This document shows positions 1 through 35,565 of a stretch of DNA of 35,565 bases, piece by piece; position 1 is the first letter of the stretch, and the number at the start of each line of letters is the position of its first letter. Under the pieces are notes generated by a model. The model was not told where the DNA came from, ran no database searches, and was given only the letters and a program-made list of their open reading frames with translations. The position numbers and the translations under genes were made by a program. This DNA comes from Porticoccaceae bacterium (GTDB lineage Bacteria; Pseudomonadota; Gammaproteobacteria; Pseudomonadales; Porticoccaceae): positions 1 to 35,565 of the forward strand of contig JANQKW010000151.1 of assembly GCA_028280905.1 (NCBI GenBank), in the 5' to 3' direction.

Positions 1-4
1 GCCA

Positions 5-98
5 TCTGGGAACAGTGTTTGAGACTCGCTGTGAATACGTCCGTGTAAGCTCCGCACCGGCATCCCTGCCGGTGAGGGTCTCAAACACTGTTCCCAGA
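5..98 (-). repeat. R1, structured repeat copy (pair C1, left member)
   Basis: The closing stem is a perfect 21-bp inverted repeat, 5-25 with 78-98. The 52-nt core (26-77) holds hairpin 1 (TAC 36-38, loop GTCCGT 39-44, GTA 45-47) and hairpin 2 (CACCGGC 55-61, loop ATCCCT 62-67, GCCGGTG 68-74). On the minus strand the loops read ACGGAC and AGGGAT, so both contain ANGGA. The copy lies just past the stop codon of the minus-strand hydrolase gene, so it would be in the 3' part of that transcript. No U-tract follows, so it is not a standard intrinsic terminator. Confidence 0.9.
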
Positions 99-223
99 CA
101 GCCACTAACGACGGTGCGACAATTCAGGCAATCTTTCAAACTTAAAATACGATCTGAGCGGCCCTGGATAAAGTTCCCCATCGAGACTTACACAATCACA
201 AGTATCATCAGTACGAGCGGGTG

Positions 224-317
224 TCTAGGGACGCCTTTTGAGACCCTCGTCGACAGGGATGTCGACGCGGAGCGCCCAGGGATGGGTTCACAGCGAGTCT
301 CAAAGGGCGTCCCTAGA
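224..317 (+). repeat. R2, structured repeat copy (pair C1, right member)
   Basis: It is an inverted partner of R1 with the same total length (94 nt). The closing stem is 21 bp, 224-244 with 297-317, with one G-U type difference. Its sequence matches that of R1 only in the eight bases next to the core. The core is 245-296 (52 nt). Hairpin 2 is CGTCGAC, loop AGGGAT (255-260), GTCGACG. Hairpin 1 is CCC, loop AGGGAT (278-283), GGG. The stem bases differ from R1 on both sides of each stem, while the loops keep ANGGA. Outside the pair, GCCATCT (1-7) faces AGATGGC (315-321), an outer inverted repeat. Confidence 0.9.
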
Positions 318-341
318 TGGCCGCGGGATGATGGCACCAGT

Positions 342-1742
342 CTACTCTAACCGTTTGAAGTTATAGTCTTCCATCTGCAAAAAAGTCTCTCCATCCTCCC
401 TGGCAAAAGCAACGCTAGCCCGCGGCTCGCCGGAGAAGCGAAACAACTGCGGGGAAACGGCAATCAGCTTCCGCGTTCGGGTGCCCTGTTTTAGCCACAG
501 ATTTCCCTCTTCCCACAATACCGTTGCAACCGGCAACGGCCTGCCTGGGAACCGCCATGTTACTGACTTATAGTTACCGATAACCCACTCGGCTTGACGC
601 CGTGAGAGATTCACGGGTGCTGGAGGCGTCATTTTGACGGAACCCTCGGCAAGCTGGCGTTGCATAATCCTTTCCAACGCCGACGAGGCACCGGTATTGA
701 AAGCGTTGATGGCAATAAAGTAGCCGCACCCCAGTTGCCTACTGTAACCCAGTTTCGCTAGGTGGCCGTCCGCATCACCGCCGTGACCAAGGAACAAAAC
801 GCCGTCGCGGAATTGGTGGTAAATGCCCAGTGCATAGCCATAATCGAGGCCGGCGCGCGCGCCGAGTGAGGTTTCGAGGGTTTCCATTCGGTCAATACTG
901 CCGGGCGAGAGCCAGCGGCGGCCATCGCTGGTTGTTCCTTTGTTGAGCAGCGCGGAAATCAGTTTCGCCATATCCGGCGCCATTACATTAAGGCCACCCA
1001 GGGGTCGGTAGTGCATTTGCCAATAGGGAATTGGGGTCGCGCCATCGCTGTCATAGCCAGTCGCCAGGTTAGCGACCTGCCTGTACCCGGCGCCGCTAAA
1101 GCCCAGAGGGAGCAATACCTGCTCTTCAACTACCTCCTCGTAAGGCTGGCTCGCGGCCCGCTCGATTACGCGCCCCAACACGCCGGCATTGAGGTTGCTG
1201 TACACAGGGTGTCTACCAGGAGGCCATGCCAGAATGTGTCGATCGGTGAATTCCGCCAGGGAGATTTTAAGCGGCTGGCTGAAAGGGGTTTGCCGGCTGA
1301 ATTCTTCCCCGCTCATATCGGGAAAGCCGGAGGTGTGCTCGAGTAGGTGTTCGACGCGAAGTGGTTCCTGGTAGCTGTTGTGGTAGAGGCCTGTATCTAT
1401 CCAATGATCCACGGGGTCTTGCAGGGCCAGTTTATTGGCCTCCACCAGCCGCAGCACAGCCAGGGCGTTAAAGATTTTGGTAATTGAACCCAGGCGCACG
1501 GGCATATTGGCGTCCATCGGCCGGCCGCTGTCGATGTCGGCCACTCCCAGGGCTCCGCTGGCGACTGTTCCGCGGCGATCCGCTACCAGCCACACGATAC
1601 CTGGAATATGCTGCTGTTGACGCTCCATCGCGAAGCGTTGGTTAATCTCCTGAGCGCTTATATCGCAGTGGCTATTGGTGGCACCGGCCTCGCAGATCGG
1701 TGCCAGTAACATTGAGATAAGTAGTCGTTTGGCAATCAGCAT
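342..1742 (-). CDS. Exported serine beta-lactamase-family hydrolase (class C/esterase-like)
   Basis: The 466-residue protein has the three motifs of the beta-lactamase/penicillin-recognition serine hydrolase fold: SITK (nucleophile S86, K89), YSN (Y181) and HGG (H320). An N-terminal hydrophobic stretch (residues about 5-20) looks like a signal peptide, so a periplasmic location is likely. About 90 residues follow the catalytic domain as a separate C-terminal region, as in many esterase or D-aminopeptidase-like members. The substrate cannot be told from sequence; a true beta-lactamase, a peptidase and an esterase are all possible. The ATG at 1742 is preceded by GGAG. The gene stands alone, transcribed away from the atp operon, and its transcript would run into repeat pair C1. 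Confidence 0.85.
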   Translation of the reverse strand: MLIAKRLLISMLLAPICEAGATNSHCDISAQEINQRFAMERQQQHIPGIVWLVADRRGTVASGALGVADIDSGRPMDANMPVRLGSITKIFNALAVLRLVEANKLALQDPVDHWIDTGLYHNSYQEPLRVEHLLEHTSGFPDMSGEEFSRQTPFSQPLKISLAEFTDRHILAWPPGRHPVYSNLNAGVLGRVIERAASQPYEEVVEEQVLLPLGFSGAGYRQVANLATGYDSDGATPIPYWQMHYRPLGGLNVMAPDMAKLISALLNKGTTSDGRRWLSPGSIDRMETLETSLGARAGLDYGYALGIYHQFRDGVLFLGHGGDADGHLAKLGYSRQLGCGYFIAINAFNTGASSALERIMQRQLAEGSVKMTPPAPVNLSRRQAEWVIGNYKSVTWRFPGRPLPVATVLWEEGNLWLKQGTRTRKLIAVSPQLFRFSGEPRASVAFAREDGETFLQMEDYNFKRLE

Positions 1743-1988
1743 TATCTCCGGGTCCCTGTTGGATCACTTGCGTTTGGACAGCAAGTCTTTAGCCTTGTCC
1801 CGAAATCGACGCGGTTTTCTGCCATTTGAATTCAAATCACGGGGTTGTGCGCAGCCATAATTCTAGGGTCGGATAGCAATAACACTTACTTTAGGTATAT
1901 ACACCTCGATAATTCATTCCTGCCAAGGCATACTACTGCCCGGAATAATTTAGTCTTACTTTTCGGGGTCGGTGGCGGCTGTGGTCGG

Positions 1989-2064
1989 GTAAGGGTTTCG
2001 GAACACGCTGTGAATACGTCCGTGTAAGCTCTGCCCCTGCCGGCGAAGGTTCCGAAACCCTTAC
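1989..2064 (-). repeat. R3, structured repeat copy with 8-nt deletion
   Basis: The closing stem is a perfect 16-bp inverted repeat (1989-2004 with 2049-2064). The core is only 44 nt because the 5' half of hairpin 2 (8 nt) is missing; the 3' half GCCGGCG remains. Hairpin 1 is intact: TAC, loop GTCCGT, GTA, which reads ACGGAC on the minus strand. Arms match those of R7. The copy is a decayed member with one working loop. Confidence 0.85.
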
Positions 2065-2154
2065 ACAACCCCAACCTTCAAATTAACCGCCGTACTGCTT
2101 TTCCGGAAAAAACACCCTGTTAAACAGCAAAGCGGCGGGTTTGAAGAATTGACT

Positions 2155-2246
2155 GGGGAAGTGTCTTTGCGGACCGTCACCCGCAGGGAAGCGGGTGCCG
2201 AGCGTACAGGGATGTATTCACCGCGTGTCTGCAAAGGCACTTCGCC
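2155..2246 (+). repeat. R4, structured repeat copy with exact CsrA consensus hairpin
   Basis: The closing stem is 2155-2174 with 2227-2246; two of its three imperfections are G-U compatible. The 52-nt core (2175-2226) holds hairpin 2 (CACCCGC, loop AGGGAA 2185-2190, GCGGGTG) and hairpin 1 (TAC, loop AGGGAT 2208-2213, GTA). The bases 2204-2215, GTACAGGGATGT, equal the published CsrA SELEX consensus RUACARGGAUGU at every position. The atp promoter lies downstream, so R4 is not in the atp mRNA leader. Confidence 0.9.
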
Positions 2247-2357
2247 AGGCGATTCGCCACCGACTGTGAAAAAGAGCAAAACCGAATCTCGGCATCCTAA
2301 TTTTTCCGCTTAGGGGCGTCGATACAAAATATTTTCGCCGTTAAACAAAAGCTTGAG

Positions 2358-2386
2358 TTGAAGTTACCGGTCGGAGTTCCTATAAT
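2358..2386 (+). promoter_or_regulatory. Predicted sigma70 promoter of the atp operon
   Basis: TTGAAG (2358-2363), a 17-bp spacer and a perfect TATAAT (2381-2386) form a good sigma70 promoter. Transcription would start near 2393, about 60 nt before atpI. This rules out the longest upstream reading frame, which begins inside the -10 box. Confidence 0.75.
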
Positions 2387-2454
2387 TGCGGCCCGCTCTA
2401 GCTAGTGTTGTGCCGGTTAGGGCATTTGCGCGGAAGGAGGGGGTAGCAATAGAA

Positions 2455-2826
2455 ATGGCTACCATAGAAGCGCCGCCGGTTCATCGCATAGCACTTATCC
2501 AGTTAGTTTTTTTACTGGTGCTGGCAGGTTTGTGTCTGCCGTGGGATGTTACGGTCGCCTACTCCGTATTGATTGGCGGAATTGTGCAGATTGGCCCACA
2601 GGCCTATTTCACTCGCTTCGCCTTTCGCTTTGCTGGCGCCAGGCAAGCGCCGCAAATAATGCGTGCTATGTATAAGGGAGAATCAGGAAAGCTATTGCTA
2701 ACCGCAGTGTTGTTTGCCTTGACATTCTTTTTTGTTAAGCCGCTGCATTTGCCCGCCCTGTTTCTCAGCTATAGCGCGATGATTATCATACAGTGGTTCT
2801 TCGCCGCCAAAGCGCTGAACCGCTAA
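2455..2826 (+). CDS. atpI: ATP synthase accessory protein AtpI
   Basis: The 123-residue membrane protein is first in the atp operon. AtpI is an accessory protein thought to help assemble or stabilise the c-ring; it is not part of the finished enzyme. Four hydrophobic segments are visible, with a charged middle loop (RFAGARQAPQIMRAMYKGESGK) that is typical of the family. A strong AGGAGG-type site lies at 2434-2442, a little far (about 12 nt) from the ATG at 2455. An upstream TTG start would overlap the -10 box and is rejected. The length agrees with the usual ~125 residues. Confidence 0.88.
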   Translation: MATIEAPPVHRIALIQLVFLLVLAGLCLPWDVTVAYSVLIGGIVQIGPQAYFTRFAFRFAGARQAPQIMRAMYKGESGKLLLTAVLFALTFFFVKPLHLPALFLSYSAMIIIQWFFAAKALNR

Positions 2827-3723
<897 letters not shown>

Positions 3724-3750
3724 CAACTTCCGTTGATATTTATTACGTAG

Positions 3751-3990
<240 letters not shown>

Positions 3991-4069
3991 TGACAAGCGG
4001 ACTTTCGTCTGTGTTTGCCAGGCTTTTCGATCTGGCGACTGAGTTTAACTCCCCACGCGAGGTGTTGGT

Positions 4070-4540
4070 GTGAATATTAACCTGACCCTAATCGGCCAGC
4101 TGATATCGTTCCTCTTCTTTATCTGGTTCTGCAAAAAGTTTGTCTGGGCCGCGTTGATTGGAATGATGGAAGAGCGCCAGGCGAAAATTGCCGATGGCCT
4201 GGAAGCCGCCGACCGGGCTTCCCGGGATCTTGAGTTGGCCCAGGAAAAGGCCACAGATCAGTTGAAGGTGGCAAAGCAGGAAGCCGCTGCAATCATTGAG
4301 CAGGCCAATAAGCGAGCTAACCAGATTATAGATGAAGCCAAAGAGCAGGCGGTTGTGGAAGGTGACCGATTAAAGGTCGCGGCGCAAGCTGAAATCGACC
4401 AGGAAGTGAATCGGGCAAAAGAAGAACTCCGCAAGAAAGTGGCGGTACTGGCGTTGCAAGGCGCCGAGAAAGTTCTGGAAGCCAATATCGACGAAAATGC
4501 CAACCGCGCATTGGTCGATAACCTGGCTGCTCAACTCTAA
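4070..4540 (+). CDS. atpF: ATP synthase Fo subunit b
   Basis: The 156-residue peripheral stalk subunit has one N-terminal membrane helix (residues about 4-25) and then a long charged coiled coil, as expected. It holds the F1 alpha/beta ring still against the rotor. It starts with GTG at 4070, with a weak AGGTG upstream. It is followed by atpH after 11 nt. The unusual start and weak site may moderate its yield relative to subunit c, which is a plausible inference only. Confidence 0.96.
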
Positions 4541-4551
4541 GGGGTTTTTCG

Positions 4552-5088
4552 ATGGCAGAATTGAGCACGTTGGCACGCCCCTACGCCAAGGCCGTTTTCG
4601 AGTACGCCGCGTCTACCGCTCAGCTCGATGATTGGTACAACGCATTGGCGGCCGCCGCATCGGTGACTCGGCAGGAGAACGTTGTTGCCCTGCTTCGTTC
4701 ACCCAGCTACACCCCGATTGAGCAAGCGGCCAAGCTGATTGATATCTGTGGCGAACAGCTGAACGCGCAACAGCAGAACTTTATCCGCATCCTGGCTGAA
4801 AATCGACGGTTGCCGCTGCTGACGGAGATCTTGCAGCAGTTCCAGATACTCAAGGCCAATCAGGAAAAAACCGTAGAAGTTGAATTGATAGCAGCCAGCG
4901 AGATTACGCCGGAGCAACAAGACAAACTGGCCAAGGCTCTCAGCGCCAAACTGGAGCGTGAAGTCAGTATGCAGGTATCGCTAGACAAGAGCCTGCTGGG
5001 AGGTGCGGTTGTCCGCGCCGGGGATACCGTTATCGACGGGTCCATTCGAGGTCGGCTAACCAAACTTGCCGAAGCACTAAATTCCTAG
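4552..5088 (+). CDS. atpH: ATP synthase F1 subunit delta
   Basis: The 178-residue delta subunit joins the peripheral stalk to the top of F1. The N-terminal helical bundle begins [15 protein letters not shown], a family hallmark. The C-terminal part carries [20 protein letters not shown], also diagnostic. The ATG is preceded by AAGGGG. The gene lies tightly between atpF and atpA. Confidence 0.96.
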
Positions 5089-5104
5089 GATTGAGGAACA
5101 GAGC

Positions 5105-6649
5105 ATGCAGCAACTGAATCCATCCGAAATCAGTGAGATTATCAAACAACGTATCGATAGTCTGGATGTGTCCACTGAAGCGCAGAACGAAGGCACTATC
5201 GTGTCGGTTTCTGACGGTATTATTCGTATCCACGGTCTGGCCGATGTGATGTACGGTGAGATGATTGAATTTGACGGCGGCGTCTATGGTATGGCGCTCA
5301 ACCTGGAGCGCGACTCCGTCGGCGCCGTGGTGTTGGGCGATTACCAGACGCTTGCCGAAGGCCAGAAGGCGCGCTGTACCGGCCGCATCCTCGAGGTGCC
5401 GGTAGGCCCGGAGTTGGAGGGTCGTGTGGTGGACGCGCTGGGCAACCCTATCGACGGCAAAGGCCCCATTAACGCCGCGATGACCGATGCGATCGAGAAA
5501 GTCGCGCCGGGTGTAATCGCCCGCCAATCAGTTGACCAGCCGGTACAGATCGGCCTTAAAGCCATCGACTCCATGGTGCCCATCGGCCGAGGGCAACGGG
5601 AACTGATTATCGGCGACCGCCAGATCGGCAAAACCGCCATTGCCGTTGACGCCATCATCAACCAGAAGGGCACTGGCATTAAATGTATCTATGTGGCGAT
5701 CGGCCAGAAGGCCTCTTCGGTTGCAGCGGTAGTGCGCAAGCTCGAAGAACACGGCGCGATGGAGCATACGGTTGTGGTTGCCGCCACCGCTTCGGACCCT
5801 GCTTCTATGCAATACTTGGCGGCCTTTTCGGGCTGCACCATGGGCGAGTACTACCGCGATCGCGGCCAAGATGCCCTGATTATCTACGACGATTTAACTA
5901 AACAGGCATGGGCCTACCGCCAAATCTCCCTGTTGCTGCGCCGTCCGCCAGGACGTGAAGCCTATCCCGGCGACGTGTTTTACCTGCACTCCCGCCTTTT
6001 GGAAAGGGCCGCGCGAGTCAATGCCGACTATGTGGAGAAGTTCACCAACGGTGAGATTACCGGCCAGACCGGATCCCTGACCGCATTGCCGGTTATTGAA
6101 ACCCAGGCGGGTGACGTTTCCGCCTTCGTACCCACCAACGTGATTTCCATTACCGACGGCCAGATCTTCCTGGAAGCCGATATGTTTAACGCCGGTATCC
6201 GACCCGCGATGAACGCGGGTATATCTGTGTCCCGGGTTGGTGGCGCCGCGCAAACCAAGGTCATGAAAAAGCTGTCCGGAGGCATTCGGACGGCGCTTGC
6301 CCAGTATCGCGAGTTGGCGGCGTTCTCGCAGTTTGCCTCGGACTTGGATGAAGCCACCAAATCCCAGTTGGACCATGGTGAACGGGTGACCGAGTTGATG
6401 AAGCAGAAGCAGTATTCGCCGCTTTCCATCGCGGAAATGGGTGTGGTTCTGTACGCTGTCGACCAGGGTTACCTAAAGGAAATCGACGTCGCCAAAGTGG
6501 GTGATTTTGAGGCAGCCCTGCTTTCCTATATGAAAGGGGAGCATGCCGAGTTGATGAATCAGATTGTCGAGACAGGCAACTACGACGACGATATCGAGGC
6601 GAGCATTAAGGCGGCGCTGGACAAGTTTGTCAGTACCCAAACCTGGTAA
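5105..6649 (+). CDS. atpA: ATP synthase F1 subunit alpha
   Basis: The 514-residue product forms the non-catalytic nucleotide-binding half of the F1 hexamer. The P-loop is GDRQIGKT (170-177). The SVSRVGG segment carries the arginine finger that completes the catalytic site of subunit beta. Length and domain order (beta barrel, nucleotide-binding, C-terminal helical) are normal. A GAGGA site precedes the ATG at 5105. It is 16 nt after atpH. Confidence 0.98.
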
Positions 6650-6696
6650 GGACAGTGGCGACGGAATTAATTCTGTCCCGGTTTAGAGACTAAGTT

Positions 6697-7557
6697 ATGG
6701 CAGTCGGTAAAGAAGTCAGAACTAAAATAGCCAGCATTGGCAGTACCCAAAAAATTACCAGCGCGATGGAAATGGTCGCAGCCAGTAAGATGCGTCGCGC
6801 CCAGGAAAGAATGTCGGTCGGCAAACCCTACGCGACGAATATACGTGCGGTGGTCAGCCATATCGCTAACGCTGTTTCGGAATATCGCCACCAATATCTC
6901 ACAGAGCGCGAGATCAATCGGGTTGGTTACATCATTATTTCAAGTGACCGCGGCCTGTGCGGTGGTCTGAATATCAACCTGTTTAAAGAGGCGATAAATT
7001 CCATGAAAACCTGGCACGACAAGGGTATCGAAGTCGATATTTGTCTGATCGGTGCCAAGGCGGTGGCATTTTTTGCCAGTGTGGGGGGTAACGTTGTCGC
7101 CAGCAAACGCGATTTGGGCGACGAGCCCGAGGCCAACGAGCTGATCGGTACGGTCAAGGTGATGCTGGACGCCTACGACGAGGGCAAGATTGACCGGCTG
7201 TTTGTCGTCAACAACGAATTCGTCAACACCATGACTCAGGTTCCGACGGTGGCGCAACTACTGCCGTTGGTCCCGGACCCGGATGAAAAATTTAAGCATC
7301 ACTGGGACTATATTTACGAGCCGGATGCCAAGGAACTGCTGGACGGCCTGTTGGTGCGTTATGTGGAGTCACAGGTGTTTCAGGGCGTTGTGGAAAACAA
7401 AGCCTGTGAGCAGGCCGCGCGCATGATAGCCATGAAGAATGCCACGGACAACGCCGGTGAGCTGATCAAGGAACTGCAGCTGATTTACAACAAGGCCCGC
7501 CAGGCGGCGATTACCCAGGAATTGTCAGAAATTGTTGGCGGTGCTGCAGCGGTCTAG
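6697..7557 (+). CDS. atpG: ATP synthase F1 subunit gamma
   Basis: The 286-residue rotor shaft turns inside the alpha3beta3 ring. The N-terminal helix carries [30 protein letters not shown], and the C-terminal helix [35 protein letters not shown]; these two pack as the central coiled coil. The gap to atpA is 47 nt. The Shine-Dalgarno site is weak (TTAGAGACTAAG). Confidence 0.97.
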
Positions 7558-7614
7558 TCAGGCGGTTTAATCAATTGCCGCGGTGGTTTAGTGTTAATTC
7601 GACGGCGGATTTAA

Positions 7615-9024
<1,410 letters not shown>

Positions 9025-9053
9025 GCGACGGTTGAGCAGATAGGATCTAAAAT

Positions 9054-9479
9054 ATGTCTATGACGATTCATTGTGACATAGTCAGCGCAGACCAGTCGTT
9101 GTTTTCCGGGTTAGTGGAAATGATAGTCGCAACCGGTTCGCAGGGCGAGTTGGGCATTACCTATGGACACGCGCCGCTGCTGACGGATTTGAAACCCGGG
9201 CCGGTGCGTATCACCAAGCAGGACGGCGAGGAAGAGATTTACTACCTCTCCGGAGGATACCTGGAAGTGCAGCCCCACGTGATTACCATTATGGCCGACA
9301 CCGCGATCCGCGCGGATGATATAGACGAAGCGGCGGCCGAGGAAGCAAGAAAACAGGCCGAGCACGGTCTGGCGAACCAGAGCGGTGAACTCGATTACTC
9401 CAGGGCCGCCTCGCAACTGGCTGAAGCTGCGGCACAATTGCAGACTATCGAGCAGTTGCGTAAGAAAATGCGCAAATAG
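9054..9479 (+). CDS. atpC: ATP synthase F1 subunit epsilon
   Basis: The 141-residue epsilon subunit links gamma to the c-ring and restrains ATP hydrolysis. The N-terminal beta sandwich (residues 1-88) includes [23 protein letters not shown]. The C-terminal two-helix region is alanine and glutamine rich and ends QLRKKMRK. It is the last gene of the operon and a terminator follows within 20 nt. Confidence 0.96.
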
Positions 9480-9495
9480 GGTTTCAAGTTGAATG

Positions 9496-9526
9496 GAAAA
9501 AGGGTGGCATAGCCACCCTTTTTTTA
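9496..9526 (+). terminator. Rho-independent terminator of the atp operon
   Basis: AAAGGGTGGC, loop ATA and GCCACCCTTT form a 10-bp stem followed by a run of T. It separates the atp operon from glmU. The A-tract on its left side means it could also act on the other strand. Confidence 0.93.
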
Positions 9527-9576
9527 TGTTTAATAGCAAACAACTTATCTATTATCCCCTGATCAGAGAGGAAGGA

Positions 9577-10944
9577 ATGACCACAGACATTGTTATTCTT
9601 GCTGCCGGGCAAGGCACCAGGATGAAGTCTGCATTGCCTAAAGTGCTGCACAAGCTCGGCGGGAAACCACTGCTTCAACATGTCGTCGACACCGCCCGCT
9701 GTATTGCCGACGCAAAGATTGTCGTGGTTGCGGGACACGGTATAGAACGTGTCGAAGAAGCCGTTTGCGGAAACGACATTACCTATGTCCAACAGGCGCA
9801 GCAATTGGGAACCGCCCATGCGGTGTTACAGGCAGCGCCCCACCTTCAGGATCGCGGCAAGACGCTGGTCCTCTATGGCGACGTGCCGCTTATCAGGCGG
9901 CAGACACTGGTTTCACTGCTCGAAGCGGTGGAGGAGAACAGCCTAGGGTTGCTGACGGTTGACCTGCCCGACCCTTTCGGATACGGGCGAATCATAAGAA
10001 ATGCTCAAGGCCAGGCAGAGGCGATTGTCGAGCAAAAAGACGCCAGTTCTGAGCAGCAACGGATAACAGAGGTCAACACTGGTGTGCTAGCGGTCAATAC
10101 TGAACAGCTTAGGAACTGGTTGCCCGGCATCGAAAACCAAAACGCCCAACGGGAGTACTATCTCACCGACTTGATAGCGATTGCCCACCGCGCCGACGTT
10201 TCGATCGAAACGCGACAACCGGTTGACTCGGAGGAAGTTCAGGGTATAAACGACCGGTTGCAATTAGCTGAGCTGGAAAGGTACTTCCAGTATCAAACTG
10301 CCGTCTCTCTGATGAAGCAGGGGGTCACCCTGGCCGATCCGCGACGCTTTGATTGCCGCGGCGCACTGCAGGCGGGGAGTGACACGGTCATCGATGTGAA
10401 TTGCGTTTTCGAAGGCAAGGTGCAGTTGGGGAACAATGTCACAATTGGGGCAAATACTCTTATAAAAGACTGCCAGATAGCCGATAATGTGGAAATCAAA
10501 CCCAATTCTTTGATAGAAGAAGCAACTATTGGTGACAACGCCGTGATAGGTCCTTTTGCCCGGATACGCCCCGGAACCGTATTGGCGAACAATACCAAAG
10601 TGGGTAACTTTGTTGAAACCAAAAAGGCGGTAGTCGGCGAGGGCAGCAAAATTAACCACCTCAGCTATGTGGGCGACGCGACTCTGGGCAGCAACGTCAA
10701 TGTTGGTGCGGGCACCATTACCTGTAACTACGACGGTGTAAACAAGCACCATACTGAAATCGAGGACGACGCTTTTATTGGTTCCAACACAGCGCTTGTG
10801 GCGCCGGTAAAAGTGGGTAAAGGCGCTACGGTAGGTGCCGGGTCCGCCATCAGCAAGAACGTTAAAGATAACGAATTGGCGTTAACACGAAGCAAACAAA
10901 CCAGTGTGCCGGGTTGGCAGAGGCCCGAAAAAAACAACCGTTAG
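9577..10944 (+). CDS. glmU: Bifunctional GlcN-1-P acetyltransferase / GlcNAc-1-P uridylyltransferase
   Basis: The enzyme acetylates glucosamine-1-phosphate and couples it to UTP, giving UDP-GlcNAc for peptidoglycan and lipopolysaccharide. The N-terminal pyrophosphorylase motif GQGTRMKSALPKVLHKL starts at residue 11. The C-terminal half is a left-handed beta helix with hexapeptide repeats and the acetyltransferase segment RPGTVLANNTKVGNFVE. The start is ATG 9577 behind AGAGGAAGGA, giving 455 residues (E. coli 456). A longer frame would begin inside the atp terminator and is rejected. glmS follows after 14 nt. Confidence 0.97.
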   Translation: MTTDIVILAAGQGTRMKSALPKVLHKLGGKPLLQHVVDTARCIADAKIVVVAGHGIERVEEAVCGNDITYVQQAQQLGTAHAVLQAAPHLQDRGKTLVLYGDVPLIRRQTLVSLLEAVEENSLGLLTVDLPDPFGYGRIIRNAQGQAEAIVEQKDASSEQQRITEVNTGVLAVNTEQLRNWLPGIENQNAQREYYLTDLIAIAHRADVSIETRQPVDSEEVQGINDRLQLAELERYFQYQTAVSLMKQGVTLADPRRFDCRGALQAGSDTVIDVNCVFEGKVQLGNNVTIGANTLIKDCQIADNVEIKPNSLIEEATIGDNAVIGPFARIRPGTVLANNTKVGNFVETKKAVVGEGSKINHLSYVGDATLGSNVNVGAGTITCNYDGVNKHHTEIEDDAFIGSNTALVAPVKVGKGATVGAGSAISKNVKDNELALTRSKQTSVPGWQRPEKNNR

Positions 10945-10958
10945 GACATATATAAGCC

Positions 10959-12788
10959 ATGTGTGGAATTGTCGGAGCAGTCGCCAATCGGGAGGTCACG
11001 GAGATCCTGATGGAAGGGTTGAGAAGGCTCGAATATCGTGGCTATGATTCAGCCGGTTTAGCCCTGCTTGATAAAGATGGGCAAATTCAAGTTACCAAGG
11101 CCGTAGGCAAGGTCCAGGCGCTGGACGAGGCGCTGCCGCGGGATCGGATTGGCGGCGCTCAAGGTATAGCCCACACCCGCTGGGCCACACACGGCAAACC
11201 CACCCAGGCCAATGCGCACCCCCATCAGTCGGCGAATGTGGCCTTGGTTCACAATGGCATTATTGAAAATCACGAGGCGCTCAGGCAAGAGCTGATGGCT
11301 GCCGGTTATCAGTTCGCTTCAGAAACAGACACCGAAGTTGTGGCGCATCTGATCGACCACTATCTGGCGTCGGCGGACACGCTGAGGGACGCGGTGCAAA
11401 ATGCTATCCAACGGCTGGAGGGCGCTTATGCGGTGGCGGTTGTCTGCCCCAAATTCCCCGGCGTAATGGTAGCAGCGCGCAGTGGCAGCCCGCTGGTACT
11501 GGGCGTTGGTATTGGCGAGAATTTTCTGGCGTCCGACCAGCTGGCGCTGCGGCAGGTGACGGACCGCTTCGTGTTCCTGGAAGAGGGCGATTTGGTGGAA
11601 TTGACCAAGGATGGCTATCAGATCATAGATAGCCAGGGCCGCGCGGCGCAACGGAAAATCAGTGTATTGACAGATGGGGGTGACAGCGCGGACAAAAGCG
11701 GTTACCGCCACTATATGCTCAAGGAAATTTTTGAACAGCCGGAGGTTATTAAACATACTCTGCAAGGGCGAGTCAGTGAAAAAAGTGTTTTGCCTCAGGC
11801 GTTTGGCAGCGAAGCTGAAAAATTGTTCGCAAAAGTCAGGAATGTACATATCGTCGCCTGCGGTACCAGCTACCATGCGGGGCTGACAGCCCGTTACTGG
11901 TTGGAGGATTGGGTCGGCATTCCCTGCCAGGTGGAAGTTGCCAGCGAATACCGCTACCGCAATGTGGTGGTTCCGGAGGGCACGCTATTCCTCAGCATTT
12001 CACAGTCGGGTGAAACAGCCGATACGCTGGCGGCGTTAAAAATTGCCGACGAGCGCAACTACGTGGGTAGCCTGACCATTTGCAATGTTCCCAACAGCTC
12101 GCTGGTAAGGGAATCGGATCTGGCACTGATGACCTATGCCGGCCCGGAAATCGGTGTGGCGTCGACCAAGGCGTTCACCACCCAGCTAGTTGCGTTGCAG
12201 TTATTTTGTATCGTGCTGGGTCGCTTCAACGGTTTATCCGGCGAGCGTGAGCGAGACTTGGTAGAGGCGCTGCATCAACTGCCAGGGCTCTGCGAGCAAA
12301 CCCTGCAGCTGGATGGGGACATAGAATCTGTTTTTGAATGCTTTGCGGATAAACACCACGCGTTGTTCCTGGGGCGTGGTATTGTCTATCCCATTGCGAT
12401 GGAAGGGGCGCTGAAGTTAAAGGAAATTTCCTATATCCACGCGGAAGCTTACCCTTCCGGCGAGCTGAAGCACGGGCCGTTGGCATTGGTCGATAGCGAT
12501 ATGCCGGTCGTCGCTGTCGCGCCCAACAACGAGTTGCTGGAAAAATTGAAGTCCAACCTGCATGAGGTTGAAGCCCGCGGCGGGCAACTGTTTGTTTTTG
12601 CCGACCGGGATGCGGGGTTCGAGAACCAGTCGGGTATCACCGTATTAAACCTTCCCCATGTTCCGGAAAGCTTGGAACCAATTATCTACACCCTGCCTTT
12701 GCAGTTACTGTCTTATTACGTGGCTTTGGTTAAGGGCACCGATGTTGATCAGCCGCGCAACCTGGCCAAATCCGTCACGGTAGAGTAA
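10959..12788 (+). CDS. glmS: Glutamine--fructose-6-phosphate aminotransferase
   Basis: The enzyme makes glucosamine-6-phosphate, the first step toward UDP-GlcNAc. C2 in MCGIVGAV is the glutaminase nucleophile. Two SIS domains follow, with CGTSYHAG and [11 protein letters not shown] in the first and [13 protein letters not shown] in the second. The C-terminal LAKSVTVE tail is conserved. The 609-residue length equals that of E. coli GlmS. Only 14 nt separate it from glmU, too short for a glmS ribozyme, so control is likely at the operon level or post-transcriptional. Confidence 0.98.
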
Positions 12789-12791
12789 CTC

Positions 12792-12814
12792 CTCCCCGGT
12801 TATCGGGGGTTTTA
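12792..12814 (+). terminator. Terminator hairpin after glmS
   Basis: TCCCCG, loop GTTAT and CGGGGG form a short GC stem followed by TTTTA. It lies 3 nt after the glmS stop codon. The T-run is short, so efficiency is uncertain. Confidence 0.65.
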
Positions 12815-12853
12815 CAAGGGTCACGCTAGCTTCTTGGCGAATCTGCCCACCGC

Positions 12854-12869
12854 CATACCGACCGGTATG
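12854..12869. promoter_or_regulatory. Operator O1, predicted TetR-family site
   Basis: CATACC-GACC-GGTATG is a perfect inverted repeat with a 4-bp centre. It lies 17 bp upstream of the TTGACA -35 box of the small-peptide gene. O3 has the same half-sites. Confidence 0.7.
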
Positions 12870-12886
12870 ATTTTTTCAAAAAAGAG

Positions 12887-12915
12887 TTGACAGGCAGCCA
12901 AAAAACATACATACT
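12887..12915 (+). promoter_or_regulatory. Predicted promoter of the small membrane peptide gene
   Basis: TTGACA (12887-12892, perfect -35), a 17-bp spacer and CATACT (12910-12915) form a likely sigma70 promoter. The -10 box lies inside operator O2, so binding there should block RNA polymerase. Confidence 0.7.
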
Positions 12916-12939
12916 GGTCTGCACATACCAACTGGTATG
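12906..12939. promoter_or_regulatory. Operators O2 and O3, tandem predicted TetR-family sites
   Basis: O3 (12924-12939) is the perfect palindrome CATACC-AACT-GGTATG. O2 (12906-12921) is CATACA-TACT-GGTCTG, with one mismatch in each half-site. Their centres are 18 bp apart, so two dimers could bind side by side. O2 covers the -10 box. Confidence 0.7.
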
Positions 12940-13012
12940 TATATTTGTAAGCGGGTCGTCGCTAGTGCTGTGCTGATTGGCGTCCCCACACTGGAAAAAA
13001 GGAGAAATTGTA

Positions 13013-13123
13013 ATGTTAATTGTATATGTAATGACTGCTATAACCGGCATTATCGGTGCGCTTATTGCTGTTGACGATCTTAGGGATGCGCGTGTCAACC
13101 ATGAAGATCGCAAAGCACAATAA
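13013..13123 (+). CDS. 36-residue predicted membrane peptide
   Basis: I do not recognise this peptide. It starts with ATG at 13013, nine nt after a strong AAGGAG, and ends with TAA at 13121-13123. Residues 2-20 (LIVYVMTAITGIIGALIAV) are one hydrophobic segment, followed by a charged tail, DDLRDARVNHEDRKAQ. This is the layout of a single-pass small membrane protein with the tail in the cytoplasm or periplasm. A TTGACA promoter and three operators lie directly upstream, and a TetR-family gene follows. The good ribosome site, promoter and regulatory sites support a real gene in spite of its size. It may modulate a transporter or enzyme in the membrane, but nothing in the window shows a partner. 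Confidence 0.65.
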   Translation: MLIVYVMTAITGIIGALIAVDDLRDARVNHEDRKAQ

Positions 13124-13155
13124 CCAGGGTAATGAACATGGCATTTAAAGCACGG

Positions 13156-13195
13156 AGCAGTCAACGCGCTGCGGCTAATGTGGCAGTTGACTGCT
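13156..13195 (+). other. Hairpin between small peptide gene and tetR
   Basis: AGCAGTCAAC (13156-13165) pairs perfectly with GTTGACTGCT (13186-13195), with a 20-nt loop. There is no T-run behind it. It may end or protect the peptide mRNA, or be a further binding site. Confidence 0.5.
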
Positions 13196-13208
13196 TCTAA
13201 ATACGTGC

Positions 13209-13224
13209 CATACTGGTTTGTATG
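13209..13224. promoter_or_regulatory. Operator O4 in front of the TetR-family gene
   Basis: CATACT-GGTT-TGTATG matches O1 and O3 in the outer five bases of each half. It overlaps TATGAT (13221-13226), a possible -10 box for tetR. This suggests autorepression. Confidence 0.65.
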
Positions 13225-13292
13225 ATTAAATAACGAAATCCGGGCAAACGCCCTTGTGTCAACCATCCGCTGTATTCACTAGAGGCATTTCC

Positions 13293-13916
13293 ATGGCTAA
13301 TGTAGATAAAGCGACCAGCGAATCAACCAGGCAAACGATTTTGCAGGTAGCGGCTGCTGAAATTCATGAAAATGGTTTTAGAGCAACCGGGCTCAATGAT
13401 ATTTTGTCAAAAACGGGGCTAACCAAAGGCGCCTTTTACCACCACTTTAAATCCAAGGCGGAGTTGGGCTTAGCGGTGGCTGACGAAGTTATTGACAAAG
13501 CTATCCGCCAAATGTGGATTAATCCGCTGAAGAAAGAAGGTGCCAGCGTTGAAACGCTAAAGTCGTCACTGGAGTATGCGATGGCGGCGAATAATCAAAA
13601 AATGGTTTCCTACGGCTGTCCGCTTTGCAATCTGGCAAATGAAATGGCCACCCAGGACGAAAGGATCTGCGAGGCGTTAAAAAATACCATAGAGGACTGG
13701 AGAACGCAGATCTTCAACGTGCTTAAACGAGACCAGTCCAGGGGTGTTCTCAAAGATAGTATCGACTGCGAGCAGAGCGCCTATTTTATTCTTTCATCAT
13801 TACAAGGGGCCATAGGCCTCGCCAAACCCTACCACAGTACCGCGCCTTTTAGAGCGTCTTTGCGAGGGCTTATTGATTACCTTGAAGGGCTGCGGAAGAG
13901 GTCAGTATACGCTTAA
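13293..13916 (+). CDS. TetR/AcrR-family transcriptional repressor
   Basis: The 207-residue protein has a TetR N-terminal helix-turn-helix (residues about 12-58) with TGLNDILSKTGLTKGAFYHHFKSKAEL. The C-terminal ligand domain has the signature YGCPLCNLANEM, which places it near the LmrA/YxaF-like subgroup. C109 and C112 form a CPLC pair; related proteins that I recall usually have glycine in place of the second cysteine, so redox or metal sensing is conceivable. The ATG at 13293 is chosen over an upstream GTG because it gives the normal short N-terminus. Four palindromes of the form CATACCNNNNGGTATG surround it and the neighbouring peptide gene. I infer that it represses itself and that peptide. 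The effector is unknown. Confidence 0.92.
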   Translation: MANVDKATSESTRQTILQVAAAEIHENGFRATGLNDILSKTGLTKGAFYHHFKSKAELGLAVADEVIDKAIRQMWINPLKKEGASVETLKSSLEYAMAANNQKMVSYGCPLCNLANEMATQDERICEALKNTIEDWRTQIFNVLKRDQSRGVLKDSIDCEQSAYFILSSLQGAIGLAKPYHSTAPFRASLRGLIDYLEGLRKRSVYA

Positions 13917-13979
13917 CTGTCAAAGCCAAATGGTCGGACTTTGAACATCCAATTTTACACGCAAACCTGGTGCGTTGAC

Positions 13980-14000
13980 GGGGCTATAGGCATAAGCCCC
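13980..14000. terminator. Hairpin between convergent tetR and phoH
   Basis: GGGGCT (13980-13985) pairs with AGCCCC (13995-14000) with a 9-nt loop. It lies in the 98-bp gap between two convergent genes, where a shared terminator is expected. No clear T-run is present on either side, so it is only a possible terminator. Confidence 0.4.
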
Positions 14001-14014
14001 GCCTGTTGGTTAGA

Positions 14015-14815
14015 CTAGACGGGTTCGTGCTCGTAGCGGTCAATTATGTGACGAACCAAACCGCTGCGGACGATATCATCCCGCTGAAAATGGTGAATAT
14101 AAACGCTGGGCAAGCCTTCCATTCTTTGCAATGCATCCGCCAGGCCGTTGCCCCCGCGCACATCACTCTGCTGCAAGTCGCCGTTAATAACTACCCGGCA
14201 ATCGTCGCCGATTCGCGTTAGAAACATTTTCATTTGAATTGGTGTGGTATTCTGAGCTTCATCGAGAATAACAAAGGTTTTGTTGTTGAACGTCTTGCCG
14301 CGCATAAAGGCCAGTGGCGCGGCGACGATCCGCCCGTGGCGCAGGCAGTAATCAACTGTGCCCGCCCCCAGCCTCTCGTTGAGAATATCCCGAAAAGCGT
14401 CTATGTAGACAGAGAACTTTTCGTCCAGAGCGCCGGGCAGGAACCCAAGGTTCTCTCCGGCTTCCACAGCCGGACGCGTCAGGATAATCCGCTCCACCTG
14501 GCCGGACTCCAATGCTTCCGCGGCCAACGCTCCTGCGCAATAACTCTTGCCGGTACCGGCGGGTCCCAGACCGAAGGTCAGGCAATGGTTGAGAATCGCG
14601 GTAATGTACTTGTGTTGTGCTGCGTTGCGTGGGCGGAGTGGTTGGGTAGAGCGTTGGGGAGCATAGGCTGTTCCGAGGTGCTGGGCTCGGGAGTTGAGGT
14701 CGACAATATCCGCTGTGTCTTTTTGCCGGTTCCTTTTACTTCTTGAATCTTTGTAATTTCTCTCTTCAGGTTGCTTGTGATAATTCGTGCGCCTTGAGTG
14801 AGATTTTCTCGCCAT
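14015..14815 (-). CDS. PhoH-family ATPase (short form)
   Basis: The 266-residue protein has a PhoH-type P-loop ATPase domain: Walker A GPAGTGKS (84-91), Walker B FVILDEAQN (181-189) and sensor region VINGDLQQSD. A basic, polar N-terminal extension of about 40 residues could bind RNA. It lacks the KH-like or PIN domains of longer relatives. PhoH-family proteins are ATPases linked to RNA metabolism and phosphate starvation, with function poorly defined. No Pho box could be recognised. The gene is divergent from the region at 14873. Confidence 0.85.
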   Translation of the reverse strand: MARKSHSRRTNYHKQPEERNYKDSRSKRNRQKDTADIVDLNSRAQHLGTAYAPQRSTQPLRPRNAAQHKYITAILNHCLTFGLGPAGTGKSYCAGALAAEALESGQVERIILTRPAVEAGENLGFLPGALDEKFSVYIDAFRDILNERLGAGTVDYCLRHGRIVAAPLAFMRGKTFNNKTFVILDEAQNTTPIQMKMFLTRIGDDCRVVINGDLQQSDVRGGNGLADALQRMEGLPSVYIHHFQRDDIVRSGLVRHIIDRYEHEPV

Positions 14816-14872
14816 AATTAACAGTTCCTTTATCGGTAATTAAAAATACAACATTAAAACTGGAGATACTTA

Positions 14873-15138
14873 ATGGCTTTTTGCTTGTTTGTCTGTGGCT
14901 TTTGAACCCTCCTGTCAGTGAGATAACCGGTAGTGTGGCGGAGTTTGGAAAAAAATTAAAGGATGTTTTTATTACAATTGGAAAATATTTAAGATTTTTA
15001 ACAGATCAACCGTTATATTTAGAAGATGCGGATCCGTTGAAATTAACGGCGGCGGCGCACGCGCTTGCTTTCCGTCGGTCCAATAACGCAAATGAAACCA
15101 GGATTCGCTGGGAATGCGAATCCGGTTTCGATCACTAG
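14873..15138 (+). pseudogene. Small gene apparently broken by a single-base frameshift
   Basis: GGAG at 14862-14865 is correctly spaced from ATG 14873, but that frame stops after 10 codons. Adding one T to the five-T run at 14878-14882 would join this start to the open frame ending at 15138. The result would be an 88-residue product starting with MAFLLVCLWLLNPP, a hydrophobic N-terminus, followed by a soluble stretch with GKKLKDVFITIGKYLRFL. Codon use in the 5' half is TTA-rich and AT-rich, unlike the CTG-rich neighbours, which suggests a foreign or decaying gene. I do not recognise the family. It could be a real pseudogene, a phase-variable gene or a sequencing error in the T run. Confidence 0.45.
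15094..15129. other. Strong hairpin at the 3' end of the broken small gene
   Basis: GAAACC-A-GGATTCGC (15094-15108) pairs with GCGAATCC-GGTTTC (15116-15129), giving 14 bp with one bulged A and the loop TGGGAAT. It overlaps the last codons of the broken gene. No T-run follows. Confidence 0.55.
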
Positions 15139-15203
15139 GCTTACTATGGCAAGCGAGGATTGGGCCGGCATCGTAGAATGGCCAAAATATATTTTTTAAA
15201 CCG

Positions 15204-15241
15204 AAGGCGTTCATTCTTCTCAGGAAACCTGACAACGCCTT
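15204..15241 (+). promoter_or_regulatory. Stem-loop directly upstream of the DUF4153 gene
   Basis: AAGGCGTT (15204-15211) pairs with AACGCCTT (15234-15241). Inside it TCAGG (15220-15224) pairs with CCTGA (15228-15232) over an AAA loop. The structure ends about 5 nt before GAAGG, which is the only ribosome-site candidate for the next gene, so it could affect translation. Confidence 0.45.
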
Positions 15242-15251
15242 GGCTGAAGGT

Positions 15252-17054
15252 ATGGGCGTGTATCTCAAAAAAATCATCCCGCTCGATGAGCTGAAAAGGA
15301 CCATTCGCCGCTTTCCGTTGTCGACACTTTGCAGCCTGGCGCTGTTTGTGCTGCTGGTGCTCAGCATTCACGACTTCATTGATATAACCGAAAAGGCGGA
15401 TTTGTTTGGCCGATTGATGGTGATATCGGCCTACGGTTTTTTCTGGTTTGTATTGGCGAGGCTATTTTCGGAAGGCAATGGCTGGGGGGCGGTATCTCAG
15501 CACGCTCTGGGTTTCGGCGTATTCGCGATCCTGATACTTGTGGTTTTTCTGGAGACGGGTTTCTCGCTACTTTGGATGTTGGCGCTGATGGTCCCGGCGC
15601 TGCTGCTCGGTATTTCCGCAGCGCCTTACCTGAATGATGGAGACGATCTTTCATTCTGGTTTTACAACAGCCAGGTTTGGCAGGGCGCTGCCGTGTCAAT
15701 CCTGGCCGGGCTGCTCTGGGGAGCGGGAATATCGGCAGCGTTGGCCAGTGTTGATTACCTGTTCGGCGTGAATGTAGCAGGTGAGTTTTACGCCGACCTT
15801 TGGAGCTTTGCACTAATGGTGTTTGCGCCCCTTTACGCATTGTCGTGGGTGCCGGAGCGCTACCAATACCGCGAGCAGGACTGCCACGCACCACCGCAAC
15901 TGGCGTTTATATTGAACTGGGTTTTGGCGCCGCTGATTGCGGTCTATATGCTGATTCTGTACGCCTATTTCATCAAGATAGCAATGGTGCAGGAACTACC
16001 CCGCGGGCAGCTCTCCTATATGGTCACGGCGTTCGGTGGCCTTGGGGTTCTGACTTACTTGGCGGGCTGGCCACTGCGGGACACTGGCGGACCCTTGTTG
16101 CGGCTAGTCCACAGGTTTTTCTTTCCGGCGTTGTTTGTGCCGGTGGTAATGCAAGCATTGTCCATATACCAGCGAATCGACCAGTATGGCGTGACCGAGC
16201 AGCGCTATGTGGTGGTGTTGTCAGTTGTCTGGTTTGGTGTTTTGGCGTTGGGCTACAGCATTAAAAAGCCGCCGCTCAAAATGATTACCGGGCTTCTGGC
16301 AATAATGTTGGTGGTTGCGGCATTGGGGCCATTTAGTGCACCCAGGGTGGCGGAGCGCAGTCAGCTAAGCAGGCTGGAAACCCTGCTGATGGTAAACGGC
16401 ATTCTGGTGGAGGGGAAAATTTCCAGGGCGCCAGAGGTCGTTTCATTTGGCGATAGAAAAAGCATCAGCTCCATTTTGACGTTTTTACAGAGGCGCAACA
16501 AACTGGGCCGCATAGGGCCTTGGCTGCCGATGTCGGACAAGCAGCACCCTGCTCGCACCCCCCAGGAATTGACCAAAGAGATGGGGTTTGCCTATATCAG
16601 CCACTATGAACGGCGACAGGGTAGGCATTTGGAGATGATCAATTTGCGTGGACAGTCGATTGTGGGTGCGCTCGACGTTTCCGGTTTTGATTACCTGATA
16701 CCGCAGCAACATGTGCACTGCTTTAACAACGGCTGTTCGGGCAATAGGGTGTGGCGCGGTCGATGGCAGGCGGATGAGGTTATCTCCGCAACATACGAAA
16801 AGGGTCGACTGAGTATTGCGGTCGCCGGCCACGGGGAGCTGGTGTTTGACGTGCAGGCTTACTTCGATGCTGAAGTGGAAAAGGATATCAGCCGGGAACC
16901 CCGTGATTTTGTTCTAGAGAATTCCGAGGGCGATCTGCGGGTGCGTCTGATTTTCCTCAACTTTAACGCGCGAAAATACAGTACCGGTGACGGGGCCGTA
17001 AAGCACCGACTGCAGAACTTCGCGTTTAGGGCGCTGGTTAGTTACAAGGGCTAG
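15252..17054 (+). CDS. DUF4153-family polytopic membrane protein
   Basis: This is a roughly 600-residue inner-membrane protein. The first ~370 residues form about ten hydrophobic segments, starting with STLCSLALFVLLVLSI. The last ~220 residues are mostly soluble and probably periplasmic. The layout fits DUF4153 proteins, whose function is unknown. The start is uncertain: GAAGG (15246-15250) is too close to ATG 15252 but well spaced for GTG 15258, and a TTG at 15240 lies inside a stem-loop. The gene stands alone, with repeat pair C3 behind it. Confidence 0.75.
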   Translation: MGVYLKKIIPLDELKRTIRRFPLSTLCSLALFVLLVLSIHDFIDITEKADLFGRLMVISAYGFFWFVLARLFSEGNGWGAVSQHALGFGVFAILILVVFLETGFSLLWMLALMVPALLLGISAAPYLNDGDDLSFWFYNSQVWQGAAVSILAGLLWGAGISAALASVDYLFGVNVAGEFYADLWSFALMVFAPLYALSWVPERYQYREQDCHAPPQLAFILNWVLAPLIAVYMLILYAYFIKIAMVQELPRGQLSYMVTAFGGLGVLTYLAGWPLRDTGGPLLRLVHRFFFPALFVPVVMQALSIYQRIDQYGVTEQRYVVVLSVVWFGVLALGYSIKKPPLKMITGLLAIMLVVAALGPFSAPRVAERSQLSRLETLLMVNGILVEGKISRAPEVVSFGDRKSISSILTFLQRRNKLGRIGPWLPMSDKQHPARTPQELTKEMGFAYISHYERRQGRHLEMINLRGQSIVGALDVSGFDYLIPQQHVHCFNNGCSGNRVWRGRWQADEVISATYEKGRLSIAVAGHGELVFDVQAYFDAEVEKDISREPRDFVLENSEGDLRVRLIFLNFNARKYSTGDGAVKHRLQNFAFRALVSYKG

Positions 17055-17070
17055 CTTAAGCTTGCATTAG

Positions 17071-17086
17071 AGCCCGCTGTCGGGCT
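17071..17086 (+). terminator. GC hairpin after the DUF4153 gene, overlapping R5
   Basis: AGCCCG, loop CTGT, CGGGCT forms a 6-bp stem 17 nt after the stop codon. Its right arm is also the outermost part of the R5 closing stem (from 17082), so the two folds exclude each other. There is no T-run. Confidence 0.4.
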
Positions 17087-17185
17087 TGGGGCACAGGGTT
17101 TCAAAACACGCCGTGAACCCATCCATGGGGGCTCGACGTCGGCATCCCTGCCGACGACGGTTTTGAAACCCTGTGCCCCAAGCCC
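17082..17185 (-). repeat. R5, structured repeat copy (pair C3, left member)
   Basis: The closing stem is the longest here, a perfect 26 bp (17082-17107 with 17160-17185). The core is 17108-17159, 52 nt. Hairpin 1 is CCC, loop ATCCAT (17121-17126), GGG. Hairpin 2 is CGTCGGC, loop ATCCCT (17144-17149), GCCGACG. On the minus strand the loops read ATGGAT and AGGGAT. Confidence 0.92.
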
Positions 17186-17269
17186 TTCGATATCAGGTGC
17201 CGAAACACTATTTTCACATTGTTATTTTGTCTTTTGAAAAGAAAGGACAAGCTCGTGATGCCGCTAAAA

Positions 17270-17369
17270 GTCGTGGTGGTAAGGGTCTGGGACCGTCGCT
17301 GGCAGGGATGCCAGCGCCGAGCCCCCAGGGATGGGTTTACGGCGTGTCCCAGACCCTTGCCAGCACGAC
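17270..17369 (+). repeat. R6, structured repeat copy (pair C3, right member)
   Basis: The closing stem is 24 bp with two differences (17270-17293 with 17346-17369); the T-G pair among them is wobble compatible. The core 17294-17345 is 52 nt. Hairpin 2 is CGCTGGC, loop AGGGAT (17304-17309), GCCAGCG. Hairpin 1 is CCC, loop AGGGAT (17327-17332), GGG. The 84-nt spacer to R5 is unlike the spacer of C2 and C4. R6 would lie in the 3' part of a DUF4153 transcript. Confidence 0.92.
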
Positions 17370-17491
17370 GGCCCATCATCAAGATTTCACCCAAAAACAA
17401 AACTGCTATTGCCAAACTTTTTCGGTCTCCCCAGCAGCGCTGATGGATACTTGTTTTATTTAATTTATTACCCAACATTCACCTGCCTATT

Positions 17492-17500
17492 TGGTAGAAT
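17492..17500 (+). promoter_or_regulatory. Extended -10 promoter of uvrD
   Basis: TGG-TAGAAT is an extended -10 element (TGnTAGAAT). No good -35 box lies upstream, which is typical for this class. Transcription would start near 17507, only about 3 nt before the ATG. No LexA box (CTGT-N8-ACAG) is visible. Confidence 0.5.
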
Positions 17501-17509
17501 CGCTAAGCT

Positions 17510-19675
17510 ATGGATGTCACAGAAATCATTGGCACATTAAATCCCGCACAGCGAGAGGCGGTTACCAGCGCGGATAGCCACCTGCTGGTGTTGGCGGGGG
17601 CGGGTAGCGGCAAAACCCGTGCGCTGGTGCATCGAATCTCATGGCTGGTTGAAGTGGAGCAGGTGTCACCGTTCAGCATATTGGCGGTGACCTTTACCAA
17701 CAAGGCCGCCCGGGAAATGCGCCAGCGCATCGAAAGGCTGCTGGGCGTTCCCGTCGGCGGCATGTGGGTGGGTACTTTCCACGGTTTGGCACACCGCTTG
17801 TTACAAACCCACAACCGAGACGCCGGGTTGCCGGATAATTTCCAAATACTGGATAGCGACGATCAGACGCGGGTTATCAAGCGGTTGTACCAGGCGCTGG
17901 ACATAGACGACAGCCGCTGGCCGGTAAAACAGACCCAGTGGTTTATCAACGCGCAGAAGGACGAAGGTTTGCGAGCCCGCCATCTGCAAGCCAGCCAGGA
18001 TCCGTTTCACCGGACCATGCACCGGCTGTACGCCGCCTACGAGGAGAGCTGTGAGCGTGGCGGGATGGTCGATTTCGGGGAACTGCTGCTGCGCGCCCAT
18101 GAGTTGTGGCTGAATAAACCCGAGTTGCTGCAACATTACCAGCAGCGATTCCGGCACATTCTGGTGGACGAGTTTCAGGATACCAATAGCGTCCAGTACG
18201 CCTGGCTAAGAGTCTTGGCGGGCAAGGACAGCAGGGTCACCGTGGTAGGCGACGACGACCAGTCGATTTACGGTTGGCGCGGTGCCCGAATCGAGAATAT
18301 TCTCAATTTTAATTGCGACTTTCCGGACGTAAAAACGGTTCGCCTGGAGCAGAATTACCGCTCAACGCAGAATATTTTGCAGGCCGCCAACGCGGTGATT
18401 GCAAAAAACGGTGATCGACTGGGTAAAAACCTCTGGACGGAAGGACCGGACGGTGAACCCATTTCTCTGTACGCTGCATTCAATGAACAGGATGAAGCCA
18501 GGTTTATTACCGAACAAGCTAAGCAGTGGGCAAACAAGGGCAATAGGTGGAGCGACATCGGTGTGTTGTACCGCTCCAACGCGCAGTCGCGGGTGTTGGA
18601 AGATGCTCTGATTAGAGCGCAACTCCCCTATCGTATTTACGGCGGCCACAAGTTCTACGAACGCATGGAAATTCGCAACGCTCTGGCTTACCTGCGCCTG
18701 TTGACAAACCGGCAAGACGACGCGGCGTTTGAGCGGGTTATCAATACGCCAACCCGGGGGATTGGTGAGAAGTCCGCATTAACGCTTCGACAATTGGCGC
18801 GGGATGAAGGGATGAGTCTTTGGCACGCTGCGGAAAAGGCGGTCGCGGAGAAGCTTTTTCCCAGCCGCGCCGCCACGGCGATCAATGGGTTCTTGCAGTT
18901 GGTTGACGGCTTGCAGCAGGAGGTGGAAGGGCTGCCTTTACACGAGCAGGTTGAAGCCATGCTGCAGAGAACCGATCTGATGGCGTTTCACGGGCGTGAG
19001 AAGGGCGAGCGGGGGCAGGCGCGCAAAGAGAACCTCGCCGAACTGGTCAGCGCCTGCCGTGAATTCTCCGCCGAAGATCCCGAGCGACCGGCCTTGCCGC
19101 AGTTTCTCAGCGAAGCGATGCTCAACGCGGGCGAAAGGCAGGCCGACAGCGACCAGGATGCGATTCAGCTAATGACGCTTCACTCGGCAAAGGGCCTGGA
19201 ATTCCCGTTGGTTTTTATGGCCGGGATGGAAGAAAACCTGTTCCCCCACCGGATGTCCGGCGATGAGCCGGGCCGGCTCGAGGAGGAGCGGCGGTTGGCG
19301 TATGTCGGCGTTACCCGCGCCATGGAAAAACTGTTCCTCAGCTTCGCTGAATGCCGCCAGCTGTACGGCAAGGACAATTACAACGCCGTGTCGCGCTTTG
19401 TGCGGGATATTCCCGCCGAGCTGGTCGAAGAGGTTCGGCTAAGCAATCAAGTGCGCAGGCCGACAAGTTACGCCGGAGGTTCGTCAGCCTTGTTCAGCGA
19501 CCAGGGCTCGGGAACAGGTTTTGATCTGGGGCAGCGCGTGATGCACAATATTTTTGGCGAGGGCACAATCCTCAACTTTGAGGGAAATGGCCCCCAAGCC
19601 AGGGTTCAGGTTAACTTCGACAGCGAAGGCAGCAAGTGGCTGGTGCTTTCCTTCGCTAAATTAGAGCCGGTTTAA
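17510..19675 (+). CDS. uvrD: DNA helicase II UvrD
   Basis: UvrD is the 3'-5' superfamily 1 helicase of nucleotide excision repair and mismatch repair. The 721-residue product is close to E. coli UvrD (720) from end to end. Visible motifs: Walker A AGAGSGKT (29-36), TFTNKAAREM, DEFQDTN (Walker B), GDDDQSIYGWRGA, the EQNYRST motif, VTLHSAKGLE-type segment MTLHSAKGLEFP and YVGVTRAM. The C-terminal Tudor-like tail GQRVMHNIFGEGTILNFEG...KWLVLSFAKLEPV is present, and argues for UvrD rather than Rep. There is no Shine-Dalgarno site before the ATG, and the -10 box is 9 nt upstream, so the mRNA may be leaderless. Confidence 0.97.
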   Translation: MDVTEIIGTLNPAQREAVTSADSHLLVLAGAGSGKTRALVHRISWLVEVEQVSPFSILAVTFTNKAAREMRQRIERLLGVPVGGMWVGTFHGLAHRLLQTHNRDAGLPDNFQILDSDDQTRVIKRLYQALDIDDSRWPVKQTQWFINAQKDEGLRARHLQASQDPFHRTMHRLYAAYEESCERGGMVDFGELLLRAHELWLNKPELLQHYQQRFRHILVDEFQDTNSVQYAWLRVLAGKDSRVTVVGDDDQSIYGWRGARIENILNFNCDFPDVKTVRLEQNYRSTQNILQAANAVIAKNGDRLGKNLWTEGPDGEPISLYAAFNEQDEARFITEQAKQWANKGNRWSDIGVLYRSNAQSRVLEDALIRAQLPYRIYGGHKFYERMEIRNALAYLRLLTNRQDDAAFERVINTPTRGIGEKSALTLRQLARDEGMSLWHAAEKAVAEKLFPSRAATAINGFLQLVDGLQQEVEGLPLHEQVEAMLQRTDLMAFHGREKGERGQARKENLAELVSACREFSAEDPERPALPQFLSEAMLNAGERQADSDQDAIQLMTLHSAKGLEFPLVFMAGMEENLFPHRMSGDEPGRLEEERRLAYVGVTRAMEKLFLSFAECRQLYGKDNYNAVSRFVRDIPAELVEEVRLSNQVRRPTSYAGGSSALFSDQGSGTGFDLGQRVMHNIFGEGTILNFEGNGPQARVQVNFDSEGSKWLVLSFAKLEPV

Positions 19676-19690
19676 ACAAGGACAACTCCC

Positions 19691-20788
19691 ATGATAAAAA
19701 AGATTGCGCTACTCGGCCTATTGTTGGCTTTTCTCGGTTGCGGCGAGCGCCCGGCTGATAGCGGCGGCCATGCATCGGCAACGCCTGAGCAGACGTTTAA
19801 ATGGAAGTTGGTAACCACCTGGCCGAAAAATTACCCGGGGCTCGGCGAGGCGCCGGAAAACTTCGCCAAAATGGTCGGCGAGATGAGCAACGGCCGGCTG
19901 CAGGTTAAAGTCTTCGGCGCCGGGCAAATGGTTCCCGCGCTGGAAGTGTTTGACGCGGTATCCCAAGGCACGGCGGAAATGGGCCACGGCGCAGCCTACT
20001 ATTGGACGGGAAAAATTAAAGCCGCGTCATTTTTTACCTCGGTTCCATTTGGTTTAAATGCCCAGGAAATGAACGGCTGGCTGCATTATGGCGAGGGTAT
20101 GGCGTTGTGGCGAGAAGTTTACGCGCCCTTCAACCTGGTTCCGTTTGCCGCCGGCAATACCGGCGTGCAGATGGCGGGATGGTTCAATCGTGAGATCAAT
20201 TCGCTGCAGGACCTCCAGGGGTTGATCATGCGCATTCCCGGGTTGGGGGGCGAGGTATTTAACCGCGCCGGGGGCGAGGCGGTTAATATTCCCGGCGGCG
20301 AACTCTATACGTCTATGCAAACCGGGGTGATCGACGCTACCGAGTGGGTCGGGCCGTTCAATGATCTGGCGTTTGGTTTGCACCAGGTCGCCAAATACTA
20401 CTATTACCCAGGCTGGCACGAGCCGGGCCCCACGCTCGAATTGATTGTTAATAAAGCGGCTTACGATTCCCTGCCCAAAGACCTGCAGCAAATCGTCGCG
20501 TCCGCCGCCCGCGCGGTCAACCAGGATATGCTGGATGAATATACGGCGCGCAACAATACGGCGCTTGAGCAGCTGGTTAATGAACATGGCGTACAAGTTC
20601 GCCGCTTGCCCGACGATGTGCTGCAGGAGCTGGCCAGAATCAGCGAGCAGGTAAAAGAAGAAATCGCCGCGGAGGACCCGCTGTTCAAAAAGATATACGA
20701 GTCTCAGCAGGCTTTCCAAGAGCAGGCGGCGGAATACCACAATATTTCGGAGGAAGCCTATTTCGAGGCCCGCCGGCTGACGGACTAA
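19691..20788 (+). CDS. TRAP-type substrate-binding lipoprotein (DctP/TakP-like)
   Basis: The 365-residue protein belongs to the TRAP transporter solute-binding family. Visible segments are KWKLVTTWPKNYPGLG at the mature N-terminus, VFGAGQMVPALEVFDAVSQGTAEMGHG, and MRIPGLGGEVFNRAGGEAVNIPGGELYTSMQTGVIDATEWVGP, as in TakP-like 2-oxo-acid binders. The signal ends FLGC (C17), a reasonable lipobox, so it is probably membrane-anchored. No membrane subunits (DctQ/DctM) are nearby, so it is an orphan. AAGGACAACTCCC precedes the ATG, 15 nt after uvrD, so co-transcription with uvrD is likely. The substrate is not known. Confidence 0.88.
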   Translation: MIKKIALLGLLLAFLGCGERPADSGGHASATPEQTFKWKLVTTWPKNYPGLGEAPENFAKMVGEMSNGRLQVKVFGAGQMVPALEVFDAVSQGTAEMGHGAAYYWTGKIKAASFFTSVPFGLNAQEMNGWLHYGEGMALWREVYAPFNLVPFAAGNTGVQMAGWFNREINSLQDLQGLIMRIPGLGGEVFNRAGGEAVNIPGGELYTSMQTGVIDATEWVGPFNDLAFGLHQVAKYYYYPGWHEPGPTLELIVNKAAYDSLPKDLQQIVASAARAVNQDMLDEYTARNNTALEQLVNEHGVQVRRLPDDVLQELARISEQVKEEIAAEDPLFKKIYESQQAFQEQAAEYHNISEEAYFEARRLTD

Positions 20789-20878
20789 CAGGTGGCGGCT
20801 GAGGTGTAGTTGTTGAGTCGTTTGACGCTGCGGTCCGAAGTAAATTGGGCATACTTTTTACAGGTCGGTGGCGGCCGT

Positions 20879-21074
20879 GGTCGGGTAAGGGCTTCGGAAC
20901 ACGCTGTGAATACGTCCCTGGTCACAATTGCTCCCGGCAATTTGCGACACTTCCTCCATCCTTGGAGGTCGTAAGCTCTGCGCCGGCTTGACCGCCAAGG
21001 ATGGCGGAAATGCCGATATTGCAGGAGCAAATATCGGCCCCTGCCGGCGAAGGTTCCGAAACCCTTACCCGACC
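20879..21074 (-). repeat. R7, structured repeat copy with two nested inserts
   Basis: The closing stem is 22 bp with one mismatch (20879-20900 with 21053-21074). The core is 152 nt, 100 more than in intact copies. Insert 1 (about 20920-20970) interrupts hairpin 1 and carries CCTCC-ATCCTT-GGAGG (20953-20968) and AATTGC-TCCCG-GCAATT (20926-20942). Insert 2 (about 20989-21038) interrupts the loop of hairpin 2 and carries CCGCC-AAGGAT-GGCGG (20992-21007) and a 10-bp stem CCGATATTGC/GCAAATATCGG with loop AGGA. The inserts are related to each other in inverse orientation. Confidence 0.88.
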
Positions 21075-21154
21075 CCAACCTTCAAACCAACCGCCGTACT
21101 GCTTTTGTGGCAAAAGCACCCTCTTAAGTAGTAGAGCGGTAGATCTGTAGAATT

Positions 21155-21254
21155 GCCTGGGGAAGTGCCTTTGCAGACCGTCACCCGCAGGGAAGCGGGT
21201 GTCGAGCTCCCAGGGATGGGTTTACAGCGTGTCTGCAAAGGCACTTCCCCAGGC
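21155..21254 (+). repeat. R8, structured repeat copy (pair C4, right member)
   Basis: The closing stem is a perfect 24 bp (21155-21178 with 21231-21254). The core 21179-21230 is 52 nt. Hairpin 2 is CACCCGC, loop AGGGAA (21189-21194), GCGGGTG, identical to R4. Hairpin 1 is CCC, loop AGGGAT (21212-21217), GGG, where R4 has TAC/GTA: a three-base-pair compensated change between close copies. Confidence 0.93.
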
Positions 21255-21287
21255 GATTCGCCACCGACCTAGAAAAGTATGCCCAAT

Positions 21288-21608
21288 TTATTCCGATCGG
21301 CTTTGGAGTCGTTTCAGAAAAACTGATATTTCTTTTTCCGTTTGCTTGTCGCCTTTGGCATGGGCGATCATCAATCCTTTCTCAAGATAGCCCCGGGCGT
21401 CCTCGTTTGCCCCCGTGGCTATCAGGCTTCTGCCGAGTAGCTTATAAGCCGCCGAGTAGTCCGCGTCCTGCTCGATACAGGATTTCAGGTGGGGTATTGC
21501 TTTTTGGTAAGCCTTTTCGTTGAAATAGGCGCTGCCGAGCCCAAACCTCAGCATCGCGGAATCCTGGCCGGCCGCCAGCATCTTCTCTAGGCCATCCGCG
21601 ATAGACAT
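21288..21608 (-). CDS. Small TPR-repeat protein
   Basis: The 106-residue soluble protein consists mainly of tetratricopeptide repeats, for example FGLGSAYFNEKAYQKAIPHLKSCIEQDADYSAAYKLLGRSLIATGANEDARGYLEKGL. No signal peptide or enzymatic domain is visible, so it probably works as a cytoplasmic adaptor. It starts 7 nt after the trkH stop codon and is the last gene of that operon, so it may be linked to K+ transport only by transcription. Its stop codon lies within the terminal inverted repeat of C4. Confidence 0.82.
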   Translation of the reverse strand: MSIADGLEKMLAAGQDSAMLRFGLGSAYFNEKAYQKAIPHLKSCIEQDADYSAAYKLLGRSLIATGANEDARGYLEKGLMIAHAKGDKQTEKEISVFLKRLQSRSE

Positions 21609-21615
21609 TAGTGCC

Positions 21616-23064
21616 CTAACGCCGCCAAAACATGGGTGTCATCACCACCACCAGGGTAAAAATTTCCAGCCGGCCCAATAGCATACCAAAGCTCAGCACC
21701 CACTTGGCAAACCAACTGATATCGCTGTAATGCTCCGCCACCTTGCCGAGGCCCGGACCCAGATTGTTGAGCGAGGCGGTTGTCGCGGACCAGGCCGTGA
21801 CATAGTCCAGGCCCGACGCTAACAGCAACAACACCAGGGCGTAAAACACCGCCAGGTATACGCCGAAAAATGCCCAGACGGCGTCAGCAACACGCTCGGA
21901 TACCACTCGGTGTCTGACTTTAATGGGGTATACAACATTTGGGTGAATCAGCCGGTAGATTTCCCGCATGCCCTGTTTGGCCATAATCATCATACGGCCG
22001 GCTTTAATGCCGCCGCCGGTTGATCCCGCACAGGCGCCGAAGAAAGACAGAAAGATAAGAAAGAAGGGCAGAAAGGCAGGCCATTCGGCGAAGGGCGCGG
22101 TGGCAAAACCGGTTGTCGTCAGGATAGAAACGAGTTGAAATGCACCGTGATGGATGCTCTCCAAGGGGCCGTAAATGCCGCTGAATGCCAGGAAACCGCA
22201 CACGATAACTAGCCCCACGGCGATCATGGAGATATAAAATTTGGCCTCGGCATCGCGCTGGTAAAAAACCAGGGTTTTTCGATTCCAGGCGACGAAATGC
22301 AGCGCAAAGTTCATGCCCGCCAGAATCATGAAAACCATACAGATTGAGGAGATAAGCGGGCTGTCAAAGTAACCTATGCTGGCGTCATGGGTTGAAAATC
22401 CGCCAATCGCCACCGTGGAAAAACTGTGGCTGACCGCGTCGAACAAGCTCATGCCCGCCGCCCAATAAGCGGCCAAGCAGGCAACCGTCAGGGATACGTA
22501 TATGGCAAACAACACCTTGGCGGTTTCGGTAATCCTGGGTGTGAGTTTATTGTCCTTAACCGGCCCGGGGGTTTCGGCACGGTACAACTGCATACCGCCA
22601 ATCCCCAGCATTGGCATGATTGCCAGGGCGATAACCACGATACCAATGCCGCCCAGCCACTGTAACTGCTGACGGTAGTAGAGAATCGATTTGGGTAGTT
22701 GGTCCAGCCCGGTGATAACCGTCGCACCGGTGGTGGTGAGTCCGGAGATAGACTCGAACGCGGCGTCGGTAAATGACATGGCGATTTCGTCAACCAGCAC
22801 GAAAGGCAGTGCGCCGGCCAGGCCCAGCACCAACCAGAAAAGTACCGTGACAATAAAACCGTCTCGTGTTTTCAATGCGGGTTGCTCGCGGCTAAAGGGC
22901 AGCCACAGGATGACGCCAAGCGAAAACGCCAGCGCAAATGAAATGAAGAAACCCTGTTGTGTCGCCTCCCCATATAAAAATGCCACGGGAATTGGAACCA
23001 GCAAGGTAAAGCTGAAGATCATCAGCATTAAACCCAAGATTCTTGAAACGGCAGATGCCCGCAT
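21616..23064 (-). CDS. trkH: Trk potassium uptake channel subunit TrkH
   Basis: TrkH is the membrane pore of the Trk K+ uptake system. The 482-residue protein has the four pore-loop repeats of the family: SGLTTTGATVI, SFSTVAIGGFST, SILTTTGFATAPF and ASLNNLGPGLG. E. coli TrkH has 483 residues. An AGGAG site precedes the ATG at 23064. It follows trkA after 18 nt, so pore and regulator are made together. Confidence 0.96.
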   Translation of the reverse strand: MRASAVSRILGLMLMIFSFTLLVPIPVAFLYGEATQQGFFISFALAFSLGVILWLPFSREQPALKTRDGFIVTVLFWLVLGLAGALPFVLVDEIAMSFTDAAFESISGLTTTGATVITGLDQLPKSILYYRQQLQWLGGIGIVVIALAIMPMLGIGGMQLYRAETPGPVKDNKLTPRITETAKVLFAIYVSLTVACLAAYWAAGMSLFDAVSHSFSTVAIGGFSTHDASIGYFDSPLISSICMVFMILAGMNFALHFVAWNRKTLVFYQRDAEAKFYISMIAVGLVIVCGFLAFSGIYGPLESIHHGAFQLVSILTTTGFATAPFAEWPAFLPFFLIFLSFFGACAGSTGGGIKAGRMMIMAKQGMREIYRLIHPNVVYPIKVRHRVVSERVADAVWAFFGVYLAVFYALVLLLLASGLDYVTAWSATTASLNNLGPGLGKVAEHYSDISWFAKWVLSFGMLLGRLEIFTLVVVMTPMFWRR

Positions 23065-23082
23065 GCCAGCTCCTATCTGGAA

Positions 23083-24465
23083 CTAAAAAAATGTATAGCC
23101 GACTTGAAATAACTGCTCGACTTCTTTTTGGTGTTTTTTGTCCACCACGAACACGATGCAGTGATCGTCGCTTTGCACTACCGTATCGCCATGCACAGGT
23201 ATGACTTTTCCGTCTCTGACGATAGCGGCCATAGTTGAGCCGGGGGGAGACTTGATGTCCGCCACGCGCCGGCCCACCACCTTGGATGATTTCTCATCTC
23301 CATGAACAACTATCTCCATGGCCTCAGCTGCGCCTCGACGGAGAGAGTGTGCACTGACTGTGTCGCCTTTTCTAACGTGCCTGAGGATGGAGCTGGTGGT
23401 TGCCTGTTGCGGTGAGATGGCGACATCGATCCCTTCACCCTGCACCAGATCGGCGTAGACAGGATTGCTGATCAGGGTCATGACTTTTCTGGCGCCCAGG
23501 CGTTTGGCCAACAGCGAAGCCATGATGTTGACCTCGTCGTCATTGGTTACCGCGATGAAAACGTCGCTCTGATCGATATTCTCCTGCAGCAACAACTCCT
23601 GGTCGGTGGCCGAGCCGTTTAACACAATGGTGCTGTCCAGACGCTCGGCGATGTAATCGCATCGCTTTTGCGAGAAATCAATAACCTTTACGCTGTAGGC
23701 GTTTTCTATCTTTCTCGCCAGTCGGAAGCCGATATTGCCGCCGCCGACAACAATAACCCTCTTATAGGGGTTTTCCAACTGGCGCAGCTCTCCCATTACG
23801 GTGCGAATATGCTCTTTGCTGGCGATGAAGAAAACTTCGTCCCCCTCTTCGATTACGGTGCTTCCCTCAGGGACTATGGAGTGGTCGCGCCGGTAGATAG
23901 CAGCTACCCTGGCATCCACTTTTGGCATATGCTCGTGCAGTGATCGCAACTCATTGCCGACCAGCGGACCGTCACGGAAAGCTTTCACTGCAACCAACTG
24001 GAGTTTGCCATCCGCAAAATCCAGTACCTGCAGCGAGCCGGGTTGTTTTATCAACCGGTAGATATGGTCGGTCACCACCTGTTCCGGGGTAATCAGGTAA
24101 TCCACAGGCACATTGTTATCGTTAAAGAGTTTGTCCTTGAATTCGGCAACCAGATAGTTCTGCGAACGGACTCGAGCAATCTTTGTCGGTGTGCGAAACA
24201 GCGTATGGGCAACTTGACACGCCAGCATGTTGATTTCATCGCTGTTGGTCAGCGCAATCACCATATCCGCGTCCTCTATGCTGGCGCGCATCAAGATTCC
24301 CGGGTGACATCCGGTGCCGTTGACGGTGCGGATATCGAGCCGGTCCTGCAACTCCTGCAGCCGGCTGGGGTCGGTGTCTATCACGGTAATATTGTTGGCT
24401 TCCCCGGCCAGCACCATGGCGAGTGAACCGCCCACCTGTCCGCCGCCAATAATGATTATGTTCAT
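23083..24465 (-). CDS. trkA: Trk system NAD-binding regulator TrkA
   Basis: TrkA is the cytoplasmic regulatory ring subunit of TrkH. The 460-residue protein is a tandem RCK duplication. The first Rossmann motif, GGGQVGGSLA, lies at residues 7-16, and the second, VVGGGNIGFRLARKIE, at about 240. A TrkA-C domain follows each. It follows rsmB after 21 nt on the minus strand, an order known from Pseudomonas and relatives. Confidence 0.96.
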   Translation of the reverse strand: MNIIIIGGGQVGGSLAMVLAGEANNITVIDTDPSRLQELQDRLDIRTVNGTGCHPGILMRASIEDADMVIALTNSDEINMLACQVAHTLFRTPTKIARVRSQNYLVAEFKDKLFNDNNVPVDYLITPEQVVTDHIYRLIKQPGSLQVLDFADGKLQLVAVKAFRDGPLVGNELRSLHEHMPKVDARVAAIYRRDHSIVPEGSTVIEEGDEVFFIASKEHIRTVMGELRQLENPYKRVIVVGGGNIGFRLARKIENAYSVKVIDFSQKRCDYIAERLDSTIVLNGSATDQELLLQENIDQSDVFIAVTNDDEVNIMASLLAKRLGARKVMTLISNPVYADLVQGEGIDVAISPQQATTSSILRHVRKGDTVSAHSLRRGAAEAMEIVVHGDEKSSKVVGRRVADIKSPPGSTMAAIVRDGKVIPVHGDTVVQSDDHCIVFVVDKKHQKEVEQLFQVGYTFF

Positions 24466-24486
24466 CGTCTGCCTGCTATGTTGTTC

Positions 24487-25791
24487 TTAATCTATCGGCC
24501 GTTTTTGCAGTTTTGCGTAGTAAAATCCGTCGTTGCCGCCCGGTTGCGGAAACAACTGTCGCCCCGACTCCGTGGCTATTCCCCAGTTTGCGTTGACGGG
24601 TAAAACTGCGGCTTCGGGCGTCAGTTCCACAAAGGCGTCGATTACCTGATCGTTTTCCTGAGGCAGTGTTGAGCAGGTGGCGTAGAGCATCAAACCTCCG
24701 TCGCGGAGCGTCGGCCAAAGCGCTGTTAGCATTGCCAGCTGACGCGCTGCTAGCTTATCAGCATCTTCAGGGCGACGCAGTAATTTGATGTCCGGGTGGC
24801 GTCGGATAACGCCGGTTGCCGAACAGGGTGCGTCCAGCAAAATGCGGTCAAACAATTTTCCATCCCACCAACTGGTGGTTTCCAGGGCATCGGCCGCGCG
24901 AATTTTGGCTGATAAGGATAACCGCTCAAGGTTCTCCTTTACCCTGGCCAGCCGCCCGGAATCAATATCCAGCGCCAGTACATCCGCCCGGTCGGCGGTG
25001 AGTTCGAGAAGATGGCAGGTCTTGCCTCCCGGCGCACAGCAAGCATCAAGAATATAATCGCCCGGCGCGGGTTCCAGCAGACAAGCCGCCAATTGCGCCG
25101 CTTCATCCTGCACACTGACGCAACCTTCCGAAAAGCCTTCAAGAGCCTTGACGTCGGTTGGCTCGGATAAGGTCACACCGGATGCACTGAACGGCGTTGG
25201 CTGGGAGGTAACGCCTTGGTTCGCAAGTCTTTGAATAAAGTCGTCGCGACAGCTCTTCAGGCGGTTGACCCTGAGCGTCATCGGCGGCCTTTGATTGTTA
25301 CCTAAAATAATTTGTTGGCAATAGGAGGGAAAGTCGCGTTGCCAGATTTCCAACAACCATTGCGGGTGGGCGGTGGTAAACTGGCTGTTACCGGACAGGC
25401 GCGGCAGCAGTGTGTCCTGTTGCCGCAGGAAGTTTCTCAACACGCCGTTTAACAGCGCTTTGGCCCAGCCCTTTTGCAGCTTCGCGGCAGCGGCTACCGT
25501 CTCGTTAATGGCCGCGTGATCCGGTATCCGGGTTTCAGTAATTTGATAAATCCCCACCGCCAGCAACCCCTGCAAATCACTGTCGCGGGTTTTGAGTGGT
25601 TTGCTGAGCAGCTGCTTGAGAATAACCTCGATCTTCGGATACCAGCGCAAGGTGCCGTAACAGAAATCTTGGAAGAGGGCGCGATCCGGGTCCGCGATTC
25701 TGCTTAAATAAAGGGGAACTAGGCTGGCCAGGGATCCCCGGTTGTCAATAACGCCCGCGATAACACGGGCGGCTGCTGCACGGGTGTTCAA
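24487..25791 (-). CDS. rsmB: 16S rRNA m5C967 methyltransferase
   Basis: RsmB (Sun/Fmu) methylates C967 of 16S rRNA. The 434-residue protein has an N-terminal NusB-like RNA-binding domain (to about residue 150). The C-terminal SAM domain has DACCAPGGKTCHLLE, DAPCSATGVIRRHPDIK and YATCSTLPQEND; the last two hold the catalytic cysteine pair. The start is TTG at 25791, and the TTGA overlaps the fmt stop codon by 4 nt, so translation is probably coupled. No better ATG or GTG gives a complete N-terminus. Confidence 0.95.
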   Translation of the reverse strand: MNTRAAAARVIAGVIDNRGSLASLVPLYLSRIADPDRALFQDFCYGTLRWYPKIEVILKQLLSKPLKTRDSDLQGLLAVGIYQITETRIPDHAAINETVAAAAKLQKGWAKALLNGVLRNFLRQQDTLLPRLSGNSQFTTAHPQWLLEIWQRDFPSYCQQIILGNNQRPPMTLRVNRLKSCRDDFIQRLANQGVTSQPTPFSASGVTLSEPTDVKALEGFSEGCVSVQDEAAQLAACLLEPAPGDYILDACCAPGGKTCHLLELTADRADVLALDIDSGRLARVKENLERLSLSAKIRAADALETTSWWDGKLFDRILLDAPCSATGVIRRHPDIKLLRRPEDADKLAARQLAMLTALWPTLRDGGLMLYATCSTLPQENDQVIDAFVELTPEAAVLPVNANWGIATESGRQLFPQPGGNDGFYYAKLQKRPID

Positions 25792-26834
25792 CTATCGCCT
25801 TCTTGCTGCTGTGCCGGTGCCCGGCACTCAAAGGCATTGCCGGGGTGAAAAAGCTGGCCTCTTGATTTCAATATCTCAGCAGCCGGCAAAGGGTTTCTTC
25901 CGGGAAGCTGAAGTTCCGTTAGTTGCAAGGCATCCGTGCCGCAGGCGACCACAATGCCGCCGTCTGCGCTGGATGCAATGGTTCCTGGGGATGCAGAAAG
26001 GGGTGATTTAACGACATTTGCTTGCCAGATGCGCACTCGTTCGCCGGAGATAAGACTAAATGCGATTGGAAATGGATTAAACGCGCGGATTTTCCTCGCT
26101 AGGTCGTTGGCGCTGAGACGCCAGTCGATCATCGCCTCCTGCTTGGCAATTTTCGCCGCATAGGTACTAAGCGCATCGTCTTGCGCAACTGGCTGGACAG
26201 TGTTAGCCGACAATTGATTTAAAACATCTATTAAGGCTTCGGTCCCGATAGAGGCGAGCTTTTCATGCAGGCTCGCCGCGGTGTCCGTGTCAACAATGTC
26301 GCAGGCTCGCTTGGCAAGCATATCCCCGGTATCCAGCCCTTCATCCATTTGCATGATGGTAACGCCGGTCTGCTGATCGCCGGCTTCCAGTGCCCTTTGA
26401 ATAGGGGCTGCTCCCCGCCAGCGGGGCAGCAGCGAGGCGTGAACATTAATGCAGCCCAGCCTTGGGATGTCCAGCACTGCTTTGGGGAGGATTTGGCCGT
26501 AGGCAACGACCACCATCACATCGGGACTGAATTCAGCCAGCAACGCTTGCTCGTCAGCAGTTTTAAGGGTTTCAGGCTGGCAGACGGGTAGTTTGTGCTC
26601 AATCGCCAACTGCTTTACCGGACTTGGCGTCAGTTTCTTGCCGCGCCCCGCCGGGCGGTCTGGTTGGGTGTATACCGCTGCGAGTTCAATCTTGCAGCGG
26701 TTATCTGCCGAGCGTTGCGCTTGCAGCAGCGCGTCCAGGTGGTGTGCGGCGAAATCAGGTGTGCCGGCGAAGACAACGCGCAGGCCAGCTTTGTTTTTCG
26801 ATGGGTTATGCGTGTTGTCGGCTGAGCTTTTCAA
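25788..26834 (-). CDS. fmt: Methionyl-tRNA formyltransferase
   Basis: Fmt formylates initiator Met-tRNA using 10-formyl-THF. [16 protein letters not shown] near the N-terminus and [24 protein letters not shown] with the catalytic Asn-His are clear, as is [15 protein letters not shown]. The likely start is TTG at 26834, inside the end of def (29-nt overlap). No ATG or GTG lies between it and the conserved region, and the Shine-Dalgarno site is weak. The N-terminal extension of about 17 residues before LRVVFAGTP is longer than in E. coli. Confidence 0.94.
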
Positions 26835-27315
26835 GCTTTTTGCGAATCCTCTGTCTTTTCAGCGGAGATAGATAGTCCACGAACAACTTTCCGTTGAGGT
26901 GGTCCATTTCGTGTTGAATACAAACCGCCATTAGTCCGTCGGGTTCGAATTCCATGGCATTGCCGTCGCGGTCGAGGGCGCGCACCTTGACGAACTCGGG
27001 ACGTTCCACAAACTCGTAAAAGCCTGGGACGGAAAGGCAACCTTCCTCCCAGGGGCGTTTGGTGCTTTCGTCGAGTATTTCCACTTCGGGATTGATGAAA
27101 ACCCACGGGTCATTGCGCTCTTCCGAAATGTCCATCACTATCACCTGTTCGTGCACGTCCACCTGGGTGGCGGCAAGGCCTATGCCGTTGGCGTCATACA
27201 TGGTTTCCAGCATGTCATCCACCAGCTTTTTGATGCGGTCATCCACCTGCTTGACAGGGGCGGCGACTGTGCGGAGTTTTGGGTCCGGAAATTCAAGAAT
27301 TGTTAAAATAGACAT
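26806..27315 (-). CDS. def: Peptide deformylase
   Basis: Def removes the formyl group from new proteins, using Fe2+. The three motifs are present: [19 protein letters not shown] with the metal-binding cysteine, and [12 protein letters not shown] with the HExxH metal site. The 169-residue length is typical. It opens the minus-strand operon def-fmt-rsmB-trkA-trkH-TPR and is divergent from tsaP. Confidence 0.97.
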
Positions 27316-27448
27316 ATCGAATGTGACGAGCTTCTAGCAAAATGCCGTAAACCACTGCTAACATTAGGCGTAACTGAAGGTTTTGGATAATAATAACCAT
27401 CGATATAGCAAGTATAACACCATCGGCAAATCACACAGGATGGCCAAA

Positions 27449-28468
27449 ATGAAAAAAATATTGCTGGCATTGCTTGGGGCAGGACTGATCGCGTTGTCCT
27501 CTATAGCAGCAGACCACTCGCCTTTTAACGATGATATTCCCGAGCGCTATACCGTTCAGCGTGGTGATACCCTTTGGGATATCTCGGACCACTTTCTTAA
27601 GGACCCCTGGTTGTGGCCGGAAATCTGGTATGTCAACCCGCAGATTAAGAATCCACACTTGATATACCCCGGCGATGTAATCAAGATGGTGTACCTGGAC
27701 GGCAAGCCGCGCCTGACGCTGGAGCGAAATCGCAACGTAAAACTGACGCCGCAGATTAAAGAGTTGCCGCATGGCGATGCGATTTCGGCTATCCCGCTGG
27801 ATGTCGTTAACAGCTTCCTGTCACGCAACCAGGTGCTGGACGACGATGACCTGGAAGGAATTCCCTATGTGGTTGCCGGAAGTGAGCGACGCCTGCTGAC
27901 CGGTGAAGGGGATGATTTCTACGCCCGCGGCGAATTTGGCGAAACTAATGCCTATGGCGTCTACCGCATCGGCGACGAATACAGAGACCCGGAAACCAGG
28001 GAGGTGCTGGGCATTCGCGCGAAGGACGTGGGCGCGGCCAAGATTAAGCGGGTTAACGGCGAGGTGGCGACCCTTGGAACCACCCGGTCAGAGGAAGAGA
28101 TTCGTATCGGCGACCGTCTGTTGCCCCATGAAGAGCGCCGTATCGATTCTATCTTCTACCCCAGCGCTCCGGAAAACGGCGTTGAAGGCGTAATTCTGGC
28201 GGTGGAAGGCGGCGTTTCACAGGTGGGCCGGTTGGATGTGGTTGCGGTAAACCTCGGACAACGCGAGGGTCTGGAGGTTGGCAATGTGCTGGCCATCTAC
28301 AAGCTGGGCGAAACGGTTACCGATCGCGTAGAGGGCGGGCGGATTAAGCTACCGGATGAGCGCTCCGGCCTGCTGATGGTGTTTCGAACGTTCGAAAAAA
28401 TGAGCTACGGATTGGTGCTGGAGGCCGATCGGCCGCTGGCGGTAAACGACAAGGTTATGAATCCCTAG
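27449..28468 (+). CDS. tsaP: LysM peptidoglycan-binding protein, TsaP homologue
   Basis: The protein of about 339 residues starts with a signal peptide, MKKILLALLGAGLIALSSIAA. A LysM domain follows at residues about 32-82 (RYTVQRGDTLWDISDHFLKDPWLWPEIWYVNPQI...LIYPGDVIKM). The rest is a beta-rich region with paired QVGRLDVVAVNLGQREGLEVGNVL segments. P. aeruginosa PA0020, in the same place between def and dprA, is TsaP, which anchors the type IV pilus secretin to peptidoglycan. Synteny and domain layout support that role. ATG 27449 is chosen because AGGATGG is well spaced; ATG 27440 overlaps it. Confidence 0.82.
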   Translation: MKKILLALLGAGLIALSSIAADHSPFNDDIPERYTVQRGDTLWDISDHFLKDPWLWPEIWYVNPQIKNPHLIYPGDVIKMVYLDGKPRLTLERNRNVKLTPQIKELPHGDAISAIPLDVVNSFLSRNQVLDDDDLEGIPYVVAGSERRLLTGEGDDFYARGEFGETNAYGVYRIGDEYRDPETREVLGIRAKDVGAAKIKRVNGEVATLGTTRSEEEIRIGDRLLPHEERRIDSIFYPSAPENGVEGVILAVEGGVSQVGRLDVVAVNLGQREGLEVGNVLAIYKLGETVTDRVEGGRIKLPDERSGLLMVFRTFEKMSYGLVLEADRPLAVNDKVMNP

Positions 28469-28485
28469 CCGGAAAAGTCGATTGT

Positions 28486-28514
28486 AAAGCCGCGGCCTGT
28501 TCCGCGGCTTTTTT
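28486..28514 (+). terminator. Rho-independent terminator after tsaP
   Basis: AAAGCCGCGG, loop CCTGTT, CCGCGGCTTT is a 10-bp stem followed by six T in a row counting stem T residues, then TGTATT. It isolates tsaP from dprA. Confidence 0.92.
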
Positions 28515-28572
28515 GTATTGTGCTAGAGTAAATACAAACCTGGTTATGTGGCGTTAAACGCAAGGAGAACCT

Positions 28573-29670
28573 GTGGACAGGGAAGCGGAAGCCGCACTGA
28601 TAGTGCAAAATCTCACCGGTTTTACGCTAGCCGTTCAGCAGCGCTTGCTGCAGAAGCTGGGTTCGTTTTCGGTTATTCTCGACGCCGAGCCGCGTTCCAC
28701 GGGCGATAAGCTTGATGCCGCTTGGCAGGCGTCCTTGAGAAGCTTCCGGGAAGCGCCCGATAGTGTGCTGAATCTCGTGGAGGACCAGCGCGAGATACTG
28801 CTCCAACACCAGGCCGAAGTACTGCCATTCACCGACAGCCGATATCCGGCGCTGCTCAAAGAGATAAGTTCGCCTCCTCCGGTGTTATTTGTAAGGGGCA
28901 ACGCGGAGGCCTTAAGCTTGCCGCAGCTAGGCATTGTCGGAAGCAGGCGACCAACCAAGTCAGGTATTGCTACCGCAAAGGATTTTTCACGCTTTCTGGC
29001 GGCCAACGGATTCGTTATCACCAGCGGTATGGCGCTGGGCATCGACGCTCAGGCTCACTCAGGCGCGCTGGATGCGGGCAAAACCATAGCGGTGACGGGA
29101 AGCGGCATAGATATCGTCTATCCAAAGCAACACAAGACCCTGGAAGCGGCCATAGTGGCCGGTAATGGCGCTGTGGTCTCCGAATTTCTGCCCGGCACTC
29201 AGCCCATCGCGGAAAATTTTCCCAGACGCAACAGAATTATCAGCGGTATGAGCATTGGGGTGCTGGTTGTGGAGGCTGCGATTAGGAGCGGTTCGCTTAT
29301 CACGGCCAGAGAAGCCATGCATCAGGGCCGTGAGGTTTTCGCCATCCCCGGCTCTATTCACAACCCGATGAGCAGAGGTTGCCATCACCTTATCCGAGAG
29401 GGCGCCAAACTAGTGGAAACCGGTGAAGATATTGTGCAGGAGTTGGGAGGCCTGCTGGCCTATAAAGGAGAAGAGATCAATGCCTGCGTGCCATCGGATT
29501 TTACGGAATTGGAGCAAGTCGTTCTCAAGGCTATGGGTTTCGATCCGGTTGATTTCGATAGCCTTATCGAGAGAACGCGCCTGACAATAGTCGAGGTCAA
29601 CCAACAATTGGTTTCGCTGGAACTCAAGGGTGCGGTAGAGAATAGAGACGGGCTTTTCGTCCGTTGCTAG
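28573..29670 (+). CDS. dprA: DNA processing protein DprA (Smf)
   Basis: DprA protects incoming single-stranded DNA and loads RecA in natural transformation. The 365-residue protein has a Rossmann-like DprA core from about residue 115: LGIVGSRRPTKSG, SGMALGIDAQAHSGAL, RNRIISGMS and EAAIRSGSLITAREAMHQGREVFAIPGS. An N-terminal SAM-like region and a C-terminal winged-helix (residues about 300-365) flank it. The start is GTG 28573 behind AAGGAG. The position between tsaP and tsaC matches Pseudomonas. Type IV pilus factor TsaP next door fits a DNA-uptake role, though that is only suggestive. Confidence 0.95.
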   Translation: MDREAEAALIVQNLTGFTLAVQQRLLQKLGSFSVILDAEPRSTGDKLDAAWQASLRSFREAPDSVLNLVEDQREILLQHQAEVLPFTDSRYPALLKEISSPPPVLFVRGNAEALSLPQLGIVGSRRPTKSGIATAKDFSRFLAANGFVITSGMALGIDAQAHSGALDAGKTIAVTGSGIDIVYPKQHKTLEAAIVAGNGAVVSEFLPGTQPIAENFPRRNRIISGMSIGVLVVEAAIRSGSLITAREAMHQGREVFAIPGSIHNPMSRGCHHLIREGAKLVETGEDIVQELGGLLAYKGEEINACVPSDFTELEQVVLKAMGFDPVDFDSLIERTRLTIVEVNQQLVSLELKGAVENRDGLFVRC

Positions 29671-29693
29671 TACTCCTTCAAGGTGATACTGAC
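29668..29693 (+). repeat. Short repeat SR1, starting at the dprA stop codon
   Basis: TAGT[A/G]CTCCTTCAAGG and the following bases recur at 35326-35351 with 22 of 26 positions identical. Each copy starts with the TAG stop codon of the upstream gene (dprA, yheV). CCTTCAAGG inside is a near palindrome. Confidence 0.6.
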
Positions 29694-29813
29694 GGCTCAG
29701 CGGCCATAGGCGCTGGAATTCCCGGCAGGCATTGCCATACTTGTAGGTGATGTTGTTAATTACTGGCGGCGCCCAACCGGCAGCCCGATTCTTTAAAATA
29801 ACGGGAGAAAGTT

Positions 29814-30047
29814 ATGGAATCGCCCGCGCACACGATCAACGCGCTCTTCGATCAACTGGGGCTGGACAGTTCCGACGAGGACATTGAGGCGTTTATCGAT
29901 GACTGCCATACCATACCCGACAACCTGGCGTTGTATGATGCCGGTTTTTGGACGCCGTCACAGGCGGCTTTTCTAAAACAGGCTGTTGAAGAGGACGCCG
30001 ACTGGGCGGAAGTGGTGGATAACCTGAACGCCATGCTCAGAGAGTAA
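29814..30047 (+). CDS. DUF2789-family protein
   Basis: The 77-residue acidic soluble protein has the DUF2789 layout: an N-terminal HTINALFDQLGL segment and the C-terminal FWTPSQAAFLKQAVEEDADWAEVVDNLNAML. Its function is unknown. A GGGAG site precedes the ATG at 29814. It lies where many relatives carry other short genes between dprA and tsaC. The 143-bp gap in front holds SR1 and nothing else that I can identify. Confidence 0.82.
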   Translation: MESPAHTINALFDQLGLDSSDEDIEAFIDDCHTIPDNLALYDAGFWTPSQAAFLKQAVEEDADWAEVVDNLNAMLRE

Positions 30048-30144
30048 CGGAACAGCCGCTTATCGTTCAAACAACCTGACCAGGATCAATCAAGCCATAG
30101 ATTAACCTTGCGGTGCAAGGGACGATAAACCGTATACTTCGCTA

Positions 30145-31347
30145 ATGGCTTCCCGGCACCAGCTGCTTCGCTCACTCTCCCTGGCGGAAATTACCTTTTT
30201 CGGCATAGGCACGATTCTCGGCGCCGGAATCTATGTATTGCTGGGCAAGGTGGCGGGCGCTAGCGGCATGGGCACGCCGGCCGCTTTCCTGCTGTCTGGA
30301 ATCATCGTCAGCTTCAGCGCCTATTCCTATTCACGGCTGGTCCGGCGGTTTCCGTATAGCGCTGGAGAGGCGGTTTATATCCAGGAGGGGTTTCACAGTA
30401 AGCTGCTATCAACGCTCGCCGGATACGCCATCGTCTTCGGCGGTACGGTTTCGGCGGCGACACTTGCCAGCGGATTCACCGGTTATTTTGATCTATTTGC
30501 CGCCGTCTCAAAAGGGCTCAGCATAGTCGTATTGATTATTGCCTTAACGGCACTCGCTTGCTGGGGGGTGAAGCAGTCCGTTGCTGTCGCGGTAACCACC
30601 ACCCTGCTGGAGACCATTGGCTTATTGATTGTACTGGTGGCCGGCGGCGATAACCTGGCCGAACTCGACACCCGTTGGCAAGAACTTATCCCATCGTTTA
30701 ACCGCACCCAAATTATTGCCGTTACCAGCGGTGCCTTCCTGGCGTTCTACGCGTTTATCGGCTTTGAGGACATGGTAAATATGGCCGAGGAGGTAAAAAA
30801 TGTGGAGCGCAGTCTGCCGCTTGGAATTGCCATTGCGTTGGTGGTGACAGTGCTGCTCTACGCGAGTGTGGCCTTGGTTGCTATTCTGTCATTGCCGGTG
30901 GACGAGTTGGCGCAATCGGACGCTCCGCTGGTGCTGTTGATTGAGCGCACCAGTAGTATACCGCCGCAAATTATCGCGGTTATCGGCATGATTGCGGTAG
31001 TCAATGGGGCATTGGTACAGATCATTATGGCCTCAAGGGTGCTTTACGGTATGGCCTGCCGCAGGCTGGCGCCCGCCTTGCTCGGATCCGTTAGCCCGCT
31101 TACCCGCACACCTTTAAATGCTACTTTATTGACGGGAGTGCTGGTGATTGGCTTTGCGTTGTGGTTGCCGATTACGGCGTTGGCCAAGGTTACTAGCACC
31201 TTGATACTTTTTGTGTTTACGCTGGTGAACCTATCACTGCTGGCGATAAATATACGTGAAAAGAACAGGGGGTTGCCGGGATTGTTGATGCCGGTTGTCG
31301 GCGCTTTGCTGTGTATTGTTTTTGTCGCGTTTCAGTTGCTGGACTGA
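30145..31347 (+). CDS. APC-superfamily amino acid permease
   Basis: The 400-residue integral membrane protein has about 11-12 hydrophobic segments. Its N-terminal motif GIGTILGAGIYVLLGKVAG is the APC-family substrate-binding unwound helix 1. FLAFYAFIGFEDMVNMAEEVKNVERSLPLGI in the middle is a second family hallmark. It is a little shorter than usual (430-480). The likely role is uptake or exchange of amino acids or amines across the inner membrane; substrate is unknown. The ribosome site before ATG 30145 is weak. It stands alone on the plus strand. Confidence 0.85.
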   Translation: MASRHQLLRSLSLAEITFFGIGTILGAGIYVLLGKVAGASGMGTPAAFLLSGIIVSFSAYSYSRLVRRFPYSAGEAVYIQEGFHSKLLSTLAGYAIVFGGTVSAATLASGFTGYFDLFAAVSKGLSIVVLIIALTALACWGVKQSVAVAVTTTLLETIGLLIVLVAGGDNLAELDTRWQELIPSFNRTQIIAVTSGAFLAFYAFIGFEDMVNMAEEVKNVERSLPLGIAIALVVTVLLYASVALVAILSLPVDELAQSDAPLVLLIERTSSIPPQIIAVIGMIAVVNGALVQIIMASRVLYGMACRRLAPALLGSVSPLTRTPLNATLLTGVLVIGFALWLPITALAKVTSTLILFVFTLVNLSLLAINIREKNRGLPGLLMPVVGALLCIVFVAFQLLD

Positions 31348-31516
31348 TGTTGTCTGAACCCTTGTCCAAACCGATCGCCGGAACGTCTAATCAAGTGTAG
31401 ACAAACAGGAATAACCTGATAATGGCGCACGGTGATTCTATTTTTATTGAACAATTAATGCTAATGCGATAGCCTGCCCGTTTTTTCCCAGAAATTGTGT
31501 CGAGTAGGTAAATAAA

Positions 31517-32023
31517 ATGAGCAAGCCTTTTGTAGCCATCCTAATGGGTTCTGATTCTGACTTTCCGGTGATGGAAGCCAGCATTACCATCCTGAAGAAA
31601 TTCGATATCCCCTTCGAGGTGAAGGTCAGTTCCGCGCATCGAACGCCGGAAGCCACTCACAACTATGTAAAGGATGCCGATCAACGAGGCTGCGCGGCCT
31701 TTATCTGCGCCGCGGGAATGGCGGCGCACCTGGCTGGCGCGGTATCCGCAAACACCCTAAAGCCGGTAATCGGGGTGCCTATTGATGGATCCCTCGACGG
31801 CTTGGATTCGCTACTGTCCACCGTGCAAATGCCCGGCGGAATTCCCGTTGCCACGGTCGCGATCGGCAAGGCGGGCGCCAAGAATGCCGCCTATCTCGCC
31901 GCCCAGATAATCGGTGTGGCCGATGCGGATATGCACCAAAGGCTGGTTGCGGAGCGGGCGGAAAATGCCCAGGCGGTTATCGACAAGGACCGGGCATTGC
32001 AGGAAAAACTGCAGCAGTTGTGA
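31517..32023 (+). CDS. purE: N5-carboxyaminoimidazole ribonucleotide mutase
   Basis: PurE moves the carboxyl group of N5-CAIR to carbon in purine synthesis. The 168-residue protein has [10 protein letters not shown] for phosphate binding, SAHRTPE with H41, and [27 protein letters not shown]. The SAHRTPE form fits class I, which needs PurK as partner. No purK is in the window. The stop TGA overlaps the GTG start of tsaC (GTGA), so the two are probably translated together. The 169-bp gap in front shows no clear PurR site. Confidence 0.95.
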
Positions 32024-32582
32024 TCGACTGGAACTGGCATCCCGGTGTCAGGCGCGCGGTTGCCCGCTTGCATGCGGGCGGGGTAGTGGCGTATCCCACG
32101 GAGGCAGTCTGGGGATTGGGATGCGATCCGCTAGACGAGCGGGCGGTTGAGCGAATTCTCCACCTAAAGCGGCGGGAGCGGGGAATGGGGCTTATACTTA
32201 TCGCCTCATCACTATCACAACTGTCGCCATTGCTGGCGGGGTTGTCCGGCGAACAGCGCGCCACCTTGCAAAAAAGCTGGCCGGGTCCGCACACCTGGTT
32301 GGTTCCGGATACCGGCGTTGCTCCCGAGTGGATTACCGGCGGTAGGGATACGGTGGCGGTGCGAGTGACAGATCACCCGGTTGCCGCGGCAATCTGCGAA
32401 AACTTCGGTGGGCCATTGGTGTCGACCTCTGCAAATCCCCATGGAATGCCCCCCGCTAAAACTGCGTTGAAGGTGAGATGTTATTTCGGCAAGGGCTTGG
32501 ATGCAGTCGCGCCGGGCGCAGTGGGTAAATCCGGGTCAGTCAGCTCAATTCGCGACCTGGTTTCAGGTGCTATTATTCGTTA

Positions 32583-32583
<1 letters not shown>
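32020..32583 (+). CDS. tsaC: Threonylcarbamoyl-AMP synthase
   Basis: TsaC makes threonylcarbamoyl-AMP from Thr, bicarbonate and ATP for the t6A37 modification of tRNAs that read ANN codons. The 187-residue protein shows VVAYPTEAVWGLGCDP and LKRRERGMGLILIAS at the ATP/threonine site, and the later LVSTSANPHGMPPA. The start is GTG, overlapping the purE stop codon by 4 nt. The usual neighbours hemF and aroE follow. Confidence 0.94.
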
Positions 32584-33618
<1,035 letters not shown>

Positions 33619-33621
33619 GAA

Positions 33622-34440
33622 ATGACGGACAGCTACGCGGTATTCGGCAATCCGATTGGCCACTCAAAATCGCCCTTTATCCATCGGGCGTTTGCCGACC
33701 AGACCGGAGAGGATATTGACTACACTGCTGAATTGGTGCAACCGGGAGGCTTTGATAACGCGGCGGACGCTTTTTTTGAAGCCGGCGGCAAGGGGCTGAA
33801 TGTTACCCTGCCATTCAAGGAAGACGCCTACCGCTATGCAACACAGCACACCGAGCGGGCACGGCGCGCCGGCGCGGTAAATACGCTGATGCAAAATAAA
33901 AAGGGCGCAATTCTCGGTGATACGACCGACGGCGAAGGCATGGTGCGGGACATTACCGTAAACCTCGGTTGGGAGATGGCCGGCAAGCGCATTTTGGTGC
34001 TTGGAGCGGGAGGCGCGGTGCGCGGCGTACTTGAGACGGTACTGGCGCAACAGCCCCAGCATATTGTGATTGCCAATCGGACGCCGGCAAAGGCGCTGCA
34101 ACTGAGCAAGGATTTCGCTGAAATGGGCTATCTGTGCGGTTGCGGCTTCGATATGTTGCCAGGGCAGCAATTTGACATGGTGATTAACGGCACCAGCGCA
34201 AGCCTCGGCGGAGAATCGCCGCCGTTGCCTGCCGATCTACTGGCGGAACAGGCCTATTGCTACGATATGATGTACGGCGACAAGCCGACCGTATTTATGG
34301 ATTGGGCTCGGCGGCACGGAGCCGAAAGCGTTTGCGATGGCCTGGGGATGCTGGTGGAACAGGCAGCCGTTTCCTTTCAGCTGTGGCGAGGCCGCCGGCC
34401 GGATACCCTGGACGTGATTCGCGAATTGCGCAAGCGCTAG
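33622..34440 (+). CDS. aroE: Shikimate 5-dehydrogenase
   Basis: AroE reduces 3-dehydroshikimate with NADPH in the chorismate pathway. The 272-residue protein shows FGNPIGHSKSPFIHRAFA (substrate site), GLNVTLPFKEDAY with the catalytic lysine, TDGEGMV, and the NADP motif VLGAGGAVRGVL followed by NRTPAKA. It directly follows hemF (3-nt gap), so the pair is co-transcribed. It ends 3 nt before the stop codon of the convergent gamma-carbonic anhydrase gene. Confidence 0.97.
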   Translation: MTDSYAVFGNPIGHSKSPFIHRAFADQTGEDIDYTAELVQPGGFDNAADAFFEAGGKGLNVTLPFKEDAYRYATQHTERARRAGAVNTLMQNKKGAILGDTTDGEGMVRDITVNLGWEMAGKRILVLGAGGAVRGVLETVLAQQPQHIVIANRTPAKALQLSKDFAEMGYLCGCGFDMLPGQQFDMVINGTSASLGGESPPLPADLLAEQAYCYDMMYGDKPTVFMDWARRHGAESVCDGLGMLVEQAAVSFQLWRGRRPDTLDVIRELRKR

Positions 34441-34443
34441 ACG

Positions 34444-35007
34444 CTATTCCACCTGGCTGCGCCAGTCGGCCGCTTCCGCCAAGTATTGGTCTTTGAGCTT
34501 GGCGTAATTCTGCGGCGAGTAGCTAAAGAAGCGGCGCTCTTTGTCAGTCACGGGCCTGGCTTGTCGACAAGGGTTCCCCACGTAGACATACCCACTTGCC
34601 AGCGTTTTACCCGGTGGCACCATGCAGCCCGCGCCGATAATCACCTCGTCCTCAACGACGGCGCTGTCATTGATGATGGCACCGTTGCCCACCAGTATCC
34701 TATTGCCCAGGGTGCAACCGTGCAAAATGGCGCGGTGCCCGACTACCACGTCGTCGCCCACGTTAAGTGGGAAGCCCCCGGGGTTAAAGTCGCTGGCATG
34801 GGTGACGTGCAGCACGGCGTTGTCTTGAATATTGCTGCGGTTGCCAATGCGGATGCTATGCACATCCCCCCGGATAACCGCTCCAGGCCACACCGAGACA
34901 TCGTCACCCAGCGTAACATTGCCGATTACCACCGCGGCGGGGTCGATATAGTTGCGTTCGCCCAGCGTCGGCTTAACCTGCTTGAAACTTCGAATATTGG
35001 AAGACAT
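34444..35007 (-). CDS. Gamma-carbonic anhydrase family protein (YrdA-like)
   Basis: The 187-residue protein is a left-handed beta helix made of hexapeptide repeats. NIQDNAVLHVTH and VVGHRAILHGC carry the three metal-binding histidines seen in gamma-class enzymes. The family includes YrdA and CaiE-like proteins, many without proven carbonic anhydrase activity. The adjacency to aroE/tsaC matches E. coli and Pseudomonas. The ATG at 35007 has AGAGG almost touching it. It is divergent from yheV. Confidence 0.92.
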   Translation of the reverse strand: MSSNIRSFKQVKPTLGERNYIDPAAVVIGNVTLGDDVSVWPGAVIRGDVHSIRIGNRSNIQDNAVLHVTHASDFNPGGFPLNVGDDVVVGHRAILHGCTLGNRILVGNGAIINDSAVVEDEVIIGAGCMVPPGKTLASGYVYVGNPCRQARPVTDKERRFFSYSPQNYAKLKDQYLAEAADWRSQVE

Positions 35008-35042
35008 CCTCTATATCGCGGTCGGTTGTTGATTCATTGGCT

Positions 35043-35048
35043 ATAATA
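35043..35048 (+). promoter_or_regulatory. Possible -10 box of the yheV-type gene
   Basis: A perfect TATAAT lies about 40 nt upstream of ATG 35086, in the divergent gap. No clear -35 box is found at the right distance, so the promoter is tentative. Confidence 0.45.
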
Positions 35049-35085
35049 AACGGCCCAGTCTGAGTTTTAAATATTGCGAACGGTC

Positions 35086-35328
35086 ATGTTTAAACCCCAA
35101 AAACGCTTTATTGCCGGCGCTGTTTGTCCCCGCTGTGAGGAAATGGACAAACTGACCGTCTTTTCGCAAGACGGCAAGGACATTCGCGAGTGTGTCAGTT
35201 GCGGTTTTCGGGAAGAGATGCGCTATGAAAATACGCCCCGTGAACTGGATACGCGGGTCAATCGCAGTGCTGAAGAAAAAGTGCAAGAAACCACACCCGT
35301 AAAGATTCTTGATCCGGGAAAGACCTAG
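35086..35328 (+). CDS. yheV: YheV-family putative zinc ribbon protein
   Basis: The 80-residue protein begins MFKPQKRFIAGAVCPRC and has two CxxC pairs, CPRC and CVSC, about 22 residues apart, as in a zinc ribbon. The segment ECVSCGFREEM is diagnostic for the YheV (DUF2387) family. Function is unknown. The C-terminal ~25 residues are a polar tail longer than in E. coli YheV. An in-frame TTG 12 nt upstream is not needed. Short repeat SR2 starts at its stop codon. Confidence 0.88.
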   Translation: MFKPQKRFIAGAVCPRCEEMDKLTVFSQDGKDIRECVSCGFREEMRYENTPRELDTRVNRSAEEKVQETTPVKILDPGKT

Positions 35329-35351
35329 TGCTCCTTCAAGGTGATAATGGC
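35326..35351 (+). repeat. Short repeat SR2, starting at the yheV stop codon
   Basis: This is the second copy of the post-stop repeat seen at 29668-29693 (22 of 26 identical, including CTCCTTCAAGGTGATA). Both copies start with TAG. Confidence 0.6.
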
Positions 35352-35382
35352 GAGGTAACGCAGGAAAGTTGGGATATAGAGT

Positions 35383-35565
35383 CGGTTTTATGTTTTTCTT
35401 TCACAGTCGGTGGCGAATCGCCTGCGGAGATACCTTTGCAGACACGCGGTGAATACGTCCCTGTACGCTCGACACCCGCTTCCCTGCGGGTGACGGTCTG
35501 CAAAGGTATCTCCCCAGTCAATTCTTCAGATCTACCGCTCTACTACTTAAGAAGGTGCTTTTGCC
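35383..35565. repeat. C5, composite fold-back element, cut by the window end
   Basis: The outer end CACAGTCGGTGGCG (35402-35415) and its T-rich flank match the right end of C2 read backward. R9 follows, then the first part of the spacer (35514-35565), which matches the reverse complement of the C4 spacer. The element is thus inverted relative to C2 and C4. The second repeat copy and the far end should lie just outside the window. Confidence 0.85.
35426..35513 (-). repeat. R9, structured repeat copy (in C5)
   Basis: The closing stem is a perfect 18 bp (35426-35443 with 35496-35513). The core 35444-35495 is 52 nt. Hairpin 1 is TAC, loop GTCCCT (35457-35462), GTA. Hairpin 2 is CACCCGC, loop TTCCCT (35480-35485), GCGGGTG. 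Arms are related to R4 and R8, but where R8 has GAAGTGCC R9 has GAGATACC, changed on both sides of the stem. Confidence 0.93.

Follow-up and report, generated by a model that had tools for sequence, protein, structure and literature searches.

Explanations of CsrA control usually invoke a small number of sponge RNAs together with sites in mRNA leaders. According to the accessible text of one report, CsrA and RsmE bind ANGGAN hexaloops, SELEX yielded RUACARGGAUGU, and sites lie 10-63 nt apart, with distances above 18 nt being the best (PMC7652899); ANGGAN is also bound by RsmN and RsmA (PMC3791407, available portion). The TwoAYGGAY motif, which is probably an RNA, was described from the human gut, Gammaproteobacteria, and Clostridiales (PMC2864571, available portion), and CsrA binding has been predicted for it (PMC4333381, available portion). 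In Alcanivorax, two CsrA-related sRNAs are reported, which are not repeats in the accessible part of that source (PMC9788540). Among the titles and abstract openings retrieved for CsrA with repeats or mobile elements, no repeat of the kind presented below is described, and searches with the words of the motif returned unrelated titles only.

Here, we have analyzed a 35,565-nt window (the whole stretch of DNA under study), which is contig C233 of a Porticoccaceae genome of 420 contigs and 3.74 Mb, with particular attention to the element C4 (20841-21290). Relatives of C4 are dispersed across its own genome (110 blast matches), and the core motif was matched 312 times, compared to 0 matches for the reversed control. 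Many copies are found at the ends of contigs, which would be expected of a repeat that interrupts assembly. The C4-type composite consists of an end of type X or Y, unit A, a spacer, unit B in inverted orientation, and again an end of type X or Y; C4 is X-X and C2 is X-Y, and GTCGGTGGCG of C4 recurs in C2 and C5, as the preliminary description had noticed. Unit classes with different arms likewise occur as inverted pairs. In the stretches retrieved, two-unit clusters numbered 40, of which 39 had the order '+-', none '-+', and one '--'; there were also one '+--' cluster and 51 single units, many of the latter being cut by contig ends; this count leaves aside two of the 136 core matches, which lie inside genes and have no hairpin. 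A separate piece, CTAGTACTCCTTCAAGGTGAT, stands alone at 29667-29694 of the window and again at 35325-35352 next to the Y end of C5. Elsewhere in the genome, at the edge of a contig (G000:C159:3-198, L074), two A-half units meet head to head in a near-perfect palindrome, which may be a real foldback or an assembly artefact. The coordinates of all features are listed in Table 1.

Table 1. Repeat elements of the window, parts of C4, and the genes on either side of it.
Feature	Position	Strand	Remarks
C1, inverted pair	1..330		another unit class (GGTGCC outer ends); begins at contig edge
C2, A/B composite	1931..2300		X end left, Y end right
C3, inverted pair	17082..17370		third unit class
Gene convergent with TPR gene	19691..20788	+	dctP/TRAP is the name in the preliminary description, with no family search behind it
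C4, left X-type end	20841..20873	+	inverted repeat, 33 nt
C4, unit A (hairpin)	20874..21080	- (GGA strand)	arms about 20874-20900 and 21053-21080
Module M copy 1, SL1 position of unit A	20919..20970	-	hexaloop AAGGAT in CCTCCAAGGATGGAGG
Module M copy 2, SL2 loop of unit A	20990..21040	+	opposite orientation; hexaloop AAGGAT in CCGCCAAGGATGGCGG
C4, spacer between units A and B	21081..21149		read from sequence
C4, unit B (hairpin)	21150..21259	+ (GGA strand)	29-nt arms, 21150-21178 and 21231-21259
SL2 hexaloop of unit B	21189..21194	+	AGGGAA (ANGGAN)
SL1 hexaloop of unit B	21212..21217	+	AGGGAT (ANGGAN)
C4, right X-type end	21259..21290	-	inverted repeat, 32 nt; consensus to about 21295 (GGAATAA)
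TPR gene, 106 aa	21288..21608	-	TAA stop 21288-21290; last codon GAA 21291-21293
C5, Y end and B unit	35325..35565		cut by contig end

In C4, the outer TAAATTGGGCATACTTTT is present exactly at 20841-20858 (+) and 21273-21290 (-). The inverted repeats first described for it, with 18 identical outer bases, were confirmed, and they run on to GTCGGTGGCG over 33 nt on the left and 32 nt on the right. These 'terminal' repeats are in fact subterminal, since fuller copies carry CACTACTGTCCGGAATAA beyond the C4 ends: family conservation continues outward of the C4 coordinates via GTCCGGAATAA to CACTACTGTCCGGAATAA, about 19 bases further, and in a fuller copy on contig C376, the two ends are identical over 37 nt. 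Outward of its repeats, C4 has a degenerate trace of this continuation on the left (decayed, about 20829-20840) and nothing past about GGAATAA on the right, its outer ends being decayed or lost. By eye, the two ends of each of the X-X copies C4, C257, and C138 agree better with each other than with the ends of other copies. As DNA, C4 folds at -151.9 kcal/mol, compared to -71 +/- 4.86 kcal/mol for shuffles, none of 100 of which reached its value. Unit B alone adopts the three-way fold of the family (-66.9 kcal/mol, z -8.9), RNAfold drawing the SL1 loop with one extra closing pair; its arms are 97% complementary and its modelled core of 96 nt is located at 21157-21252.

On the strand carrying GGA, a unit is 96 nt long and forms a three-way junction composed of a 22-bp variable-arm stem and two hairpins, SL2 (a 7-bp stem with a hexaloop) and SL1 (a short stem with a hexaloop). 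The arms and SL2 stems vary widely from genome to genome. In an alignment of 65 of the 80 units, hand-picked for spread (A1), both partners have changed in 27 of the 32 pairs, and 98.4% of the cells pair versus 71% in shuffles; none of 500 shuffles reached any of the measures, and sliding the pairing partners along the alignment collapsed the signal. An independent consensus fold recovered the three stems and added five further pairs, and single-sequence folds of 17086-17181 and 17272-17367 did not always show the SL1 loop. At one orthologous locus in two genomes (L301/L310, 92.6% identical over 4.2 kb), the arms change in pairs and the hexaloops change at N positions only (ATGGAT to ACGGAC and AAGGAA to ATGGAA).

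Among the 77 of 80 own-genome units that were counted (the other three are not 96 nt long), ANGGAN was found in SL1 of 76 and SL2 of 74. The corresponding values were 34/36 and 29/36 for units from 29 other genomes, 74/77 and 62/77 for units from one genus, most of the misses in these two sets being 7-nt or interrupted loops, and 21/21 for both loops among the best class-wide matches. Since R1, the model of the unit built in this analysis, rewards the loop letters, sets found with it are biased; the least affected is SL2 of the own-genome units, as SL1 alone is covered by the core pattern. In both the set from 29 other genomes and that from one genus, positions 2 and 6 of the hexaloop take all four bases in one loop or more, and positions 1, 3, 4, and 5 are nearly fixed. 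The units have ANGGAN hexaloops closed by a stem, like CsrA/RsmA-binding RNA, and the GGA-to-GGA distance in the 96-nt unit is 23 nt, within the published range of 10-63 nt. Within the window, 12 of the 15 ANGGAN hexaloops with a stem of at least 4 pairs lie inside the five elements.

The two strands of the unit are not equivalent. If only duplex DNA mattered, departures of the G-U and A-C type should be equally common, but the imperfect pairs read on the GGA strand comprise 38 distinct G-U versus 3 A-C (p=1e-8). Counted by cell, the numbers are 46 versus 3 without and 77 versus 3 with the closing pair, and by column 18 versus 3 (p=0.0015); these p-values are optimistic in that the events are related by descent. 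The selection of units, based on a DNA pattern and on Watson-Crick arms, does not favor G-U. Such an excess implies that the GGA strand is the selected strand, most simply as RNA. Within a composite, the two units occupy opposite DNA strands and yet each shows this preference for the strand with its GGA, which is most simply explained if each of them has a role as RNA. At the level of the single unit, tolerance of G-T in single-stranded DNA could also produce this pattern.

Taken as a whole, C4 is a worn member of a dispersed composite repeat without coding content, in which the conserved part is probably a structured RNA of the CsrA type with predicted binding; the repeat would then be a regulatory RNA spread over the genome and no ordinary jumping gene. 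Each composite contains two long hairpin units in inverted order, and one strand of each unit forms the three-way junction, its two ANGGAN hexaloops being separated by 23 nt. A neighboring transcript entering the repeat from either side would have one unit read in the GGA form. A CsrA dimer could then bridge the two loops of that unit, and the copies together may serve as dispersed CsrA landing sites or a sponge in mRNA ends and spacers. At C4 itself, no promoter-like site was found, and the one terminator-like site equals the shuffle mean. We propose more tentatively that the CsrA docking site is the conserved cargo of a genome-wide repeat, forming in Gammaproteobacteria a sponge or landing network that is re-wired as copies appear, vanish, and flip. 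If this is true, a two-unit composite would offer a CsrA-type double hairpin whichever the direction of transcription, and if hundreds of repeats carry the dual site, the free CsrA pool and its targets would depend on the number and position of repeats, and a regulatory role would fall to repeats that have long been dismissed as junk.

A further component of the family is module M, a two-hairpin piece that is also GGA-looped and has 43 pattern matches. In all 30 distinct copies inspected, it is located in the SL1 loop in GGA orientation or in the SL2 loop in reverse. Unit A of C4 carries it at both of these fixed places, where it extends the two loops and interrupts each. A search of plasmids and phages gave no match apart from a 52-base stretch in Halomonas sp. 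PA16-9 (NZ_CP040452.1), in a region of a 1.8-Mb replicon (L327) that is unannotated there and to which R1 gave no score. At about 2945-3080 of that locus, there is a unit-like hairpin with module M in the SL2 loop, and this arrangement therefore extends beyond the genome of C4. In another locus (L280), the orthologous unit is accompanied at about 2513-2570 by a second unit, which is partial and includes a piece resembling module M.

R1 matches were found in 33 of 116 relatives, belonging to 14 families. In the class-wide sample, 54 of 274 genomes were matched, representing 48 of 222 genera; numbers of matches per genome are lower bounds. In a related genus, the GGA strands of two-unit loci likewise run minus first and then plus, L268 being a locus with both units on one strand, and viral contigs gave one pattern match, scored at 22 bits by R1. 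The genome of C4 has one csrA. Across the class sample, csrA was matched in 50 of 54 genomes with R1 and 185 of 220 without, which is the expected direction but weak (Fisher p=0.13); for genomes at least 90% complete, the numbers are 42/43 and 170/193 (p=0.09). The R1 carriers without a csrA match are G122, G183, and G214 (75, 88, and 67% complete) and G309 (98%), the last having at least 9 R1 matches and its csrA being judged absent from its missing among the matched rows.

An explanation that we regard as unlikely takes the hairpins for DNA signals belonging to a REP/BIME- or MITE-like element, with structure and loops kept because a transposase reads them as single-stranded DNA and with the CsrA likeness being secondary. 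The inverted pairs, with '+-' in 39 of the 40 two-unit clusters, would fit such an element, as would inverted ends that are identical within an element and different between elements. The same applies to changes seen in a related genus, where two units between genes in L294 correspond to almost no spacer in L282, and two units in L298 to one in L315, by gain or loss. At about 2060-2155 of L300/L313, the same locus has similar arms and an inverted core, so that the GGA strand switches, which such an element would also explain. However, no target duplication was seen by eye in the L294/L282 pair, at C376, or at C4, whose ends are uncertain, and no autonomous partner of the family was found. Among 26 X-end matches in this fragmented genome of 420 contigs, 23 lead into a unit and the other three into no recognizable mobile gene, and no parent transposase sharing the X ends was recognized among them. 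The search for transposase families covered Y1 only, and the single Y1 gene found has no core in its 2661-base locus; mobilization by a RAYT was rejected as a candidate on this basis, no RAYT flanked by repeats having been found. That gene (G000:C27:841-1161, L115) is a lone Y1 transposase-like gene with short repeats of its own (GGGAATACC in tandem). Moreover, a single DNA strand of the composite cannot explain why both opposite-strand units prefer their own GGA strand, and the loop constraint matches a known RNA-protein code, N positions included. The earlier view of C4 as a mobile fold-back is plausible but incomplete: a dispersed fold-back family does exist, whose copies may have spread by transposition or recombination, but for C4 neither an empty site nor a target duplication was found, and the main content of C4, a conserved hairpin with two CsrA-type loops, had been missed.

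It is still less likely that the hairpins are generic stabilizers or barriers of mRNA 3′-ends, spread by recombination and with no CsrA role. Most composites in the genome do lie in spacers, and C4 lies between convergent genes with no convincing terminator between it and either gene. However, 10 convergent, 17 tandem, and 6 divergent spacers carry composites, compared to 23, 62, and 15 for other gene pairs, giving no clear preference for gene orientation and no clear enrichment of convergent spacers; these counts rely on a crude ORF caller and leave aside 10 clusters that it placed 'inside ORF' as well as 16 for which a flank is missing. In addition, a plain stem would not require A-GGA to be fixed in both loops.

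That C4 is a transposed fold-back that truncated the TPR protein is very improbable: the stop codon indeed lies within the repeat end by family consensus, but the protein is full length compared to its relatives, contradicting the suggestion that it had lost its original C-terminus. TAA is the first three bases of the repeat (21288-21290) in the reading direction of the gene, the stop having originally been noted at this end of C4, and because the consensus of the family reads GGAATAA, the repeat takes in the preceding GAA codon too. The protein ends in KRLQSRSE, five residues past KRL, where relatives have 0 to 6 (KKLSRA, KKLASD, KKLARD, RKLDKAQRP, KKLEKH, KKLEQR, and KKL); the closest TPR genes are from MAGs titled Cellvibrionales and Porticoccus/Porticoccaceae. 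The order trkA-trkH-TPR...dctP-uvrD is kept in six relatives (L035, L036, L038, L044, L045, and L046), which also have an orthologue of the convergent neighbor (19691..20788). In these six, the gap between TPR and dctP contains other DNA and no hairpin unit, and the precise empty site of C4 is therefore not recoverable. The comparison of loci in relatives that had been recommended thus yielded a TPR end comparable to theirs, and neither an empty site nor, by eye, a target-site duplication.

Among known systems, TwoAYGGAY (RF01731, cis-reg, clan CL00106) is the closest kin of the units, both having a stem and two hairpins with A-N-GGA-N loops. The window matched no Rfam family at the gathering threshold; matches to miRNA families and Ysr224 were below gathering scores and reflect the long stems. 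RF01731 had no match in C4 (window and 20800-21320) or in its genome, and C4, failing this model, is a variant of TwoAYGGAY rather than a member by threshold. Of eight R1-family loci, one passed (L158, 45.2 bits; threshold 43) and L160 scored 38.6 bits, below it, and matches of RF01731 and R1 coincide in position and strand in L158, L160, G010:C20, G010:C45, and G111:C5. The loops here are mostly AGGGAN rather than AYGGAY: those of C4 unit B (AGGGAA and AGGGAT) depart from strict AYGGAY and fit the wider ANGGAN. The units also differ in their very high copy number, inverted pairs, shared ends, and extra module M. We therefore regard them as a divergent, amplified form of TwoAYGGAY, which thereby widens from a thinly matched motif (above cut-off in 3 of 107 related genomes) to a repeat carried by 33 of the 116 relatives and by 54 of the 274 class genomes. 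CsrB/CsrC and RsmX/Y/Z are similar in that their ANGGAN hairpin loops bind CsrA/Rsm dimers (PMC3791407 and PMC7652899, available portions), but they are single loci with many sites each, whereas here two sites per unit are repeated genome-wide. REP/BIME/REPIN sequences resemble the C4 family as hundreds of intergenic palindromes in inverted pairs, but they measure 20-40 nt, compared to three-way junctions of about 96-110 nt here, with no RAYT found beside the cores. With MITEs, the family shares inverted ends (37 identical nt in the C376 copy, decayed in C4), a non-coding nature, and dispersal, although no target duplication or partner transposase was found for it.

Follow-up and report, generated by a model that had tools for sequence, protein, structure and literature searches.

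Among the closest described counterparts of the repeats reported here are the GTAG- and CGTC-tagged REPs, short, high-copy extragenic palindromes of gammaproteobacteria that often occur as inverted dimers (PMC3733652), a description that also fits our two families, R and I. Some REPs sit inside other palindromes, namely A. variabilis GTAG-15, T. roseum GTAG-23 and H. neapolitanus CGTC-1 (Di Nocera et al. 2013, PMC3733652). A further point of comparison lies in the hairpin loops. The published motif for Rsm/CsrA sites is CANGGANG (PMC6849547), and CsrA/RsmE sites present an ANGGAN hexaloop with the SELEX consensus RUACARGGAUGU (PMC7652899).

Our searches of the literature on nested and RAYT-associated repeats, on CsrA together with REPs and on repeats of marine genera found no description of R or I, and searching by the motif letters of R and I gave only primers among the matches listed. 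In Rfam, the window (the whole stretch of 35,565 nucleotides that was analysed) had no match at the gathering score; relaxed searches at R7-R8 gave sub-threshold matches only, mostly to miRNA hairpin models. The features of the locus are as follows.

19691 to 20788, plus strand: DctP-like gene, convergent with the short ORF listed last.
20842 to 21289, no strand assigned: composite MITE-like unit of two inverse R elements, R7 filled and R8 empty, as read from the sequence; its terminal inverted repeats, AAATTGGGCATACTTTT.. GGTCGGTGGCG / CGCCACCGACC ..AAAAGTATGCCCAATTT, enclose R7 and R8.
20879 to 21074, minus strand: R7, with long complementary arms GGTCGGGTAAGGGYTTCGGAAC / GTTCCGAAACCCTTACCCGACC, from the sequence, its folds and the R family census.
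20921 to 20971, minus strand: insert A, an I-element of 51 nt, reading GACCTCCAAGGATGGAGG AAGTG followed by hairpin II with a CGGGA loop.
20990 to 21038, plus strand: insert B (type B1), a canonical 49-nt I-element, reading GACCGCC AAGGAT GGCGG AAATG followed by hairpin II.
21150 to 21259, plus strand: R8, the second R of the composite, filled at neither site, from the sequence and repeats D2, D5 and D6.
21288 to 21608, minus strand: short TPR-like ORF.

Read on the minus strand, R7 is laid out as arm, CTTCGCCGGCAGGG, the 49-nt insert B, AAGCCGGCGCAGAGCTTA, the 51-nt insert A, CAGGGACGTATTCACAGCG and arm. Its core (20901-21052) is 152 nt long, and the two inserts account exactly for the 100 nt by which a preliminary description had found it to exceed the constant length of an empty R. 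That description placed one insert in each hairpin, which holds, with hairpins numbered from the other strand; only insert B lies truly in a loop, at the junction AGGG^AA of hairpin 1, while insert A borders the hairpin-2 loop on its 5' side (TA^CAGGGA). Insert A lies on the same strand as the AGGGA loops of R7 and matches the covariance model with E 3.7e-8; other R copies of this genome are filled at the same spot. Insert B is inverted relative to R7, carries an AGGA loop and a bulged A in its hairpin II and matches with E 1.3e-19, though this copy is itself part of the model's alignment. Its site and orientation recur in other genera. The fold of R7 is far more stable than those of shuffled sequences, with z-scores of -7.5 as DNA and -7.8 as RNA.

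Both hairpins of R8 are intact (ACCCGC-AGGGAA-GCGGGT and CCC-AGGGAT-GGG), and elsewhere in the genome its subfamily includes two copies that carry A (L396 and L397) and one that carries A+B2 (L395). The composite has a second, partial copy at about positions 1960-2276 of the window. There, at 1997-2062, lies a shortened R with a 24-nt core that has lost one arm of hairpin 1. We considered this copy as an excision scar of B1, but the loss of 8 nt by an empty R would fit equally well. Near relatives have DctP facing TrkH in convergent orientation across short spacers of often just tens of bases, and we found no R match in this gap; the composite is therefore a lineage-specific arrival.

R is abundant in the source genome: the hairpin-2-side pattern matched 315 places, against two for the reversed control, in a 3.74-Mb draft in which many contigs break at an R. 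Among fifty-eight of these copies with a readable core, each of the 696 stem positions counted forms a Watson-Crick pair and none a G-U pair, even though the stems themselves differ, and a T.Y mismatch is kept in fifty-six. Of the 146 genomes of the order, 56 carry the family according to the R covariance model; they belong to 41 of 92 genera, with Microbulbifer among the named relatives. Across twenty-eight loci from other genomes (one R each), 332 of 336 pairs are Watson-Crick and ANGGA is invariant in both loops. That G-U pairs are nearly absent favours a constraint at the DNA level; recent copying within the genome contributes to this scarcity, but it is equally evident at the loci in other genomes. 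R usually occurs as inverted pairs, and the consensus foot is CNTC, with CGTC in a subset only.

I has a two-hairpin structure of its own. The canonical form reads GACCNCC ANGGAT GGNGG AARTG, followed by a hairpin N8-GC-AGGA-GC-A-N8' in which the A after GC is bulged. The two inserts of R7 are inverse and homologous, as the preliminary description had it, with an alignment score of 50 against 15.3 ± 3.0 (maximum 30) in 2000 dinucleotide-preserving shuffle pairs. Its observation that the stems change in compensation while the loop is kept extends to thirteen diverse members, in which 99 per cent of cells are paired and thirty-eight double-sided changes occur against a shuffle mean of 8.9. Sliding the structure along the alignment gave at best 54 per cent paired, and a slide of one base about 40 per cent.

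The covariance model found forty-eight copies of I in the source genome, nearly all within R and at the same positions as in R7. This bears out the second-level family that had been proposed from R7 alone; a lack of other copies together with an alignment no better than shuffled sequence had been named as speaking against it; we observed neither. The further proposal that this family had grown inside R did not survive the census. Within the order, I is present in 49 of 146 genomes and 37 of 92 genera, frequently in places other than R, and some genomes hold at least 36-41 copies; one of these (G082, at least 36 copies) has them in tandem arrays. The hairpin-I pattern also matched seven viral contigs, some of which have a matching hairpin II as well. 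A search of plasmid records gave one match, from Halomonas, and a search of phage records none. In four genomes (G071, G107, G135 and G162; loci L267-L306 and L327-L344, bacterial family f36) I occupies three positions of another host repeat of about 100 nt or longer. I is thus an independent two-hairpin family that exists without R. Relative to neighbouring genes its strand shows no bias (10:8 and 8:8, a small sample). One copy (L193, G057:C80:37561-37609) lies inside a long ORF, 567 codons of which are in the stretch, and recalls the palindromes that are borne within genes in Rickettsia.

Comparison of filled and empty copies defines the insertion sites exactly. In all forty-five empty R copies measured, exactly 32 nt lie ahead of CAGGGA, while filled cores are 81, 83, 84, 132, 135, 106 or 157 nt long and so reflect additions of fixed size. 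Within the source genome these additions are 51 or 52 nt at site A, 49 (B1) or 51 nt (B2) at site B, or both. I always lies forward at site A, the 5' boundary of the hairpin-2 loop, and always inverted at site B, in the hairpin-1 loop (AGGG^AA or AGGG^AT). The same insert is found in R subfamilies with the stems GTCGAC, ACCCGC, GCCGGC and GCCAGC, and one subfamily can include copies both with and without I. B1 and B2 share an identical site and differ in the sequence of hairpin II, and B1 is nearly identical in sequence between the GCCGGC and GCCAGC stem contexts. There is also a third level. A 23-nt GTAG-tagged hairpin, CCAAAAGTAGGCGCCNNNNGGCG, interrupts B1 and B2 alike, in each case at GGMGGA^..^AATG; its eight copies occur only inside B1 or B2 (L408-L412; G000 contigs C18, C64, C121, C223, C260 and C279). 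The inserts are unlikely to be assembly artefacts, as they recur in independent assemblies. Filled and empty sites reveal no target duplication beyond a 1-nt (C) border ambiguity, so that I is not a MITE in the classical sense, and across fifty-four copies the borders are limited to Y at -1 and C at +1, with no tetra- or pentanucleotide target of the IS200/IS605 kind.

The same register is used in other genera. Outside f36, a stem of at least 6 bp encloses thirteen of fifty-four I copies, against 0.5 per cent in cross-paired flanks, a comparison in which the copies were found by sequence similarity, mostly with the I model built in this analysis, and which is more safely counted by genomes, as copies of one genome are not independent. 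Nearly all enclosed copies lie in the register ATC^..^CCT, in the source genome (G000) and in G010, G021, G029, G040, G109 and G134, with a 5-bp stem in G164; several of the hosts beyond the source genome are clearly R. Hairpin-loop copies in this register span at least four families, and at three loci (L080, L187 and L190) the hairpin is not obviously R. Most standalone copies of I lie outside palindromes. The R copy at locus L079 in G010 has a different insert, located 3' of hairpin 2. Inserts unrelated to I also occur at both R positions: a 23-nt hairpin occupies the hairpin-1 loop in G113 (L425 1267-1342), and a CCTGCCCC..TGCTTTGGG segment occupies site A in G134 (L424 1670-1785, L205). 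Together with the recurrence of I in the same register, these suggest that R loops are insertion hot spots.

We consider it probable that I is a short (49-52 nt), non-autonomous, REP-like mobile palindrome whose insertion targets exposed hairpin loops and which subsequently spreads along with R. On this model I would enter R at two fixed hairpin-loop spots, in one orientation each, and R, itself a mobile palindromic repeat, would multiply with and without I passengers. Insertion would take place on single-stranded, extruded hairpins, whose loops would be hot spots as the exposed part of the structure. The postulated mover is a strand-specific ssDNA transposase acting in trans, after which R and its passengers would be co-amplified. 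Both families have stem irregularities of the kind that Y1 enzymes read on ssDNA hairpins (the bulged A of I and the T.Y mismatch of R). These irregularities, the strand-specific orientation, the missing duplication and the preference for loops are what would be expected of ssDNA transposition like that of IS200/IS605 and RAYT systems (PMC8266576). Two observations speak against the model: none of the Y1 genes scanned is associated with R or I, and the majority of standalone I copies are found outside palindromes.

A fixed register could also arise without repeated targeting, from an old R+I composite or from gene conversion between R copies. I would then have entered R only once or a few times, with gene conversion and horizontal transfer since, and loop-targeted insertion would have no part in it. 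This account is a doubtful but real possibility. It agrees with the single orientation at each site, with the near identity of B1 across two stem contexts and with R+I in the same register in G010, G021, G109 and G134. However, it does not readily account for the other inserts that fill these sites in G113 and G134, for I in the loop register of hairpins not obviously R, for its three positions in the f36 host repeat, or for B1 and B2, which share a site yet differ in hairpin II.

The likeness to CsrA sites offers another explanation, in which transcripts of R and I would form hairpins that CsrA binds, and the inserts would tune the number of sites. In forty-five R copies of the source genome, both loops fit the published Rsm/CsrA motif with variation at the two N positions only, a match that was noticed post hoc and carries correspondingly less weight; the R loops at 20902-20920 and 21167-21242 of the window fit it too. 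Hairpin I of the I-element fits the same octamer in twelve of thirteen members, ANGGA is invariant in the R loci of other genomes, and some copies of R hairpin 2 (GTACAGGGATGT) match 12/12 positions of the SELEX consensus (PMC7652899). In predicted RNA, candidate GGA sites are exposed in empty R (hairpin 1) and in copies with A only, the latter alone showing extra exposed GGA loops. The same predictions have them buried or destroyed in copies with B or A+B, including R7. Insert B splits the hairpin-1 loop and so destroys its site, while its own GGA loops lie antisense, on the opposite strand; insert A separates the stem of hairpin 2 in R7; and the two inverted inserts are predicted to pair together, leaving the insert GGA loops with an unpaired probability of 0.00 in RNA of the R strand and of no more than 0.18 in RNA of the opposite strand. 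Nearly all insert sites would thus be buried in A+B copies. The usual inverted pairing of R, the lack of strand bias of I and the near absence of G-U pairs, which points to DNA-level constraint, also argue against binding as the function, and we regard this explanation as unlikely. For R7 itself, the suggestion that the inserts might add binding sites is contradicted by these models: most likely, the two inverted inserts rebuild and silence its hairpins and add no such sites.

We hold it to be quite unlikely that R and I both branch from a single large, so far undescribed mobile-DNA superfamily whose octamer loops serve as regulator sites when transcribed and also receive insertions of additional members. 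If true, the binding sites of a global regulator would be both spread and disrupted by hairpin-in-hairpin transposition.

We know of no enzyme that moves short bacterial palindromes outside the RAYT systems, and we searched for one near R and I. The only Y1 transposase of the source genome (L183, G000:C27:841-1161) is flanked by AAGTAAACTGTCCCCGG repeats unrelated to either family. The I and R models, run over 26 Y1 loci of I-rich genomes and the source genome and 29 of R-rich genomes, gave no I and one R, about what chance would give. At the cut-off used, no Y1 transposase was found in G082, G021, G113 or G077. GTAG is absent from the hairpin foot of both the I consensus (GACCNCCANGGATGG...) and the R consensus, and occurs only in the third-level insert. 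That the inserts are REP elements moved by a RAYT (TnpA-REP) is accordingly very unlikely: their hairpins are short, palindromic and strand-asymmetric with a conserved bulge, and the third-level element bears the tag, but I itself does not, no RAYT gene at the Y1 loci scanned is flanked by I or R, and several genomes rich in I or R are without Y1 transposases.

Nested insertion at fixed loop positions preserves legible evidence of the way in which short palindromes move in bacteria, and hundreds of filled and empty R and I sites make the choice of target testable. The loop consensus, identical to that of CsrA sites, raises the question of whether mobile repeats carry the sites of a global regulator around marine gammaproteobacterial genomes.

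Set beside the GTAG- and CGTC-tagged REPs, R and I differ in having no GTAG foot, in having two hairpins each with ANGGA-type loops, and in a nesting that takes place at fixed points of the loops and reaches three levels. They do share the strand-asymmetric mismatch or bulge of GTAG-REPs, in the bulged A of I hairpin II and the T.Y mismatch of R; not all REP groups require this feature. R does not show the combination that defines CGTC-REPs (a CGTC foot, an 8-9 bp stem with A/T at the first two positions, a 4-5 nt loop and a CCA tail), having instead its CNTC foot, a 6-nt loop and a second hairpin. Like the REPtron of TnpA-REP (RAYT) and its REPs (PMC8266576), R and I consist of hairpin DNA that is strand-specific, keeps an irregularity in its stem and shows no long target duplication, but they are without GTAG and without an associated RAYT gene. 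The palindrome-ended mini-elements derived from IS200/IS605 resemble I in their two near-end hairpins, one with an unpaired base, and in the lack of a duplication (partly after PMC8266576); for I, in contrast, no parent transposase was found and there is no conserved tetranucleotide target, only the Y..C borders. The CsrA-sequestering RNAs CsrB, RsmY and RsmZ have in common with R and I the ANGGA(N) hairpin loops, a closing C-G pair and several sites per unit (PMC7652899). Unlike those RNAs, R and I have no Rfam match, exist as hundreds of dispersed DNA copies with strict Watson-Crick stems and, in the orientation of the I inserts, are inconsistent with a single RNA strand. Mobile double-hairpin DNA repeats also occur in another genome compartment, as the double-hairpin elements and GC clusters of fungal mitochondria.
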